A stretch of 64,000 nucleotides of DNA, from NCBI RefSeq assembly GCF_003054265.1, contig NZ_QBKT01000007.1, positions 186,001 to 250,000 of the forward strand, written 5' to 3'. Within the stretch, counting starts at the first letter, position 1, and every line of letters begins with the position of its first letter. Position numbers and translations under genes: made by a program. The stretch is from Kordia periserrulae. Lineage in GTDB: Bacteria > Bacteroidota > Bacteroidia > Flavobacteriales > Flavobacteriaceae. The notes under the pieces are model-generated. The model searched no databases and was not told the DNA's origin. It worked only from the letters and a program-made list of their open reading frames with translations. Below are positions 1-64,000 of this stretch, piece after piece.

Positions 1-2728
1 TTAAGAATGAAGCATCTTGTACATAGTAATCAGAGAATAATTGCTGATTTTGGAAACCTGTATCTAAGATTGATGCATTAACGTTATTGATAGAGTTTGC
101 ACCAAATAGAGATTGTACATTTCCAGTGTTAGATGCTACGTTATTATATGCAAAGTTACCTAAACTTGCGCGTAATGTAAAACTGAAATCAAAATTTCCG
201 TATTGCATGTTTGAGTTGAAACCGAAAACTGCGTCCGCATTCGGGCTTTTGTAACGGTATCTATCATCAACGTCAACAACTCCGTCACCGTTAATATCTA
301 CATACGCACCTTCAATTGGTGCTCCGTTTGCATCATAGATTTGCTTGAATACATAGAACGAGTTTGCTTCAAATCCTACAGAGTTGATTTGGATAGTGTT
401 ACCAACTCCACCTGCAATTCCTCCTGTTAATGAACCTGGAGATGTTGGATCGTCTGTTAAGAATAGTTTCGTGATTTCGTTGTCGAAGAATGAAACGTTG
501 AAGTTTGTATTCCACGAGAATTTTTCCGTATCAACAATCAACGTGTTTAAGTTGATTTCCAAACCTCTGTTTTCTAAGTTACCTACGTTTGTAAACAATG
601 CGTTTGACAAGTTAGTTCCTGCTGGTACTGGAATAAAGTTGATTAAGTCTTCTACTTTACGCTCATATACTTCTACAGAACCTGTAATGCGGTCGTTTAA
701 GAATCCGAAATCCAATCCTAAGTTGATGGTTTTAGAACGCTCCCAACGTAAGTTTTCGTCATATTCTTCTGGACGAATCGTGGTTACAAAACGAGGCGAA
801 CCGTCAGGATTGTATCCAAATTGGTACTGAACTCGTCCGTCACCTGTGGTATAACGTGGAATGTATCCGTAGTCTTGACCAAATTCTTGCTGACCAGTTT
901 CTCCGTACCCAGCTCTAAGTTTTAATTGCGAGAATACTTTTGAATTTTCCATGAATTTTTCCCCCATAATATTCCATCCTAAAGAAACACCTCCAAAAAT
1001 ATCAGAGCGATCATCTGGATTTAAACGTGAAGAAATATCATTTCTAAGGTTTAACGTAATTAAGTACTTGTCTGCAATAGAAACATTGGCTCTACCAAAG
1101 TAAGATTCTAAGGCGTTTTCAGTTTTAAATACATTTCCGTTCACTTCATCCAATCCTGTAACGTTTTGGAATCTGTTAGATCTGTAGAAACTTTGGAAAG
1201 AGTGACCTGCTGTAATATCAATGGTAGTGTTAATGCTTTCAATATCTTTTTTGTAAAAAGCAAATACATCTAGCAATTGCGTTCTGTTTAACGTGTTGTT
1301 GGTTCCGAACAATCCTTGGCTGTTAAAATTTGAAGCGGCAGTTGGTGGAATTACAAATCTTCCATCTACTTCATTATAGTCGTATCCACCTTTTACCGTT
1401 ACTTTTAAATCTCTAAAGAATGGTAAGGTATAATCAATCTTTAAACTTCCTGTACTTCTTTTTGTTTCAGCAGTACTATCATTTTGTTCTAATAATCCTA
1501 CTGGGTTTCGTACAGCAATGGTGTTGATAGTTCCGTCGTTGTTTACGTTTTCCGTGTATCCGCCAAAAGGACTGTTTGGATCGAATACGGATTGTGTAGG
1601 GTCAAAAGAAACCGCTGCTCCAATAGCACCTTGGTTTCCAAATTGGTCATTTAAAATAGCTCCTAATACATTAGCTTCAATTCGTAAATCATCGTTTAGC
1701 AAACGCTGTACAAACTTTAAAGAACCTGTCCAACGATCAACTTCTGAAGTACGTAATGTTCCTTCTTGCGTTACAAAACCAACAGACGCTCTATACGTTG
1801 AATTGTCAAAACCTCCAGAAACAGTTACGTTTGTATCATGCGTTAATGAACCTCTGTAAATTTCATCTTGCCAATCAGTACTTGTATTCCCTAATTGTGC
1901 AATTTGGTTTGCATTTCCATTTGCCAATACCAAATCTCTAAACTGAGTTGATGACAAGATATCAACTTCGTTTACATTGCTACCTACAGAAGTAAAGTGA
2001 TTTACATTTACATTTAACTGACCAGATTTTCCTGTTTTTGTCGTAATTAAGATAACACCACCTGTTGCTCTCGATCCGTAGATAGAAGCAGCAGAAGCAT
2101 CTTTTAATACCGTAAAGGATTCAATATCGTTCGCGTTAATGTAGTTTAATCCTGCACTTCCTTGATCTAAAGGAACTCCGTCAACAACAATTAACGGTGC
2201 TGAACTCGCAGACAACGAAGAAACTCCTCCTCTAATCTTAATAGCAGAACCCGAACCTGGCGCTCCACTTGGCGGCGTTACTTGTACACCTGCAGTTTTA
2301 CCTGCAATTAATTGTTCTGGAGAAACGATTGCTCCTCCGTTAAAGTCATCTGATGTTACCGACTCAACGGCTCCTGTTACATCTTTTTTAACGGCAGAAC
2401 CATATCCTACAACGACAACTTCGTCAAGTGTGGATGCATCTTCCTCCATAGCAACATCGATTGTAGCTTGTCCTGTATACGCTATTTCTTGTGCTTTATA
2501 GCCTACATAGGTAAATACAATGATTTGACCATTATTGGCACTAATTTGATAATTACCATCAAAATCGGTGGTAGTTCCAGTGGTTGTGCCTTTAATCACA
2601 ACGTTCACTCCCAATAAAGGAGTTCCGCTAGATTTTTCAGTAACAACACCTGTTACTTTTGTTTGGGCAAGCATTCCAATGGGAATCAAAAAAGCCAAAA
2701 ACAAAATAAATTTTTGCATTTTCTTCAT
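1..2728 (-). CDS. susC: SusC/RagA-type TonB-dependent receptor (3' end outside window)
   Basis: This outer-membrane receptor most likely imports maltodextrins, judged from the starch genes beside it. Translation begins at the ATG ending at 2728 and stays open to base 1, so 909 codons are visible and the C-terminus is missing. A signal peptide covers about residues 1-22, followed by a carboxypeptidase-regulatory-like domain (about 23-100), the TonB-box segment LDEVVVVGYG, a plug domain with LIVVDGVP, and a long beta-barrel. The SusC-typical calcium-like loop DINGDGVVDVDDR is near the visible C-terminal end. A susD gene would be expected just beyond the left edge. It diverges from the LacI regulator, with a palindromic operator between them. 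Substrate is inferred from context. Confidence 0.93.
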   Translation of the reverse strand, partial: MKKMQKFILFLAFLIPIGMLAQTKVTGVVTEKSSGTPLLGVNVVIKGTTTGTTTDFDGNYQISANNGQIIVFTYVGYKAQEIAYTGQATIDVAMEEDASTLDEVVVVGYGSAVKKDVTGAVESVTSDDFNGGAIVSPEQLIAGKTAGVQVTPPSGAPGSGSAIKIRGGVSSLSASSAPLIVVDGVPLDQGSAGLNYINANDIESFTVLKDASAASIYGSRATGGVILITTKTGKSGQLNVNVNHFTSVGSNVNEVDILSSTQFRDLVLANGNANQIAQLGNTSTDWQDEIYRGSLTHDTNVTVSGGFDNSTYRASVGFVTQEGTLRTSEVDRWTGSLKFVQRLLNDDLRIEANVLGAILNDQFGNQGAIGAAVSFDPTQSVFDPNSPFGGYTENVNNDGTINTIAVRNPVGLLEQNDSTAETKRSTGSLKIDYTLPFFRDLKVTVKGGYDYNEVDGRFVIPPTAASNFNSQGLFGTNNTLNRTQLLDVFAFYKKDIESINTTIDITAGHSFQSFYRSNRFQNVTGLDEVNGNVFKTENALESYFGRANVSIADKYLITLNLRNDISSRLNPDDRSDIFGGVSLGWNIMGEKFMENSKVFSQLKLRAGYGETGQQEFGQDYGYIPRYTTGDGRVQYQFGYNPDGSPRFVTTIRPEEYDENLRWERSKTINLGLDFGFLNDRITGSVEVYERKVEDLINFIPVPAGTNLSNALFTNVGNLENRGLEINLNTLIVDTEKFSWNTNFNVSFFDNEITKLFLTDDPTSPGSLTGGIAGGVGNTIQINSVGFEANSFYVFKQIYDANGAPIEGAYVDINGDGVVDVDDRYRYKSPNADAVFGFNSNMQYGNFDFSFTLRASLGNFAYNNVASNTGNVQSLFGANSINNVNASILDTGFQNQQLFSDYYVQDASFL

Positions 2729-2909
2729 TTGTTTAATTTTTTATTTTCAAAATTGTCGTAAAATAATCACGCTTTTTTGTTGTTTTTCTTTCGAGTTTTT
2801 CATGACAAAATCCGTGATAATTTTGATTAAATACTTTATATTTTTACCTCTCGATGTTAAAACTATGTAAAATTTGAACAATTCAAAATCTAGGCACAAC
2901 TTTTGCTTT

Positions 2910-2927
2910 CACGCAAACGTTTTCGTG
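2910..2927. promoter_or_regulatory. LacI-type operator palindrome
   Basis: The 18-bp sequence CACGCAAACGTTTTCGTG is palindromic except for one base pair and has the AACGTT core usual for LacI-family operators. It lies in the 304-bp gap between the divergent susC-like and lacI-like genes, 182 bp from the susC start and 105 bp from the regulator start. I infer that the neighbouring LacI protein binds here to control both genes. No second copy with this core was seen upstream of the plus-strand maltose operon. Confidence 0.65.
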
Positions 2928-3032
2928 TTGAAAACTTTTATAAACATTGGGTTTTAACCATTTAAAAGGGTGTATTTTTAACAAAAAAATAAAATTTCGT
3001 AGCTTTAATTATTGATATCTTAAAAAACCCTC

Positions 3033-4073
3033 ATGAAGCGAAAAGTAACTCTCAAACAAATAGCCAAAGAATTAGATGTTTCTGTATCAACTGTTTCGAA
3101 AGCATTAAGAAATAGTAAAGAGATTAGTTTGGATACCAGAACGAAGGTTCAGGCATTTGCCAAACTGTATAATTACCGTCCAAATAATATCGCCTTAAGC
3201 CTAAAAAACAAACGTACAAAAACGATTGGCGTTATTATTCCTGAAATTGTGCATCATTTTTTCTCAAAAGTGATTAGCGGCATAGAACAAGAAGCGAATA
3301 ATAGAGGCTACAATGTAATTATTGGACTGTCGAATGAATCGTTTGATAAAGAAGTCATTAATATTGAAATGCTCGCCAACGGAAGTATTGACGGATTTAT
3401 CTTGTCGGTAGCAAAAGAAACTCTATTGCTACAAGACTATCATCACTTTTATGAAACCATCAATCAAGGAATGCCGATTGTGATGTTTGACAGAGTTGTG
3501 AACGAAATCGCTTGCGATAAAGTGGTAGTTGATGATAAGCTAGGCTCCAAAAAAGCGGTTGCTAAATTGATTGATAGTGGTTGCAAAAACATTGCCCTTA
3601 TTACTACAAAAGACTATGTAAACGTTGGAAAACTCCGAACGCAAGGCTATTTGGAAGCCTTGGAAGAACATAAAATTGCGCCAAAAGCTTCTCTTATTAT
3701 TAAAGTAGGAGAAAACAAAGACAAAGACATTGAGATAGAAACCTTGGAAAAAGAAATTTCTGCATTGTTTGAAAAAGAAAAAGATATTGATGGAATTTTT
3801 GCCGTAAACGAACTCTATGCTATTTCTGCCATGAAAATCGCCATTCAAAAAGGCTATAAAATTCCTGAAGAACTATCTATTATCGCTTTTACTGATGGTG
3901 TACTTTCCAAACATTCCATTCCTGCACTTAGTACCATTAGTCAGCATGCGCTAGAAATGGGGAAAAAGTCGGCAACCATGTTAATTGACAAACTAGAAGA
4001 ATTGGTAGAAGAAGAAAAATATCAAACAGAAGTCATCAATACTACCTTAATAGAGCGTGACACCACCAAATAA
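3033..4073 (+). CDS. LacI-family transcriptional regulator of the maltodextrin locus
   Basis: This 346-residue protein is a DNA-binding sugar-responsive regulator. The N-terminus has the LacI helix-turn-helix (about residues 5-25, TLKQIAKELDVSVSTVSKAL) and the hinge helix with RPNNIALSL. A periplasmic-binding-protein-like effector domain follows from about residue 60 (TIGVIIPEI) to the end. Length is normal for the family. It diverges from the SusC receptor and precedes the transporter and glycosidase genes, so maltose or a derivative is the likely effector. Whether it represses or activates cannot be read from the sequence. It is followed by a repeat-bearing gap before the transporter gene. 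Confidence 0.92.
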   Translation: MKRKVTLKQIAKELDVSVSTVSKALRNSKEISLDTRTKVQAFAKLYNYRPNNIALSLKNKRTKTIGVIIPEIVHHFFSKVISGIEQEANNRGYNVIIGLSNESFDKEVINIEMLANGSIDGFILSVAKETLLLQDYHHFYETINQGMPIVMFDRVVNEIACDKVVVDDKLGSKKAVAKLIDSGCKNIALITTKDYVNVGKLRTQGYLEALEEHKIAPKASLIIKVGENKDKDIEIETLEKEISALFEKEKDIDGIFAVNELYAISAMKIAIQKGYKIPEELSIIAFTDGVLSKHSIPALSTISQHALEMGKKSATMLIDKLEELVEEEKYQTEVINTTLIERDTTK

Positions 4074-4128
4074 GAATCAAACATAAATTACAAAAGAAAA
4101 ATAAAGAGCATACAAAGGACCATTTTTA

Positions 4129-4342
4129 ACGTGAGTTCGATATAACTATTTTATTATACAACTGATTACTAATAGATTATGCTCAATGTCAAATCGAGCA
4201 TTATCGTAGATACCGAGCATAGCTCATGAGATTCCTTTGAAATTATCAATTCTTAGTTATTCTCGACTGCGCTCGAACTGACAATTAGTTATTTCTCAGT
4301 GAATTGTGTATTACATAGTGATTTCTTAAGTCGAACTCACGT
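4129..4342. repeat. MITE-like element, copy 1 (214 bp, perfect 12-bp terminal inverted repeats)
   Basis: The element begins with ACGTGAGTTCGA and ends with the exact reverse complement TCGAACTCACGT. Inside it are arms of a second palindromic family: GTCAAATCGAGCATTATCG near 4187 and CTCGACTGCGCTCGAACTGA near 4263. There is no open frame of note. A second copy with the same layout and almost the same length lies at 29665-29876. I see no clear target-site duplication. It has the features of a non-autonomous mobile element, but no related transposase is in the window. Confidence 0.7.
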
Positions 4343-4554
4343 ATTTTAATAAATTCGTGATTTTCAGTCGCCAAATTGTTAAATTTTCAACGAATTACGG
4401 TTCAGATTTTCAATTTCTTAGTGGCTGTTTCAAAAAAACAACTATATTTACACCATAAATATCAAGACTTATATTTTTATCTCTCACCCAAAAAGTAAGT
4501 TTTGATAAGTCATAGCGCTTATCGTAACATAGTACTAACTAATACATTACGATA
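4343..4554. other. Leader region of the maltose operon
   Basis: This stretch separates the repeat element from the transporter start. It contains an AT-rich block with TATATTTA near 4442 that resembles a Bacteroidota -7 box but lacks a convincing -33 TTG. It also contains the start-codon hairpin listed separately. No coding sequence is seen. Confidence 0.5.
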
Positions 4555-4555
4555 A
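4519..4555 (+). promoter_or_regulatory. Inverted repeat reaching the transporter start codon
   Basis: TTATCGTAA (4519-4527) and TTACGATAA (4547-4555) are perfect 9-bp complements separated by 19 bases. The right arm ends with the A of the ATG start codon at 4555. In RNA this would put the translation initiation region in a hairpin. It could also be a DNA operator. There is no direct evidence for either role. Confidence 0.45.
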
Positions 4556-6162
4556 TGGAAAAGCGTAAATTAAGTTTCTGGGAAATATGGAACATGAGTT
4601 TCGGTTTCTTAGGAATTCAATTCGGATTTGCCCTGCAAAATGCCAACGTCAGTAGAATTTTTGAAACATTAGGAGCTAGTAAAGATGAGCTGCCTATTTT
4701 ATGGTTAGCCGCACCTGTTACAGGTTTGCTAGTGCAACCAGTTATTGGATATTTTAGTGACCGCACATGGCATCCTAAATTTGGAAGAAGAAGACCTTAT
4801 TTCTTAATTGGAGCCATTTTAGCCTCTATTGCTTTAGTCATTATGCCTAACTCTCCTATGTTGTGGGTTGCCGCAGGAACGCTTTGGATTATGGATGCTT
4901 CCATAAATATATCTATGGAACCTTTTAGAGCTTTTGTTGGTGACTTATTACCCAACGAGCAACAAACAAAAGGATATGCCATGCAAAGTTTTTTCATCGG
5001 AATTGGAGCCGTTGTCGCTTCTATGCTTCCGTACATGTTAAAAAACTGGTTTGGTTTTGTAGATGACCCAAGTGAAACGGGAATTCCGTCTTCTGTCAAA
5101 TGGTCATTCTATTTAGGTGCCATCGCTTTTTTTGGTGCTGTATTATGGACTGTTTTTACGACAAAAGAATATCCTCCTGAGGATATGGAAGAACATGAAA
5201 AAGAAAAAAATGTAGGTGTTTTTCAAGGTTTAAAAGAATCCTTCTTAGGAATCTTTAAAATGCCTAAAACCATGCAGCAATTATCGTGGGTACAGTTTTT
5301 TAGTTGGTTTGCCTTGTTTTCTATGTGGATTTATACAACGACAAGTATTACAAGTCATGTGTACGATATGAAAGTTTCGACAGCGGAATTTACAGAAATG
5401 CAACAAAGTTTTACGCCTTTAATGACTGAGGAAGTAAAGACAAAAATCAAAGAAGTAGAAAACCTAAGCTTCTCAGAAAAACTCAAAGGTATGTTTGTTC
5501 CCAACCCTGAACGAAGCAACCTGAAAAAATTAAGCGCTATTGACCGAGAATTGAACGCCACTGCTGAAAAATATGCAGGAGACGACACTGTTTTGTTATC
5601 AAAAGGACTCATTAGTTTCTTTTTAAGTAAAGACGTTACCATAAGTGATGCACTAAAAGAACGTCTCAACTACAACAACTCGCAATACGAAACAGGAGCG
5701 GATTGGGTAGGTATTTGTTTTGCTGTATACAATGGTATTGCTGCAATATTTGCAATATTCCTTCCTTTCTTAGCTAGAAGATTAACTCGAAAAGTAACAC
5801 ACATGCTATGTCTAATAGCTGGAGGAATTGGATTAATTTCAATTCTATTTATAAACAATGATTGGCACTTATTGCTATCAATGATTGGTGTCGGAATTGC
5901 TTGGGCAAGTATCCTTTCTATGCCGTACGCCATGTTAGCAGGTGCTTTACCTACTAATAAAATGGGGTATTACATGGGCGTTTTCAATTTCTTTATTGTG
6001 ATTCCGCAAATCATCTCAGCTGGAATATTAGGATATCTACTAAACAAACTTTTCAATGGCGATCCTATATATGCATTAGTTATTGGAGGAGTTATGATGA
6101 TTCTTGCTGGAATATTAACATTACGAGTAAATGATAACCCAACAGCAGAAATTAATGAATAA
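4555..6162 (+). CDS. MFS sugar transporter (maltose/sucrose type)
   Basis: This 535-residue inner-membrane protein has about twelve hydrophobic segments and the MFS loop motif GYFSDRTWHPKFGRRRPYF near residues 68-86, typical of SLC45/maltose-type proton symporters. A long polar insertion (about residues 205-380) with charged helices lies between the two halves and is larger than usual for simple MFS carriers. It is the first gene of the plus-strand cluster, and its last codons overlap the start of the beta-phosphoglucomutase gene by 8 bases. With the cytoplasmic maltose phosphorylase downstream, maltose is the most likely cargo. Glycoside import is well supported; the exact sugar is inferred. 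Confidence 0.88.
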   Translation: MEKRKLSFWEIWNMSFGFLGIQFGFALQNANVSRIFETLGASKDELPILWLAAPVTGLLVQPVIGYFSDRTWHPKFGRRRPYFLIGAILASIALVIMPNSPMLWVAAGTLWIMDASINISMEPFRAFVGDLLPNEQQTKGYAMQSFFIGIGAVVASMLPYMLKNWFGFVDDPSETGIPSSVKWSFYLGAIAFFGAVLWTVFTTKEYPPEDMEEHEKEKNVGVFQGLKESFLGIFKMPKTMQQLSWVQFFSWFALFSMWIYTTTSITSHVYDMKVSTAEFTEMQQSFTPLMTEEVKTKIKEVENLSFSEKLKGMFVPNPERSNLKKLSAIDRELNATAEKYAGDDTVLLSKGLISFFLSKDVTISDALKERLNYNNSQYETGADWVGICFAVYNGIAAIFAIFLPFLARRLTRKVTHMLCLIAGGIGLISILFINNDWHLLLSMIGVGIAWASILSMPYAMLAGALPTNKMGYYMGVFNFFIVIPQIISAGILGYLLNKLFNGDPIYALVIGGVMMILAGILTLRVNDNPTAEINE

Positions 6163-6811
6163 AAAAGGATTTATATTCGATTTAGATGGTGTCATTGTCG
6201 ATACTGCAAAATACCATTACCTCGCTTGGAAAGAACTTGCCAACGAGCTGGGTTTTGACATCACACTCGAACAAAATGAACAACTCAAAGGTGTCAGCCG
6301 CATACGCTCGCTAGAAATTATTCTTGGCTGGGGAAATGTAACACTCACCGAAGAAGAGTTCATGAAATACATGGCGGAGAAAAACGATAACTACTTATCG
6401 CATATCGCACAAATGGATGCTGGAGAAATTCTGCCAGATGTCCCAAAAATATTAAACTATTTACAAAAAAAACAGCAAGGAATTGCACTGGGTTCTGCCA
6501 GTAAAAATGCACGCAAAATTCTACAAAAAGTAGGACTATTTAATGTATTTGAAGGTATTGTAGACGGAAATGACGTCAGCAAAGCAAAACCAGACCCAGA
6601 AGTATTTCTCATTGCTGCCCAAAAACTAAACATCACACCCAAAAACTGTATTGTATTTGAAGACTCCGTAGCAGGTGTCACAGCCGCCAACACCGCAGAA
6701 ATGATTTCCATCGGAATCGGTTCTGAAGAAACGTTGGGACACGCCGATTTTGTTTTCAACGATTTTACCGAAATACAAACAAGTTTTATAGAAGAATTAA
6801 TAAAAAGATAG
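6155..6811 (+). CDS. pgmB: Beta-phosphoglucomutase
   Basis: This 218-residue HAD-superfamily enzyme converts beta-glucose 1-phosphate to glucose 6-phosphate. The nucleophile and acid/base aspartates are D9 and D11 in FDLDGVIVDT. The later HAD motifs appear as GSASKNA, KPDPEVF and FEDSVAGV, and a helical cap domain follows the first motif. The ATG at 6155 gives the standard start directly before the HAD motif and overlaps the transporter stop; an upstream ATG at 6131 would add eight residues of no known use. It sits between the transporter and maltose phosphorylase, whose product it uses. Confidence 0.93.
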   Translation: MNKKGFIFDLDGVIVDTAKYHYLAWKELANELGFDITLEQNEQLKGVSRIRSLEIILGWGNVTLTEEEFMKYMAEKNDNYLSHIAQMDAGEILPDVPKILNYLQKKQQGIALGSASKNARKILQKVGLFNVFEGIVDGNDVSKAKPDPEVFLIAAQKLNITPKNCIVFEDSVAGVTAANTAEMISIGIGSEETLGHADFVFNDFTEIQTSFIEELIKR

Positions 6812-6892
6812 CTTGGAAATTGGAATCATCCTCGCGAAAAATCTAAAAGCGAAGCGGTCTAATATCTAATATCTAACATCTAAGTAAAAAAA

Positions 6893-9199
6893 ATGAATCA
6901 GAATTATATACAACCAGACAATTGGTCGATTATCGAAGAAGGATTTGATACAGAAAGTGTCAAATCTTCCGAAAGTCTCTTTAGCATCGGAAATGGCGCT
7001 ATGGGACAACGAGCTAATTTTGAAGAATACTACTCTGGACCTACCTTTCAGGGAAGCTATATTGCCGGAGTATATTATCCAGACAAAACAAAAGTAGGTT
7101 GGTGGAAAAATGGCTATCCAGAATACTTCGCCAAAGTACTCAATGCACCTAGCTGGATTGGTATCAACGTATATGTCAATGATGAAGCGTTGGATTTATT
7201 CACGTGTAAAAAAGTAGCCAATTTCCGCCGCGAACTCAACATGAAAGAAGGTTGGTACGAACGCTCTTTTATAGCGACACTTCCAAACGACATTGAAGTG
7301 GAAGTTACAGCCAAACGTTTTTTAAGTTTAGACATCGACGAAGTTGGTGCGATTGCGTATAGCGTACAACCACTCAACAGTGATGCAACCATCAAATTTA
7401 CACCCTACTTGGATGCCGGAATCAAAAATGAAGATGCCAACTGGGAAGAAAAATTCTGGGAAACCCTACAAGTCAAAGAAGAAAACAATCAAGCGTTTAT
7501 TGTTGCCAAAACGTTCAAAACGGAGTTCCATGCGTGTACCTTCATGCAAAATGAATTGTTTTTAAACGGCAAAAAGTTACAGCTACCAACAAACGCCTCT
7601 GAAAAAGAAACAGAAATATCCTTTCATTACACACAACAGGTAAAAGCCAATGAAATCTTTACCATCCATAAATTTGGTGGATACACAGTGTGTATGAATC
7701 ACGACAAAAACGAACTCATCGCAGCTTCCAAAAAAGCCTTACACAATGCAACTTCGCTAGGGTTTGAAGCCTTACTGCAAAACCAAAAAGAAGCCTGGGC
7801 AAAAATTTGGGAAATGGCAGATATCACCATTGAAGGCGATGTAAAAGCACAACAAGGAATTCGTTTCAATATCTTCCAACTCAATCAAACCTACTTAGGA
7901 AAAGATTCACGACTCAACATTGGACCCAAAGGATTTACAGGTGAAAAATATGGTGGAAGTACCTATTGGGACACCGAAGCCTATTGCATTCCGTTCTACA
8001 TGACGACAAAGGACCAGCAAGTAGCACGAAACCTGTTGCAATACCGTTACAATCACTTGGAAAAAGCGATTGAAAACGCACAAAAACTCGGATTCAACAA
8101 TGGTGCAGCACTCTATCCAATGGTAACGATGAACGGTGAAGAATGCCACAACGAGTGGGAAATCACTTTTGAAGAAATTCACCGAAATGGCGCTATTGCT
8201 TTTGCCATCTACAACTATACACGTTACACGGGCGATTACAGCTACATTCCAGAAATGGGCTTAGAAGTCATGATTGGAATTGCACGCTTTTGGCACCAAA
8301 GAGCAAGTTTCTCTACGGCGAAAAACAAATACGTAATTCTTGGTGTTACCGGACCAAACGAATACGAAAACAACGTCAACAACAACTGGTATACCAATTA
8401 TATTGCGCAATGGTGTATCAAATTTGCCAACGAACACATTGAAAAAGTAAAACAAGAATACACGGCAGATTACGAGCGTATCATGCAAAAAGTGCGTTTA
8501 TCGGAACAAGAAATCTCTTCATGGATGGAAGTTGCCAACAACATGTATTTCCCGTACAGCGAGCAATACGGCGTGTACTTACAACAAGATGGTTTCTTGG
8601 ACAAAGACTTGGTAAGCGTAGCCGATTTAGATGCTTCGCAGCGACCAATCAATCAAAAATGGAGCTGGGATCGCATTCTACGTTCGCCATACATCAAACA
8701 AGCAGACACCTTACAAGGATTCTACTTCTTTGAAGACCACTTTACACAGGAAGAACTGGAAAAACACTTCAACTTCTACGAACCATTCACCGTACACGAA
8801 TCGTCGCTTTCACCATGCGTTCATAGCATTCAAGCAGCAAAACTGGACAAAATGGACATGGCGTACACGTTCTATCTCAGAACCTCGCGTCTCGATTTGG
8901 ACGATTACAACAAAGAAGTAGAAGAAGGTTTGCACATCACGTCCATGGCAGGAACGTGGATGAGCATTGTAGAAGGTTTTGGCGGCATGCGCATGAAGAA
9001 CGACACGCTTTCCTTTGAACCACGAATTCCAGAGCAATGGAACGCATATTCGTTCAAAGTCAACTATAGAAATCACATTCTCAAAATCAACGTCACACAA
9101 AACGGAACCACTTTCGAGTTAGAAAAAGGTGACAATCTAGTGATTTTGGTCGATGGGAAAAAAGTAGCCGTTTCGCCAAACGATTTGGTAACGGTTTAA
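6893..9199 (+). CDS. GH65 maltose phosphorylase
   Basis: This 768-residue cytoplasmic enzyme (no signal peptide) splits maltose with phosphate into glucose and beta-glucose 1-phosphate. Family features are the N-terminal beta-sandwich, the (alpha/alpha)6 catalytic core with the acid-bearing segment ECHNEWEITFEEIHRNG (about residues 418-434), and the phosphate-binding IKQAD motif near residue 602. The GPNEYENNVNNNWYTN segment is typical of the maltose-type members. Length is normal. PgmB upstream completes the route to glucose 6-phosphate. Trehalose or kojibiose phosphorylase is a less likely alternative. The 81-bp gap before it holds a short TAATATC repeat. Confidence 0.92.
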   Translation: MNQNYIQPDNWSIIEEGFDTESVKSSESLFSIGNGAMGQRANFEEYYSGPTFQGSYIAGVYYPDKTKVGWWKNGYPEYFAKVLNAPSWIGINVYVNDEALDLFTCKKVANFRRELNMKEGWYERSFIATLPNDIEVEVTAKRFLSLDIDEVGAIAYSVQPLNSDATIKFTPYLDAGIKNEDANWEEKFWETLQVKEENNQAFIVAKTFKTEFHACTFMQNELFLNGKKLQLPTNASEKETEISFHYTQQVKANEIFTIHKFGGYTVCMNHDKNELIAASKKALHNATSLGFEALLQNQKEAWAKIWEMADITIEGDVKAQQGIRFNIFQLNQTYLGKDSRLNIGPKGFTGEKYGGSTYWDTEAYCIPFYMTTKDQQVARNLLQYRYNHLEKAIENAQKLGFNNGAALYPMVTMNGEECHNEWEITFEEIHRNGAIAFAIYNYTRYTGDYSYIPEMGLEVMIGIARFWHQRASFSTAKNKYVILGVTGPNEYENNVNNNWYTNYIAQWCIKFANEHIEKVKQEYTADYERIMQKVRLSEQEISSWMEVANNMYFPYSEQYGVYLQQDGFLDKDLVSVADLDASQRPINQKWSWDRILRSPYIKQADTLQGFYFFEDHFTQEELEKHFNFYEPFTVHESSLSPCVHSIQAAKLDKMDMAYTFYLRTSRLDLDDYNKEVEEGLHITSMAGTWMSIVEGFGGMRMKNDTLSFEPRIPEQWNAYSFKVNYRNHILKINVTQNGTTFELEKGDNLVILVDGKKVAVSPNDLVTV

Positions 9200-9350
9200 A
9201 AATAAGGAGCTATTTCCTGCTTTCCGTTGTATCTTTTTTTGCCACTTATCAAAGCAAAAAAAGGATGCCACTGCAATCAGGGCTAATAAGAAACGATGAC
9301 GTTTCATACCAAACATAGTGAATATAGTAGTGAGTAGTGAGATTTTTTTT

Positions 9351-9416
9351 GTCATTCCGCACTTGATGCGGAATCCACTAGGATATGCTATGGATTCCTG
9401 CCTACGCAGGAATGAC
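9351..9416. repeat. Double-hairpin repeat with GTCATTCC ends
   Basis: GTCATTCC (9351) and GGAATGAC (9409) bracket two internal hairpins: ATTCCGCA/TGCGGAAT and ATTCCTGC/GCAGGAAT. The same element in opposite orientation occurs at 12085-12150 and 12312-12377, with a half copy near 12539. It is of the REP/BIME kind found between genes. No RAYT transposase is in the window. Confidence 0.7.
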
Positions 9417-9439
9417 ATTGTATAAATGAACAATCAAAA

Positions 9440-9815
9440 CGTCACTTCGAGTGATTTTATGAAAGAAAATAGTATAGAGAAGTACTTTGAAATCATAAAT
9501 CATAGCAATATTTGTGATTGAAGCAATGCCAACATTGGTACATTTTCAAATTATCAAATTGCTACATTAACCAAACGTCACTTCGAGTGATTTTTGAGTG
9601 TACTGAGCCTGCCGAAGTGTACTCAAAAATAGTATAGAGAAGTACTTTGAAATCATAAATCATAGCAATATTTGTGATTGAAGCAATGCCAACATTGGTA
9701 CATTTTCAAATTATCAAATTGCTACATTAACCAAACGTCACTTCGAGTGATTTTTGAGTACACTAAGCCTGCTGAAGTGTACTAAAAAATAGTATCGAGA
9801 AGTACTTTGAAACAC
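9440..9815. repeat. Tandem array, about 2.5 copies, 160-bp unit
   Basis: The marker CGTCACTTCGAGTGATTTT starts at 9440, 9576 and 9736. The second and third are 160 bp apart. The first spacing is only 136 bp because copy 1 lacks about 24 bp, the inverted-repeat arms around GCCTGCCGAAGTG in copy 2. Between copies the sequence from the AGAAGTACTTTGAAATCATAA block to CTACATTAACCAAA is nearly unchanged. The third copy is cut short near 9815. I see no reading frame across it. Confidence 0.8.
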
Positions 9816-10117
9816 AAAATAATAAAACAATAGCATCTCAATGCTAACTACTAATTTTTAAATGATGAAAGAAAAACATAAAGTGACATATCTATCAAAA
9901 TATTGAAAAGCAAGGCAGCAGCGTTGGATAAAGATGAAAAGCTGTTTGAGCGCAGCGAGTTCTTTTCATCTGTGGCTGCGGTTGCCGTAGTCTTTTCTCA
10001 TATTTTTATAGTAAGTCTTGACTTTTTTGGTTCGTTTTTGTGTCAAGACAAAAATGAACGTTACTAAAAGTTTTATTGAATGTACAAATGAACTTGAATA
10101 ATTAAAATACACTTCAG
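9816..10117. other. Non-coding gap with a strong inverted repeat before the GH13 gene
   Basis: No gene is visible. At 10015-10049 GTCTTGAC and GTCAAGAC form an 8-bp inverted repeat with a 20-nt loop, and a competing hairpin pairs GTTCGTTTTTGT (10030) with ACAAAAATGAAC (10048). The two structures are mutually exclusive. They could act as a processing or termination signal between maltose phosphorylase and the GH13 gene. Confidence 0.45.
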
Positions 10118-12037
10118 ATGAAAAAACTACTCATACTAATCACACTCATAAGTTGCTTCTCGTGCAAACAATCAGAAGAAAAAACAACGGCAAACACTTC
10201 ATCTGAAACTATAACAGAAGTCAAAAACGACCTCGGACGTGTAGAACCGCCACATTGGTGGACAGATTTCAAAAACACCAAACTCCAACTCTTAGTCAAA
10301 CATCCAAACATTGCCACAGCAACACCAAGCATTGCAAACAGTAATATCAAAATAGAAAAGGTACAAAAAGGAGAAAGTCCCAACTATCTGTTCATCGATT
10401 TGGATATTGCCAAGGCAACAGTTGGGAAATTCAACATCGAATTCAAGCAAGAAAACGGAGAAATTCTCACGCAAACCTACGAACTCAAAGCACGCACAAA
10501 AGCGGCTGACCAATACATCGGTTTCGACAGCTCCGACGCTATCTATCTTATCACGCCAGACCGATTTGCCAATGCAAAACCTGAAAATGACATCTTTGAG
10601 AATTTAAACGAAAAAACCATCAATCGCGAGGATGACTATGCGCGACACGGCGGCGATATCAAAGGAATTACCACACACTTAAACTATATTGACGACTTAG
10701 GATTTACCGGAATTTGGTCATGTCCATTACTCACCAACGACATGAAAAGCGGTTCCTATCACGGTTATGCCATCACCGATTACTACCAAGTCGATCCCCG
10801 ATTCGGAACGTTTGACGAATACAAAGAATTGGCAGACAAAGCCAACGAGCGTGGCATGAAACTCATTATGGATCAAGTTGCCAATCACTGTGGTTTGGAG
10901 CATTGGTGGATGAAAGATTTGCCATTCAGCGATTGGGTAAACTATCAAAAAGACTTTGAAAACGGTGAAAAAATAACCTTTTCCAATCACAGACGTACTA
11001 CAAATCAAGATATCTATGCTTCGCAAAGCGACAAAAAAGGCATGAGCAACGGTTGGTTTGTAACCACAATGCCCGATTTGAATCAGCGCAATCCATTCAT
11101 GGCAAACTACATCATTCAAAATAGCATTTGGTGGATTGAATCCTTAGGTTTAAGCGGAATTCGCCAAGATACCTATCCATATCCTGACAAAGAATTTATG
11201 AGCAACTGGGCAGGCGCGATTATGACCGAATATCCAAACTTTTCTATTGTGGGTGAAGAATGGAGTTACAATCCGCTGTTAATTGGCTATTGGCAAAAAG
11301 GCGCAAAAAACAAAGACGGCTACGAAAGCAATCTCACCTCAACAATGGATTTTGCAATGCAGAGCAATACTGTACAAGCATTGAACGAAGAAGAAGCATG
11401 GGACAAAGGTTTGGTGAAAATCTATGAAGGTTTGGCAAACGATTTTTACTATACAAAACCAAAAGACGTGATGATTTTTCCAGACAATCACGATATGAGC
11501 CGCATCTTTACACAGCTCAAAGGTGATATTGCCAACACAAAAATGGCGCTGAGTTACCAACTCATGTTGCCGAGAATTCCACAAATCTATTACGGAACTG
11601 AAATTTTAATGAACGATTTTGAAAACCCTGGCGATCACGGGTTAATCCGAACAGACTTTCCTGGCGGTTGGCAAGGTGATACCGTAAATGCCTTTACAGG
11701 AGAAGGTTTGACAGACGAACAAAAAGACATGCAAGCGTATCTCAAAAAACTATTGAATTTCCGCAAAAACAACACCACCATTCACGAAGGAAAAACAGTG
11801 CATTTTGCGCCATTCATGGGAACGTATTTCTTGTTTAGAACCTCTGGTGAGGAAACCGTAGTGCATATCATCAACAAAAATGACAACCCAATTACGATAG
11901 ATTTAAAACGCTATGCAGAAATGAACCTAAAAGGAAAAACGCTCAAAAACGTAATCACAGGCGAGCAAATGACGTGGGGCGATGACATGGAATTCAAAGA
12001 AAAAGGAAGTATTATTTTGACAACCAAATTGAAATAG
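10118..12037 (+). CDS. GH13 alpha-amylase / neopullulanase-like lipoprotein
   Basis: This 639-residue enzyme would hydrolyse alpha-1,4-glucans or cyclodextrins at the cell surface or in the periplasm. The N-terminus is a lipoprotein signal with candidate lipidated Cys 13 or 16. A beta-sandwich domain (about 38-125, with RVEPPHWW, resembling the cyclomaltodextrinase N-domain) comes before the TIM barrel, which starts near residue 138 (AIYLITPDRF). The catalytic triad is complete: nucleophile D351 in GIRQD, acid/base E380 in VGEEW, and D459 in PDNHD. A short C-terminal beta domain follows. It resembles SusA/SusG-type enzymes of starch loci. The last codons join a 227-bp tandem repeat. Confidence 0.92.
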   Translation: MKKLLILITLISCFSCKQSEEKTTANTSSETITEVKNDLGRVEPPHWWTDFKNTKLQLLVKHPNIATATPSIANSNIKIEKVQKGESPNYLFIDLDIAKATVGKFNIEFKQENGEILTQTYELKARTKAADQYIGFDSSDAIYLITPDRFANAKPENDIFENLNEKTINREDDYARHGGDIKGITTHLNYIDDLGFTGIWSCPLLTNDMKSGSYHGYAITDYYQVDPRFGTFDEYKELADKANERGMKLIMDQVANHCGLEHWWMKDLPFSDWVNYQKDFENGEKITFSNHRRTTNQDIYASQSDKKGMSNGWFVTTMPDLNQRNPFMANYIIQNSIWWIESLGLSGIRQDTYPYPDKEFMSNWAGAIMTEYPNFSIVGEEWSYNPLLIGYWQKGAKNKDGYESNLTSTMDFAMQSNTVQALNEEEAWDKGLVKIYEGLANDFYYTKPKDVMIFPDNHDMSRIFTQLKGDIANTKMALSYQLMLPRIPQIYYGTEILMNDFENPGDHGLIRTDFPGGWQGDTVNAFTGEGLTDEQKDMQAYLKKLLNFRKNNTTIHEGKTVHFAPFMGTYFLFRTSGEETVVHIINKNDNPITIDLKRYAEMNLKGKTLKNVITGEQMTWGDDMEFKEKGSIILTTKLK

Positions 12038-12570
12038 CTGTGAGATATGAGTAGTGAGTAACGAGATTTTTTTTGAAATCAGCTGTCATTCCTGCGTAGG
12101 CAGGAACCCATAAAATATCTTAGTAGATTCCGCATCAAGTGCGGAATGACAAAGTATATATAAGAAACCAAACCGTCACTTCGAGTGATTTTATGTCATA
12201 TCGAGCGCAGTCGAGATAGATATGAAATAGTATCGAGAAGTACTTGGAAACAAAGTTTAACTAAATATAAGATATGAGTACTGAGTAGTGAGAGATTTTT
12301 TGAAATCAGCTGTCATTCCTGTGAAGACAGGAACCCATAAAATATCTTAGTAGATTCCGCATCAAGTGCGGAATGACAAAGTATATATAATAAACCAAAC
12401 CGTCACTTCGAGTGATTTTATGTCATATCGAGCGCAGTCGAGATAGATATGAAATAGTATCGAGAAGTACTTGGAAACAAAATTGAAATAGATGTGAGAT
12501 ATTAATAGTGAGTATTGAGATTTTTTTTGAAATCAGCTGTCATTCCTGCGTAGGCAGGAATCTATAAGTA
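12031..12570. repeat. Tandem array with 227-bp period starting at the end of the GH13 gene
   Basis: The marker GAAATCAGCTGTCATTCC begins at 12075, 12302 and 12529, exactly 227 bp apart each time. Each complete unit has a GTCATTCC double hairpin, then GTCACTTCGAGTGATTTTATG, then a TGTCATATCGAGCGCAGTCGA palindrome. The third unit stops after the first hairpin. Similarity on the left extends into GAAATAG, the last codons of the GH13 gene, which reappear at 12484 before the third unit. No open frame of note runs through the array. Confidence 0.82.
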
Positions 12571-12600
12571 ATGTGACTCAATACTAATCTAAAAATAAAA

Positions 12601-12652
12601 TTGTCATATCGAGCATTATCGTAGATACCGAGCGTAGCTCTAGAGATACTTT
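12601..12652. repeat. Solitary fragment of the palindromic repeat family
   Basis: The segment with TCGAGCATTATCGTAGATA and CCGAGCGTAGCTC matches the inner part of the MITE-like elements at 4129 and 29665 but lacks their terminal repeats. It ends just before the start of the esterase gene and completes the 632-bp gap. Confidence 0.6.
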
Positions 12653-12669
12653 AATAGTAAAAACATTTT

Positions 12670-14736
12670 ATGAAATTAAAACCAACTTTACTTATAATTA
12701 TTCTCCTTTTCCTCTCATGCAAAGGACAAAAAAAAGACGACAATACCGACGGTAAAAAGTCTGTCACGTTTGTTGTGACCAATTTGCCCGAAAATCACAA
12801 TTTTTCTAAAGACATCTATATTTCAGGTGATTTTGAAGGCTGGTCGGGCGGACGACCTGAATTAAAACTAGAAAAAAAGGATAGTACTTACTACAAAATA
12901 ACACTTCCAAATCACCGAGAAACCATCAATTTCAAATTTACACTCGGAAGTTGGGAAACCGTTGAACTCGACGCGCAACAGCAAAATATTGAAAACCGAA
13001 CCTATACGTTCAAAGAACATCCTGAAATGATTCAAGTTACCATTGGTGCTTGGTCTGATGGAAGCGAAAACGAAAAAATTTCTACCAAACAAGCCAATGT
13101 AGAAACTTTTGCAGAAAAGTTGGAAATGCCGCAACTCAATACCACACGAAAAATTCAAGTGTATTTACCGCCGAATTATGAAAATTCCCAAGCATCGTAT
13201 CCAGTTGTATATATGCACGACGGACAAAATGTGTTTGACAAAGCAACTTCGTATTCGGGTGAATGGGAAGTTGATGAAACGCTTAATAAACTACATGAAA
13301 CACATGGTTTAGAAGTCATCGTAGTGGCAATTGATAACAGCGAAGAGCGCATGCAAGAATACACCGCTTGGAAACATGAAAAATACGGAACGCCAAAAGG
13401 AAAAGAATATGTAGAATTCATCGCGAAGACACTAAAACCAGCTATCGACCAAAAATACAGAACCAAAAAAGATGCTCAAAACACTGCCATCATGGGAAGT
13501 TCTATGGGCGGATTGATTTCACATTACGCTGCATTTGCGCATCCTGATGTGTTTGGAAAAGCAGGCATCTTCTCGCCTTCGTTTTGGTTTTCGGAAGAAT
13601 TATTTTCCTTTACAAAGTCACATCTGGTGAACGCCAACAACTCAAAATTATACTACTTAATGGGCGAAAAGGAAGGTGAAGGTATGCTTGAGAATTTCAA
13701 TAAAATGCTTTCGTTACTGCAAACGAATAACTTTCCAATAAAGAACTATACAGCAAAGTTTTCTCCCGATGGCGTTCACAGTGAAACCTTTTGGCGAAGT
13801 GAACTCAAAGACGCTTTACTTTTTCTATTTTCTGATGACATACAAAAACAACCAAGCGACAAACCTATTGCGAAAGAAGTAACAACCGCGAAACTTTCAG
13901 CTGGGAAACTCATGCGTGTCGTGGACTTTCCTTCGCAATATATTGTACCAAGAAATGTTGATGTTTGGTTGCCAAATAACTATTCGTCTGACAAAAAGTA
14001 CAAAGTCTTGTATATGCACGATGGACAAATGCTATTTGATGCTTCTACTACGTGGAACAAACAAGAATGGAAGGTTGATGAAGTAGCTACAAAGTTAATG
14101 AATGAAGCTACCGTATACGAGTTTATAGTAGTGGCTCCGCACAATATTTCCGAAATTCGCTGGCAAGATTACTTTCCTCAAAAAGCATTTGACTATTTGA
14201 GTGCAGACGTTCAGAAAAAATTTCGTGAAGAAGCGGAGAAAAATAATTTCTCCTTACAATTTAATGCAGACAACTATTTAAAATTCCTTACGGAAGAATT
14301 AAAACCGTATATCGACACCACCTATTCCGTCAAAACCAAACGCGAGCATACGTATGTGGCTGGCTCCAGCATGGGTGGTTTGATTTCGATGTATGCCATG
14401 TGTGAATATCCAGAAGTTTTCGGTGCTGCAGCATGTATTTCCACACATTGGGTGGGTGCGCGACCGATGGAAAACAATCCGCTTCCTGAGGCGTTTTTCG
14501 CCTATATGGATGTGCATTTGCCATCACCTAAAACACATCGTTTCTATTTTGATTATGGTACTGAAACGCTAGATAAACATTATCCACAATACGCACCCAA
14601 AGTAGATGCCGTTTTTAAGAAAAAAGGATATACCAAAGCCAATTTTGTAAACCGAAAGTTTGAAGGTACCAACCATTCAGAGAATTCGTGGCAACAACGA
14701 TTGCACATTCCGTTAACTTTTTTACTAAAGAATTAA
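12670..14736 (+). CDS. Lipoprotein with starch-binding-like domain and two tandem esterase domains
   Basis: This 688-residue protein starts with a lipoprotein signal (Cys about residue 16). A beta-sandwich resembling CBM20/48-type glucan-binding domains covers about residues 28-125 (VTFVVTN, YISGDFEGWSGG). Two copies of an alpha/beta-hydrolase esterase domain of the putative-esterase/enterochelin-esterase family follow. The first has YPVVYMHDGQNVFD, the nucleophile S278 in GSSMGG and a likely His in GVHSE. The second has YKVLYMHDGQMLFD, S567 in GSSMGG and GTNHSE. Both look catalytically complete. It sits 3 bp before the GH31 gene. A role in removing acyl groups from decorated glucans is an inference; the true substrate is unknown. 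Confidence 0.85.
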   Translation: MKLKPTLLIIILLFLSCKGQKKDDNTDGKKSVTFVVTNLPENHNFSKDIYISGDFEGWSGGRPELKLEKKDSTYYKITLPNHRETINFKFTLGSWETVELDAQQQNIENRTYTFKEHPEMIQVTIGAWSDGSENEKISTKQANVETFAEKLEMPQLNTTRKIQVYLPPNYENSQASYPVVYMHDGQNVFDKATSYSGEWEVDETLNKLHETHGLEVIVVAIDNSEERMQEYTAWKHEKYGTPKGKEYVEFIAKTLKPAIDQKYRTKKDAQNTAIMGSSMGGLISHYAAFAHPDVFGKAGIFSPSFWFSEELFSFTKSHLVNANNSKLYYLMGEKEGEGMLENFNKMLSLLQTNNFPIKNYTAKFSPDGVHSETFWRSELKDALLFLFSDDIQKQPSDKPIAKEVTTAKLSAGKLMRVVDFPSQYIVPRNVDVWLPNNYSSDKKYKVLYMHDGQMLFDASTTWNKQEWKVDEVATKLMNEATVYEFIVVAPHNISEIRWQDYFPQKAFDYLSADVQKKFREEAEKNNFSLQFNADNYLKFLTEELKPYIDTTYSVKTKREHTYVAGSSMGGLISMYAMCEYPEVFGAAACISTHWVGARPMENNPLPEAFFAYMDVHLPSPKTHRFYFDYGTETLDKHYPQYAPKVDAVFKKKGYTKANFVNRKFEGTNHSENSWQQRLHIPLTFLLKN

Positions 14737-14739
14737 TTT

Positions 14740-17127
14740 ATGAAACTATTTAAAGTTCTATTCATAATATTTATAAGTGTTCAGTTTTCGCTGGCGCAGA
14801 ATGAAAATCGAACGTATCATCATGCCTCTTTCGATGGAAAATCAACACTGACAGTTGAAGTCAGTGATGGAATCTATTATTTACAGGCATACAATACAGA
14901 AATTATAGAAACAACCTTTATCCCGAAAGGAGAAAAACCACAAAAAGATTCGCATGCTGTGGTTATGAAATCTACATTTCCAACTATTAATTTTTTACAA
15001 AGCAAACAAGATGTCCGATTTGAAACAGAAGGCATTTCGGCAGAAGTAAAATTCTTTCCTTTTCAAATTTTATATTTCTACAAAGGAGAATACATCACTT
15101 CTGAGAAAAAAGGCTATCAAAAAGTTGAAAATGGCGAAGCAATTGAATTCAATCTTTCAAATGACGAAGTATTATACGGCGGCGGCGCGCGTGCGCTAGG
15201 TATGAATCGTCGCGGAAATCGTTTAAAATTATATAACCGCGCACATTACGGATACGAAACACATTCGGAATTGATGAACTATACAATGCCGATTGTACTC
15301 TCATCCAACAAATACCTACTGCATTTTGACAACGCGCCGATTGGCTATTTGGATTTAGACAGCAAGAAAGACAATACGCTTACCTACGAAACCATTTCAG
15401 GACGCAAAACCTATCAAGTGATTGCGGGCGATTCTTGGGAAGCGATTTTAGACAACTATACCAATTTGACAGGAAAACAACCATTGCCACCACGTTGGGC
15501 ATTTGGAAACTTTTCGAGCCGTTTTGGCTATCATTCGCAAGCGGAAACCGAAGCGACCATTGCAAAATTTAAAGAGGAAGAAATTCCCGTAGATGCAATT
15601 ATTCTCGACTTGTATTGGTTTGGAAAAGATATTAAAGGCACGATGGGAAATCTGCAAGTGTACAAAGATTCGTTTCCCGATGCCAAACAAATGATTCAAA
15701 ACTTAAACGAGCAAGGTGTAAAAACCGTTTTTATTACCGAACCTTTTGTGTTGACAACATCCAAACGTTGGTATGAAGCATCGAATTTGGGGATTTTGGC
15801 AAAAGATTCTATTGGAGAACCGTATAAGTTTGACTTTTATTTTGGAAATACAGGCTTAATTGATATTTACAATCCGAAAGGAGAACAATGGTTTTGGAAT
15901 ATTTACAAAGAACTCGCTGATTTAGGCGTTGCAGGCGTTTGGGGCGATTTGGGTGAACCCGAAGTTCATCCTGAAAAACTCATCCATCACACTGGAACTG
16001 CCAATGAAGTACACAACATCTACGGACACGATTGGGCGCGATTGGTCTATGAAGGCTATGCTAAAGACTTTCCCAATGTGCGACCATTTATTTTGATGCG
16101 TGCGGGCTATTCAGGTTCGCAGCGTTACGGACTTATTCCGTGGTCGGGTGATGTCAACAGAACTTGGGGCGGATTGCAATCGCAGCCCGAAATTGCGTTG
16201 CAAATGTCTTTACAAGGTTTGAGTTATATGCACTCGGATTTGGGCGGTTTTGCAGGCGCAAATTTGAATGATAATTTATACATCCGTTGGTTGCAATACG
16301 GGGTGTTTCAACCAATTTACCGACCGCATGCGCAAGAAGAAGTGCCGAGTGAGCCTGTGTTTCGTTCCGCACGAGCGAAAAAATTAGCCAAAAAAGCGAT
16401 TGAATTACGCTATCAACTATTGCCTTATAATTATACACTTGCTTTTGAAAACAACCAAAAAGGCACACCATTGATGCGTCCATTGTTTTTTGAAGAAACC
16501 GATAACAAAAAATTATATACCAATGCTTCTACCTATTTGTGGGGACACGACTTTTTAGTGACGCCGATTCTAAAAGATAGCGTAGCAACAAAAGAAATCT
16601 ATTTTCCAAAAGACGCCGTGTGGTTCGACTTTGAAACGGACGAGAAAATACTTGGTGGGCAAACGAAAATGGTGAAAACGAAGGAAACTGCAATTCCAGT
16701 GTTTGTGCGTGGTGGCGCATTTATTCCGATGGCAAAACCGATGCAAACCACGGCAAATTACGACGCCAATCAATTAGAATTGCATTATTATCACGATGAA
16801 ACTGTGGCTGAAAGTGAACGCACGCTCTATAATGACGATGGCGAAACTAAACATGCTTTTGAAAAAGGCATGTATGAGTTGTTGGAATTTGAAAGTGAAT
16901 TTGAAAACAATCGCTTGGAACTAGAATTGGAAGCAGAAATTGGCGAAAACTTCACACCAACCACCAAAGAAATTGACGTGATTGTTCACAACATTCAAAA
17001 AAAACCTAGAAAAGTAAAATTTCGCGGAAAGCGTGTTGACTTTAGTTGGAGTAAAAATAATAAAACTCTCCGCTTTACCATTACATCGAACACCAAAAAA
17101 GAACGTGAAATTACGATTAAACTATAG
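14740..17127 (+). CDS. GH31 alpha-glucosidase
   Basis: This 795-residue secreted enzyme (signal peptide about residues 1-19 ending in LAQ) removes glucose from the ends of malto-oligosaccharides. It has the N-terminal beta-sandwich, a TIM barrel starting near residue 248 (PPRWAFG) and C-terminal beta domains. The nucleophile is D403 in GVWGDLGEPE and the acid/base is D471 in PWSGD; FRSARAKK follows as in the family. It resembles SusB-like partners of starch loci in function, though SusB itself belongs to GH97. It starts 3 bp after the esterase gene and is followed after 18 bp by the second GH13 gene, so these three are likely cotranscribed. Confidence 0.93.
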   Translation: MKLFKVLFIIFISVQFSLAQNENRTYHHASFDGKSTLTVEVSDGIYYLQAYNTEIIETTFIPKGEKPQKDSHAVVMKSTFPTINFLQSKQDVRFETEGISAEVKFFPFQILYFYKGEYITSEKKGYQKVENGEAIEFNLSNDEVLYGGGARALGMNRRGNRLKLYNRAHYGYETHSELMNYTMPIVLSSNKYLLHFDNAPIGYLDLDSKKDNTLTYETISGRKTYQVIAGDSWEAILDNYTNLTGKQPLPPRWAFGNFSSRFGYHSQAETEATIAKFKEEEIPVDAIILDLYWFGKDIKGTMGNLQVYKDSFPDAKQMIQNLNEQGVKTVFITEPFVLTTSKRWYEASNLGILAKDSIGEPYKFDFYFGNTGLIDIYNPKGEQWFWNIYKELADLGVAGVWGDLGEPEVHPEKLIHHTGTANEVHNIYGHDWARLVYEGYAKDFPNVRPFILMRAGYSGSQRYGLIPWSGDVNRTWGGLQSQPEIALQMSLQGLSYMHSDLGGFAGANLNDNLYIRWLQYGVFQPIYRPHAQEEVPSEPVFRSARAKKLAKKAIELRYQLLPYNYTLAFENNQKGTPLMRPLFFEETDNKKLYTNASTYLWGHDFLVTPILKDSVATKEIYFPKDAVWFDFETDEKILGGQTKMVKTKETAIPVFVRGGAFIPMAKPMQTTANYDANQLELHYYHDETVAESERTLYNDDGETKHAFEKGMYELLEFESEFENNRLELELEAEIGENFTPTTKEIDVIVHNIQKKPRKVKFRGKRVDFSWSKNNKTLRFTITSNTKKEREITIKL

Positions 17128-17145
17128 CAATTAATACAAATACCA

Positions 17146-18588
17146 ATGAAAAAACTAAGTCTACTATGTATGTCGGTGTTATTTCTTTTTTCGTGCGAAA
17201 CAAAAAAGAAAGAAGCTGATACTACACCAAAAGAAGAAAAAGAAACGACCATCGCAGCGGTTTCCGCTGATATGATGGAAAGTGCTGTTATTTACGAAGC
17301 CAACATTCGTCAATACTCTAAAGAAGGTTCGTTTGATGCCTTTACAAAAGACATTCCGCAACTGAAGCAATTGGGCGTAAAAGTAATTTGGTTGATGCCT
17401 GTTTTCCCTATTTCAGAGACGAAGCGAAAAGCTACGGGAGGAGATTTTGCAAGTAAAATTGAAGATCCTGAAGAACGTAAAAAGTACTTGGGTAGTTACT
17501 ATGCCGTTTCAGATTTTACCAAAATCAATCCTGAGTTTGGAACGATTGAAGATTTTAGAGAATTGGTAAAAACGGCGCACGACAACGATATGTATGTAAT
17601 TTTGGATTGGGTTCCAAATCACACAGGTTGGGATCATACGTGGTTGAAAACGAACCCTGAATTCTACACTAAAAATGACAAAGGCGAAATTACCGATCCG
17701 TTAAACGAAGATGGAACGCCTGTAGGTTGGGCAGATGTTGCCGATTTGAATTACGACAACAAGGAACTGCGCAAAGAAATGATAAAAGACATGCAATATT
17801 GGATAACCGAAGAAGGCGTAGATGGTTTCCGTTGTGATGTGGCTGGTTCTGTTCCGACAGATTTTTGGGAAGAAGCGATTTCGCAATTGCGTGCTAAGAA
17901 AAATCTTTTTATGCTGGCAGAAGCGTGGGAACCTGAGTTACTAAAAGGAAATTTGTTTGATATGGTCTATGGTTGGGACACACACCATGTGATGAATCAT
18001 GTGGCACAAGGAGAAGCAACAGTAGCTAAATGGGATGCGCGCATGCAAGAAATTGATTCGTTGTATGAAGACGATGATATTTTGATGAATTTCGTCACCA
18101 ATCATGATGAAAACTCTTGGAATGGTACAATTGAAGAGCGTATGGGCAAAGCTGGTCCAGCGTTTACAGCTTTAATTTATGCAGCACCAGGAATGCCGTT
18201 GGTGTATTCGGGACAAGAATACGATATGAAACACCGTTTGAAGTTTTTTGAAAAAGATGAAATTCCGAAAGAAAAAGGCGAAATGTGGCCCTTGTTAGAA
18301 AAGTTGGGAACACTTAAAAATACCAATGTTGCGTTACATGGTGGAAAAAATGCGGCTTCCTATACAAAACTTACCACAAGCGAAGCTGATAAAGTGTTGG
18401 CATTTAAACGTGAAAAAGATGGTAAAAAAGTGTACTACATCGGAAACTTATCTGATGAAGCTGTGATTACCAAAATTGACTTAATAGGAAGTTTTACTGA
18501 CTATCTTACGGACGGAGCGGTAATGTTCCGAGAAGGACAAGATGTGGCGTTACAACCGTGGCAATATATGATTTTGATTGCGGAGTAG
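17146..18588 (+). CDS. GH13 alpha-amylase lipoprotein
   Basis: This 480-residue enzyme cuts alpha-1,4-glucan. It has a lipoprotein signal (Cys about residue 18 in LFSC), then a TIM barrel from about residue 45 (AVIYEANIRQYS). All GH13 catalytic residues are present: D231 in GFRCDVAG, E259 in LAEAW and D321 in NHDEN. A short C-terminal beta domain follows. The low-insertion barrel resembles maltogenic or oligosaccharide-acting alpha-amylases in flavobacterial starch loci. It is the last gene of the cluster; two hairpins lie downstream. Confidence 0.92.
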   Translation: MKKLSLLCMSVLFLFSCETKKKEADTTPKEEKETTIAAVSADMMESAVIYEANIRQYSKEGSFDAFTKDIPQLKQLGVKVIWLMPVFPISETKRKATGGDFASKIEDPEERKKYLGSYYAVSDFTKINPEFGTIEDFRELVKTAHDNDMYVILDWVPNHTGWDHTWLKTNPEFYTKNDKGEITDPLNEDGTPVGWADVADLNYDNKELRKEMIKDMQYWITEEGVDGFRCDVAGSVPTDFWEEAISQLRAKKNLFMLAEAWEPELLKGNLFDMVYGWDTHHVMNHVAQGEATVAKWDARMQEIDSLYEDDDILMNFVTNHDENSWNGTIEERMGKAGPAFTALIYAAPGMPLVYSGQEYDMKHRLKFFEKDEIPKEKGEMWPLLEKLGTLKNTNVALHGGKNAASYTKLTTSEADKVLAFKREKDGKKVYYIGNLSDEAVITKIDLIGSFTDYLTDGAVMFREGQDVALQPWQYMILIAE

Positions 18589-18644
18589 GTTTTAATGTAG
18601 CGATTTTTTAATGAAACAATGTAGCAGTTGTTTCTACATCTTTG

Positions 18645-18708
18645 AAAACATCCTTGCAAGGAAACATGGCGAAATTATCCGTCACTTCTCGCAAGGATGT
18701 TTTTTTTG
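18645..18708 (+). terminator. Rho-independent terminator of the maltodextrin operon
   Basis: AAAACATCCTTGC (18645-18657) pairs with GCAAGGATGTTTT (18691-18703), a 13-bp perfect stem with a 33-nt loop followed by T-runs. It lies 57 bp after the last glycosidase gene. Confidence 0.7.
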
Positions 18709-18829
18709 TTTTTAGATGTTGATTTCGTCTTTGCGAGAAGCAAAACCGACGCGGGAATCTGGTAATTCTAAAACGGAAATGTGCTTTGAAGTATAAGATT
18801 ATTTCCTCGCAAAGGAGAACATATAAACA

Positions 18830-18954
18830 ACAAAAAGAGCCTTCTTGCGAAGGCTCTTTTCTCTTACCAAAAATTGGTTATTATTATTTGGGGTCTTAGG
18901 GTAATAAGGGAAATAATTTATAACCAATAAATTACTTTAACCATGAAAAAAAGT
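18830..18954 (-). ncRNA. Candidate structured small RNA (minus strand, about 125 nt)
   Basis: On the minus strand a perfect -7 box TATATTTG (plus-strand CAAATATA at 18961-18968) is followed by three nested elements. The first is a weak hairpin around GTTAAAG. The second is a long stem of ATTGGTTATAAATTATTT against AAATAATAATAACCAAT (18872-18928), with a C-rich loop containing CCC, CCC and CCCC. The third is a terminator stem with a 12-bp perfect match (18832-18859) and a T-run. No -33 TTG is seen at the usual spacing. A possible 8-codon frame (MVKVIYWL) lies inside and may be chance. The rest of the 18589-19226 gap holds nothing else I recognise. Confidence 0.5.
18832..18859. terminator. Perfect 12-bp terminator hairpin
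   Basis: AAAAGAGCCTTC and GAAGGCTCTTTT enclose the loop TTGC. T-runs exist on both strands, so it can stop transcription either way; on the minus strand it would end the candidate small RNA. Confidence 0.8.
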
Positions 18955-19173
18955 TAAGTCCAAATATAACACCTCTATTCCACAAAACCCTATATATTAG
19001 ACAATAACTTATAATACTTCGATGAATGAATAGTTTTTGTAGATGAATGTAAATGCTGCTGACAAATTACTGTTAATTTTTTTCATTTTTGTTGCTTTTA
19101 GGCTAGAAAAAAAGCTACAAAACAGTACATAAATAACAGCTTTTCGCCATTTTTAGTAGCTCTATTCGAAGGA

Positions 19174-19200
19174 TTGAAAAAAGTTTTATCAGTATCTTTG
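19174..19200 (+). promoter_or_regulatory. Promoter of msrA
   Basis: A TATCTTTG -7 box (19193-19200) fits the Bacteroidota consensus TAnnTTTG, and TTG at 19174-19176 lies 16 bp upstream. This spacing is at the short end of the range. The msrA start is 26 bp downstream. Confidence 0.55.
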
Positions 19201-19226
19201 TGTTCTTGTTTGAAAAAGAAAACCTC

Positions 19227-19766
19227 ATGAAACAAAAAAATATACAAATAGCGACCATCGCTGGCGGTTGTTTTTGGTGTACAGAAGCCGTTTTTCAAGA
19301 AGTAAAAGGTGTTGAAACTATTGTTTCTGGCTATACGGGCGGAACCGTTCCTGGAACGCCAACGTATAGAGAAGTTTGCTCTGGACTTACAGGACATGCA
19401 GAAGCAATTCAGTTAACATTTGATGCAGATGTGATTTCTTTCAGAGAAATTGTAATCATTTTTATGGCAACGCACGATCCTACTACGTTGAATCGTCAAG
19501 GTGCGGATGTCGGCACGCAGTATCGTTCTGCTATTTTTTATCATGATGAAGAACAAAAGCAAACAGCGGAAGCCGTTATCAATGAGCTTTCTGAATATTA
19601 TGATGATTCTATTGTAACCGAATTAGCTGCGGCAGAAACTTTTCATAAGGCCGAAGCTGAACATCAAAATTATTATAGACAACACACACAGCAAGGCTAT
19701 TGCAGTTATGTGATTACGCCCAAGCTAACAAAACTTCGCAAGCTGTTTGCAGATAAGTTGAAGTAA
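19227..19766 (+). CDS. msrA: Peptide-methionine (S)-S-oxide reductase
   Basis: This 179-residue enzyme reduces methionine-S-sulfoxide in proteins. The catalytic cysteine is C15 in the family motif GGCFWC, and the later motifs GYTGGTVPGTPTYREVCSG, GHAEA and DPTTLNRQGADVGTQYRS are intact; QGYC near the end carries a likely recycling Cys. The ATG at 19227 puts the motif at the usual distance from the N-terminus, so an earlier in-frame start is not needed. No signal peptide is present, so it acts in the cytoplasm. It stands alone, transcribed towards the outer-membrane protein gene on the other strand. Confidence 0.96.
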   Translation: MKQKNIQIATIAGGCFWCTEAVFQEVKGVETIVSGYTGGTVPGTPTYREVCSGLTGHAEAIQLTFDADVISFREIVIIFMATHDPTTLNRQGADVGTQYRSAIFYHDEEQKQTAEAVINELSEYYDDSIVTELAAAETFHKAEAEHQNYYRQHTQQGYCSYVITPKLTKLRKLFADKLK

Positions 19767-19780
19767 TCGTTTGTATTCAA

Positions 19781-22450
19781 TCACTTAGGTTTGGGTCGTT
19801 TTTTCTTTAACGAATTAAATCGCCAATCAAACGTAAGCATAAAGAAACGTTGTAATACGAGACTTTGCGTGTTTTGAATAAAGTCGGTTGTTACAATGCG
19901 TCGCGTGTTTATATTTTGATCGAGTACATCGTACATTCGGAGTGATAGACTAGCAGTATCGTCCCAAAAACTATAGGAAATTCCACTATTCCACGACCAA
20001 GCATACTTGTCAAAATCGCCTGAAACGTTCGGATTATAAATATAGCGCACTCTATTTTCCCAATGCAATCGCTCAAAAATTTGTATTTCTGAAAACAGAT
20101 TCAACTCATGCATGGTGATTTCTTCATCGTTAAATCCATCAAGTGAATACCGTGTTTGGGAAAAATTTAAATTGTAGTCTGCGTTGATGTCCAATCGCTG
20201 TTTCCACTCAAAATCTACACCAAGAGACGGCGTGTACATAGTGGTTTTTACATCGTACCGAATGTCGTTGTTAAAATTGATGCGTTTGCTATGATTTATC
20301 GCACCGTTCAAGCGTATTCGCATGGCGCTTGATGTATTCAATTGTAACTGTTTGTACACATCTACATAGCCGTAATAATTGTAATTTCCATCAATGTTCA
20401 CAAAGGTTGTTTCGCGTACCAAATCGTCATCAATCGTATATCTGGACACGACGCGATTGTTGTCTAACGTCACTTTCAATTTTCCAAAAAGTCCATATCC
20501 TTTTTTAAAATTATTTGTTCGGTAATCTACATGAAACGCATAGCGATTTTGCGGTTGTAAGTTTGGGTTTCCTCGTACAATATTCAACGGATCGGTAACA
20601 TCGGTAAAGGTTTGCAATTGTGATAACGACGGAATCATGTTGCTTAATTGCGCGCCAGCATTCAATACCGAGCGTCGATTGACGCGATAGCGAATTCCTC
20701 CCGAATAGGTAAAAATATCAAAGCTGCGTTTTATATTGAGTTCGGGGCGCAATTGATCTTCGTTTTCTAAGGTTCTAAACGTATAATCAACGTTGAAAAA
20801 AGCATTTATTTTTTTGTTTCTATAGTTAAATTTCACACTCGGAACAGATGCTATATTTCGATTGGTAAAGTCCGAACTCAACACATCGTTAAAATCGCTA
20901 AACGCTTGCTGATTCGTATTAAAGTCAAAAACTGCTTTATCACTTTCGTCTTTTTGAGAGAAGTAATTGTAATTGACATCCATAAAGATTTTTTTCTTAT
21001 AAATGGGGACTCTAAACGTAATTCCCGCATCAAAACTAGCATTCATATCGTCCGTATCGGTAAACTGATTCCGCAGAATATCACTTGAAGTTGAATTGAG
21101 AAACAACAATTCAGACGCGACAAAGGCATCACTGTCAAAGTTTCGTAAATCTTGATTCAGCGTAAGCTTGATAAAAGCTCCTTGCTCACCTATTTTTTTG
21201 GTGAGATGTAGTGTGTTTCGAAATTCGGTTTGCGCAGCATTATCCGTAGAATTTACTGTTGAAGTGTTGATTAATTCATCAAACTCGTCAAAAGTTTCAG
21301 CACTGCTTTTGTAATTACGTTTACTGGGCAAACTGGCAAAACTTGATTGTAAATTCAAGTGCATGGTTTCTCCCAAAAGCGTTTGATATTCCAAATCCAT
21401 AGTATGACTTCGGTTTTCCGTAATAGAACGGTCGCGGAGATTTGAAAAGTACGGCGCTTCGGGGACAATGTATTCGGTAAATTGTGTTTTTTGGTTTTCG
21501 AGTTCCGCATCACTATACATGTAATTTACCGATAATGAACTGTATTTCCCTAAGTCTTCATTGTAAGAAGCTCCTATTTTTTGAATTGTTCGAATGCCTT
21601 TTGTGCTAAAACCTATATTGGGCGCATTGATATTGTTGCCTGTAGCTATAAAACTGAGGTTTCTACTGTTGTTAAAGCGATTGTAATTTCCTGTCAATTG
21701 ATAACGGTCGTTATCACCTACTCCTGTGGAAAGTTTCCCAAAAGCGCCTTTGTTGTTTTCTTCTTTGATGACCAAATTGATGGTTTTGGCATCGCCGCTT
21801 GCCTGCTCTCCTGTAAAAATTTCAGAATTGGTTTTGGAGTCGGTAATTTGTAATTTTTCAATGATTTCTTTGGTCAAATTTTGCGTTGCCATTGTAAGAT
21901 CGTTGGGGAAAAAAGGACGTCCGTTGACCAATATTTTATTTACGCGAACACCGTTGACCGTGATATTTCCGTCAAAATCAACTTGAACGCCTGGTAGTTT
22001 TTTGATAAAATCTTCCACACTGGCATTTCGTTTGGTTTTGAATGATTTTGGATCAAATTCGAGTGTATCTTGCTTGATGGTCACAGGCGAAGTAGATTCA
22101 ATCATCACCGCATCGAGCATGGAACTATTTTCTAAGTAAATAGGTTTTAAAGTAGTTTTGGATTGAAGCGTAATTTTTTTGGAAAAGGTTTTACTTCCTA
22201 CATACGATACAAAAAGCGTGGCTTCTTTGTAGGCTGTGTTTCCGCTTAGTGTAAATTCGCCTTTACGATTGGACGTCGTGTATTTTATCAGCGAATTGTC
22301 TTTGTTGTTTTGTAGATATATCGTGGCAGATTCCAACGGAATGCTATCCATCACGCCGCTGACTGCACCTTTTATTTCAAAGTCAGTGCTTTGCGCCATG
22401 GCTGTAGTAGCAAATAGCAAAAAGTATACTATGTACATACTTTTTTTCAT
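19781..22450 (-). CDS. Outer-membrane beta-barrel protein (OMP_b-brl_3 / TonB-receptor-like)
   Basis: This 889-residue protein has a signal peptide (about 1-19) and a carboxypeptidase-regulatory-like domain (about 22-110). A plug-like segment follows with VEDFIKKLPGVQVDFDGNI and ILVNGRPFF (about 143-182), then a long barrel rich in aromatic strands. This arrangement is that of the outer-membrane beta-barrel family common in Bacteroidota, related to but distinct from SusC receptors. The C-terminus ends in basic residues (KKKRPKPK), not the usual aromatic residue. No substrate can be assigned; neighbouring genes face away or are unrelated. Confidence 0.85.
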   Translation of the reverse strand: MKKSMYIVYFLLFATTAMAQSTDFEIKGAVSGVMDSIPLESATIYLQNNKDNSLIKYTTSNRKGEFTLSGNTAYKEATLFVSYVGSKTFSKKITLQSKTTLKPIYLENSSMLDAVMIESTSPVTIKQDTLEFDPKSFKTKRNASVEDFIKKLPGVQVDFDGNITVNGVRVNKILVNGRPFFPNDLTMATQNLTKEIIEKLQITDSKTNSEIFTGEQASGDAKTINLVIKEENNKGAFGKLSTGVGDNDRYQLTGNYNRFNNSRNLSFIATGNNINAPNIGFSTKGIRTIQKIGASYNEDLGKYSSLSVNYMYSDAELENQKTQFTEYIVPEAPYFSNLRDRSITENRSHTMDLEYQTLLGETMHLNLQSSFASLPSKRNYKSSAETFDEFDELINTSTVNSTDNAAQTEFRNTLHLTKKIGEQGAFIKLTLNQDLRNFDSDAFVASELLFLNSTSSDILRNQFTDTDDMNASFDAGITFRVPIYKKKIFMDVNYNYFSQKDESDKAVFDFNTNQQAFSDFNDVLSSDFTNRNIASVPSVKFNYRNKKINAFFNVDYTFRTLENEDQLRPELNIKRSFDIFTYSGGIRYRVNRRSVLNAGAQLSNMIPSLSQLQTFTDVTDPLNIVRGNPNLQPQNRYAFHVDYRTNNFKKGYGLFGKLKVTLDNNRVVSRYTIDDDLVRETTFVNIDGNYNYYGYVDVYKQLQLNTSSAMRIRLNGAINHSKRINFNNDIRYDVKTTMYTPSLGVDFEWKQRLDINADYNLNFSQTRYSLDGFNDEEITMHELNLFSEIQIFERLHWENRVRYIYNPNVSGDFDKYAWSWNSGISYSFWDDTASLSLRMYDVLDQNINTRRIVTTDFIQNTQSLVLQRFFMLTFDWRFNSLKKKRPKPK

Positions 22451-22634
22451 GTGGAATCGTGTTATTTTTTTAGTGTTTTTCTATTTTCTTTTATTCTTTT
22501 TTTAGCTAGAATTTGGCGTGTAAATCCTCGAAAATGAGCGTTTGCTATTTTTAATTGGTGATAAAATTAGTTTTGTGTTATGTAAGCAATCAGAAGAAAG
22601 CTTGTTCTTTGTAGAAAATGTGACGTTGGTTTTT

Positions 22635-23618
22635 TTAAGCTTCCAACGGTACACTTTGTGAAATGGTCGTTTTAGTTTTTGGTTTGGAAAAGGTAAATCC
22701 TGTTACCAACTGTTTTAAATCTATTGGTTTGTCGATGTAAAATGCGGTGATATTCCAAAACATCATAAAGGCTGCAAAGAAGTATAGCTCTAACAAAACT
22801 CCGATACCAATGTGCATGAGCAATGTTCCCATTAACCAAAATTTTCTAGTTTTTTTGCTCCAGATAAAAACAGGATAGAGAATTTCAATCGCTAAAACGC
22901 CCCAACCTAATACAATGAGTATGTATGAGTTTTCGGCAAGCCAAGTAAAGTCAAAATTGAAAACATTGTTGGCGCTCCATAAGTTGATTGATTTCCACAT
23001 GGCTTCACCATTCCACCATGTAATTCCTGTCGCTTTGGAGATTCCTGCAAAGAAATATACCAAGCATACATTGATTTGTAATAAGCGTTTGAACAGCGTT
23101 GCGTTTAAGTTTTTTCGGCTTCTTTTTTTGAAAATAATATTGTCAACAGATAGATAGTATCCTGAAGGAAAGATAACTAAGTAGAATAATGACGTTACCA
23201 CAAATCCGTCAATTCCGTAAATATAAGTTCCTGCGTAAATAGATTTGTACAGAATAAGTGTTGTCAGCGCTGAAAATCGTGTGCAAAATCCAATCATCAA
23301 AGCAATTACCGATAGTATAAATACTGTGAGAAGACTTGTAATTGTAATACTTTCTGGTATTCCGTAGCCTTCAAAAAAGGTAATAATTTGCGTGAAAGAA
23401 ACCATTTCTTCTGGGAGTATAAATTCTCGAATATCGTACGGTATAATGCCATATTTCCCAAATAGTTTCGTAAAATCAAGAATAATACTCAACAGATGAA
23501 TTAGGATAAAAACACTCGTTCCTATTCTGAAAAAAGCGATAAATGTGCCTTTGGTATTGTCTTCTTGAAAGAAAAACGATTGTATTTTTGATGCGATGGT
23601 TTTGCGTGAGATGTTCAT
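22635..23618 (-). CDS. HTTM-domain membrane protein (vitamin K carboxylase-like)
   Basis: This 327-residue protein has about seven to eight membrane segments. It matches the HTTM fold shared with vitamin K-dependent gamma-glutamyl carboxylases. The segment VYFFAGISKATGITWWNGEAM (about 187-207) lines up with the carboxylase segment that holds the catalytic lysine, putting K195 at that place; a His (269) in a later helix is also kept. The large lumenal domain of animal carboxylases is absent. It is the last gene of a three-gene minus-strand operon with 16-21 bp gaps. Enzyme activity is not shown by the sequence; many HTTM proteins are uncharacterised. Confidence 0.8.
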   Translation of the reverse strand: MNISRKTIASKIQSFFFQEDNTKGTFIAFFRIGTSVFILIHLLSIILDFTKLFGKYGIIPYDIREFILPEEMVSFTQIITFFEGYGIPESITITSLLTVFILSVIALMIGFCTRFSALTTLILYKSIYAGTYIYGIDGFVVTSLFYLVIFPSGYYLSVDNIIFKKRSRKNLNATLFKRLLQINVCLVYFFAGISKATGITWWNGEAMWKSINLWSANNVFNFDFTWLAENSYILIVLGWGVLAIEILYPVFIWSKKTRKFWLMGTLLMHIGIGVLLELYFFAAFMMFWNITAFYIDKPIDLKQLVTGFTFSKPKTKTTISQSVPLEA

Positions 23619-23639
23619 GGCTTGTGGTTGTGGTATTTT

Positions 23640-24221
23640 TTAAAATCGGAATGTATAACGTTCTAACAGTACTAGCTTTTCTGTTTTTCCTTCCAGCGTT
23701 TGTGTAATGGTTGCGGGTTGGTGAATGTAAATTTCAGAAACAACTTTGTATCCTGTGTTGTACGACGCTTTGATATTTTCTGCTATTTGATGCATCATTA
23801 CTTCAAAATAATCATCAAATAATTCGTTTGGCTCTTCCATCATAATTTTGTCCATCATAGGAAACGTACAGAGGTTAAAGCGTACTTTGCTTTCTTTTTG
23901 TTCTAAGCTTGTTGGAGTTTGATGCTCTCCGAGTACTTTTCCGTCACAGTCCAATACTGTAAACGCTAGTACAAATTCGCTTCCTACATTTGGTGAGAAG
24001 AAACCATAACTTGTGTCGGTTCCTGTGTAATTGGCATAGGTTTTAAAAATAGGGCTGCTACGTAAAGCAGACCCTATTTTTACATCCTTTTCTACCTGTG
24101 TGTCTTTGTCAGACATCATTTCGTAGTCGCCCAGCAAACCTTCAACATTGATGGATATGATGCTGAACAATTGAATTGAAACTAATGTGACGCACACAAT
24201 GGTATTTTTGAACGGATTCAT
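23640..24221 (-). CDS. Unknown protein paired with the HTTM gene
   Basis: I do not recognise a named family in this 193-residue protein. The N-terminus has one hydrophobic segment (about 8-27) that could be a signal anchor, and the rest is polar, with NYTGTDTSYGFFSPNVGSE near residues 65-83 and a likely beta-rich C-terminal half ending in ERYTFRF. It lies 21 bp before the HTTM gene and 19 bp after the 126-residue gene, so the three are likely one transcript. A periplasm-facing partner of the HTTM protein is plausible but only from position. Confidence 0.6.
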   Translation of the reverse strand: MNPFKNTIVCVTLVSIQLFSIISINVEGLLGDYEMMSDKDTQVEKDVKIGSALRSSPIFKTYANYTGTDTSYGFFSPNVGSEFVLAFTVLDCDGKVLGEHQTPTSLEQKESKVRFNLCTFPMMDKIMMEEPNELFDDYFEVMMHQIAENIKASYNTGYKVVSEIYIHQPATITQTLEGKTEKLVLLERYTFRF

Positions 24222-24240
24222 GATACTAAATAGCTATAGA

Positions 24241-24621
24241 TTATTGATTCATGTATCTGTGCATCATTTCGTCCAATTCTCCTCTAAACTCTTGAGCAAT
24301 TTGAACATCTTCTGCATTCATAACATCATGCGCACTTGATCCGATAAATGTTTTTTGTGTAAACTTATTGTCATCATGTGTTTTGTTACGGAAAATCCAA
24401 ATTCCACGAGCAGCAGTTTCTTCGTTAATTTCTCCACTAAAGCTAATACGCTCGGTCATTTCATCAATTCTAAATAAGTCTTGGTCTTCTAATGCTACAT
24501 TTTCTAAAAGATAGTTTCCATCTGCTAATTGTCTTACAGAACCTTCTTGTGTGGTTGTTGTAAAAGAAAATAACATTAAGCTTAACATTGCTAGTACTGG
24601 TAAAAAGATTTTTGTTTTCAT
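24241..24621 (-). CDS. Small secreted protein, first gene of the HTTM operon
   Basis: This 126-residue protein has a clear signal peptide (about 1-24, hydrophobic core LPVLAMLSLMLFSF). The mature part is acidic and mixed in character, with no Cys and no motif I recognise. Its start is the leftward end of a 431-bp divergent gap that contains two direct repeats of a 15-bp operator-like sequence, so it may share control with the TPR-AraC regulator. Function unknown. Confidence 0.6.
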   Translation of the reverse strand: MKTKIFLPVLAMLSLMLFSFTTTTQEGSVRQLADGNYLLENVALEDQDLFRIDEMTERISFSGEINEETAARGIWIFRNKTHDDNKFTQKTFIGSSAHDVMNAEDVQIAQEFRGELDEMMHRYMNQ

Positions 24622-24788
24622 AATTAAAGATTTAAATAGTTATTATTTGTTTTAAAATATTTGATTTGATACTTACTCTTTTTTAAAATTTAAAGGCTTT
24701 TCAGTTTCCGCCTATATGATTGTTGCAACAGAATCACAGTGCTAAATAATGACTTTATTTGCTGCAAATCAAGTAGTTAGTAATGACG

Positions 24789-24825
24789 TTTATAAATATC
24801 ATGCAACAGATTTATAAATATCATG
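24789..24825. promoter_or_regulatory. Two direct operator-like repeats, 22 bp apart
   Basis: TTTATAAATATCATG occurs at 24789-24803 and again at 24811-24825. The 22-bp spacing is two helix turns, as is usual for paired AraC-type half-sites. The same half-site, with C in place of the last T, forms a perfect palindrome at 26901-26926. They lie 228 bp before the TPR-AraC regulator and 168 bp before the divergent HTTM operon. The rest of the 24622-25052 gap shows no gene. Confidence 0.65.
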
Positions 24826-25052
24826 TGCCCTTTTTTTGTGGAAAGTCTTGTGAGCACTTGCGTCAGCAATAGTGATTGCTTTTTTCGTGGAAAAGAGCAG
24901 TTTTGGGAGTGATAAAGAACTATACTCTTTGAATATTTTGAATTTTCGGATGGTTTTATGCGTTTTTACTTTTAAATTTGATAGATTTTAGTGTGTAAAC
25001 CTTCGTTTTTTATGCACAAAAAGTCCAACTAAAGAAAAAACCTGAAGAAAAC

Positions 25053-26864
25053 GTGAAAAAACCGACCTACTTACCAACCTTTTTTAGGGCTATTCAGCAT
25101 GCTTTTTTGTGGAAAAAGATGTGTTTTGCACAATTTTGTGTCATTTTATTGTTGTTTTTCTATACTTCTTCTGCATTTTCACAGCTGAGTTCTGGCTCGT
25201 TTGAAGACATGAAATCGGAGTTTTATGCTTCTAAAAATCCTGAAAAAGCGTTGGAAATTGCAACAAACTATCTTGCGAAAGCAAAAAAAGCCAATGATAT
25301 TGCCGAAATTAGTACAGCTTATGAGCTATTCGTCAATCATTTTAGTCACACGCCAACTGCTATTTCTTATACAGATAGCATCATTTTATTGACCAAAAAC
25401 AGCAAACTGGAAAATTATCCTGCCAAAGGATATTTATTAAAAGGAATACAATTATACTATCAGTCCAAATACAACGACGCGTTGACCAATTTTGCTTTGG
25501 CGAATAATTTGGCACTGGAAACCAACAATATTGCACAACAAATTTCAATCAAACATTATATTGGATTGCTTAAAAATGTGAGCAAAGAGCCCGAAGAACG
25601 CGCAGAAGCCTTGCGGATTTTTGAGGAGAATATTGAATTTATTCGAAAGAATGCCTACGAAAAGAAAGACTCTGAGCAATATTTAAAATCTTTATTGGCG
25701 TTGGCAGACTCATATAATAAAAACAGAGTGCTCGATTCTGCCGAAGTAGTACACCAACGCGGTATCAAAGCCAGTTTGCAACATCACAATCAATATTTGT
25801 ATCCTTTCTTTTTAACCTCTTACGGCGTAATGTCGTATTACAAAGAAAACTACACGCCTGCGATTGATAGTTTATTGAAAGCTACACGATTTTTGTCGAA
25901 CAATGAAAAAGCGTTGTGTTCTAACTATTTATATGTGTACCGATGTTTAAAAGCGCAGAAAAAAAATAAAGAAGGTATTGCGTATTTAGTAAAGGTAGAT
26001 TCTATTTATGAGCAAAAACCCAAAGTTATTTTTCAGGCAAAAGAAGCCTACGAGTTTTTAAATACGGAATATAAAGCGTCTAATGATGCGGAAGCGCGAC
26101 TTGCCACGATTGAAAAATTGTTAGCGGTAGATGATATTATAACCGAACAATATCAAAATTTGGGGAAAGAGATTGTTCAGAAATACGAAACTCCTTTGAT
26201 GATTTCTGAAAAAGAAGAATTGCTCAGTGAAAAAGAAGCACTCATCAATCAATTGCAAGATGAAAACTTTTTATCGCAAAGAGTCGTCACTATATTGATT
26301 ATTGTTTCCATCATTTTACTGGCTTTTATTGTGTACTTTTCTAGAAGAAATAGAGTGTACAAAAGGCGTTTTGCGACGTTGATGGAAGATTATGAGCAGA
26401 AAAAAATTCAAAAAGAAAAGGAAAAAACCGATTCCAAAGAAGCTGCTATAGATGAAAAAATCAAACTAGCTCCTTCGCAAGAAGAATCTATTGGATTGCC
26501 GCAAGATATTGTAGATGGCATTTTAGAAAAGTTAGAAAAGTTTGAAGACACACATCGCTTCACTAAGAAAAATTATACACTTACCAAACTGGCAAAAGAA
26601 TTAGATACCAACAGTACGTATCTCTCAAAAATCATCAATGTGACCAAAGGAATGAACTTTGCGAAGTATATGAATGAGATACGAATTGATTATGCCATCA
26701 CGCGATTAAAAGAAGATAAACGTTTCCGATCGTACACCATTAAGGCCATCGCCCAAGAGGTTGGATTCAACAATGCACAGTCATTTTCCATCGCTTTTCA
26801 TAAAAAAACAGGCATAAATCCGTCGTACTTCTTAAAACAGCTTGAAAATCAAAAAATAGACTAA
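25053..26864 (+). CDS. Membrane-anchored TPR-AraC transcriptional regulator
   Basis: This 603-residue one-component regulator has an N-terminal signal or anchor segment (to about residue 44). A helical TPR-like region covers about 50-400 and would lie in the periplasm. A membrane helix (about 407-428, VVTILIIVSIILLAFIVYF) and a charged linker follow. A cytoplasmic AraC-type double helix-turn-helix fills about 500-600 (KLAKELDTNSTYLSKII; IAQEVGFNNAQSFSIAFHKKTG). The start is GTG at 25053; an ATG at 25119 would leave a shorter signal, but the longer form aligns better with the paralog at 48217. Operator-like repeats lie on both sides, so it probably controls itself and the downstream peptide genes. 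Confidence 0.85.
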   Translation: MKKPTYLPTFFRAIQHAFLWKKMCFAQFCVILLLFFYTSSAFSQLSSGSFEDMKSEFYASKNPEKALEIATNYLAKAKKANDIAEISTAYELFVNHFSHTPTAISYTDSIILLTKNSKLENYPAKGYLLKGIQLYYQSKYNDALTNFALANNLALETNNIAQQISIKHYIGLLKNVSKEPEERAEALRIFEENIEFIRKNAYEKKDSEQYLKSLLALADSYNKNRVLDSAEVVHQRGIKASLQHHNQYLYPFFLTSYGVMSYYKENYTPAIDSLLKATRFLSNNEKALCSNYLYVYRCLKAQKKNKEGIAYLVKVDSIYEQKPKVIFQAKEAYEFLNTEYKASNDAEARLATIEKLLAVDDIITEQYQNLGKEIVQKYETPLMISEKEELLSEKEALINQLQDENFLSQRVVTILIIVSIILLAFIVYFSRRNRVYKRRFATLMEDYEQKKIQKEKEKTDSKEAAIDEKIKLAPSQEESIGLPQDIVDGILEKLEKFEDTHRFTKKNYTLTKLAKELDTNSTYLSKIINVTKGMNFAKYMNEIRIDYAITRLKEDKRFRSYTIKAIAQEVGFNNAQSFSIAFHKKTGINPSYFLKQLENQKID

Positions 26865-26900
26865 ACTTATTGATTGTCAGGTTTTTACAAAACAGTTTTT

Positions 26901-26926
26901 ATCGTGATATTTATAAATATCACGAT
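26901..26926. promoter_or_regulatory. Perfect 26-bp palindrome before the leader-peptide gene
   Basis: The half ATCGTGATATTTA is followed directly by its exact complement, TAAATATCACGAT. The core matches the two direct repeats at 24789 and 24811. It lies 36 bp after the TPR-AraC gene and 65 bp before the peptide start, and a TATGTTTTG -7-like box follows near 26945, so it would sit just upstream of the promoter. A terminator is less likely because there is no T-run. Confidence 0.7.
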
Positions 26927-26991
26927 ACTTCATTATAATAGGTCTATGTTTTGCCATAATTTAGCACCGTAACCAGAAAACAAAATTAACC

Positions 26992-27168
26992 ATGAAAATG
27001 AACAAAAGAAACTTAGGAAAATTGAATTTATCAAAATTAAAAATCGCTAAAGTTGGAGACATCCATAGTTTGTATGGAGGATCCATTCCTGAGGAAACTG
27101 AGAACTGCCCATCACAAGATACGTGTACATACGATTGTGGAGGAGATACTATCGACACGCAAGGATAG
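26992..27168 (+). CDS. Gly-Gly leader peptide, candidate RiPP/lanthipeptide precursor
   Basis: This 58-residue frame starts at ATG 26992. The leader has LNLSKLKIAKV (residues 11-21), like the LxLxKxKI motif of class I lanthipeptide-type precursors of Bacteroidota, and ends with Gly-Gly at residues 29-30. The 28-residue core (from S31) has three cysteines (39, 45, 49), seven Ser/Thr and many acidic residues. It lies 95 bp before a lipoprotein prolyl oligopeptidase gene on the same strand. No LanB/LanC, LanM, radical SAM or C39 transporter gene is in the window, so modification and export are unproven. Confidence 0.7.
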   Translation: MKMNKRNLGKLNLSKLKIAKVGDIHSLYGGSIPEETENCPSQDTCTYDCGGDTIDTQG

Positions 27169-27262
27169 TTTTATATTTCTCTATATACGTAAAGTGCTAT
27201 TTCAGTTATTTTTTAATAGTCTGTTGTAGCATTTTACACTTTTATAGCATCCCTACCAGCTT

Positions 27263-29437
27263 ATGAAATCACAGTTTATATATTATTTTTTATCCTTACT
27301 ATGGCTCACGCAATGTATGACTAACAGCGAACATGCGAATATAGCCAAACAACAACCTATACAAAACACGTATTTTTCAACCACTGTTGAAGATCCGTAT
27401 CAATATTTAGAAAACCTAAAAGATACTGCCGTACTTTCTTGGTTGAAAACACAAGATGCTTATACCAAAGAAACACTCGAACAAATTTCAGGGCGCCAAC
27501 AACTGTTGAAAAAAATTGAACAGTATGACAAAATGCGTGCTGATGCTGTTTTTGATGTGAAAGTACTTTCGTCAGATGCGTATTATTATCTAAAATATGC
27601 AGAAAATCATGAAGCCAATGTGTTGTATTTTAAAAAAGGAATTGACGGCGAAGAAACTGCCATTTTCAATTCTCAAAATTATAAATCGCACACCAAAAAT
27701 ACGTATATTATCAATTATTTTCAGCCAAGCTGGGACGGTCAAAAAATAGCGATTGGCTTTACCAAAAATGACGAAGAGTTTTCAGAAGTGGTCATATATG
27801 ATGTGCCTTCCAAAACGTTTCACAAAGAAGTGATTGACCATTGCTGGCCTTCAGAATTGGGCGGAATTCATTGGTTGGCTGACAATTCCGGATTTACCTA
27901 TTTGCACATTCCAGACATTGATACGACTTCTTCCAATTATATTTTAGATACTGCTACCGTTTTGTATCGTTTAGGAAGCAATCCGAAAGATTTGCACATT
28001 CTTTTTTCCCGAAAAACACATCCTGAACTTGACTTAAACCCTGAAGATTTCCCGATTGTCAATATTTTTGGACAATACCCAAAGTATATGTTTGGACGTG
28101 TTGGCGGCATTGGTTTTAAAGATTATTACTATGCGCCTATCAGCGAAATGGGAAAGAAAAAAGTAACCTGGAAACCGCTTTTTAAAAAGAAGCACAAGGT
28201 AGAAAAGTTTCTGCCCTATCAAGACGATATTTATTTTTTAAGTGCGCAAAAAGCTTCCAATTTTGGCATTTATAAAACTTCGTTGAGCAGCTTGAATTTT
28301 GACGCACCTACAGAAGTAATTCCCGCGTATAGCGATAAAATTTTAAACGATTTTACCATTACCTCCAACGGATTGTTTTTTACTACTACTAAAAACGGCG
28401 TGTTGGCAAATTTGTATCAGTTACGCGATAATACCATTGAAAACATCATTTTACCCAAAGCTTCGGGCAGTATTTCCTTGTCAAGCATCGGAACCCAATT
28501 TCCTGATTTGTGGATAGAAACGGAAGGCTGGACAAGTCACAGACACAGATATCGATATGAAGCCGAAAAGAGCCAGTTTACGACCGAAAATGTGACTCCT
28601 GTAGTCAATTATCCAGAATTGCAAGATGTCGTCGTAGAAGAGATAGAAATCACTTCTCACGATGGTGTACAAGTGCCGCTCTCTATCATTTACAAGAAAG
28701 GAATGCTGAAAAATGGCAAGAATCGCATGTTGTTGAATGGCTATGGTTGTTATAATTGGATTAATGCGCCAATGCTGTATCCGTATTTGTTATACTGGAT
28801 TGGCGAAGGCGGTATGTATGCTGTAGCGCATGTTCGTGGCGGTGGCGAAAAAGGAGAACAGTGGCACCAAGCGGGTTATAAAACGACCAAACCAAATTCG
28901 TGGAAAGATTTTATTGCCTGTACCGAATTTTTGATTGATGAAGGCTATACGTCACCAGAAAAGTTTGCTGTTTGGGGCGGAAGTGCTGGTGGAATTACCA
29001 TTGGACGCGCCATTACCGAACGCCCAGATTTGTATGCTGCTGTGGTTATTAGAGTTGGTTTGTTGAATACACTACGCTCTGAAATTGCACCTAACGGACA
29101 GAATAATGTAAAAGAATTTGGGACCGTAAAAGATTCGCTAGGATTTGAAGCGTTATATGCTATGGACGCGTATCATCATATTGAGGAGGATGTAGCATAT
29201 CCTGCTGTATTTTTGACTTCGGGTATTAATGATTCGAGAGTCGCGGCATGGCAACCTTCGAAGTTTGCCGCACGTATGCAAGCAGCTACAAGTGCTGATG
29301 ACCCAATTTTATTGTCTGTGAATTTTTCCGAAGGTCATGGTTTTGATAGAACACAGAAAAGCAAACGTGAAGAACTCGCCAATATCATTTCTTTTGCCTT
29401 GTGGCAGACAGGTAGTCGGAAGTTTCAGGTGGAGTAG
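27263..29437 (+). CDS. Prolyl oligopeptidase (S9A) lipoprotein
   Basis: This 724-residue serine peptidase cuts short peptides after proline or a related residue. It has a lipoprotein signal (Cys about residue 18 in LTQC), so it is anchored outside the inner membrane. The beta-propeller covers about residues 70-440 and the alpha/beta-hydrolase domain the rest. The triad is S574 in GGSAGG, D657 in GINDSRV and H692 in GHGFD, all in family positions. Most bacterial S9A members with this layout are called prolyl endopeptidase. Its position after a leader-peptide gene suggests a possible role in peptide maturation, which is an inference. Confidence 0.9.
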   Translation: MKSQFIYYFLSLLWLTQCMTNSEHANIAKQQPIQNTYFSTTVEDPYQYLENLKDTAVLSWLKTQDAYTKETLEQISGRQQLLKKIEQYDKMRADAVFDVKVLSSDAYYYLKYAENHEANVLYFKKGIDGEETAIFNSQNYKSHTKNTYIINYFQPSWDGQKIAIGFTKNDEEFSEVVIYDVPSKTFHKEVIDHCWPSELGGIHWLADNSGFTYLHIPDIDTTSSNYILDTATVLYRLGSNPKDLHILFSRKTHPELDLNPEDFPIVNIFGQYPKYMFGRVGGIGFKDYYYAPISEMGKKKVTWKPLFKKKHKVEKFLPYQDDIYFLSAQKASNFGIYKTSLSSLNFDAPTEVIPAYSDKILNDFTITSNGLFFTTTKNGVLANLYQLRDNTIENIILPKASGSISLSSIGTQFPDLWIETEGWTSHRHRYRYEAEKSQFTTENVTPVVNYPELQDVVVEEIEITSHDGVQVPLSIIYKKGMLKNGKNRMLLNGYGCYNWINAPMLYPYLLYWIGEGGMYAVAHVRGGGEKGEQWHQAGYKTTKPNSWKDFIACTEFLIDEGYTSPEKFAVWGGSAGGITIGRAITERPDLYAAVVIRVGLLNTLRSEIAPNGQNNVKEFGTVKDSLGFEALYAMDAYHHIEEDVAYPAVFLTSGINDSRVAAWQPSKFAARMQAATSADDPILLSVNFSEGHGFDRTQKSKREELANIISFALWQTGSRKFQVE

Positions 29438-29664
29438 GTTTTTTTCTTGGTGTTGGGTTTTGGGTGTTGGGTTGCTTTTTTCTTGTTGATTTGTCAATTC
29501 GTTTGTTTGTCAATAATAACTCTTGGCTGTTTTTTGTTGTTTGTTTTTCGGTTTTTCTTAGGTTGAATTTGAGGTGTAAACTCTTAAACCTGCACCCTAA
29601 TACGATTGTACTTCATAGACTTTGAAACCTCTCAGTAATCAGTCCACACATCTCAATACTACAA

Positions 29665-29876
29665 ACCTGAGTTCGATTTAAAATTAGATTTATAATCATG
29701 ATTTTCCAACAGTTACAAAAGTGTCAAATCGAGCATTATCGTAGATACCGAGCATAGCTCTCGAGATTCAATAGAAATATAGACTTTCTTAGTTGTTCTC
29801 GACTGCGCTCCTGACAATCTGTTATTTATTGGTTAATTATAAGTGATAAAATGATTATTATTAATAGAACTCAGGT
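29665..29876. repeat. MITE-like element, copy 2 (212 bp)
   Basis: The ends are ACCTGAGTTC and GAACTCAGGT, a 10-bp perfect inverted repeat that differs by one base from the copy at 4129. The inside again holds GTCAAATCGAGCATTATCG, ACCGAGCATAGCTC and CTCGACTGCGCTC in the same order. The preceding part of this gap (29438-29664) shows only a short GGTGTTGGG repeat and no gene. Confidence 0.7.
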
Positions 29877-29879
29877 TAC

Positions 29880-29912
29880 AAAAAAAGAGCACTGTTTCCA
29901 GCACTCTTTTTC
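29880..29912 (-). terminator. Terminator of the DUF5689 gene
   Basis: On the minus strand AGAG-TG-CTG and CAG-TG-CTCT form a stem with a two-base mismatch around the loop GAAA, followed by a T-run. It lies 27 bp after the stop at 29939. Confidence 0.6.
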
Positions 29913-29938
29913 TATGAAATATTTTTTATAACAGTATT

Positions 29939-31351
29939 TTACATTCCTGTTACTTTGATATCGTCAATGTGGTAACGTGTTTCTGCACCACCAGCAGCAC
30001 CTAAGTATTTGAAGGCTACGTGTACATCACCATTTAAACAAGAAATGTTAACGTTTGAAGGAACGAAGCTTCCAAATCCACTTCCTCCAATAGGAATGTT
30101 AGCATCTAATAAGGTCCACTCTGTTGTTGTTGGATCACCTGTGTAGTTTTCAGTGATGAACGCTTGTAAAATTTGACCTGTTTCAAAGTTTGCAGAAACA
30201 TTGAAGGTTAATTCTTCTTGCGTTGTTCCGTCTAAGTTGATTGCTGGAGTTACTAACCATGCTTCTAATGGGTTTTCTCCTGTTCCGAAAGCAGAAATAA
30301 TCATATATCTGTCTCCACCGAAAGAACCATCTTCAAAACGCTCAGAACCACCTGATACGTTTACGTTTGTCCATCCTAACGCGTCTAATTGAGCTTCATT
30401 CGTAATTGTTTCAAAATCTTGATTGAATACAGTTACCGCCGAAGAAACTGGTCCTTCACACTCTAAAAGATTTGGATCGCAACGAATAGCATCTGTAAAG
30501 TTGACATCTGCTAACGTGTTGATTACTAATACATTTGCATCATCTCCAAAATCTCTTGTAAAGATTCCTTGAATGTTTCCTCTGTTTTCATCAATTGTTA
30601 ATGATTTGAAATCAGCAAATGTACTTGTTTGTAAGGCAATGCTTCCTCCACCATCTGCACATTCTTCAATTGTTCTGAATCCGTCAAAGTTATCAGAAGC
30701 TTCTCCTGCATACGTTAATCCTAAGTCGTTTCTGCTAAATTGTACATCTGTTAATTGAATAAATGTATTTTCGTCAGCTGAAGTCAATTCAGCAATGGTA
30801 GTTTGTTTTGGTGTAATTTGTGCTACTTGTGTTCCACGGACTACGAAATCTTCCAATTCGAATGGTTGAATTTGATCGATATCGTTTCCATTTGGCTTTC
30901 CAATAGCATACACACCATTTTCAAGACCAATAGCCAAACCATTCATTTTGATATATACTTTTCTACCAAATTCGTAGCTGTTGAATAATGCAGATTGGTT
31001 GATATCAACACGGAAACCTAATCGTGGATCAGCATCTGGGCTAGCTCCGTCTCTTTTGTTTTGAATGATTAATTCTTCGAAGAAGTTTCCAGCTTGGTCA
31101 CTAGATACTACATATCCTTCAATAATAATTTCAGCTTCATCAGTTGCGATAACAGCGATTTCATCACCGTCACCAACTGCTTGTTGGTATCTTGCTACCA
31201 TGTTTTGGAAGGTAGCGTTTGCAGTTAATCCAGGATCAACCGCTGTTGTTCCGTTAGGAATTGCAAATTCATCGTCTTGAACACAAGAAGTAATAACCAA
31301 TCCTAGAGTTCCAAAGACTGCTATTAGACTAAAAATTTTATTTGCTTTCAT
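29939..31351 (-). CDS. DUF5689 lipoprotein with C-terminal jelly-roll-like domain
   Basis: This 470-residue protein has a lipoprotein signal (Cys about residue 23 in VITSC). The DUF5689 region covers about residues 50-290, with GYVVSSDQAGNFFEELIIQ, an OB-fold-like beta pattern. A C-terminal beta domain of the choice-of-anchor J or cleaved-adhesin kind follows (about 320-470). The ATG at 31351 is chosen because it starts the signal peptide directly. It lies just after a TonB receptor gene on the same strand, as SusD-like partners do, and near a secreted nuclease/phosphatase. A surface-binding partner of that receptor is the likely role; ligand unknown. Confidence 0.85.
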   Translation of the reverse strand: MKANKIFSLIAVFGTLGLVITSCVQDDEFAIPNGTTAVDPGLTANATFQNMVARYQQAVGDGDEIAVIATDEAEIIIEGYVVSSDQAGNFFEELIIQNKRDGASPDADPRLGFRVDINQSALFNSYEFGRKVYIKMNGLAIGLENGVYAIGKPNGNDIDQIQPFELEDFVVRGTQVAQITPKQTTIAELTSADENTFIQLTDVQFSRNDLGLTYAGEASDNFDGFRTIEECADGGGSIALQTSTFADFKSLTIDENRGNIQGIFTRDFGDDANVLVINTLADVNFTDAIRCDPNLLECEGPVSSAVTVFNQDFETITNEAQLDALGWTNVNVSGGSERFEDGSFGGDRYMIISAFGTGENPLEAWLVTPAINLDGTTQEELTFNVSANFETGQILQAFITENYTGDPTTTEWTLLDANIPIGGSGFGSFVPSNVNISCLNGDVHVAFKYLGAAGGAETRYHIDDIKVTGM

Positions 31352-31414
31352 TTGTTCGATTTTATTTTTTCTGCGCATCTTAAAGATACGCAATCTTTGT
31401 TTTTTTTGTTTGTT

Positions 31415-34222
31415 TTAGAATCTAAAATATACGTTTAAGAAATAGGTTCTTCCTCTACCATACCAGTATCTGTTACCAAATACTCTTGTTTCAAGGGCAG
31501 AATCGTCTCTTAATTCTCGGAAGTTAGCATTACGTCCTTGCTCAAAACCTCCAGTAATGAATTCTTTGTCAAATACGTTGTTGATACTAGCAAAGAAACC
31601 AACATAATAATCGCCTAGTTTCCATGATTTTCCTCCTATTAAGTTGACCATCATGTAGCTGTCAAATTCTTCTTGTCTTAACAATTCGCGCGCCAATTCT
31701 GGATCGTAATCATTAAATACTTGTCCGTCAAAATCGGTGTAGAAGTTGCTACTTCTTTGTAATGGACTTACATCAATATACGCGTTTGAGAAGAAGTTAC
31801 TTGTAGCACCAAACCACCAGTAATCTGGATCTCTATATTCAAATCCTAAAGAGAACGCTCTTTGTGGTCCACCTGCAATTTTATAATCCTTTAAAGCTAC
31901 TTGACCGAAATCTAATTTTCCATCTACGAATCCAGCAGCTCTTGTGTCTACGTTATCTTCTGTAGTTACAAATAAGTTTGGATTGTTAGCAAATGTATAT
32001 TGTCCTACAGAAGCTACACCTTTTAGTTTGATAGTAGATGTTATTTGTGCTTCAATTCCCAATTCTCCACCAATGTGTTGTCTGTCTACACCTTGTAAAA
32101 TTTCTTGAATAAATGCTTGGTTATCTCCTCCAATACCATCAGCAAAGAAGAATGAAATTTCATTAGCGTCTTGCATTTTGGTGTAGTATCCAGTTAATCT
32201 CGCTTTTACGATTGGTGATCTGTAGATATAACTTGCGTCAAATGACGTAATTTTTTCTTCTGTAATGTCTGGCACTACATTGTTGTTTTCTCTTGAGTTT
32301 GAGAAGGTATTACGAATAGATGGCGCTCGTGTTACATATCCAGCGTTGAAATCAAATAAGTGACGACCTGTTAATTTATACGTCAATCCTCCTTTTGCTC
32401 CAAAGCCTGTAAACGATAATTTTTCTCCTTTTCCGAATGAATTGTTAGGGAAACCACCGTTTCTGTACAATCCTTCACGTTGATAGGTTGTGTTTTTAAC
32501 GCTACCTGCTAGGAAGAAATCTACTTTTCTGTATTTGAATTGTGCTTGTGCAAAACCTCCAATGGTGTTAGAGCGAATTTCGAAGTTGTAACGAAAACGA
32601 TCGCCTTCAGTTACAATTCGGTTTGGATTGTTTAAGTCGTTTTGAACAGCTCCTGGCTCGTTAGCCAAATCGCTTGCAAAAGGATCTACATCTAAATATC
32701 CTGTTCCTCCTAATAAATCGGTTACTTCCGCAAAGTTTTCAGAAACTAACGAAGTAAAGTTCACATTTCCGCTTAAAGTAATGTTATCGTTAATTGCAGT
32801 ATTTAGAATAGTATTTGCTGTAAATTGTCTATCATCTGTTCTATCTTCATATACGATGTTGATTGCATTTCCGCCAGCCACTAAGTTGTTTTGGTTGGCA
32901 ATGTATAAGGCTTGCCAGTCAATTTGTCCGTCATTTACAAACGCTTCTTGCGCTTGAAAAGCTAATAATGGATTGTCAGGGAAGTTTCTACGGAAATAAC
33001 TTGGTAATTTTTGGTAGTACGTCGGACTAGGGTTTGCCGCGTTTCCAATTGGGAAACCGCTTCCTGGGTCAATGTCCGTTCCTCCAAAGTCTAAACGACT
33101 TCTTCCTTGTTCACCAAATTGATACGCAACATTGGTATTTAAGGTTGTATTTTCTGAGATATCCCAGTAATGGTTCAACATTAAAATTGGTTCAATGACT
33201 CTACGTACTCTTGAGTTTCGCTTTTCTCCGTCTTGGTATCCCCAAAATTCGTTGTAGCGAATGCCTTTTAAATCATATACTTCTTGCGTATTTGCAGAAG
33301 ACAAACCTCTTCTGTTTGGCGCGTAGATTCCTGTAAAATTAAGACTGTGCTTGTCGTTTAATTGTTTTTCAACCGAAACGAATAAAGAATTTGCGTCGTA
33401 GAAAGTAGCGTCGTTAAATCCTTCTTCTCCCCATCTTCTTCCTGCTGAGATTGTATATGCCCATCCATTTTCAAGTAAGCCTGAAGAATAGGTTGCCATA
33501 ATTCTGTTGGTATAACTTCTGTCGGAAGACGAATAGGTTACTCTTCCACCTTCTCTGTATTCAGAAGCTCTTGTATTGATGTTTGTAGTTCCTAAGATAC
33601 CTCCAAATGTGTAATCAGAAGCGCTTAAACCATTTGTTAGTGTTTGGTTTCTTACCACATCATTCAATCCTCCCCAGTTACTCCATTGTGGTCGTCCGTT
33701 GAAGGATTTGTTCATTTCAATACCGTTGATAAGTACGGTTCCGTTTTCGGAGTCTAATCCTCTAACTCTAAAGAACGTTTGACCAAATTCAAAAGCCGCG
33801 GTACGCAAAAATACGTCTCTTGACGATTGTAATAATCCTGAGATGTTGTCTGCTGCTGTTGAATCGTCATTCAATTCATCGTCTGTTAATGTAATAAGGG
33901 TTACATCTTCTTGGACGAATTTTTTTAACAAGATTGTTCCTAAGTCAATTGCTTGACCATCGGCAATGGTAACAGGCATTCTTAATATAGAATAACCATC
34001 TTTTGTGAATACTATATCCACTGTACCTGCCGCAACATTTGTTAACTTAAAAGCTCCCGATGCATCTGTAACAACTTCTTTGTTGTTATTTCTTGCAACT
34101 GAAACTGTAACATTTTGGAGTGCGTCATCTGTATTGGCATCAAGTACGATTCCCGTAATTGAGTTTTGTCCGCTGACAAACCAAACGGATAGCAATCCAA
34201 ATAAGAAAATAAGTTTTTTCAT
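31415..34222 (-). CDS. TonB-dependent receptor (carboxypeptidase-like regulatory domain)
   Basis: This 935-residue outer-membrane receptor has a signal peptide (about 1-18) and a carboxypeptidase-regulatory-like domain (about 20-95). The plug contains RGLDSENGTVLINGIEMNKS (about 157-176) and the barrel ends in the aromatic TYFLNVYFRF. The order TonB receptor then DUF5689 lipoprotein on one strand, with a secreted endonuclease/phosphatase gene divergent from them, suggests uptake of nucleic acid or organic phosphate products. That substrate is inferred from the neighbours only. A minus-strand TACATTTG box near 34282 could be its promoter. Confidence 0.9.
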   Translation of the reverse strand: MKKLIFLFGLLSVWFVSGQNSITGIVLDANTDDALQNVTVSVARNNNKEVVTDASGAFKLTNVAAGTVDIVFTKDGYSILRMPVTIADGQAIDLGTILLKKFVQEDVTLITLTDDELNDDSTAADNISGLLQSSRDVFLRTAAFEFGQTFFRVRGLDSENGTVLINGIEMNKSFNGRPQWSNWGGLNDVVRNQTLTNGLSASDYTFGGILGTTNINTRASEYREGGRVTYSSSDRSYTNRIMATYSSGLLENGWAYTISAGRRWGEEGFNDATFYDANSLFVSVEKQLNDKHSLNFTGIYAPNRRGLSSANTQEVYDLKGIRYNEFWGYQDGEKRNSRVRRVIEPILMLNHYWDISENTTLNTNVAYQFGEQGRSRLDFGGTDIDPGSGFPIGNAANPSPTYYQKLPSYFRRNFPDNPLLAFQAQEAFVNDGQIDWQALYIANQNNLVAGGNAINIVYEDRTDDRQFTANTILNTAINDNITLSGNVNFTSLVSENFAEVTDLLGGTGYLDVDPFASDLANEPGAVQNDLNNPNRIVTEGDRFRYNFEIRSNTIGGFAQAQFKYRKVDFFLAGSVKNTTYQREGLYRNGGFPNNSFGKGEKLSFTGFGAKGGLTYKLTGRHLFDFNAGYVTRAPSIRNTFSNSRENNNVVPDITEEKITSFDASYIYRSPIVKARLTGYYTKMQDANEISFFFADGIGGDNQAFIQEILQGVDRQHIGGELGIEAQITSTIKLKGVASVGQYTFANNPNLFVTTEDNVDTRAAGFVDGKLDFGQVALKDYKIAGGPQRAFSLGFEYRDPDYWWFGATSNFFSNAYIDVSPLQRSSNFYTDFDGQVFNDYDPELARELLRQEEFDSYMMVNLIGGKSWKLGDYYVGFFASINNVFDKEFITGGFEQGRNANFRELRDDSALETRVFGNRYWYGRGRTYFLNVYFRF

Positions 34223-34360
34223 ACTGTAATTTGCAATTAATTATTATTCGAGTTTAAAAAATCTTTAATAACGACGCGCAAATGTACATTTTTTATAATT
34301 AATAACTACTTTTGGTCTATCTTTTGTATAGATTGTTTAAGATAACATAACATTCAATAA

Positions 34361-35407
34361 ATGAAAAACCTTAAATCCCTAGTAGTACTAGCTTTTTTGC
34401 TTGCATTTACCCATACTTGGGCACAAAAAAAGAAGCAATATAGAGTACAAACAATTGCCTTTTATAATGTAGAAAACTTGTTTGATACGATTAATGATCC
34501 GCTGAAAGATGACGAGAAGAGTCCAATTATGGAAATTCAAAGTGATCGTTCAAAGATTTATGAAGATAAAATTTCCAAACTTGCCCGCGTAATTTCAGAT
34601 ATTGGCTATGATGTTTCTAGAACATCACCAGCGATTTTAGGCGTAGCCGAAGTAGAAAACAGACAAGTATTGGAAGATTTGATTAAAGACCCGAAGTTGA
34701 AAGATGAAGATTATGCCATTATCCACTTCGATTCACCTGATAAACGAGGTATTGATGTCGGATTGCTTTACAAGCAAGGTGTTTTTCAACCGCACAGTTT
34801 TTCAAAGCATCCGTTGTATATTTATGATGGCGACCGACGCGTGTATACAAGAGATCAATTGTTAGTTTCTGGTGTATTGGATGGTGACGAAGTACATATT
34901 ATTGTCAATCACTGGCCATCGCGTAGTGGTGGAGAAGCGCGAAGCAGACCAAAACGTGTAAAAGCTGCCGAATTGAACAAGCGCATTATTGATTCGCTTC
35001 AAGATATTGACAAGCATGCTAAAATTTTTACCATGGGCGATTTGAATGATGACCCTTTTAATGTGAGTCTGAAAGAAGTGTTGAAAACAAAGGAAAATCG
35101 TGAAGAAGTGAAAGGAAAAGATTTGTACAATCCTATGGAAGGCATGGCGCGCGAAGGAAATGGAACACTTGCCTATAGAGACGGCTGGAATTTGTTTGAC
35201 CAAATTGTGATATCTGCGCCATTATTAGAGAAAGATTTTTCCGAGTATCGCTATTACAGAGCTGGAATTTATAATAAAACATATTTATCTAACAAACGCG
35301 GACGCTATAAAGGCTATCCGTTCAGAAGTTTTGCCAATGGTACGTATACAGGTGGTTATAGCGACCATTTTCCAGTATATGTGCATTTGATTAAAGAAGC
35401 AGAGTAG
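34361..35407 (+). CDS. Secreted endonuclease/exonuclease/phosphatase family protein
   Basis: This 348-residue enzyme has a signal peptide (about 1-21) and the metal-dependent EEP fold. Motifs in order are FYNVENLFD, LGVAEVENRQVLEDL (metal-binding Glu), RGIDVGLLYK, VNHWPSRSGGE, GDLNDDPF and the terminal YSDHFPVYV with the catalytic Asp-His. These fit DNase I-like hydrolases of DNA, RNA or phosphoesters. It diverges from the TonB receptor across a 138-bp gap. Together with that receptor and the DUF5689 protein it may release and take up nucleotides or phosphate. A perfect hairpin terminator follows at 35574. Confidence 0.9.
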   Translation: MKNLKSLVVLAFLLAFTHTWAQKKKQYRVQTIAFYNVENLFDTINDPLKDDEKSPIMEIQSDRSKIYEDKISKLARVISDIGYDVSRTSPAILGVAEVENRQVLEDLIKDPKLKDEDYAIIHFDSPDKRGIDVGLLYKQGVFQPHSFSKHPLYIYDGDRRVYTRDQLLVSGVLDGDEVHIIVNHWPSRSGGEARSRPKRVKAAELNKRIIDSLQDIDKHAKIFTMGDLNDDPFNVSLKEVLKTKENREEVKGKDLYNPMEGMAREGNGTLAYRDGWNLFDQIVISAPLLEKDFSEYRYYRAGIYNKTYLSNKRGRYKGYPFRSFANGTYTGGYSDHFPVYVHLIKEAE

Positions 35408-35573
35408 TTTTTTAATGTAGCAATTTTTAATTTGAAGATTTGAAAATGTCTTTAATTTGAAAATTAGTTGATTGCTCCAATTGTTTTCTGCTTGCGCAGA
35501 ATTATTGTGCATCATCGCTTTGCTCGATGTTTATTTGAAAATTATTTTTCGCCTTTGCGAGAATGACGAAATA

Positions 35574-35607
35574 AAAAAATCCTTATCGTAATTGATAAGG
35601 ATTTTTT
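35574..35607. terminator. Perfect terminator hairpin after the endonuclease gene
   Basis: AAAAAATCCTTATC pairs with GATAAGGATTTTTT around the loop GTAATT. It can serve both the plus-strand endonuclease gene and the minus-strand gene at 35683. Confidence 0.8.
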
Positions 35608-35682
35608 GTTTTCTGTTACCAGTTTGATGTGATACGGAGTCAAGCTCAGCATGATGTGAGTAACGTCAAAACTGTTTCTATT

Positions 35683-36123
35683 TTAATACAGATTCCACCA
35701 GTCTTTCCAAGGCAATCTTGAAAGGATAAGTAGCAATCCGATTCCGTAGAAGAGCGCTATTTTTCCATAAGCTCTTTTAGCTGTTTCTTGTTTTTTGTGT
35801 TTGGACCAACCAATCGTGATGAAAATAATTGCCAAAATTCCTACCAAAGGATGTTCTAAGGCTAATAAGCGTGAGGCACTATCTAGTTTCATTCCATTTT
35901 GTTGAATCATAGTAAATCCTTTTAAAGAGACAAAATATAGAATGATTCCTACTACAAGTTGTAAATGTGTAAAGATTAACGCGAATAGAGAAATGCGTAA
36001 GTCTTTGGCTGTGAATTTTTTATTGGTTGTAAATCCTATAATTGCATTGACTACTGCTACGATTAGCATAAGTAATACAAAATAGGCAAAGTATGAGTGC
36101 AGGGTTTTGATTGCGTCGTACAT
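35683..36123 (-). CDS. Small four-helix membrane protein, cytochrome b-like
   Basis: This 146-residue protein has four hydrophobic helices and a His in the first (ALHSYF-type context at residues 9-12), another in the second-helix loop (FTHLQLVVG) and others later. This resembles small heme-binding or copper-resistance-type membrane proteins of Bacteroidota, but I cannot name a family with confidence. It has its own likely -7 box TACCTTTG on the minus strand (36146-36153). The TonB receptor gene on the same strand ends upstream at a strong terminator, so it is probably a single-gene transcript. Confidence 0.65.
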   Translation of the reverse strand: MYDAIKTLHSYFAYFVLLMLIVAVVNAIIGFTTNKKFTAKDLRISLFALIFTHLQLVVGIILYFVSLKGFTMIQQNGMKLDSASRLLALEHPLVGILAIIFITIGWSKHKKQETAKRAYGKIALFYGIGLLLILSRLPWKDWWNLY

Positions 36124-36194
36124 AAGTTTGTTTTTAGTTGATGCACAAAGGTACTTATTTTTTTGAATGTGTTTAGTGGTAATGTGAAGGAATA

Positions 36195-36222
36195 AAAAAG
36201 CCTTGCAAATGCAAGGCTTTTT
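36195..36222. terminator. Terminator after TonB receptor copy A
   Basis: AAAAAGCCTTGC and GCAAGGCTTTTT form a 12-bp perfect stem with the loop AAAT, 25 bp beyond the receptor stop. Confidence 0.8.
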
Positions 36223-36246
36223 AAGTTTTGTACTAATGCTATTACG

Positions 36247-39000
36247 TTAGAATGTATAACGTACACTAAAGTTCCATGTTCTACCGAAACCAAAGAATGC
36301 TTTGTTTGCCGTGTTGATTCCGTCATACGTATCATCTCCTGGATCCGCAAAGATGTTTGTTTGCGATTCTACGATGTACGTTGTATTGAACAAGTTGTTG
36401 ACGTTTAATCTGAAATTAACTCTGTTTTGCTTTTCTTTTCCAACCAACCAGAGGTATGAAATTCCTCCATCAAATAAGTTGTAAGCTGGCAATTGTAAAG
36501 AACCTCTGTTATCTGCTACATCAAAGTCTTCTGCTCTAATATCCGCATATAAGTTGTCTGCTCTAAACCAAGCAACGTCAAATTTTAAGTTTTTAACTGG
36601 CTCAACAATCCCTGCCAAACGCATGGTAGTTTGCGCTGCGTTTCCAACCTTTACGTTGTCTAAGAATAAGGTGTTTTCACCAACTACACGGTTTTGGTCA
36701 TTGGTATCAAATGCAGGACCTGAAACGGTTCCACCATATTCCCAATTACCAATAGATAACATTCCTCTAAACGTTAAGAAGTCTAATGGACGGTACGTTG
36801 TTTCCAATTCAAATCCCATGTGTACTTGCTCAATTCCTACTACGTTTGTACGTCCTTGTACTGTTTCCATTGGATCATCTGGATCAGGGAATGTTCCAAA
36901 GATAGTTTGGAATCTGTCTTTCCAAGAAGTTCTGTATAAGTTAACGTTTGCCGATAATTTTTCAGATTGGTACCCGTATCCAATTTCAACACCAAATACT
37001 TTTTCGTTACGAATATCTTCATTCAATTCGTTGGTATTGTTCAAATATACCGCATCAAACAATGGTTGCTTTGAGTAATATCCTGCATTGGCAAATACAT
37101 TGTGGTTTTCGTTGATGTTGTAGTTCAAACCACCTTTGATGGTTCCTCCTAAAATATTTTCCCAATCCGTACGCTGTCCTTCAGCTGGCGTTAGTAAGAA
37201 TAAATCTTCTCTACTATATGCTTGATTTGCACCAGAGAATTGCACGAATGCAGAAATATCATCTTTTTTGTATTCTAACTGACCAAAGATTCCTAACCAA
37301 CGAACATATCCGATATTGTAATAGTCGATTTTGTCTTCATTATCGATGTCTTTAAATACATTTACGATAGAGGAGAAGTTAGAAGAATATGTGTTTGTCA
37401 ACGCAATGTTTGGATTGTTTACGTTTCCGTTATCAATATAACCGTCTGCTCCTAAAAGATTGTCCAATCTACGGTAGTGAAAACCTTTGTACGTTCTTGC
37501 ATCAAATCCGATATCTAAGGTTAAGTTATCGTTCAATTGTGTGTTTAAGTTTGCTAACAACCCAAACCAGTTGTGTGAGTTGATAGAAGCTCTACGCACA
37601 ATACCATTGCTTCGTGCTTGTACAAAGTTGTTTCCATTCGCATCTGGCTGATTTAATAAGATATCACTATCTCCAGTTCCTGTAAACGATGTTGCTTCTC
37701 CAGCATTCCAACGTACGATTTCGTCAAATTTCACCAATCCTGTAGCAGCATCTCTAAAGGCTAAGCTTGAAGCAAAAGCAGAGCTTCCGCCACCAGTTCT
37801 ACCACGACCGATGTCACCAGTTCCTCCACCACGACCAAAAGACGCGTATGCAACCGATGATAATTTTGTTTTATCAGAGATATCCCAATCCCAGTTTAAT
37901 GATAATACTGGCTTGTGATAGAAGTTTCTTCTCCAGTTGAATTCTTCTCCGTTTAACGTACCGTTGTTATAGTTGTACTTGTCTCCGTATTGCAAGTATT
38001 GTGCTAAGGTTGCTGCATTAAAGAAGCTAGTTGTTCTTTGGTTGTGTACTTGTGGCGCACCTGTTACTGTAAACTGAACGTCGTGTGTTCTTTTTTCGTT
38101 TGACCAACCAAATCCTAAGAAATAGTTGTATCCTTCAAAGGCAGTTCCATCAATATATCCGTCACCCGCAACTCTACTAAACAATCCTGTAAAGGCAAAA
38201 CCATTTTCCATTCTTCCTGTTGAATAGGAAGCGATTGTTTTTAAGTAATTATCGTTACCTAACGTAGTTCCCACAAATCCACCTTCGTTTCTGTCGGTTG
38301 TTTTTGTGACGATGTTTAACGTTCCACCTACAGACGAAATTGCTAGTTTAGAAGAACCCAAACCTCTTTGTACTTGAATGGCAGAAGCTACATCGGCTAA
38401 ACCTGTCCAGTTACTCCAGAATACAGCTCCGTTTTCCATGTCGTTCACAGGAACACCATTTATTAATACTGCTGTATTTCTTTGATCGAATCCACGAATG
38501 TTGATTCTTGAATCTCCAAATCCACCACCTGACTTTGTAGCATATACAGAAGGTGTTGCGTTTAATAATTCAGGAAGTTCTTGGTTTCCTAAACGCTCTA
38601 CAATTTCTTGTGCTTTAATGGTAGAAACCGCTACAGGAGTTTCACGCTCTTTTGCGATATCAACCACACCTACGATAACTACTTCATCTAAAGAATTATC
38701 AGCATCAAGTGCAACAGTTCCTAAGTTTTGCGTTCCTCCAGAAACATTGAATTGAATTGACTTTGTAGCAAATCCGACATACGAAATTTCAATAGTTCCT
38801 GTCGCAGTTGACACGTTCAACGTAAATTCTCCGTTAAAATTTGTGGAAGTTCCGTTTGTTGTTCCTTTCACTAGAACACTTGCACCTGGCAATGGTCCTG
38901 CTTCATCTACTACTTTACCAGTAATGGTTCCTTGTGAAAAGGCAACCGATGTAATAAAAAACATCGCTACTGCTAAAAATACATTGTAAGTTTTTTTCAT
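36247..39000 (-). CDS. TonB-dependent receptor, copy A of a duplicated pair
   Basis: This 917-residue outer-membrane receptor has a signal peptide (about 1-22), a carboxypeptidase-like domain (about 23-100), a TonB-box-like LDEVVIVGVVDIAKER and a plug with RINIRGFDQRNTAVLINGVPVNDMENG (positions about 165-191). A long barrel ends in WNFSVRYTF. It matches the protein encoded at 40293-43034 almost without gaps over its whole length. The main differences are at about residues 395-455 and 665-690, likely extracellular loops. A TACATTTG box on the minus strand near 39035 is a likely promoter. Substrate unknown; no SusD-like gene adjoins it. Confidence 0.92.
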   Translation of the reverse strand: MKKTYNVFLAVAMFFITSVAFSQGTITGKVVDEAGPLPGASVLVKGTTNGTSTNFNGEFTLNVSTATGTIEISYVGFATKSIQFNVSGGTQNLGTVALDADNSLDEVVIVGVVDIAKERETPVAVSTIKAQEIVERLGNQELPELLNATPSVYATKSGGGFGDSRINIRGFDQRNTAVLINGVPVNDMENGAVFWSNWTGLADVASAIQVQRGLGSSKLAISSVGGTLNIVTKTTDRNEGGFVGTTLGNDNYLKTIASYSTGRMENGFAFTGLFSRVAGDGYIDGTAFEGYNYFLGFGWSNEKRTHDVQFTVTGAPQVHNQRTTSFFNAATLAQYLQYGDKYNYNNGTLNGEEFNWRRNFYHKPVLSLNWDWDISDKTKLSSVAYASFGRGGGTGDIGRGRTGGGSSAFASSLAFRDAATGLVKFDEIVRWNAGEATSFTGTGDSDILLNQPDANGNNFVQARSNGIVRRASINSHNWFGLLANLNTQLNDNLTLDIGFDARTYKGFHYRRLDNLLGADGYIDNGNVNNPNIALTNTYSSNFSSIVNVFKDIDNEDKIDYYNIGYVRWLGIFGQLEYKKDDISAFVQFSGANQAYSREDLFLLTPAEGQRTDWENILGGTIKGGLNYNINENHNVFANAGYYSKQPLFDAVYLNNTNELNEDIRNEKVFGVEIGYGYQSEKLSANVNLYRTSWKDRFQTIFGTFPDPDDPMETVQGRTNVVGIEQVHMGFELETTYRPLDFLTFRGMLSIGNWEYGGTVSGPAFDTNDQNRVVGENTLFLDNVKVGNAAQTTMRLAGIVEPVKNLKFDVAWFRADNLYADIRAEDFDVADNRGSLQLPAYNLFDGGISYLWLVGKEKQNRVNFRLNVNNLFNTTYIVESQTNIFADPGDDTYDGINTANKAFFGFGRTWNFSVRYTF

Positions 39001-39203
39001 TATATAAGAATATAAGTTTTTAAAGTCGTGGCAAATGTACTAAGTTTTATATTTAAATTTTACACTTTACTGTATAGTAATTAAGTTTTTTTTAACAAAT
39101 CAACGAGACTGAACAAAAAAGTTATTATTACAAAAGATTGTGTTATTTTATTATTAAGTTTTTATATATGAAGAATTTAGAGTATTCTTTAGTTATTTAT
39201 CTG

Positions 39204-39947
39204 TTAGATGTAAGCTTCAAAATCATTTGGATTGAATTGTTCCAGTTTTTTTTGCACATGCGCATAAAGTGATTTTACATGTACTATGAATTTTTCTGTT
39301 TCGCTATTGATGGACTTCTGCCATAATTCTAAAAAAATACTGTCTGGGTATTCTTCAAAATTATTGACTTTATTGTAGATGTCATCAAACAAGACTCTAT
39401 TCAGTTTCTCAACAGAAGGTGTTTCAAAACCTATGGAAAAGCTGTAGACCTTAAATATGTGATCTAGAAACTGAAAGTAATGATATTTCCACAACGGAGC
39501 ATCTTTGTGTAATTTAATGAAAAAGTTGTAGTGATTGGAAAGCATGTATTTCTTTAATAGCAGTAAATTTTCTGAGGGAGCTTCATACGCTAACTTTAGT
39601 AGTGAATTTGCTTTTTGCGAAAGTTTTTTTAATTCATCTTCTACATCGAAAAGAATAACTCCTAAGGCAAACATTCGTGCTTCAAACTTAGATTGCCTAA
39701 AAAACTGATTATGAAGAGTTGTTAAATAATCTCTAACCGTACCTGTTAAATACGAAAATGATAGGTCTTCAAAGGTTTTTACTCCTTTTTTTCGACTGTT
39801 TTCCTCGTTTTCAGAATAAAGAATTCTCAAATCAACATCAGAGTCTGGTCTACTGAGTTTAGTGGCATGACTTCCACAGACTAATATCCCAATAACATTT
39901 TTTTGGGTCTTCCAAGTGTTAATGTAATTATAAATACGTTTGTCCAT
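39204..39947 (-). CDS. MNT-type nucleotidyltransferase domain protein
   Basis: This 247-residue protein has the polymerase-beta-type nucleotidyltransferase signature: G25-S26 in CGSHATK and the metal-binding pair D37 and D39 in DSDVD. The C-terminal two thirds are helical and match no family I can name. The ATG at 39947 is chosen over an upstream TTG because it is the first ATG and leaves a normal N-terminus. It diverges from the small Gly-Gly peptide gene across 61 bp and sits between two duplicated TonB receptor genes. Roles such as antibiotic-type nucleotidylation, toxin neutralisation or peptide tailoring are all possible; none is shown. Confidence 0.8.
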   Translation of the reverse strand: MDKRIYNYINTWKTQKNVIGILVCGSHATKLSRPDSDVDLRILYSENEENSRKKGVKTFEDLSFSYLTGTVRDYLTTLHNQFFRQSKFEARMFALGVILFDVEDELKKLSQKANSLLKLAYEAPSENLLLLKKYMLSNHYNFFIKLHKDAPLWKYHYFQFLDHIFKVYSFSIGFETPSVEKLNRVLFDDIYNKVNNFEEYPDSIFLELWQKSINSETEKFIVHVKSLYAHVQKKLEQFNPNDFEAYI

Positions 39948-40008
39948 TAAAGTACTTAACTTACTTTTATTCAAAGAAAAGGATTATTAATTAAAATTTA
40001 GTTATATC

Positions 40009-40203
40009 ATGAAAAAGAAAGAAACAAAACATTTAAAATTAAACAAAACTAAAGTTTCCCAACTTTTAGAATTGGACTTAGAAAAAGTGAAAGGTGGTGC
40101 ATCAGGAAAAACTTGTGAATGGGATCCTTACTTAGAACAATATGTAAGATGCAATGATTACGATTATTCAACTAATGGTTGCGACTCAACTTGGTCAACT
40201 TGA
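40009..40203 (+). CDS. Second Gly-Gly leader peptide, candidate RiPP precursor
   Basis: This 64-residue frame starts at ATG 40009. The leader has LKLNKTKVSQL (residues 9-19), a LxLxKxKV motif like that of the peptide at 26992, and Gly-Gly at residues 29-30, exactly the same position. The core (from A31) has three cysteines (36, 48, 58), eight Ser/Thr, and several Tyr/Trp. It diverges from a nucleotidyltransferase gene and ends at a strong bidirectional terminator. No maturation or export gene adjoins it. The leader match supports a natural-product precursor; product class is uncertain. Confidence 0.65.
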   Translation: MKKKETKHLKLNKTKVSQLLELDLEKVKGGASGKTCEWDPYLEQYVRCNDYDYSTNGCDSTWST

Positions 40204-40232
40204 TATTTAAAATATAAAATTTTCATTAAAAA

Positions 40233-40262
40233 AAAGCCGCTTCAAAATTTTGAAGCGGCTTT
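40233..40262. terminator. Perfect 30-bp palindromic bidirectional terminator
   Basis: AAAGCCGCTTCAAAA is followed by its exact complement. A-runs and T-runs flank it, so it ends both the plus-strand peptide gene and the minus-strand TonB receptor gene at 40293. Confidence 0.85.
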
Positions 40263-40292
40263 GATTTTATATGTTGATTTTTAATTCTTTTC

Positions 40293-43034
40293 TTAGAAAT
40301 CGTAACGAATACTAAAGTTCCAAGTTCTTCCAAATCCAAAGAATGCTTTATTAGCAGTGTTGATACCATCGTAAGTATCATCCCCTGGATTTGCAAAGAT
40401 GTTTGTTTGTGATTCTGCGATATAAGTTGTGTTGAACAAGTTATTGATATTTAATCGGAAGTTGATTGTTTTATCTTTTTCTTCTCCAACTAACCATTTG
40501 AAAGACATTCCTCCATCAAATAAGTTGTACGCAGGTAATTGTAATGAACCTCTGTTATCGGCTTCATCAAAATCTTCTGCGTTGATGTCAGCATATAAAT
40601 CATCAGCTCTAAACCAAGCGATGTCAAACTTTAAGTTTTCAACTGGCTCTACAATGGCCGCTAAACGCATGGTTGTTTGTGCAGAGTTACCAACTTTTAC
40701 ATCGTCTAAGTATAATGTATTTTGACCAACTACTTCGTTCGCATCGTTTACATTAAAAGCTGGTCCAGATACTGTTCCTGCATATTTCCAGTTACCGACA
40801 GATGCCATTCCATTGAACGTTAAGAAGTCTAATGGACGGTATGTAAACTCTAATTCAACTCCTGAGTGAATTTGCTCTAAGCCTACTAAGTTAGTTACCC
40901 CTTGTACATCGTCATTAGAATCCATTGGTGTATTGTTTACATCAAATGTTCCTGTAAGATTGATATATCTGTCTTTCCAAGAAGTTCTATATAAGTTCAG
41001 GTTTACGTTTAACTTTTCAGACTTATATCCATATCCTAATTCTGCACCGAATACTTTTTCATTTCTGTAGTCAGAGTTCAACTCATTTGTATTGTTTAGA
41101 TATACTGCATCAAATAATGGTTGCTTTGAGTAGTATCCAACGTTACCAAATACGTTGTGATTTTCATCGATGTTGTAGTTCAATCCACCTTTGATAGTTC
41201 CTCCTAAGATGTTCTCCCAGTCTGTTCGTTGTCCTTCAGCAGGTGTTAATAGGAATAAATCTTCTCTACTAAATCCTTGGTTAGAACCAGAAAATTGTAC
41301 AAATGCAGAAATATCATCCTTTTTATATTCTAACTGACCAAAAATCCCTAACCAACGTACATATCCTATATTGTAATAGTCAATTTTATCTTCATCATCA
41401 ATATCTTTAAATACATTTACGATTGAACCAAAATCAGAAGAGTAGGTGTTTGTTAATATTCTATTAGGATTATTTACATCGTCATTATCTCTATATGCAT
41501 CTGCTCCTAATAGGTTATCCAATCTTCTGTAGTGGAATCCCTTATAGGTTCTAGCATCTACACCTACGTCTAATGTTAAGTTTTCGCTTAATTGTGTATT
41601 TAAGTTTGCCAACAATCCAAACCAGTTGTGAGAGTTAATTGAAGCTCTTCTTGATAAACCATTATCTCTACTATCGTTGATGAATTGTCCGTTTTCTTCA
41701 TCTGTTCTTTGGTATACGTTTCCATCAGAGAATGTTACTGCTTGTCCACTGTTGTATTGAACAATTCTATCCCATAATACTTCTCCTGTTTGCTGATTTC
41801 TAAAAATTGAGCTAGAAGCAAAGTTGAATCCTGGTAATCTTCCGATATCTCCAGTTCCTCCACCACGACCAAATGACGCGTATGCTACAGATGATAATTT
41901 CGTTTGATCAGAGATATTCCAATCCCAGTTTAATGACAATACTGGCTTGTGATAGAAGTTTCTTCTCCAGTTAAACTCCTCTCCATTTAATGTACCATGG
42001 TTAAAGTTGTACTTATCACCATATTGTAAATATTGTGCAATAGTTGCCGCGTTAAAGAAACTTGTGGTTCTTTGGTTGTGTACCTGTGGCGCACCAGTTA
42101 CAGTAAATTGAAGGTCGTGTGTTCTGTCTTCGTCAGTCCACCCAAATCCTAAGAAATAGTTATAACCTTCAAAAGCAGTTCCGTTGATGTAACCATCTCC
42201 AGCTGTTCTGCTGAATAATCCTGTAAAGGCAAAACCATTTTCCATTCTACCAGTAGAGTACGAAGCGATTGTTTTTAAGTAATTATCGTTACCTAATGTA
42301 GTTCCAACAAATCCACCTTCGTTTCTGTCTGTTGTTTTTGTTACAATGTTTAATGTACCTCCTACAGAAGAAATTGCTAGTTTAGAAGAACCTAAACCTC
42401 TTTGTACTTGGATGGCAGAAGCTACATCGGCTAAACCTGTCCAGTTACTCCAATATACAGCTCCATTCTCCATATCATTTACTGGTACACCGTTTACTAA
42501 TACAGCAGTGTTTACTTGGTCAAAACCACGAATGTTGATTCTTGAGTCACCAAAACCACCACCAGACTTTGTAGCATACACAGATGGTGTTGCATTTAAT
42601 AATTCTGGAAGCTCTTGGTTTCCTAATCTTTCCACAATTTCCTCTGCCTTAATTGTAGAAACTGCAACAGGAGTTTCACGCTCTTTAGCGATATCAACTA
42701 CACCAACAATTACAACTTCATCTAAAGAATTGTCTGCAACCAATGTAATTGATCCTAAGTCTTGTGTTCCTCCATTAAGATTGAATGGAATTGATTTTGT
42801 AGTAAATCCAACATAAGAAATTTCAATAGTTCCACTAGAAGTTGTAACATTTAATGTGAACTCTCCGTTAAAATTTGTAGAAACTCCATTGGATGTTCCT
42901 TTCTCAACGATGTTTGCTCCTGGTAATGGACCAGCGTCGTCTGTTACTTTACCAGTAATTGTCCCTTGAGCAAAAGCAACCGATGTTATAAAAAACATCG
43001 CTACTGCAAAAAATACATTGTTAAACGTTTTCAT
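40293..43034 (-). CDS. TonB-dependent receptor, copy B of a duplicated pair
   Basis: This 913-residue receptor has the same layout as copy A: signal peptide, carboxypeptidase-like domain, LDEVVIVGVVDIAKER, plug with RGFDQVNTAVLVNGVPVNDM, and a barrel ending in WNFSIRYDF. Nucleotide and protein sequence follow copy A closely outside the variable loops, so the pair arose by duplication. The last residues are RYDF, where copy A has RYTF. It is the upstream copy in transcription direction; the terminator at 40233 and the intervening nucleotidyltransferase and peptide genes mean the two are transcribed separately. Substrate unknown. Confidence 0.92.
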   Translation of the reverse strand: MKTFNNVFFAVAMFFITSVAFAQGTITGKVTDDAGPLPGANIVEKGTSNGVSTNFNGEFTLNVTTSSGTIEISYVGFTTKSIPFNLNGGTQDLGSITLVADNSLDEVVIVGVVDIAKERETPVAVSTIKAEEIVERLGNQELPELLNATPSVYATKSGGGFGDSRINIRGFDQVNTAVLVNGVPVNDMENGAVYWSNWTGLADVASAIQVQRGLGSSKLAISSVGGTLNIVTKTTDRNEGGFVGTTLGNDNYLKTIASYSTGRMENGFAFTGLFSRTAGDGYINGTAFEGYNYFLGFGWTDEDRTHDLQFTVTGAPQVHNQRTTSFFNAATIAQYLQYGDKYNFNHGTLNGEEFNWRRNFYHKPVLSLNWDWNISDQTKLSSVAYASFGRGGGTGDIGRLPGFNFASSSIFRNQQTGEVLWDRIVQYNSGQAVTFSDGNVYQRTDEENGQFINDSRDNGLSRRASINSHNWFGLLANLNTQLSENLTLDVGVDARTYKGFHYRRLDNLLGADAYRDNDDVNNPNRILTNTYSSDFGSIVNVFKDIDDEDKIDYYNIGYVRWLGIFGQLEYKKDDISAFVQFSGSNQGFSREDLFLLTPAEGQRTDWENILGGTIKGGLNYNIDENHNVFGNVGYYSKQPLFDAVYLNNTNELNSDYRNEKVFGAELGYGYKSEKLNVNLNLYRTSWKDRYINLTGTFDVNNTPMDSNDDVQGVTNLVGLEQIHSGVELEFTYRPLDFLTFNGMASVGNWKYAGTVSGPAFNVNDANEVVGQNTLYLDDVKVGNSAQTTMRLAAIVEPVENLKFDIAWFRADDLYADINAEDFDEADNRGSLQLPAYNLFDGGMSFKWLVGEEKDKTINFRLNINNLFNTTYIAESQTNIFANPGDDTYDGINTANKAFFGFGRTWNFSIRYDF

Positions 43035-43190
43035 AAGTTTTATTAGTTTATTTAATGCCGCAAAAATCGCATTTATTGTGCATGCATATATTAAGCGAAT
43101 GTTAAATGTTTTAACATTTTAACAAAAATACATTTTTAACTTATTTAATTGTTTTGCAGGGAATTAAGATACAAACCGAATTATTAACAG

Positions 43191-44834
43191 TTATTTTTTA
43201 CTTTTTTTGAAGTGTTTTAAAAGATTTGTGGTCGACGCATCATGTTCTGCAATTTCTGCACTTTGAATGTCTGTTAAAATTTTTGTGGCAAGTTGTTTTC
43301 CGAGTTCAACGCCCCACTGATCGTAACTAAATATATTCCAAATAACACCTTGTACAAATATTTTGTGTTCGTATAAAGCTATTAATGCACCTAAACTTTC
43401 TGGAGTTAGCTTGTCAACTAAAATAGTGTTGGTTGGCTTGTTGCCTTCAAATATTTTGAATGGAAGTAGTTTTTCCATTTGAGAAGCGCCCATTCCTTTA
43501 GCCGAAAGTTCTGCTACAACCTCAGCTTCCGTTTTTCCGTGAAGTAAGGCTTCTGTTTGCGCAAAGAAGTTTGCCATTAATTTATCGTGATGCTCGTTGT
43601 TTCCGTGTAAAGATTCAACATAACCAATAAAATCGGCAGGAATCAACTTGGTTCCTTGATGAATCAATTGAAAGAACGCATGTTGCGAGTTGGTACCAGG
43701 TTCGCCCCAAATTAAGGTTCCTGTTTGATAATTGACACGATTTCCACCTCTATCCACACTTTTTCCGTTACTTTCCATGATGCCTTGTTGCAAATACGCC
43801 GCAAATTGATGCAAATATTGGGTATATGGAATGATGGCTTCACTTTCTGCACCGTAAAAATTATTATACCAAACACTTAATAATGCCAAAACTACTGGAA
43901 TGTTTTGATCAAAAGAAGTCGTTCTAAAGTGCGTGTCCATGGCATGTGCGCCAGCATTTAATTTTTCAAAATTATCATATCCTACAGATAAACTGATAGA
44001 CAATCCTACTGCACTCCACAAAGAAAAACGTCCACCAACCCAATCGCGCATTGGAAATACATTTTTTGACGCAATTCCAAATTCGTTGATTTTTTCCAAG
44101 TTGGTCGATACTGCTACAAAGTGCTGTTCAATAGCTTTTTCGCTCGCATGTGTCAAAAACCATTTGCGAATCGTCAATGCGTTAGTCAAGGTTTCTTGTG
44201 TTGTAAACGATTTGGATACAATGACAAATAGCGTTGTTTCAGGATTTAAGTTTTTGATGATTTCCTGCACATGATCGCCATCAACATTTGATACAAAGTG
44301 CACATTCAAATGGTTTTTATAGTATTGTAACGCTTCTGTCACCATTACAGGTCCTAAATCAGAACCGCCAATCCCAATATTTACGATATCAGTAAATGCT
44401 TTTCCCGTGTGTCCTGTTTTTGTTCCTGAAATAACCGATTCTGAGAATTCTTTTATTTTTTGCTTGACTTTGTAAATCTCTGGAATTACATTTTGACCAT
44501 TTACAAAAACTTCGCTCGTCTCTTTTGCGCGCAATGCTGTGTGCAATACAGCTCTTCCTTCCGTTTCATTAATGATTTCACCATCGAAATATTTTTCAAT
44601 GTTTTCTTTAAGATGCACCTCATTAGCCAATTCTAAAAGCAATTCCATCGTTTTTGGTGAAATTCTGTTTTTAGAATAGTCTACGTAAAAATCTTTCCAT
44701 TGAATAGAAAAGCGATTGGCTCTGTTAGCATCTGTTGAAAAATAGTCTTTCATCGCAAACGATTTCGTTGCATAGAAATGTTCCTGAAGTTTTTTCCAAG
44801 CTTCAGTTTCTGTAGGGTTTATGTTTGTTAACAT
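43191..44834 (-). CDS. pgi: Glucose-6-phosphate isomerase
   Basis: This 547-residue enzyme interconverts glucose 6-phosphate and fructose 6-phosphate in glycolysis. Signature segments are present: [11 protein letters not shown] (about 152-162), [13 protein letters not shown], the phosphoglucose isomerase motif [18 protein letters not shown] and GKQLA near the C-terminus. Length is normal. It follows the M23 peptidase gene by 6 bp and is probably the last gene of a four-gene operon starting with the DUF3108 gene. It can use glucose 6-phosphate made by the maltose phosphorylase route elsewhere in the window, though the genes are not linked. Confidence 0.97.
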
Positions 44835-44840
44835 GATTTG

Positions 44841-46118
44841 TTAGTTTATTGCAGTTATAAGTGCTTCTTCTTGTGGAAGCTGTATTTCGATGCCATCAAT
44901 TTGTGTTTTTAATGGCGCAATGTATTCTAAGTATGAATCTTTTAGTCTTTCGTCAATCGGATCGGCATCTGGTAGTTTTTGCTTGAATGGATCGACTTGA
45001 CGACCGTTTTTCCAAAAACGATAACATACGTGTGGTCCAGAGGTGTTTCCTGTCATTCCAACCCAACCGATAACGTCTCCTTGTTTCACAAATTCGCCCA
45101 CTTTTACTTTTCGTTTTTTCATGTGCAAATATTGCGTGGTGTACGTACTGTTGTGTTTTACTTTGACATAGTTTCCGTTGCCGCCTCTTCGGGCAGATTC
45201 TACTACGACTCCATTGGCTGTAGAAATAATAGGTGTGCCAATGGGCGCTGCAAAGTCGGTTCCTTTGTGTGGACGAATACGATTTCCGTATAGTTTGATG
45301 CGTCTTCGTAAGTTGTAACGCGATGAAATACGGACTTGCTTGTAACGCACAGGCGCTTTTAAAAAAGCACGACGTAAGTTTTTAGCATTTTCATCGTAAT
45401 AATCAACAATTTGCTTGATGCTGTCAGTTTCAAATTGAAATGCGTAAAATGGTTCGCCATTGTGTTTAAAGTATGCCGCTTTTATATTGTCAATTCCCAC
45501 GAAAGTGGTATCGTTTATATATTTTTCAGTGTAAATTAATTTAAACTCATCACCTTTTTGCAATCTAAAAAAGTCAATCGTCCACGCGTAAATGTCTGAC
45601 ATATCATACGCCAATCGTTGACTCAATCCTGCATCGTCCAATGAAGCCGATAATGAGCTTGTAATAACTCCTGAAGCTTCTTTTTCTACAATTTTAACAG
45701 GCTTACTTTCCGTGTACGCATTGATAGAATCTTTGAATTTTATCACCACATAGTCTATGCTATTTTTTTGATAGATAAAACATTCTGGTCTGTTCAATGA
45801 ATCGCCTTTGGTGCAAAGCAAGGTATATGGTTTTCCCGCTACCAGTTTTCGGATGTCAAACGTATCTTTGGTTTTTTCGGCAATTTGAAAGATTTTAGAG
45901 TAGCCGATGTTATTTTTTTGTAAAATTTCTCCAAAACTGTCACCATTTCGTACGGTATCTTTAATAACTACGTAGTCATTAAGGTTGAAGCCAAACTCTA
46001 TTGGGTCAGGAGCTGGCGCTTCTATTTCAACGTTTTTTTGAACTTTTTTTTCTTCTTCGCCACACGCGTAAAAGCCTATAAATACTAGTATTAGCAATAC
46101 AATTTTCCCTATTCTCAT
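44841..46118 (-). CDS. M23 peptidase lipoprotein (peptidoglycan DD-metallopeptidase family)
   Basis: This 425-residue protein has a lipoprotein signal (Cys about residue 19 in GFYAC), a central domain with a LysM/OapA-like pattern, and a C-terminal LytM domain from about residue 270. The first zinc ligands are H284 and D288 in HKGTD. The usual final HxH is H363-V-C365 here, so a Cys replaces the second His. The ATG at 46118 makes the signal peptide and overlaps the preceding gene's TGA as ATGA, so translation is probably coupled. It would cut or regulate cutting of peptidoglycan crosslinks in the periplasm; activity is uncertain because of the changed ligand. Confidence 0.88.
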   Translation of the reverse strand: MRIGKIVLLILVFIGFYACGEEEKKVQKNVEIEAPAPDPIEFGFNLNDYVVIKDTVRNGDSFGEILQKNNIGYSKIFQIAEKTKDTFDIRKLVAGKPYTLLCTKGDSLNRPECFIYQKNSIDYVVIKFKDSINAYTESKPVKIVEKEASGVITSSLSASLDDAGLSQRLAYDMSDIYAWTIDFFRLQKGDEFKLIYTEKYINDTTFVGIDNIKAAYFKHNGEPFYAFQFETDSIKQIVDYYDENAKNLRRAFLKAPVRYKQVRISSRYNLRRRIKLYGNRIRPHKGTDFAAPIGTPIISTANGVVVESARRGGNGNYVKVKHNSTYTTQYLHMKKRKVKVGEFVKQGDVIGWVGMTGNTSGPHVCYRFWKNGRQVDPFKQKLPDADPIDERLKDSYLEYIAPLKTQIDGIEIQLPQEEALITAIN

Positions 46119-47080
46119 TGTTTTCTTTCTGTGTTGAAAATATGGTCTACCCATTCTTTTCCCCATTCATTTTTTTCATTATCGCTCCAAATTTCGGGAA
46201 AAAAGATCACTTTTTGAAAACTTGGAGGCAAGTATTCTCTCCAATTGGTACCACCCGTAGCTTCAATGGTTGTTTTTTCGCGTCGTAAATAGCGATATGC
46301 AGAGCCCATGTGCATCAGTGGCCAATTGACATTTGCATTCAAATCGAGCTTTTTTAAGGCATCTATTAGATTTTTGTTTTTCTTTACTTCTTCAGGCAAT
46401 GCTAAGTAGCGATGGTATATGGTACTGTGTTGTACTTCATTGGCAATACGCATAAAGCGTGGCGTGTAACGATATTCAAATTGTTTGAGCGTGAGTGTTT
46501 TTTCACCTGTTTTGCTATCGGTCGCACCTTTTTTCCAATAGATGTTTTCATAAAGATCGTCCAAACTGTCTTTTGACGAAAATTGATCTCGTACCGTATG
46601 ATGCACTAGGTTTTCCATAGGTGTAGCATAGAGTTCAATCATGCGATATTGTGCCGATTGAAATCCACTCGCAGGCAACAAAGACATTCGGTAGTTGAGA
46701 AATTGTTCTCTCTCCATTCCGTTAATCATGATTTCAAACGAGGAAATGAGCGCTTTAAAGTAGTTGTTGATTCGGTGAATGCGTTGTGTGAAAAATTCTG
46801 CTGTTTGCCCTTTGTCATCAATGATTTGTTTTTGCTCGTGAATGATGAGCTTAAAGTACAATTCCGTTATTTGATGATACATGATGAATATTTCTTCATC
46901 CGGAAAAAACGTACGCGGAATTTGCAAACTCAACAAGGTGTCTAAGTGAATGTATTCCCAATACGTAAGATAGCGTTGATGTAGTAATCCGTCGAGATAA
47001 GAGCCCAAATCTTGCCCAGAATTGGTATATTTTCGTTCTAGTTTTTCAATTCGTGCTGCAATTTCAGGAGAAATTTTCAT
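46115..47080 (-). CDS. Tryptophan 2,3-dioxygenase family protein, copy 1
   Basis: This 321-residue protein has the heme dioxygenase helical fold. The distal His segment is IMYHQITELYFK (near residue 67), the family signature is LLPASGFQSAQYR, and the proximal heme His is in PLMHMGSAYRYL, followed by EATGGTNW. So the heme site and substrate loop look complete. It is one of two homologs in the window; the second (52490) is with aromatic catabolism genes. This copy is in an operon with DUF3108, M23 and pgi genes and overlaps the M23 gene by four bases, so its job may be other than tryptophan breakdown. Confidence 0.85.
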   Translation of the reverse strand: MKISPEIAARIEKLERKYTNSGQDLGSYLDGLLHQRYLTYWEYIHLDTLLSLQIPRTFFPDEEIFIMYHQITELYFKLIIHEQKQIIDDKGQTAEFFTQRIHRINNYFKALISSFEIMINGMEREQFLNYRMSLLPASGFQSAQYRMIELYATPMENLVHHTVRDQFSSKDSLDDLYENIYWKKGATDSKTGEKTLTLKQFEYRYTPRFMRIANEVQHSTIYHRYLALPEEVKKNKNLIDALKKLDLNANVNWPLMHMGSAYRYLRREKTTIEATGGTNWREYLPPSFQKVIFFPEIWSDNEKNEWGKEWVDHIFNTERKQ

Positions 47081-47159
47081 CTGTTATTTTATTTTAAACC
47101 TGAAAGTTACTTAAACTTTTTCTTTTGGCTATAAATTCATCTTGTTTTGTCCGATTGAA

Positions 47160-47936
47160 TTAATCAACAAGTATTTTGAAAGGGTGTTTTAATCCTTTAA
47201 ACGCATCTAAATCTGCTTTTAATGAGCCAACTACTAGTTTTGCTTTGATGCGAATTGGAATTTTGTTTTCATCGTCCGAAACCCACAACGTTAAGCTTTC
47301 ACTTTCTTTAAATACGCGCCCTGCTTGTACATACGGACGGAATTTGAGGCATGGAACTTTTCCAAATTTGGTACGCATCGTTTCGCGTCCTAAGAATTTT
47401 AATTTGAATTTGAAGTTTTCTTTGTCAAAAAACATGTTCAGCACAACTTCATCACCTTCTTTGATAGATGAAACATCGTAGTTGTTTCGCAAGTAATAAA
47501 AAGCTGAAACCATGTCTTGCACATTTTTTTCAATGTTGATTTCTTCTTTTGTTTTGTGCTTTTTATTGTTGACAAGCGCTTTTTCTTTTTCGTGATTGAA
47601 ATCGATTTCAATGTCTTTCGTATGGCCACCTTCATCAATTTGACGAATAAATTTATAGGGTTTTCCACTGTTTTTATCAAAATAGCTTTCGTAATTGTCG
47701 TCAACCTTAAAAAAGATGCTGGCAAAACCTGTGGTTTTTCCTTTTCCGACTACATGATAAACGCTTTTTCCGTTTAGGTAATCGTCTTTTACTTCCAGCG
47801 TTGCGTAACTCGCATTGATGAATCCGTAGTGAATACGAAATTTGAACCACTCGCCCGTTTCAAAAGCGGCGTCTTTTTTTTGTGCTTGCGACAGGAAGCA
47901 TGTAAGTAGGCAGAATATAGTAAGTATGTGTTTCAT
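47160..47936 (-). CDS. DUF3108 secreted protein
   Basis: This 258-residue protein has a signal peptide (about 1-19) and matches the DUF3108 family, with ETGEWFKFRIHYGFINASYATLEV near the N-terminus and a beta-rich body. An ATG at 47945 would add three residues. The family is periplasmic and found near outer-membrane or envelope genes, and its role is unknown. It is the first gene of the operon with the tryptophan dioxygenase homolog, M23 peptidase and pgi, 79 bp before the first of these. Confidence 0.8.
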   Translation of the reverse strand: MKHILTIFCLLTCFLSQAQKKDAAFETGEWFKFRIHYGFINASYATLEVKDDYLNGKSVYHVVGKGKTTGFASIFFKVDDNYESYFDKNSGKPYKFIRQIDEGGHTKDIEIDFNHEKEKALVNNKKHKTKEEINIEKNVQDMVSAFYYLRNNYDVSSIKEGDEVVLNMFFDKENFKFKLKFLGRETMRTKFGKVPCLKFRPYVQAGRVFKESESLTLWVSDDENKIPIRIKAKLVVGSLKADLDAFKGLKHPFKILVD

Positions 47937-48216
47937 TTTTGACATAAAGGTTTGTAAAAATAATAAAATAGTTATTACCTTTTTGTTAATTTATGTTAGC
48001 ATTACAATTACTATTCCAAAAAATATAGTTTCACCCTAGTAACACTATTGTAAAAGCTTCTTTTGAGTGACTTTTACCATGAATACGCATAGATAGTTTC
48101 CAATTTTACATACATTGTAAGAGTTGAAATTAAGCTAAAATACAGCTTTTGTATTCAATTTTATATTGTATATTTCTGATGAGTTTATAAGCCTACTTCT
48201 TACAAACCGTATTATA

Positions 48217-49986
48217 ATGAAGCATCTTGTTTGCACGCTACTTTATTTCCTAACTAAAACGCGCTGTTTTAGTGTTTTGTGTGTGCTTTTTCTGTTATCG
48301 AATGTTTCCATAGCACAAGAAAATTATACCGTAAATGACACTATTGTTTCTGAAGAAATACGGTTGTTAATTACAACTTCTGATGCTTTGGAAACTATTG
48401 AAGAAATGATTCAGCATACGTTTGCTGTTGAAAAAGATACTCTTTCAGGTTTGGCGTATTGTCAATTGTATTTGGAAAGAGGTAGAAAAGAAGCCGATGA
48501 TAGTATTCAGTTTTTTGCCAATTTTCAAATGGCATATATTTCTTTTTATCAACCCAATTATAAAGAAGCGTTAAAACGCTCGTACATTTCTGCGCGTATT
48601 GCCGAACGAATGAAAGACACTATTAACAGTATTAGCAGCAATGTTTTGTTGGGAAGCAGTTGGTATGTTTTGGGCGTGTATGACGAGGCTTTGAAACCGT
48701 ATTTGATTGCCAAAGAATTTTCTACAGATACCCAAAATACATCGTATGAAATTATTTGTTTGACGAATATTGCAAACATTCGCGCCAAGCTGAATAGATA
48801 TGAAAATGCGCTCGACAGTTATAACTCCATCCTTGCAATTCTTGATACAAAAGAACAACCGCTTTCCGTTCAAGATACGGCTACGCTTTTGAGTTCGCTT
48901 TTGGGAAAAGTACTGTGTTTGTCCGAATTGAAACGTTTTGAAGAAGCCGAAGTAACCTACAAAAAAGGTGTTGCAATTGCTGAAAAAAATGATTTTGAGA
49001 TTTTTAAAAGTCGCTTCAATGTGAATTTGGGGAAAGTGTATTATGAAAAAGGTGAATATTTTAAATCGCTAGGTTATTTGCGAGAAGGAAAAAAAGTATT
49101 GAAAGAAGCTGGATTGCAAAACAACTTATACATTACTGATTTTTACATTGCGCAGAATTTAGCCAAATTAGAACAATACGATGAAGCAATTCGCTTATTA
49201 GATGCTATTTTTAAACGTGCTGGTGATGATACCTACACGGATAGAATTGAAGAAATGTATGCGTTGGCGATACAAATTTCAAAGAGTCAGCAACAGAAAG
49301 AAAAAGAGCTTTTCTATTTGCGCGAATCGCAAAATATCATCAAAAAATTGACTGAAAAGCAACTCGCCGCAAAAGATTTGTTGTATGAAGATGATATGAA
49401 AGCATACGAATTGGAGAATGAAAAGTTGACCCATGAAAACACCGAAAATTTAGCCGATAAAAAAGTCATTACAACTGTTTCGGTGATTTTGGTGTCGCTG
49501 TTGTTACTAGCTTTGTTATTTTTTTACAGAAAAGCCAAGCTGAAAGAGCAAAAGTTTTTAGCCATCATTGAAGATATTTCTACCAAAACTTCTGCACAAA
49601 AATCTCCAAAAGAAATCACAACTTCTACCATAGAAGATGAAAAATCACAAACTATTTTGGAGCAATTGAGCGCTTTGGAGGCTACACATTTCTATCTTTC
49701 GGAAGATGCCAGTTTGCACAATACCGCCAAACTACTCAATACCAATACAAGCTATTTATCGAAAGCATTAAACACTATCAAAAAACAAAGTTTTAGCCAA
49801 TATGTAAACAAACTCCGAATTGATTATGTGTTGGTAAAATTGAAAGAAGATGCGGTGTTTCGCTCATATACAATTCATGCTATTTCCAAAGAAATCGGCT
49901 ATAAAAGTGCCACAACATTCATCAAAGAGTTTAAAAACAAAACAGGCTTAAATCCATCGTACTATATTAAAAAAATTGACAGTTAG
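48217..49986 (+). CDS. Membrane-anchored TPR-AraC transcriptional regulator (paralog)
   Basis: This 589-residue protein has the same layout as the regulator at 25053: N-terminal signal segment (to about 34), TPR-like periplasmic region (about 45-400), one membrane helix (about 422-442, TVSVILVSLLLLALLFFY) and a C-terminal AraC helix-turn-helix pair ending with KSATTFIKEFKNKTGLNPSYY. The ATG at 48217 is chosen because the frame above it opens only with TTG. It is followed by a palindrome at 49990 and a secreted protein gene, like the regulator-operator-target order at 25053-27168. Confidence 0.85.
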   Translation: MKHLVCTLLYFLTKTRCFSVLCVLFLLSNVSIAQENYTVNDTIVSEEIRLLITTSDALETIEEMIQHTFAVEKDTLSGLAYCQLYLERGRKEADDSIQFFANFQMAYISFYQPNYKEALKRSYISARIAERMKDTINSISSNVLLGSSWYVLGVYDEALKPYLIAKEFSTDTQNTSYEIICLTNIANIRAKLNRYENALDSYNSILAILDTKEQPLSVQDTATLLSSLLGKVLCLSELKRFEEAEVTYKKGVAIAEKNDFEIFKSRFNVNLGKVYYEKGEYFKSLGYLREGKKVLKEAGLQNNLYITDFYIAQNLAKLEQYDEAIRLLDAIFKRAGDDTYTDRIEEMYALAIQISKSQQQKEKELFYLRESQNIIKKLTEKQLAAKDLLYEDDMKAYELENEKLTHENTENLADKKVITTVSVILVSLLLLALLFFYRKAKLKEQKFLAIIEDISTKTSAQKSPKEITTSTIEDEKSQTILEQLSALEATHFYLSEDASLHNTAKLLNTNTSYLSKALNTIKKQSFSQYVNKLRIDYVLVKLKEDAVFRSYTIHAISKEIGYKSATTFIKEFKNKTGLNPSYYIKKIDS

Positions 49987-49989
49987 GCA

Positions 49990-50020
49990 GTTCATTTTGT
50001 TTAAATTTATAAAAATGAAC
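49990..50020. promoter_or_regulatory. Palindrome between the second TPR-AraC gene and the T9SS gene
   Basis: GTTCATTTT (49990-49998) and AAAATGAAC (50012-50020) are exact complements around an AT-rich centre. There is no T-run on the right strand to make a good terminator. By comparison with the palindrome at 26901 it may be the operator of the neighbouring regulator; this is an inference. Confidence 0.45.
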
Positions 50021-50091
50021 ACGCTTCTGTTGTAGCAAACATTGAAATATTCATACTTTGAAAGCACGTTTAACTTAAAACTTTTATTGTT

Positions 50092-50928
50092 ATGAATTTA
50101 AAACATTTTACCCGTACCACACTCTTACTATTTTTTTGTTTGAGTACTACCGCACAAGTTACCAACGCTATTGCAGAAAATGTGGCTGACCTTACATTTT
50201 CGATTTTAGATGATGTACAAAACATTCGATACGAATTGACTCCAAACAGTCAGTCGTACACTATGAATCATGGATTGCCAATTGCATTTCGAATTGATAT
50301 CAATTATGAAGCAGAAATCGATTTTGCGGGCTATTTTGGCATTCAGTATATTATTTACAAAATAGCACCTAACGGATTCGACACAATTATTATAAGAGGT
50401 GTAACGGTTCCTGTATTGATTCCGCCTGCGCGAAAAAACAAATCAAGAGACACATTTAAAGCTATTGAGGAGTATCCTTTTAAAATTTTTGAAGAAACCA
50501 TTCTTGGTGAAGCTAACTACGAGATAAAAATGAACTTGGTAAAATACGACTCACAAGAAGATTACAATAGAAACAATTATAATTTTCAAACATTTCCGTC
50601 GTTTGGCTTTATCATCAACACGATTTCTGATGAGCCTGTAGCACGAAATGGAAATACTTTTAGTGTGTATCCAAATCCGAGCGCTCATCAACTTATTTTT
50701 GAATTTCCAACAATCATAGAAACCTCAAAAAAAGCCAAACTGTTACCAATTGAAGTGGCGCTGTTTGATGACAACGGTAACGAATTGAGTCAACACGAAT
50801 TAAAAGCCACGCTTCATAATAACAAAGCGCAATACGTGTTAGACATTAAACAGTTACAAAAAGGAAGATATTTTTACCAACTCAAACGTGGCGGAAAAAC
50901 TTACACCAAACCATTTTTGAAAAATTAA
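50092..50928 (+). CDS. Secreted protein with type IX secretion sorting tail
   Basis: This 278-residue protein has a signal peptide (about 1-21) and ends in a type A T9SS sorting domain (about 190-278): FSVYPNPSAHQLIFEF, then a beta pattern and KGRYFYQLKRGGKTYTKPFLKN. It would cross the outer membrane and be attached or released there. The middle has no family I can name. It lies 105 bp after the TPR-AraC paralog on the same strand and is its likely target. Confidence 0.82.
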   Translation: MNLKHFTRTTLLLFFCLSTTAQVTNAIAENVADLTFSILDDVQNIRYELTPNSQSYTMNHGLPIAFRIDINYEAEIDFAGYFGIQYIIYKIAPNGFDTIIIRGVTVPVLIPPARKNKSRDTFKAIEEYPFKIFEETILGEANYEIKMNLVKYDSQEDYNRNNYNFQTFPSFGFIINTISDEPVARNGNTFSVYPNPSAHQLIFEFPTIIETSKKAKLLPIEVALFDDNGNELSQHELKATLHNNKAQYVLDIKQLQKGRYFYQLKRGGKTYTKPFLKN

Positions 50929-50950
50929 GTAGTTTTTTGATTGAATACTT

Positions 50951-50992
50951 AGCGTCTGTTTTAAAATAGCTTTTTAGGACAGACGCTTTTTT
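50951..50992 (+). terminator. Terminator after the T9SS-tail gene
   Basis: AGCGTCTGT (50951) pairs with ACAGACGCT (50979-50987), followed by a T-run, 22 bp after the stop. Confidence 0.8.
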
Positions 50993-51097
50993 ATACGCTT
51001 TTTTTGCGATTTCTTCAATTTTATAAATCTGAAAATACTTCGTTTGTTTCCAGCAAAACCGCTACTTACCTTTGATTTGTTCTTGATCGAGACAGGT

Positions 51098-51128
51098 GGC
51101 ATCCGAAAAACCATAATAGAGTAGGAAC
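51098..51128 (+). repeat. Direct repeat upstream of the DUF4214 gene
   Basis: GGCATCCGAAAA followed by ATAGAGTAGGAA in nearly the same spacing recurs at 51790-51817, after the gene. This copy lies 24 bp before the ATG and may be promoter or leader sequence. Confidence 0.6.
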
Positions 51129-51151
51129 TAATTACAAATTCATCAATTATC

Positions 51152-51757
51152 ATGAAAAAATTCATATTTACATCGCGTCATTTAGTGATTGTGCTTTCCT
51201 TAGTAATAGCATCATTGTGTATCATCGGTTGTCAGTCAGAAGATATTGCTACAGAAGACAGTCCGGCACTTGAAACTGTAACGAGTAAACAAATTCCGCT
51301 AGAACCAGATTTTATTCCACCAAACATTCCAAATCCGTCCATCGATGTACATTGTGTCGTTCGCTTGGCATACTTATCGTACTTAGAGCGTTGTCCTGAA
51401 AATGCGAGCGTAGTCAGCTACTGGACAAACATTTTTTATTCGCAAGGTTTTGAAGGTGTTGCCGTCGGATTTATTTCTTCGCCAGAAGCGAGTCAGCGAT
51501 GGAATTCACGCTACCATAGTTTTTTAAATAGAAACAATTTAACGAGCTATCAAATTGATAAAAAAGTATATATCGCGTATCAAGGTTTGTTATTGCGTGA
51601 ACCTGATGTAAATGGTGGAACATATTGGACAAATCAATTGCGCTCCAGAGGATTAAATTACGTAGCAAGAGCCATTGGAAGTTCGCCAGAGTTTGAAAGA
51701 CGTTTGGCTAATATTTCTACAGAATGTAACAATGCTGCCAATCAATGTACTTTTTAA
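51152..51757 (+). CDS. DUF4214-containing lipoprotein
   Basis: This 201-residue protein has a lipoprotein signal (Cys about residue 25 in IIGC). The rest carries two DUF4214-like units: YLSYLERCPENASVVSYW (about 72-89) and YQGLLLREPDVNGGTYW (about 143-159), each followed by GF or NYVARAIGSSPEF-type helix. DUF4214 occurs in surface proteins and S-layer-associated proteins, and its ligand is unknown. The gene is flanked by a direct repeat of about 28 bp. No operon partner is visible. Confidence 0.75.
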   Translation: MKKFIFTSRHLVIVLSLVIASLCIIGCQSEDIATEDSPALETVTSKQIPLEPDFIPPNIPNPSIDVHCVVRLAYLSYLERCPENASVVSYWTNIFYSQGFEGVAVGFISSPEASQRWNSRYHSFLNRNNLTSYQIDKKVYIAYQGLLLREPDVNGGTYWTNQLRSRGLNYVARAIGSSPEFERRLANISTECNNAANQCTF

Positions 51758-51789
51758 AAGCGCGTCATCATCATCAAAAAACAAAAAGC

Positions 51790-51872
51790 GGCATCCGAAA
51801 AGCGTATAGAGTAGGAAAAACAAAGATTGAATGATTGTTAAAGACTGTCCGTGTGTGGCAGTCTTTTTTTTG
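51790..51872 (+). repeat. Second direct repeat copy followed by a short terminator unit
   Basis: GGCATCCGAAAA and TATAGAGTAGGAA begin at 51790. About 35 bp further, AGACTGTC and GGCAGTCT (a wobble pair included) form a hairpin with a T-run ending near 51872. The unit could be a short independent transcript or the terminator of the DUF4214 gene. Confidence 0.5.
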
Positions 51873-51920
51873 ATGTGTAGCGCATCATTCATGTTGAAGC
51901 GTAACACTTTGATACTAAGC

Positions 51921-52033
51921 AAAAAAAGAAGCCCAATCGTACGATTGAGCTTTCTCTTTTTTTTAACCAACCAAAACTTTAAATTATGAAAATCTCTCTT
52001 CTTAAAGTTGCAAAAGGAAACCACTCGCTTTTG
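51921..52033 (-). ncRNA. Small RNA gene, copy A (about 113 nt)
   Basis: The minus-strand promoter is canonical: TTG (plus CAA at 52066-52068), a 19-bp spacer, and TATATTTG (plus 52039-52046). The transcript would contain a GCAAAAG/CTTTTGC hairpin with an 11-nt loop, then an AACTTTAA/TTAAAGTT hairpin, then a terminator stem around GCTCAATC/GATTGGGC (51931-51950) with a T-run. The body is nearly identical to copy B; the terminators differ in sequence but not in shape. Conservation of promoter and stems and lack of a credible frame favour a non-coding RNA. The Flavo-1 RNA family is a possible match that I cannot test. Confidence 0.72.
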
Positions 52034-52038
52034 CACTG

Positions 52039-52068
52039 CAAATATAAAACGGGAATTTTATTATGCAA
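52039..52068 (-). promoter_or_regulatory. Promoter of small RNA copy A
   Basis: TTG, 19 bp, TATATTTG on the minus strand, the Bacteroidota housekeeping consensus with optimal spacing. It is the same in copy B. Confidence 0.75.
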
Positions 52069-52205
52069 GCATAGTATTTTACTTTAACAGTATTTTTATG
52101 TAGTGTGAGAGTGTTTATTCTTTTTACTTGCTGAGTTTTCAATAAAAAATGATTTTCTTTGAAAATTCAGCAAAATTTTATCGTTTCTCCCTGAAAATGA
52201 GGCAA

Positions 52206-52315
52206 TAAAAAAGCCCGATTTTTCAATCGAGCTTTTTTTATTTATTAACCAACCAAAACTTTAAATTATGAAAATCTCTCTTCTTAAAGTTGCAAAAGGA
52301 AACCACTCGCTTTTG
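52206..52315 (-). ncRNA. Small RNA gene, copy B (about 110 nt)
   Basis: This copy matches copy A from the promoter through both hairpins. The terminator stem is GCTCGATTG/CAATCGGGC-like (52213-52232) with loop AAAA and a T-run to about 52206. Both copies lie head to tail on the minus strand about 280 bp apart. The sequence between them (52070-52205) holds no gene. A plus-strand frame of about 31 codons through the same bases exists but would start inside the second stem. Confidence 0.72.
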
Positions 52316-52320
52316 CACTG

Positions 52321-52350
52321 CAAATATAAAACGGACTTTTTATTATGCAA
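52321..52350 (-). promoter_or_regulatory. Promoter of small RNA copy B
   Basis: TTG (plus CAA 52348-52350), 19-bp spacer, TATATTTG (plus CAAATATA 52321-52328) on the minus strand. Confidence 0.75.
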
Positions 52351-52489
52351 GCACAGTATTTAACTTTAACAGAATTTTTGCAATCCCAAGTGTGTTTTAT
52401 CGAGAGTTATTGAAGAATTTTCAGTGATTTTTAAGTTTTATTGATAATTATATAGCATTTTTAACTTTTCTTTGTTTCGGATTTTAGGT

Positions 52490-53434
52490 TTATTTTAAGA
52501 TTTTATAGCCTTCTAAGTTGGTAATTCCCCAGTTTTTGAGTTCTTCTTCACTCCAAAGTGCTGGAAAAAAGATTCTTTTTTGATATTTTGGATGCATATA
52601 CTTCTGCCAATCACTTCCGCCTGTCGCTTTTGGATTCCCTTTTTCAGAATTGATATATTTTGCCGCGGCGTGATAATGATGCATTACCCAGCTGATATTT
52701 ACTGTATGGTCGTAATGACGCATCGCGTTGATTAATGCTGTGTTTTGCTGATAGGCTTCTGGCAACTGCTTGAATTTTGTCCACAAGTTGATGGTGTTGT
52801 ATTCTTTCATCCATGCAATGAGCTCTTTTTTGTATTTCTCATCAAAGTTGACCATTAATTTGCTGCGCTTTCCTGTTTTGTGATCGTTTCCTGCTACTTG
52901 CCAATACATATTGTTATACGCATGTTCGTACGGTGTTTCGCGGTCGATGGTTTCACGGAATCGATAATCAATTAAATTAATCAATTCGGTAGAAGCAATT
53001 TCGATTTTTCGATACTGTCCTGATTGAAAACCACTGGCAGGCGTTAAGGTGTCGCGAAATTTCATGTATTGCTCCACTTCCATACCTTCGCCCATAATGT
53101 CAAATGAATTTGATAACAAGTCAAAATAACGACTGATGCGCATCAAATGCATGACAAATTTTTCTGGAAGAATGTTTTCGGTATGAGCGATTTGTTGCAT
53201 TTCCCACAAAATCATCTTAAATACCAATTCGTTTACCTGATGATACATGATAAACACCATTTCGTCAGGCAATTGCGTACGCTGTGTTTGCAATCCTAAG
53301 AGCGCATCTACTTGAATGAAATCCCAGTATTTCATGGGTTCTGCATGTAATAATCCTGAAAGGTGTACGTCAGGATCTTGCCCCATATCCAAGTATTTTT
53401 TGTCTATGGCAGCGAGGAGTTCTTCTCTGGTCAT
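52490..53434 (-). CDS. Tryptophan 2,3-dioxygenase, copy 2
   Basis: This 314-residue heme enzyme would open the indole ring of tryptophan to N-formylkynurenine. Motifs: IMYHQVNELVFK with the distal His (about residue 69), LTPASGFQSGQYR, and the proximal His in VMHHYHAAAKY followed by KATGGSDWQKYM. Length fits bacterial members of this subgroup. It follows hppD on the same strand after 167 bp that hold a palindromic repeat, and hmgA is further upstream, so it belongs to an aromatic amino acid catabolic cluster. This is the better candidate of the two homologs for true tryptophan breakdown. Confidence 0.88.
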   Translation of the reverse strand: MTREELLAAIDKKYLDMGQDPDVHLSGLLHAEPMKYWDFIQVDALLGLQTQRTQLPDEMVFIMYHQVNELVFKMILWEMQQIAHTENILPEKFVMHLMRISRYFDLLSNSFDIMGEGMEVEQYMKFRDTLTPASGFQSGQYRKIEIASTELINLIDYRFRETIDRETPYEHAYNNMYWQVAGNDHKTGKRSKLMVNFDEKYKKELIAWMKEYNTINLWTKFKQLPEAYQQNTALINAMRHYDHTVNISWVMHHYHAAAKYINSEKGNPKATGGSDWQKYMHPKYQKRIFFPALWSEEELKNWGITNLEGYKILK

Positions 53435-53473
53435 GTTGTTAGTTTTAGGAGAGAAAGGTGTATTTTATTGAAT

Positions 53474-53545
53474 TGTCATATTGAGCACAGTCGAAATAGC
53501 TTTGAATATAGAATTTCCAAGTTCTCGACTGCGCTCGAAATGACA
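53474..53545. repeat. Palindromic repeat with TGTCAT ends
   Basis: TGTCATATTGAGCACAGTCGA (from 53474) faces CTCGACTGCGCTCGAAATGACA (to 53545), an imperfect inverted repeat of the TCGAGCGCAGTCGA family found also inside the elements at 4129, 12048 and 29665. It lies between the tdo and hppD genes. Confidence 0.75.
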
Positions 53546-53601
53546 TTATTTAGTATGATTGACTGATTGCTTCTCTTGGTTCACAATGACAAATCATATT
53601 G

Positions 53602-54765
53602 TTACAAAGTTCCGCGTGCTTCTTGTTCTCTTTCAATCGCTTCAAATAGCGCTTTAAAGTTTCCTACGCCAAATGATTGTGCGCCTTTTCGCTGAATGAT
53701 TTCAAAGAACATCGTTGGTCTGTCTACAATGGTTTTGGTAAACAATTGCAACAAATAGCCTTCTTCATCGCGGTCAATGAGAATTCCGTGTTTTTTGAGT
53801 TCTTCTACATCTTCGTCAATATCACCCACACGTTCTAATAAATCATCGTAATAGGTTTCTGGAACGTATAAAAATTCCACACCACGTTCGCGCATTTGCG
53901 ATACGGTTTCAATAATATTGTCTGTTGCTACCGCAATGTGCTGTACGCCTGGACCGTTGTAAAAGTCTAGATATTCTTCAATTTGCGATTTCTTTTTTCC
54001 TTCCGCTGGCTCGTTGATTGGAAATTTGATGCGACCGTTTCCGTTGCTCATCACTTTACTCATCAACGCGGTGTAATCGGTAGAAATATCATCATCCGTA
54101 AAGGAAATGATTTGTGCAAAGCCCATCACCTTGTCATAAAACTCACACCAGTCTTTCATTTCGCCCCAATCGACATTCCCAACCATGTGATCGATAAATT
54201 TTAACCCAACTGGCGAAGGATTGTAATGTGATTCCCATTTTTTAAAACCTGGCAAAAAGAGTCCATTGTAGTTTTTTCGCTCTACAAAAATATGAACCGT
54301 TTCTCCATACGTATAAATTCCCGAACGAATCACATAACCATGTTCATCTTCTTCTTTGGTAGGTTCCATGTATGGTTTTGCACCTCTTTTGGTGGTTTCT
54401 TCAAAGGCTTTTGTGGCATCTTCTACCCAAAGTGCTACGACTTTTACGCCATCACCATGTAAGTTGATATGTTCGTTGATTTCACCGCCTTTGTTCAATG
54501 GTGTTGTCAGCACTAAGCGAATTTTATCTTGCTTAAGTACATACGAAACTCTGTCTTTCAATCCTGTTTCCAACCCTGCATACGCTTCTGATTGAAATCC
54601 GAAAGCAGTTTTGTAAAAGTGTGCCGATTGTTTGGCGTTTCCAACATATAATTCTACATAGTCAGTTCCTAAAAGCGGAAGAAAATCTTCTGCTTCTTGA
54701 AATAGTTTTTTGAGTCCGTATTCTGTATTTTGTAAATCTCGTAAGTTTTTAATTTCTGCTGCCAT
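53602..54765 (-). CDS. hppD: 4-hydroxyphenylpyruvate dioxygenase
   Basis: This 387-residue non-heme iron enzyme turns 4-hydroxyphenylpyruvate into homogentisate in tyrosine breakdown. It has two VOC-fold halves. The iron ligands are the His in FIDHMVGNV, the His in GPGVQHIAVATDN and the Glu in MFFEIIQRKG; the C-terminal GVGNFKALFEAIEREQ is typical. Length is normal. It lies 118 bp after hmgA, which acts on its product, and before the second tryptophan dioxygenase gene, all on one strand. Confidence 0.97.
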   Translation of the reverse strand: MAAEIKNLRDLQNTEYGLKKLFQEAEDFLPLLGTDYVELYVGNAKQSAHFYKTAFGFQSEAYAGLETGLKDRVSYVLKQDKIRLVLTTPLNKGGEINEHINLHGDGVKVVALWVEDATKAFEETTKRGAKPYMEPTKEEDEHGYVIRSGIYTYGETVHIFVERKNYNGLFLPGFKKWESHYNPSPVGLKFIDHMVGNVDWGEMKDWCEFYDKVMGFAQIISFTDDDISTDYTALMSKVMSNGNGRIKFPINEPAEGKKKSQIEEYLDFYNGPGVQHIAVATDNIIETVSQMRERGVEFLYVPETYYDDLLERVGDIDEDVEELKKHGILIDRDEEGYLLQLFTKTIVDRPTMFFEIIQRKGAQSFGVGNFKALFEAIEREQEARGTL

Positions 54766-54883
54766 TTTGTTGTTTTTTAATGCATTGCTAATTCGTTTTT
54801 AGTGTGTTTTAAAATAGTTTTCCTATTTACCACATGGCACGAATATGCGTTGCAATGTTTGTTGTATGTTGTTTCATGACTAC

Positions 54884-56041
54884 TTATTCTAACCAAGATT
54901 TATAATAGTCTTCATCTGCAATTTTCATGGCTTCTTCGGTTACTTGCAAAGGTTTAAACGTATCTACCATGACTGCCAATTCTTCGGTTTCGGTTTGCCC
55001 GATACTGCGTTCAACGGCACCAGGATGCGGTCCGTGTGGAATTCCAGCTGGATGTAGAGAAATGTGTCCCGCGTCAATATCATTTCTACTCATAAAATCA
55101 CCATCTACATAATACAGTACTTCATCACTATCAATATTGCTATGGTTGTAAGGTGCTGGAATGCTTTCTGGATGATAATCGTACAATCTTGGCACAAACG
55201 AGCAAACGACAAACGCGTCCGTTTCAAAGGTTTGATGCACTGGTGGCGGTTGGTGAATACGTCCTGTAATTGGCTCAAAATCGTGAATGGAAAACGCATA
55301 CGGATAGTTGTAGCCATCGTATCCTACCACATCAAACGGATGTGTAGCGTAAATCATTTCAAAAATATCACCTTGTTTTTTTACTTTGATGAGGAAATCG
55401 CCTTTTTCATCGTTGGTTTCCAATTCGTACGGTCTTCTGATGTCACGTTCGCAAAACGGTGAATGTTCTAATAGTTGTCCAAACCAATTTCGGTAACGTT
55501 TTGGTGTGTAAATTGGTCTGCGCGATTCTACAATGAACAAGCGGTTGTCGTCTGTATCAAAATCGAGTTTGTAAATGACTCCGCGCGGAATTAATAGATA
55601 ATCCCCGTATTTAAAATCAAGGTTTCCGAGCATGGTGCGGAGTTTTCCTGTTCCTTTATGGATAAAAATTAATTCGTCCGCATCGGTATTTTTATAAAAA
55701 TAATCGCGTGTTGATTCTTGTGGAGCAGCCAAAATGATGTGACAATCGCTATTAGTTAAAACGACTTTCCTGCTTTCGAGATAATCTGCTTCGGGCGGCA
55801 CTTGAAATCCGCGGAAGCGATACGACTGCATATTGTTTGCCTTTGCAATTTTGGGCTCTACACTGTATTGCTTGCGTATTTCTTTGACTTGCGTTGGTCT
55901 ATGTTCGTGATAGCTATTGGTGGACATTCCGTCAAAACCTATCGTTCCAAAAAGTTGTTCATAGTATAAATCGCCATTTGGCTTTTTAAAAATGGTATGA
56001 CGTTTTGGTGGAATATTTCCGAGTTTATGATAAAAAGGCAT
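54884..56041 (-). CDS. hmgA: Homogentisate 1,2-dioxygenase
   Basis: This 385-residue cupin-fold iron enzyme opens the ring of homogentisate to maleylacetoacetate. Family segments include PPVHQTFE, SFVPRLYDYHP, SDEVLYYVDGDF and HPAGIPHGPHPGA, with the His/Glu iron ligands in the last part. It is shorter than the mitochondrial type and of the bacterial Bacteroidota form. It is the first gene of the minus-strand hmgA-hppD-tdo set. Later pathway genes (maleylacetoacetate isomerase, fumarylacetoacetase) are not in the window. Confidence 0.95.
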   Translation of the reverse strand: MPFYHKLGNIPPKRHTIFKKPNGDLYYEQLFGTIGFDGMSTNSYHEHRPTQVKEIRKQYSVEPKIAKANNMQSYRFRGFQVPPEADYLESRKVVLTNSDCHIILAAPQESTRDYFYKNTDADELIFIHKGTGKLRTMLGNLDFKYGDYLLIPRGVIYKLDFDTDDNRLFIVESRRPIYTPKRYRNWFGQLLEHSPFCERDIRRPYELETNDEKGDFLIKVKKQGDIFEMIYATHPFDVVGYDGYNYPYAFSIHDFEPITGRIHQPPPVHQTFETDAFVVCSFVPRLYDYHPESIPAPYNHSNIDSDEVLYYVDGDFMSRNDIDAGHISLHPAGIPHGPHPGAVERSIGQTETEELAVMVDTFKPLQVTEEAMKIADEDYYKSWLE

Positions 56042-56457
56042 ATAATGTTATTTTTTGTGCTTAAAAATGATGTAATAAGATAAGAAAAATGTGAAGAATG
56101 GTATTCACATTTGGCAAAAAACAACGCTGTCTTATTCAGGATTTCGCTTGATAAGATAGTGTAAATGCGCTAATAAGTCGTTCCAAAAAGGTTTCACTCT
56201 TACTAATTTAGCAGATATTTTTCATCATTTGACACAAATATCGGAAATATCTGGATAAGAAATAAATGGTTTGTATTTTTTAAATGGAAAAAGTATTGAT
56301 GAAAGTGATATTTCAAATTCAAAATCTTTTTTTGAACCTTTTTTAAAGGAATAAATTTATATCTTGAAAAGAAATATTGACTTTTATTGGAGTGATGACT
56401 CCAATGTACAAATATTAAATCTGTTCATTTCAAAAACTAATGAAATTTTGAAGGATT
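56042..56457. other. Divergent non-coding gap upstream of hmgA
   Basis: No gene is visible. TCTTAT (56130) and ATAAGA (56151-56156) form a short inverted repeat with a 15-bp centre, and ATAAGATA-like words recur near 56076. These could be regulator sites for hmgA, but the words are short and AT-rich. Confidence 0.35.
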
Positions 56458-57294
56458 ATGGCAAGAGTAACTTTTTTTATAGTATTTTCTTGTTTTTTGA
56501 GCTTTGCACAAGAAAACACGTTACTTTACACAGAACATATAGATTATTACAGTCCGCATGCGAAAAGTACAATTTTAACGGAAGACTTACAATTTTTAAA
56601 GGACGGACAATATACATTTAAAGGAAGTACAAAAGATTTTAAGTTTTTATTAAATACCGTATTAAAACCATTTCATCTTGAAAACTTACAAGATACTGAC
56701 ACATTGTACTTTTCGGGAGAAATCAAAGATGCTATCAAAATCAATCAATGGAAGTTGTATAAAAAGGTACATTCAAATGCTGTCTCTATTTTGAAAAAAG
56801 AGCTTTATAGTGAATTAGATTTTGGTACTGGCAAAAAACTTCACTGGCTTGAAGGATTTCAAGGCAAATACAATTATACAAATACCGAACGCTATGTAAT
56901 TATGAGCCTAAGAAATCACAAAAAAACGGATTCTATAGACTTTTATGAGCGGATTGCATTTCGATATGATAAAAAATCTGATGATACAAATTATAGAAAA
57001 GAAGGTGAGTTTTATTGTAAAAACTACGAAGGTACTACCTACCAAAAATCAAACAAGCTAGAAGAAAATTTATTTTCTTCTATTACTCTAAAAGGATTTG
57101 ATGCTTCAAAAGAGTCTGAATATTTCTACATACAAAATATCCAAGAATATTTTAAAAATGAAAAATTAATAGGTATTACCATAACTTACGATAATAGATT
57201 TAAAGGAAAAACTCAGTTTGAAAAGTGCGTAACAAATACGAATTTTTTGAACTATTTATACGGTACTATTGAATGTCTTGATACAAAGAATTGA
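56458..57294 (+). CDS. Unknown secreted protein
   Basis: I do not recognise this 278-residue protein. It has a signal peptide (about 1-18, ending in LSFAQ) and a polar, lysine-rich mature part with a WKLYKKVHSNAVSILKKEL segment and one Cys pair region near the C-terminus (EKCVT, TIECLD). Base composition is more AT-rich than its neighbours. It stands between hmgA and the patatin gene, transcribed towards the latter on the other strand, with only 5 bp between the two stops. It may be a recent or narrowly distributed gene. Confidence 0.65.
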   Translation: MARVTFFIVFSCFLSFAQENTLLYTEHIDYYSPHAKSTILTEDLQFLKDGQYTFKGSTKDFKFLLNTVLKPFHLENLQDTDTLYFSGEIKDAIKINQWKLYKKVHSNAVSILKKELYSELDFGTGKKLHWLEGFQGKYNYTNTERYVIMSLRNHKKTDSIDFYERIAFRYDKKSDDTNYRKEGEFYCKNYEGTTYQKSNKLEENLFSSITLKGFDASKESEYFYIQNIQEYFKNEKLIGITITYDNRFKGKTQFEKCVTNTNFLNYLYGTIECLDTKN

Positions 57295-57299
57295 CATTG

Positions 57300-59522
57300 C
57301 TAAAACCAAAATCCAATACTAAAATAGAGTTGATCTTTCTCAATATCTGGCGTCCATGCATATTTTACTTGCAATGGCCCGAAGAAGGTTTCAAAACCAT
57401 AGCCAAAAGCATATCCGTTAAAATCAGGTTTGGTAAACCATTCGCCGTCGTCAAAAATGTTATTTCCCGCATTGGCGTAGTTTGCCGTAAAGTTTAAATG
57501 ATGTTTGGAAAAGAAATTATAATCAAGCGTGATGGTTCCTTTTACGAAACTATCTCCTGCAAAACTGAGAAAGTCATAGCCTAAAAAGGCAATGTAATTG
57601 TTGATAAAGTTATTTCCGAATCCACCCAAAACATAGTCCAACGAATTTACACCAGTATCGCCAATTTTAAAACCACCTTCCGAAGTGATGTTTAGTGAAA
57701 TATTATTGAATAACGGCGTTGCATAACCAATTTTTGCGCGTGCCAGCGAGAATGGTTCAAAGTTTTTGTTGTAATCTGAGGAATATAAATACCAGTGAAA
57801 ATCTCCTGAAAAGAACAATCCGTCCGAAGGGAAATATTTATTATCGTAGGTATCTAGTTTTAGAAATCCGAACGAACTTAGAAAGTCACTTCGTTCAAAA
57901 ACAGTTTCATCCTGATTGTCATCGCTGATGGTTTCTGAATCAATTCGCAAGCGCTTATGCTCCGCACCAATACCAAATACAAATTCCTCACGCAAAACGG
58001 TTTGTATGTACAATTGATTGGTAAAATCGGAAACCTCCACATCAATTCTGTTTAAGTTTGGATTGGACGTGTCATCAGAAATTAGGTCATAATTGACACC
58101 GCGCTCAAACGTATTGAATCGCGATTTGAGTCCAATACTCCAATAATAACCTTTGTCAATATAGTATTCAAAATTGTAGCGAATGTTATCTCCAATGATA
58201 AAATCGAGCGAAGCCACATCATTTTGAAAGAATAGTTTTTTCTTTGTTACATTAATCAATCCCGCAGTTTTATATACATCATCGTAATGTGCCGCTAATC
58301 GTAAAAATGTTTTGCTTGGTTTTTCTCGTAGATTGATGACAATATCATCGGAGCCATTTTCGTCTTTGAATCTTTGGTAACGAATTGCCGAAAAGTTTCC
58401 TGTGGCTGCCAAATTTCCAATACCTTCTGTAAACTTTTTAAACGGTATTTTTTTCGGTGTTTTAAAACGAAGTTTACCTAACACGTACGAACGCGGGAAG
58501 TTTTCTGTTCCACGTAAGTGAATGTAATTTATCAAAATAGAATCTTTTGCTTTTACAGGAGCAATCGCGCGTTTTTGCTGCTGTTGCGCCGCAATGTCTT
58601 GCAATGCTGCTAGTTGTTTTTTTCCTGCAATTTCACCTCTCGAAATTAATTCGCGTCCTTTGTCAAAAGCAATCACTGAAAACCCTTCAATATCTGGTCG
58701 AATATACACATCGGTCTTTTTTCTTTTAATTTTCATATCGTTGATGGTACGAAAATTATTGATTTGCGTTAGAATACTTGGTGCCGATTGTAATTTTTCT
58801 CTATCAGCCAAACCGTCTTGCACATCAACTCCGATAATGATATCCACACCTTTTGCCTTTATTTCATCAATAGGATAATTGTTGGTCACACCGCCGTCAA
58901 TCAATAAGCGTTCGCCCATTGGAATAGGCTCAAAAAGTGACGGAAATGCACCACTTGCCGTAATCGCATCTGGCAAATATCCTTTTTCTAGTACGATTTG
59001 TTCTCCTTTTTCAATGTCGGTGGCAATGCAGAGAAACGGAATAGGAAGTTTGCTAAAATCGTCTACTTTTTCAACGTGTAAAAGCAATTGTGCCAGTTTA
59101 TTATATACATTTTGTCCTTTGGAAATAGACGATGGAAAACTCACTTTAAAATCGTCAAATGGTAAGGTAATTGCATAGCGTTCGGCATCTTCTTTTTCGT
59201 AGAATGTTTTCGCCGAGCGTGGCAATTCATCCTGAATTAATACATCAAAGTTTGTTTTTTTAAAGATGGAATCAATTTGTTTTCCCGTATATCCTGAAGC
59301 ATACAACGAACCGACAATTGCGCCCATACTTGTTCCGCCTACATAATCTACGCGAATTCCTAAACTGTCTATCATTTTAAGCGCGCCAATATGCGCCAAG
59401 CCTTTTGCACCACCACCACTCAATACCAAACCTACTTTGATATCTTTTTTTTCTTGTATTTCTTGGGCAGAAATCGTGATACAACTTAGTATTACTATAC
59501 AGATGAAAATCCATCGTTTCAT
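57300..59522 (-). CDS. Patatin-like phospholipase fused to a surface-antigen beta-barrel
   Basis: This 740-residue protein has a signal peptide (about 1-19) and a patatin domain (about 27-215) with the oxyanion motif GGGAKG, the nucleophile in GGTSMGA and the dyad Asp in DGGVTNN. A POTRA-like segment (about 320-390) and a C-terminal 16-strand-type beta-barrel ending in FSIGFWF follow. This is the layout of PlpD/FplA, the type Vd secretion group, in which the barrel holds or exports the lipase. Its start codon overlaps the uvrC stop as ATGA, so translation of the two is probably coupled. Confidence 0.9.
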   Translation of the reverse strand: MKRWIFICIVILSCITISAQEIQEKKDIKVGLVLSGGGAKGLAHIGALKMIDSLGIRVDYVGGTSMGAIVGSLYASGYTGKQIDSIFKKTNFDVLIQDELPRSAKTFYEKEDAERYAITLPFDDFKVSFPSSISKGQNVYNKLAQLLLHVEKVDDFSKLPIPFLCIATDIEKGEQIVLEKGYLPDAITASGAFPSLFEPIPMGERLLIDGGVTNNYPIDEIKAKGVDIIIGVDVQDGLADREKLQSAPSILTQINNFRTINDMKIKRKKTDVYIRPDIEGFSVIAFDKGRELISRGEIAGKKQLAALQDIAAQQQQKRAIAPVKAKDSILINYIHLRGTENFPRSYVLGKLRFKTPKKIPFKKFTEGIGNLAATGNFSAIRYQRFKDENGSDDIVINLREKPSKTFLRLAAHYDDVYKTAGLINVTKKKLFFQNDVASLDFIIGDNIRYNFEYYIDKGYYWSIGLKSRFNTFERGVNYDLISDDTSNPNLNRIDVEVSDFTNQLYIQTVLREEFVFGIGAEHKRLRIDSETISDDNQDETVFERSDFLSSFGFLKLDTYDNKYFPSDGLFFSGDFHWYLYSSDYNKNFEPFSLARAKIGYATPLFNNISLNITSEGGFKIGDTGVNSLDYVLGGFGNNFINNYIAFLGYDFLSFAGDSFVKGTITLDYNFFSKHHLNFTANYANAGNNIFDDGEWFTKPDFNGYAFGYGFETFFGPLQVKYAWTPDIEKDQLYFSIGFWF

Positions 59523-61321
59523 GAGGTTGCCTTATTTTTTTGAAAGTTATCGTATATTTTTTTTGCTCTGCTGCTTCCAACCACAGCCGACAATTCTTCT
59601 TGAGAAGCTGCCGAAATTCGCTTGACCGATTTGAATTTTTTCAGCAGTTCCACAATCGTTTTTTCGCCGATTCCAGGAATGGTTTCTAGCTCAGAATTGA
59701 GTGCGCTGCTACTTCTTTTGTTGCGATGAAACGTGATTCCGAATCGATGCGCTTCGTTTCGTAAGTGTTGTATAATTTTAAGTGTTTCGCTTTTTTTGTC
59801 CAAATACAACGGAATGGAATCGCCTGGATAGTAGATTTCTTCCAAGCGTTTTGCAATTCCGATAATCGCTATTTTTCCTCGCAATTCCAACGCATCTAAG
59901 CTTTTGAGTGCAGATGATAATTGTCCTTTTCCACCATCAATGACGATGAGTTGCGGCAACGGTTCTTCTTCGTCTAACAAACGTTTGTAACGGCGATACA
60001 CTACTTCTTCCATCGATGCAAAATCATCCGGTCCTTCTACGGTTTTGATGTTGAAATGACGGTATTCTTTTTTGCTTGGTTTTCCGTTTTTAAACACTAC
60101 ACAAGCCGCCACAGGATTGGTTCCTTGAATGTTGGAGTTGTCAAAACATTCGATGTGTCGCGGTTCTTTCGATAGACGCAAATCTTTTTGCATTTGCGAC
60201 ATGATACGGTTGACATGCTTGTCGGGATCGGTTAATTTTATTTGCTTGAAACGTTCTTGACGGAAGTATTTCGCGTTTCGTAACGACAAGTCTAGAATTC
60301 GTTTTTTATCTCCTAATTTTGGAACGGTTACTTTAAAATTTTCACCAACTTCTACCTTGAAAGGAACGTAAATTTCTTTGGAATTGGTTTTGAAACGCTG
60401 GTGAATTTCCGTGATTGCCAATTCGAGTAATTCCTTATCGGTTTCGTCTAGTTTTTTCTTGATTTCTAGTGTATGCGAACGTACGATAGAACCTAGCGAA
60501 AGTTGTAGAAAGTTGATGTAGCCAAAGCTTTCATCAGAAATGATAGAAAAGACATCCACATTGTTGATTTTCGGATTGACAATGGTTGATTTTGCCTGAT
60601 AGTTTTCTAAAATTTCTATTTTTTCTTTGACTTTTTGTGCTTGTTCAAATTCCATCGCTTCTGCATGTGCTTTCATTTGCGTTTTGAACTGATTGAGCGA
60701 ATCTTTAAAGTTTCCTTTGATGATTTCACGAATCGCGACAATTTGCTCGTCGTAACTTTGTATGGTTTGATAACCTTCGCACGGACCTAAACAGTTGCCC
60801 AAATGATATTCAAGACAGACTTTGTATTTGCCTGCGTTTATTTTTTCGTGTGACAAATCGTAGTTACACGTTCGCAACGGATAGAGTCCTTTGATTAAGT
60901 CTAACAGCGTTCGAACCGTTTTCATACTGGTATAAGGTCCAAAATATTCCGAACCATCTTTGATCATTTTTCGCGTCGGAAATACGCGTGGAAAACGTTC
61001 GTTTTTGATGCAAATCCAAGGATAGGATTTATCATCTTTTAACATCACATTGTAGCGTGGTTGGTATTTTTTGATGAGATTATTTTCCAACAACAACGCA
61101 TCCGTTTCCGTAGCCACCACAATATGTTTGATGTTGGCAATTTTTTTGACTAGCACGCGTGTTTTCCCGTATTCGTGCTTCTTGGTAAAGTACGACGTGA
61201 CGCGCTTTTTTAAGTTTTTTGCCTTTCCCACATACAACAGTTTACCATCCTTATCGTAGTATTGATATACGCCAGGATTGGTTGGTAAGGTTTTGAGTTG
61301 TACTTCTAGGGATTTGGTCAT
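59519..61321 (-). CDS. uvrC: Excinuclease ABC subunit C
   Basis: This 600-residue protein makes the two incisions in UvrABC nucleotide excision repair. The N-terminal GIY-YIG nuclease domain has NPGVYQYYDKDGKLLYVGKAKNL, a Cys-rich stretch (GPCEGYQ context) follows, then the UVR motif region near 200-235, the RNase H-like nuclease domain (ECFDNSNIQGTNPVAACVVF, VIDGGKGQL) and the C-terminal helix-hairpin-helix pair (IPGIGEKT). Length is normal. It overlaps the patatin gene by four bases. Confidence 0.97.
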   Translation of the reverse strand: MTKSLEVQLKTLPTNPGVYQYYDKDGKLLYVGKAKNLKKRVTSYFTKKHEYGKTRVLVKKIANIKHIVVATETDALLLENNLIKKYQPRYNVMLKDDKSYPWICIKNERFPRVFPTRKMIKDGSEYFGPYTSMKTVRTLLDLIKGLYPLRTCNYDLSHEKINAGKYKVCLEYHLGNCLGPCEGYQTIQSYDEQIVAIREIIKGNFKDSLNQFKTQMKAHAEAMEFEQAQKVKEKIEILENYQAKSTIVNPKINNVDVFSIISDESFGYINFLQLSLGSIVRSHTLEIKKKLDETDKELLELAITEIHQRFKTNSKEIYVPFKVEVGENFKVTVPKLGDKKRILDLSLRNAKYFRQERFKQIKLTDPDKHVNRIMSQMQKDLRLSKEPRHIECFDNSNIQGTNPVAACVVFKNGKPSKKEYRHFNIKTVEGPDDFASMEEVVYRRYKRLLDEEEPLPQLIVIDGGKGQLSSALKSLDALELRGKIAIIGIAKRLEEIYYPGDSIPLYLDKKSETLKIIQHLRNEAHRFGITFHRNKRSSSALNSELETIPGIGEKTIVELLKKFKSVKRISAASQEELSAVVGSSRAKKIYDNFQKNKATS

Positions 61322-61510
61322 TTTTTTGGTAGTTGTTTTTTTGGTTTTGGTGTTAGGTGTTGGGTTTCATTTAAGACACTAATTCCTTATCCCTTTTGCC
61401 TAATTCCTTAAAAAAAGGATGTTTTTTAAAGCAAAGTTACATGCAATTCTGCCAAAAACAAACGCGTATCTAAGGTACAATTTTTTATTTTTACAGAAAC
61501 CTTTTTGATT

Positions 61511-62074
61511 ATGTCAAAATCTGCCTTGCGGAAGCAATATAAAACCTTGCGAAATGCGCTTTCTGATACACAAATAGACGATTTTAGCATCGCGATTGCA
61601 AATAATTTACTGCGACTTCCGATTTGGGATAAACGCTATTACCATTTGTTTCTCACGATTGCCGAACAGAAAGAAGTAGATACCGAATTTATTTTGAATA
61701 TTCTCGCAGGAAAAGACAAAGATATTATTCTTTCCAAAAGTAATTTTACCGATAATTCATTAACCCATTTTTTACTGACAGATACGACAGTGCTGAAAAA
61801 GAACGCGTATAATATTCCGGAACCTGTAGACGGCATTGAAGTGCCTTCCAACAAAATTGATGTGGTTTTTGTGCCTTTGCTGGCATATGATACGAAAGGA
61901 AATCGTATTGGGTATGGCAAAGGTTTTTACGATCGGTTTTTAGCAGATTGTAAAGACGATGTGATTACAATTGGACTTTCTTTTTTTCCACCTGAAACTA
62001 CCGAATTTGAAATTGACACCAATGATGTTTCCTTAGATTTTTGTGTGACGCCTGAAAAGGTGTATGAGTTTTAA
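61511..62074 (+). CDS. 5-formyltetrahydrofolate cyclo-ligase
   Basis: This 187-residue enzyme makes 5,10-methenyltetrahydrofolate from 5-formyltetrahydrofolate with ATP. The N-terminal KSALRKQYKTLR and the C-terminal phosphate-binding motif GNRIGYGKGFYDRFL match the family. The ATG at 61511 is used because the frame above it opens only with TTG. It is transcribed away from uvrC and has no obvious operon partner. Confidence 0.92.
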   Translation: MSKSALRKQYKTLRNALSDTQIDDFSIAIANNLLRLPIWDKRYYHLFLTIAEQKEVDTEFILNILAGKDKDIILSKSNFTDNSLTHFLLTDTTVLKKNAYNIPEPVDGIEVPSNKIDVVFVPLLAYDTKGNRIGYGKGFYDRFLADCKDDVITIGLSFFPPETTEFEIDTNDVSLDFCVTPEKVYEF

Positions 62075-62256
62075 TCATTTTATTTTTAAATGGAATTTGT
62101 GTAATCTCAGCTCATTTGAGTAACGTTCCTTATTTCTGAAGATTGTCAGATAGTTTCCAAAAAGACTTTAATATTAAAAGTTGGTAAAGAAATCAAAAAA
62201 ATCATTCCTCCTCTACTCACAAAATTTAAACTGCACTAAACAATAAGTGTGAAAAA

Positions 62257-62922
62257 TTATGCCTTTTCCTCTGGAGTTACCTCAACGACTTCTTTGACAA
62301 CTTCTCGCTTTTTTTCTTCTTGCTTCTTTTTAGGAAATGCTTTTTTATTGAAGATAATTAATAAAGCAACTCCCACCGTAATTGCAGAATCTGCGATGTT
62401 GAATACTGGATCGAAAAAGGTGAATCGGTCGCCGCCAATCCACGGCATCCATTCGGGCCACGTGGTGTCTATGAGTGGAAAATGCAACATATCTACGACT
62501 CTTCCATAGAATACAGGTGCATATCCGCCTTGTTCTGGTAAAAAGGTTGCTAGTTGTCCTTCGCTTCCGTTGAAGAGTATTCCGTAAAACACCGAATCGA
62601 TAATGTTTCCAAAAGCACCCGCAAAGATTAACGCAATGGAGATAATTAAAATTCGGGAACTTTGTTTTTTGACAGAGTCATACAACCAATAGCCAATGGC
62701 TGTGATGGCAAATAAGCGAAATAAGGTGAGGAAGAGTTTTCCATAGCTTCCCGGAAGCTCCACGCCCCACGCCATTCCTTTGTTTTCTACAAATAGAATT
62801 TCAAACCATCCAAAAACTTCTACGCTTTCGCCCAGTCTGAAATTGGTTTTGATGTATATTTTACTGATTTGATCAATGAGTAAGATCAATACAATGACTC
62901 CAATGGCTTTTTTTAATGACAT
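62257..62922 (-). CDS. lspA: Lipoprotein signal peptidase (signal peptidase II)
   Basis: This 221-residue inner-membrane aspartic protease removes lipoprotein signal peptides, needed for the many lipoproteins encoded in this window. It has four membrane helices; the catalytic aspartates are in AGAFGNIIDSVFYG and FNIADSAITVG. The loop between them is longer than in Escherichia coli, as in other Bacteroidota, and a charged Lys/Glu-rich tail (about 195-221) follows the last helix. It is close to the dksA-type gene upstream on the same strand. Confidence 0.95.
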   Translation of the reverse strand: MSLKKAIGVIVLILLIDQISKIYIKTNFRLGESVEVFGWFEILFVENKGMAWGVELPGSYGKLFLTLFRLFAITAIGYWLYDSVKKQSSRILIISIALIFAGAFGNIIDSVFYGILFNGSEGQLATFLPEQGGYAPVFYGRVVDMLHFPLIDTTWPEWMPWIGGDRFTFFDPVFNIADSAITVGVALLIIFNKKAFPKKKQEEKKREVVKEVVEVTPEEKA

Positions 62923-62964
62923 CTGTGGTATATTTCCCTAATAGTTCGCAAAAATAAGAATATT

Positions 62965-63585
62965 TTATTCTTTATTGGCAGAATACGTAATCTTTCCATT
63001 GTCTGCCTTCAATTCTACTTTTTTTCCGTTTTGGTAGAAGATAATTTGTTGGTCAGATGCAGTTTCAAACCTCGGCAATGGTTGTTTGTTGTAGTGAATG
63101 TTTCCTTTTTTGGTTTGAATGATGGCTTCTGCGTTGAGTTGATTCAAATTAAAATTCCCCGAAATTAATACCGCCCACAGTTTTTTGTAGCTTCCTTCTA
63201 TATAGACTTGGGTTTCATCGCCTTCAAGCTGTACGTTGAGTTTTTTGGGAATGTAAAGATGCATCGTAATGGCAAAAACCTTATGTGCGCTGAGTTTGTC
63301 ATTGGGCAATACAAAATCTTCTGCCAATTCGCACGAGAGTTGTAGTTTGTTGTTTTTGGTAGCTGTAATTACATTGACATCGCGATAGTACTCGCCTTCC
63401 ATCTGCGTTTCTATTTTGAGCATATTTGTGTCTACACTGTAAATGTTGAGTTGAAATATTTTGTTCGTATGGATACGAATTTCCTCAATATCACTGACAT
63501 TTATGGTTTGCTGTGTAGATTTTTGCGCATAACTTATGGCTGAAATGAGCAACAAAAAACAGAATATGTAACGAATCTTAAACAT
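62965..63585 (-). CDS. Secreted DUF4097/DUF2807-like beta-helical protein
   Basis: This 206-residue protein has a signal peptide (about 1-20) and a repeated beta pattern (EIRIHTNKIFQLNIY, LNVQLEGDETQVYIEG, NFNLNQLNAEAIIQTKKGNI) like the auto-transporter adhesin head or DUF4097 folds. The family call is weak. The ATG at 63585 is used because the frame before it opens only with TTG. It lies between lspA and the dksA-type gene, with a terminator after the latter, so it probably has its own promoter. Function unknown. Confidence 0.6.
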   Translation of the reverse strand: MFKIRYIFCFLLLISAISYAQKSTQQTINVSDIEEIRIHTNKIFQLNIYSVDTNMLKIETQMEGEYYRDVNVITATKNNKLQLSCELAEDFVLPNDKLSAHKVFAITMHLYIPKKLNVQLEGDETQVYIEGSYKKLWAVLISGNFNLNQLNAEAIIQTKKGNIHYNKQPLPRFETASDQQIIFYQNGKKVELKADNGKITYSANKE

Positions 63586-63639
63586 GTAAAATTTCAAAAA
63601 TAATAGCTAAACTTATAAACTTCTCAACACATAAACTAA

Positions 63640-63665
63640 AAAAAGCGCTCATTGAGCGCTCTTTC
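63640..63665 (-). terminator. Terminator of the dksA-type gene
   Basis: AGCGCTCA and TGAGCGCT form a short stem with a T-run on the minus strand, about 20 bp after the stop at 63682. Confidence 0.7.
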
Positions 63666-63681
63666 TAATCTATTCGAATTG

Positions 63682-64000
63682 TTATTTTTGCATGTTTTTC
63701 GCTTCAATACTTAACGTAGCGTGTGGTACTAATTTTAGACGTTCAGGATTGATTAATTTACCTGTAACTCTACAAATACCATAGGTTTTATTCTCAATAC
63801 GAATGATGGCATTTTTTAAATCGCGGATAAATTTTTCTTGACGAATTGCCAACTGCATGTTCTTTTCTTTCGACATGGTTGTCGAGCCTTCTTCAAACGC
63901 TTTAAACGTTGGTGAAGTATCATCCGTTCCATTATCGTGGTCGTTCATATAGGCACTTTTTAAAAGCGCTAAATCTTTTTGTGCCTGCTCAATCTTATCT
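63682..64000 (-). CDS. TraR/DksA-family protein (5' end outside window)
   Basis: The frame is open from base 64000 to the stop at 63682, so about 106 C-terminal residues are visible and the start is beyond the right edge; an internal Met at 63948 is not taken as the start because coding continues above it. The family segment YGICRVTGKLINPERLKLVPHATLS replaces the four-Cys zinc finger of Escherichia coli DksA with a single Cys, as in Bacteroidota members. It would bind RNA polymerase and adjust transcription. Its place near lspA is common in Flavobacteriaceae. Confidence 0.88.
   Translation of the reverse strand, partial: DKIEQAQKDLALLKSAYMNDHDNGTDDTSPTFKAFEEGSTTMSKEKNMQLAIRQEKFIRDLKNAIIRIENKTYGICRVTGKLINPERLKLVPHATLSIEAKNMQK

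Follow-up and report, generated by a model that had tools for sequence, protein, structure and literature searches.

A palindromic DNA motif that lies on both sides of a gene for a TPR-AraC regulator in Kordia periserrulae is, in our judgement, likely the operator of the activator encoded between its copies. This activator would switch on a peptide gene and an S9 peptidase gene on one side and a divergent operon on the other, and it belongs to a large family of such regulators. We analysed a stretch of 64,000 nucleotides (the window), the features of which are collected in Table 1, together with related loci from Kordia and from the order to which it belongs.

The initial annotation had pointed to a 15-mer present twice upstream of the regulator gene with 22-bp spacing, and to a perfect 26-bp palindrome before the peptide gene. 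Both statements were borne out: TTTATAAATATCATG is exact at 24789-24803 and at 24811-24825, and ATCGTGATATTTATAAATATCACGAT (26901-26926) is a perfect palindrome, the full extent of which is 28 bp (26900-26927). The upstream pair can be described as a palindromic site TGACGTTTATAAATATCA followed, at a centre-to-centre distance of 22 bp, by a second one, ACAGATTTATAAATATCA, in which one arm is good. When up to three mismatches were allowed, TTTATAAATATCATG had 17 matches in the window vs 8.4 +/- 3.1 in 100 shuffles (maximum 15), an excess that is by itself only mildly unusual. The 28-bp palindrome is beyond chance, with an arm of 14 compared to a mean longest arm of 7.6 and a maximum of 13 in 100 Markov windows. 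A single longer palindrome (arm 15) is found elsewhere in the window, at 40233-40262. Without mismatches, the 18-bp core TGATATTTATAAATATCA has one copy in the window's 4.7-Mb genome, which is the present locus, and with up to three mismatches its genome-wide count was barely above that of the reversed control pattern (20 vs 18). Summed over 11 Kordia genomes, sites with up to two mismatches numbered 41 vs 15 for the control, with the control above the motif in G004 (5 vs 3) and equal to it in G007 (1 vs 1). One site with two mismatches (C4:497431) was discarded as a chance match inside an ORF labelled by eye as sulfatase-like.

The -7 element of Bacteroidota promoters has the consensus TAnnTTTG. 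In all 11 Kordia genomes the palindrome precedes the peptide gene, its 18-bp core deviating by 0-2 mismatches, and in all 11 its centre lies 43 bp upstream of the peptide promoter's -7 element, which is of the TAnnTTTR type; this agrees with the earlier remark that the palindrome sits just upstream of a likely promoter. At the divergent promoter, TTATTTAG, TTAATTAG or TTACTTTG is found 43 bp from the proximal site in 11/11 genomes; these proximal sites have 2-6 mismatches of 18 and are weak in several genomes, and the distal site is 64-65 bp from the divergent -7 element in the 10 genomes measured. Because the spacing to the -7 element is constant at both promoters in 11/11 genomes, we consider the motif to be real. 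The search of related genomes that had been proposed as a check has found the motif conserved with the regulator, in both flanks and at constant spacing, throughout the Kordia set. With centres at 43 or about 53 bp upstream of the -7 element, the sites are in an activator-like position. No -7 element was present at +43 from another perfect palindrome, at G009:C1:729356.

Since the distance is 43 bp on the divergent side and 158 bp on the regulator side, the upstream pair seems to be positioned for control of the divergent operon and not of the regulator's own promoter. Autoregulation through this pair is unsupported by spacing, with TAAATTTG as the only candidate element. The assignment of the paired site to the regulator gene in the initial annotation is right in that a second promoter beside the regulator would be served, but the geometry fits the divergent operon. 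AraC-protein sites are usually direct repeats or asymmetric. The comparison to AraC-type paired sites that had been drawn holds for the 22-bp tandem but not for the sites themselves, each of which is a palindrome and not a direct repeat.

The palindrome might also be read as a transcription terminator, or an mRNA hairpin, located where the regulator gene ends, since it begins 36 bases past the regulator's last base (26864) and a hairpin is possible. However, the palindrome is AT-rich and has no T run after it, copies of its sequence occur before the regulator gene and at unlinked promoters with fixed spacing, and some paralogue palindromes begin within the last codons of the regulator. Given the lack of a T run, the conserved promoter spacing and the copies elsewhere, we rejected this reading as very improbable.

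Table 1. Features of the locus, in window coordinates.
Feature	Position	Strand	Remarks
OMP_b-brl_3 outer-membrane protein gene, possibly same operon (184-bp gap)	19781..22450	-	Pfam 4.7e-17
HTTM-domain membrane protein gene	22635..23618	-	Pfam HTTM 1.6e-10; divergent operon
Gene for 193-aa protein, no family match	23640..24221	-	Divergent operon
First divergent gene, 126-aa secreted-looking protein	24241..24621	-	Starts 128 bp after -7 element
DUF805b-like cis-regulatory RNA	24670..24714	-	5' leader of divergent operon; 29.3 bits, Rfam cut-off 35.6
Divergent-promoter -7 element TTATTTAG	24742..24749	-	43 bp from proximal operator centre
Candidate proximal operator of divergent promoter, TGACGTTTATAAATATCA	24784..24801		-7 element lies 43 bp from the centre
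Candidate distal operator, ACAGATTTATAAATATCA	24806..24823		One good arm; 22 bp further out, 65 bp from -7 element
Sole TAnnTTTG between upstream sites and regulator, TAAATTTG	24973..24980	+	158 bp from nearer operator centre
Regulator gene	25053..26864	+	N-terminal hydrophobic segment; TPR-like repeats ~45-405; TM-like helix ~409-430; HTH_18/AraC 513-595
Candidate peptide-promoter operator, 28-bp perfect palindrome	26900..26927		Centre 43 bp before -7 element
Peptide-promoter -7 element TAATTTAG	26957..26964	+	Equivalent position in 11 genomes: TAATTTAG, TACATTTA or TACTTTTA
Gly-Gly leader peptide gene, 58 aa	26992..27168	+	MKMNKRNLGKLNLSKLKIAKVGDIHSLYGG + 28-aa core
Prolyl oligopeptidase (S9) gene, probable lipoprotein (by eye)	27263..29437	+	Pfam Peptidase_S9 4.1e-46, S9_N 1.8e-29

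The regulator matched Pfam HTH_18 (2.3e-14, 53.9 bits vs a cut-off of 33.6), and no TPR model was matched in the Pfam search. Its AlphaFold2 model (pLDDT 82.9, pTM 0.58) shows helices, and Foldseek returned general TPR matches for this model, with eukaryotic LGN TPRs at the top. We rejected these matches as proof of peptide binding, as they reflect TPR folds in general. The earlier description of a membrane-anchored one-component regulator is consistent with the hydrophobic N-terminus, the TPR-like helices, the TM-like helix and the AraC-type HTH, with the hydrophobic segment, the TM-like helix and the membrane topology judged by eye. The start codon is GTG as annotated and may lie elsewhere. 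An orthologue with 64-92% identity is present in all 10 other Kordia genomes; the nearest named relative by regulator is Kordia sp. TARA_039_SRF (92% identical).

Behind the regulator, the peptide gene is found in 10/11 Kordia genomes, and the S9 gene adjoins the peptide gene in 9/11. The three genes are in order in G009, the peptide gene is displaced by ~1 kb in G008 and located on another contig in G006, where the palindrome still precedes it, and no S9 gene is present beside the peptide in G007. Peptide identity is 63-100% in eight genomes (own included) and 42-43% in the remaining three. Peptide P0002 had no match to an NCBIfam model even at E 10, and none of seven other peptides scored over an NCBIfam cut-off (best RiPP model NF038153, 17.7 of 22 bits); class I lanthipeptide and TIGR04149 RiPP precursor models likewise gave no match over the curated cut-off. 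There are five C39 hits in the window's genome, and the peptide may be exported by C39-type transporters.

The genes behind the constant divergent promoter differ among genomes, and in 9/11 of these the first ORF of at least 30 aa starts 96-130 bp after the -7 element. The first gene encodes the 126-aa secreted-looking protein in the window's own genome and in G010, with a weak DUF6520-like match at the N-terminus that is below cut-off (PF20130, E 0.0025), an OMP-like protein in G004, and a 65-66-aa secreted-looking protein in 1-3 copies in G008, G006 and G007. In G009, G002 and G001 the first genes are GG-leader precursors, followed by a grasp-with-spasm ATP-grasp (TIGR04192) and a SPASM protein (TIGR04193), which were over cut-off in G002 and G001 and recognized by eye in G009. 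A grasp-with-spasm ATP-grasp gene also lies further along from the divergent promoter in G004. No clear gene start was seen within 250 bp of this promoter in G003 and G005, where the first ORF of at least 75 aa lies ~1.4 kb away and encodes a protein related to the 126-aa one of the window.

In 8/11 genomes the divergent promoter is followed by a DUF805b-like leader, with no match in G003, G004 and G005. At the 10 other orthologous loci, 6 matches were over cut-off, 1 was below and 3 loci had none; with the unlinked loci L004 and L062 included (12 sources besides the window), these numbers were 7, 2 and 3. DUF805b was rejected as a general partner of the operator, which was seen by eye at 2/25 DUF805b matches of the own genome, and Rfam E-value matches to snoRNA and U4 were dismissed as chance. 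As for unlinked sites, L004 (own C9:77885) precedes a lipoprotein-like gene and has a poor -7 element (TTACTTCG) at +43 and a DUF805b leader over cut-off, and L070 (G008:C2:425974) precedes a GG-peptide array with TAGTTTAG at +43. Two further sites are less certain and were assigned by hand. At L062 (G005, lipoprotein-like gene), TAATTAGC is at +66, corresponding to +44 relative to a second, degenerate site; an alternative -7 candidate, TATTTAGC, is at +54. At L063 (G009, OMP-like gene) there is no -7 element at +43; TAAGTTTA is at +64, which is +42 from a second half-site.

By sequence similarity, the regulator belongs to a large family of paralogues. Among the matches listed, each Kordia genome has from 10 to at least 21 regulator matches at 1e-30, the orthologue included. 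From such listed matches we chose 80 paralogues in 7/11 Kordia genomes. Under a fixed rule, a lysine-rich leader peptide gene was found downstream of 68/80, a number that includes an apparent false hit (L110) and became 60/80 with an alternative regex, compared to 12/80 on the divergent side and 10/400 in shuffled DNA. Of these 68 peptide genes, 63 start 60-140 bp after the regulator, 55 have the GG, and 58 encode at least two Cys after residue 30. Four of the 12 paralogues that failed the rule (L139, L143, L167 and L183) show a GG-containing small ORF. A palindrome score of at least 8 was reached at 38/91 loci (80 paralogues plus 11 orthologues). The palindromes between regulator and peptide have a common shape, with TTTATAAA, TTCACGGAA or TTCATGAA as the centre, and arms specific to the paralogue group.

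Within the order, regulator matches at 1e-45 were spread over 8/91 genera, and 49/296 genomes had them when the own genome was included. A leader-type peptide adjoined the regulator at ~11 of the 36 non-Kordia loci inspected by eye. We screened 30 loci for palindromes (28 found in the search of the order, together with L028 and L030), and 15 had one, which in 7 cases was a gapped repeat. The spacing test covered the 8 others, and at 8/8 loci, from two other genera of the family, a -7 element was present at 43 or 52-54 bp, in seven cases as a perfect TAnnTTTG.

The gene that comes next encodes an S9 or S8 serine protease in 18 Pfam-confirmed cases beyond the window's own, seven of them outside Kordia. 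Pfam assigned 18 next genes of Kordia paralogues to S9_N (4), S8 (4) and other families (5), with 5 having no match. A further 10/10 genes were confirmed as S9_N (L030, L034, L036, L064 and L193) or S8 (L202, L208, L209, L214 and L215), which is not a rate since they had been picked by eye as protease-like. Three of these loci, L034, L036 and L064, belong to Kordia paralogues, and at L064 no peptide gene separates regulator and protease. Because two unrelated serine protease families share this slot, the cassette design may include a protease that acts on the peptide.

We then considered whether the operator variants follow the DNA-binding domain of the adjacent regulator. The Mantel and spacing tests used 32 of the 38 palindrome loci, or 26 with orthologues collapsed, after L109, L116, L141, L150, L153 and L163 had been set aside by hand as not operator-like. 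At 26 loci, operator distance was correlated with HTH distance (rank Mantel r 0.41, 0/2000; partial on TPR 0.42, 0/2000) and not with TPR distance (r 0.03, 653/2000), and a first run with 32 loci had given 0.37 (0/1000) for HTH and 0.06 (203/1000) for TPR. When the set was reduced to eight operator-family representatives, none of the values was significant (HTH-operator 0.14, 505/2000, partial 0.06, 803/2000; TPR-operator 0.14, 566/2000), and the HTH-operator signal therefore sits within and between related families. At the 32 loci, the half-site of the own operator family matched better upstream of the own regulator than those of other families did, with a mean mismatch of 2.25 vs 4.14, and this half-site preference was reached in 170/20000 permutations over the eight family representatives. 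With a threshold score of at least 5 of 6, -7 elements at 42-45 or 52-55 bp were present at 20/26 loci vs 2.7 +/- 1.5 (maximum 9) in 2000 shuffles of single bases, in bins chosen after an earlier spacing run on largely the same loci. The elements were concentrated at 43-44 and 52-55 bp, and the two spacing classes, 43 and 53 bp, are one helical turn apart, which is what helix-face-dependent activation predicts.

These data bear on the possibility that the palindrome is the operator of an unlinked dimeric regulator of the TetR, GntR or MarR type and is left unbound by the TPR-AraC protein. Perfect inverted repeats are indeed a more typical feature of sites for such dimers than of those for AraC proteins. 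On the other hand, paired sites lie beside the TPR-AraC gene in 11/11 genomes (proximal site) with the peptide behind it in 10/11, the operator variants track the adjacent HTH and not the TPR domain at 26 loci (not at the eight representatives), and paralogous regulators of two other genera have an equal layout. We therefore regard an unlinked regulator as improbable.

In the mechanism that we favor, with the TPR-AraC protein as the activator, this protein would have an inner-membrane anchor, an outward-facing TPR domain and a cytoplasmic AraC-type HTH. A regulator dimer would bind the CGTGATATTTATAAATATCACG-class palindrome, the centre of which, 43 bp upstream of the -7 element, would be an activator position. 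The bound regulator would switch on the genes for the GG-leader peptide and the S9 peptidase, and would also activate the species-variable divergent operon and a few unlinked genes. Predicted divergent targets are the DUF6520-like secreted protein with HTTM/OMP, tandem small secreted proteins, an OMP gene, and grasp-with-spasm GG precursors. Across the family, a peptide gene lies behind most of the regulators sampled; many of these regulators have an operator variant of their own, and for some of them a serine protease gene (S9/S8) comes next. Physical binding, dimerisation, activation, protease action on the peptide and topology are all elements that we infer.

What the regulator senses is a separate question. 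The peptide as its ligand is an attractive but unproven idea, suggested by adjacency, peptide diversity, the TPR fold and a weak TPR-core covariation. The latter was determined for 55 loci that passed the rule with GG, with orthologues collapsed and L110, L112 and L138 excluded by hand: the partial r was 0.12 (17/1000, corrected for HTH) for TPR-core, 0.16 (9/1000) for TPR-leader, 0.07 (84/1000) for HTH-core and 0.05 (186/1000) for HTH-leader. Covariation between peptide and TPR domain is thus weak, and the core follows the TPR domain no more closely than the leader, which the ligand idea does not predict. A regulator that senses an outside cue (nutrient, envelope stress or a rival) and controls the peptide as a bacteriocin or RiPP effector, and not as a signal, would fit at least as well, and we give this option a little less than an even chance. 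The peptides are variable and often Cys-rich, the divergent operon starts with grasp-with-spasm GG precursors in three species, and one unlinked target is a GG-peptide array in a setting where the own genome has C39 hits. Yet an effector would not require a peptide gene directly behind so many separate regulators that changes along with them, and core distance does weakly follow the TPR domain after HTH correction. The boldest version of the ligand idea is that of a large set of separate peptide channels in Kordia and its relatives, in which each membrane-anchored receptor would sense its own exported, protease-trimmed GG peptide and activate peptide, protease and exchangeable operons for natural products or secreted proteins via its own palindrome. 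We consider this doubtful; if true, Gram-negative bacteria would have a peptide-pheromone system of the one-component type, which would be a candidate for the Kordia algicida density signal.

Protease release by Kordia algicida is density dependent and triggered by its own filtrate, with no acyl-homoserine lactone detected (PMC3117869), and nutrient control has been stressed as well (PMC10565126). This process shares the genus with the window's cassette, and a connection to the locus is not established; the cassettes would be concrete candidates for the signal. Many BGCs have been noted in Kordia (PMC10734526). TPR genes were noted in Bacteroidales RiPP clusters, in an account of these genes that does not show the regulator-peptide arrangement (PMC10352776). 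In the open-licence literature, we found no description of a regulator-operator-peptide-protease cassette. The cassette family could represent a system of peptide signals, or of peptide weapons, that has so far gone unrecognised. With one family, many regulators per genome, and fixed-spacing operators at many of these, it may also offer a testable code that would allow regulator-DNA specificity to be read from sequence, and would tie silent peptide/RiPP operons to their switch.

Compared to known systems, the regulator resembles AraC/XylS activators in its C-terminal HTH_18, in sites just before the promoter and in the 22-bp tandem, and differs from these in that its sites are inverted repeats and that a TPR domain, set apart by a membrane helix and probably external, serves as the sensor. 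Unlike class I lanthipeptide leaders (NF038153), the peptides score below cut-off (best 17.7 of 22 bits); as in double-glycine leader/C39 (PCAT) systems, the GG ends a charged KLxLxKLKIAKL-type leader and the genome has C39 domains. RRNPP and Rgg-SHP receptors are cytoplasmic, those that bind DNA use another HTH class, and their peptides are matured by proteases. The cassette shares with these systems of Gram-positive bacteria (Rap, NprR, PlcR, PrgX; Rgg-SHP) a TPR sensor and an adjacent small-peptide gene, with NprR (5dbk) at rank 32 in the Foldseek search and several Rap entries lower, whereas the hydrophobic N-terminus, the TM-like helix (by eye) and the AraC-type HTH of the regulator set it apart from RRNPP receptors. 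Finally, as in peptide-pheromone systems, the peptide gene adjoins the candidate receptor gene, here in 68/80 paralogues.

The divergent promoter is kept where RiPP genes stand in for the secreted-protein operon that is transcribed away from the TPR-AraC regulator gene. At L055, L056 and L058, GG-leader precursors with many T, S and E residues and grasp-with-spasm RiPP genes replace this operon on the regulator's divergent side, and at L053 such RiPP-type genes are located further on. A paralogous regulator locus in G003, another Kordia genome, has no peptide gene between the site and the S9 peptidase gene. In G008, an array of GG-leader peptides lies downstream of an 18-bp core site without mismatches; three of the peptides are closely similar and Cys-rich.

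In 8 of the 11 Kordia genomes the divergent operon carries a DUF805b-like cis-regulatory RNA in its 5′ leader, despite changing genes downstream; besides the window copy, this RNA occurs at L020, L021 and L023 to L026, and also at L004, an unlinked promoter of the own genome. The own genome holds 25 DUF805b matches, 17 of which exceed the cut-off (35.6 bits), and several precede genes that by eye encode GG-leader peptides or lipoprotein-like proteins.

Coordinates of the features described
Feature	Location	Strand	Remarks
DUF805b-like cis-regulatory RNA	window 24670-24714	-	5′ leader, divergent operon; 29.3 bits, below cut-off
Perfect 30-bp palindrome AAAGCCGCTTCAAAATTTTGAAGCGGCTTT	window 40233-40262		terminator-like
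DUF805b RNA	window 51093-51127	+	41.1 bits, exceeds cut-off; converted coordinates
DUF805b RNA	window 51785-51817	+	36.3 bits, exceeds cut-off; converted coordinates
Paralogous regulator locus, G003	L064 1593-3017		site and S9 peptidase present
GG-leader peptide array, G008	L070 286-1404	-	downstream of core copy
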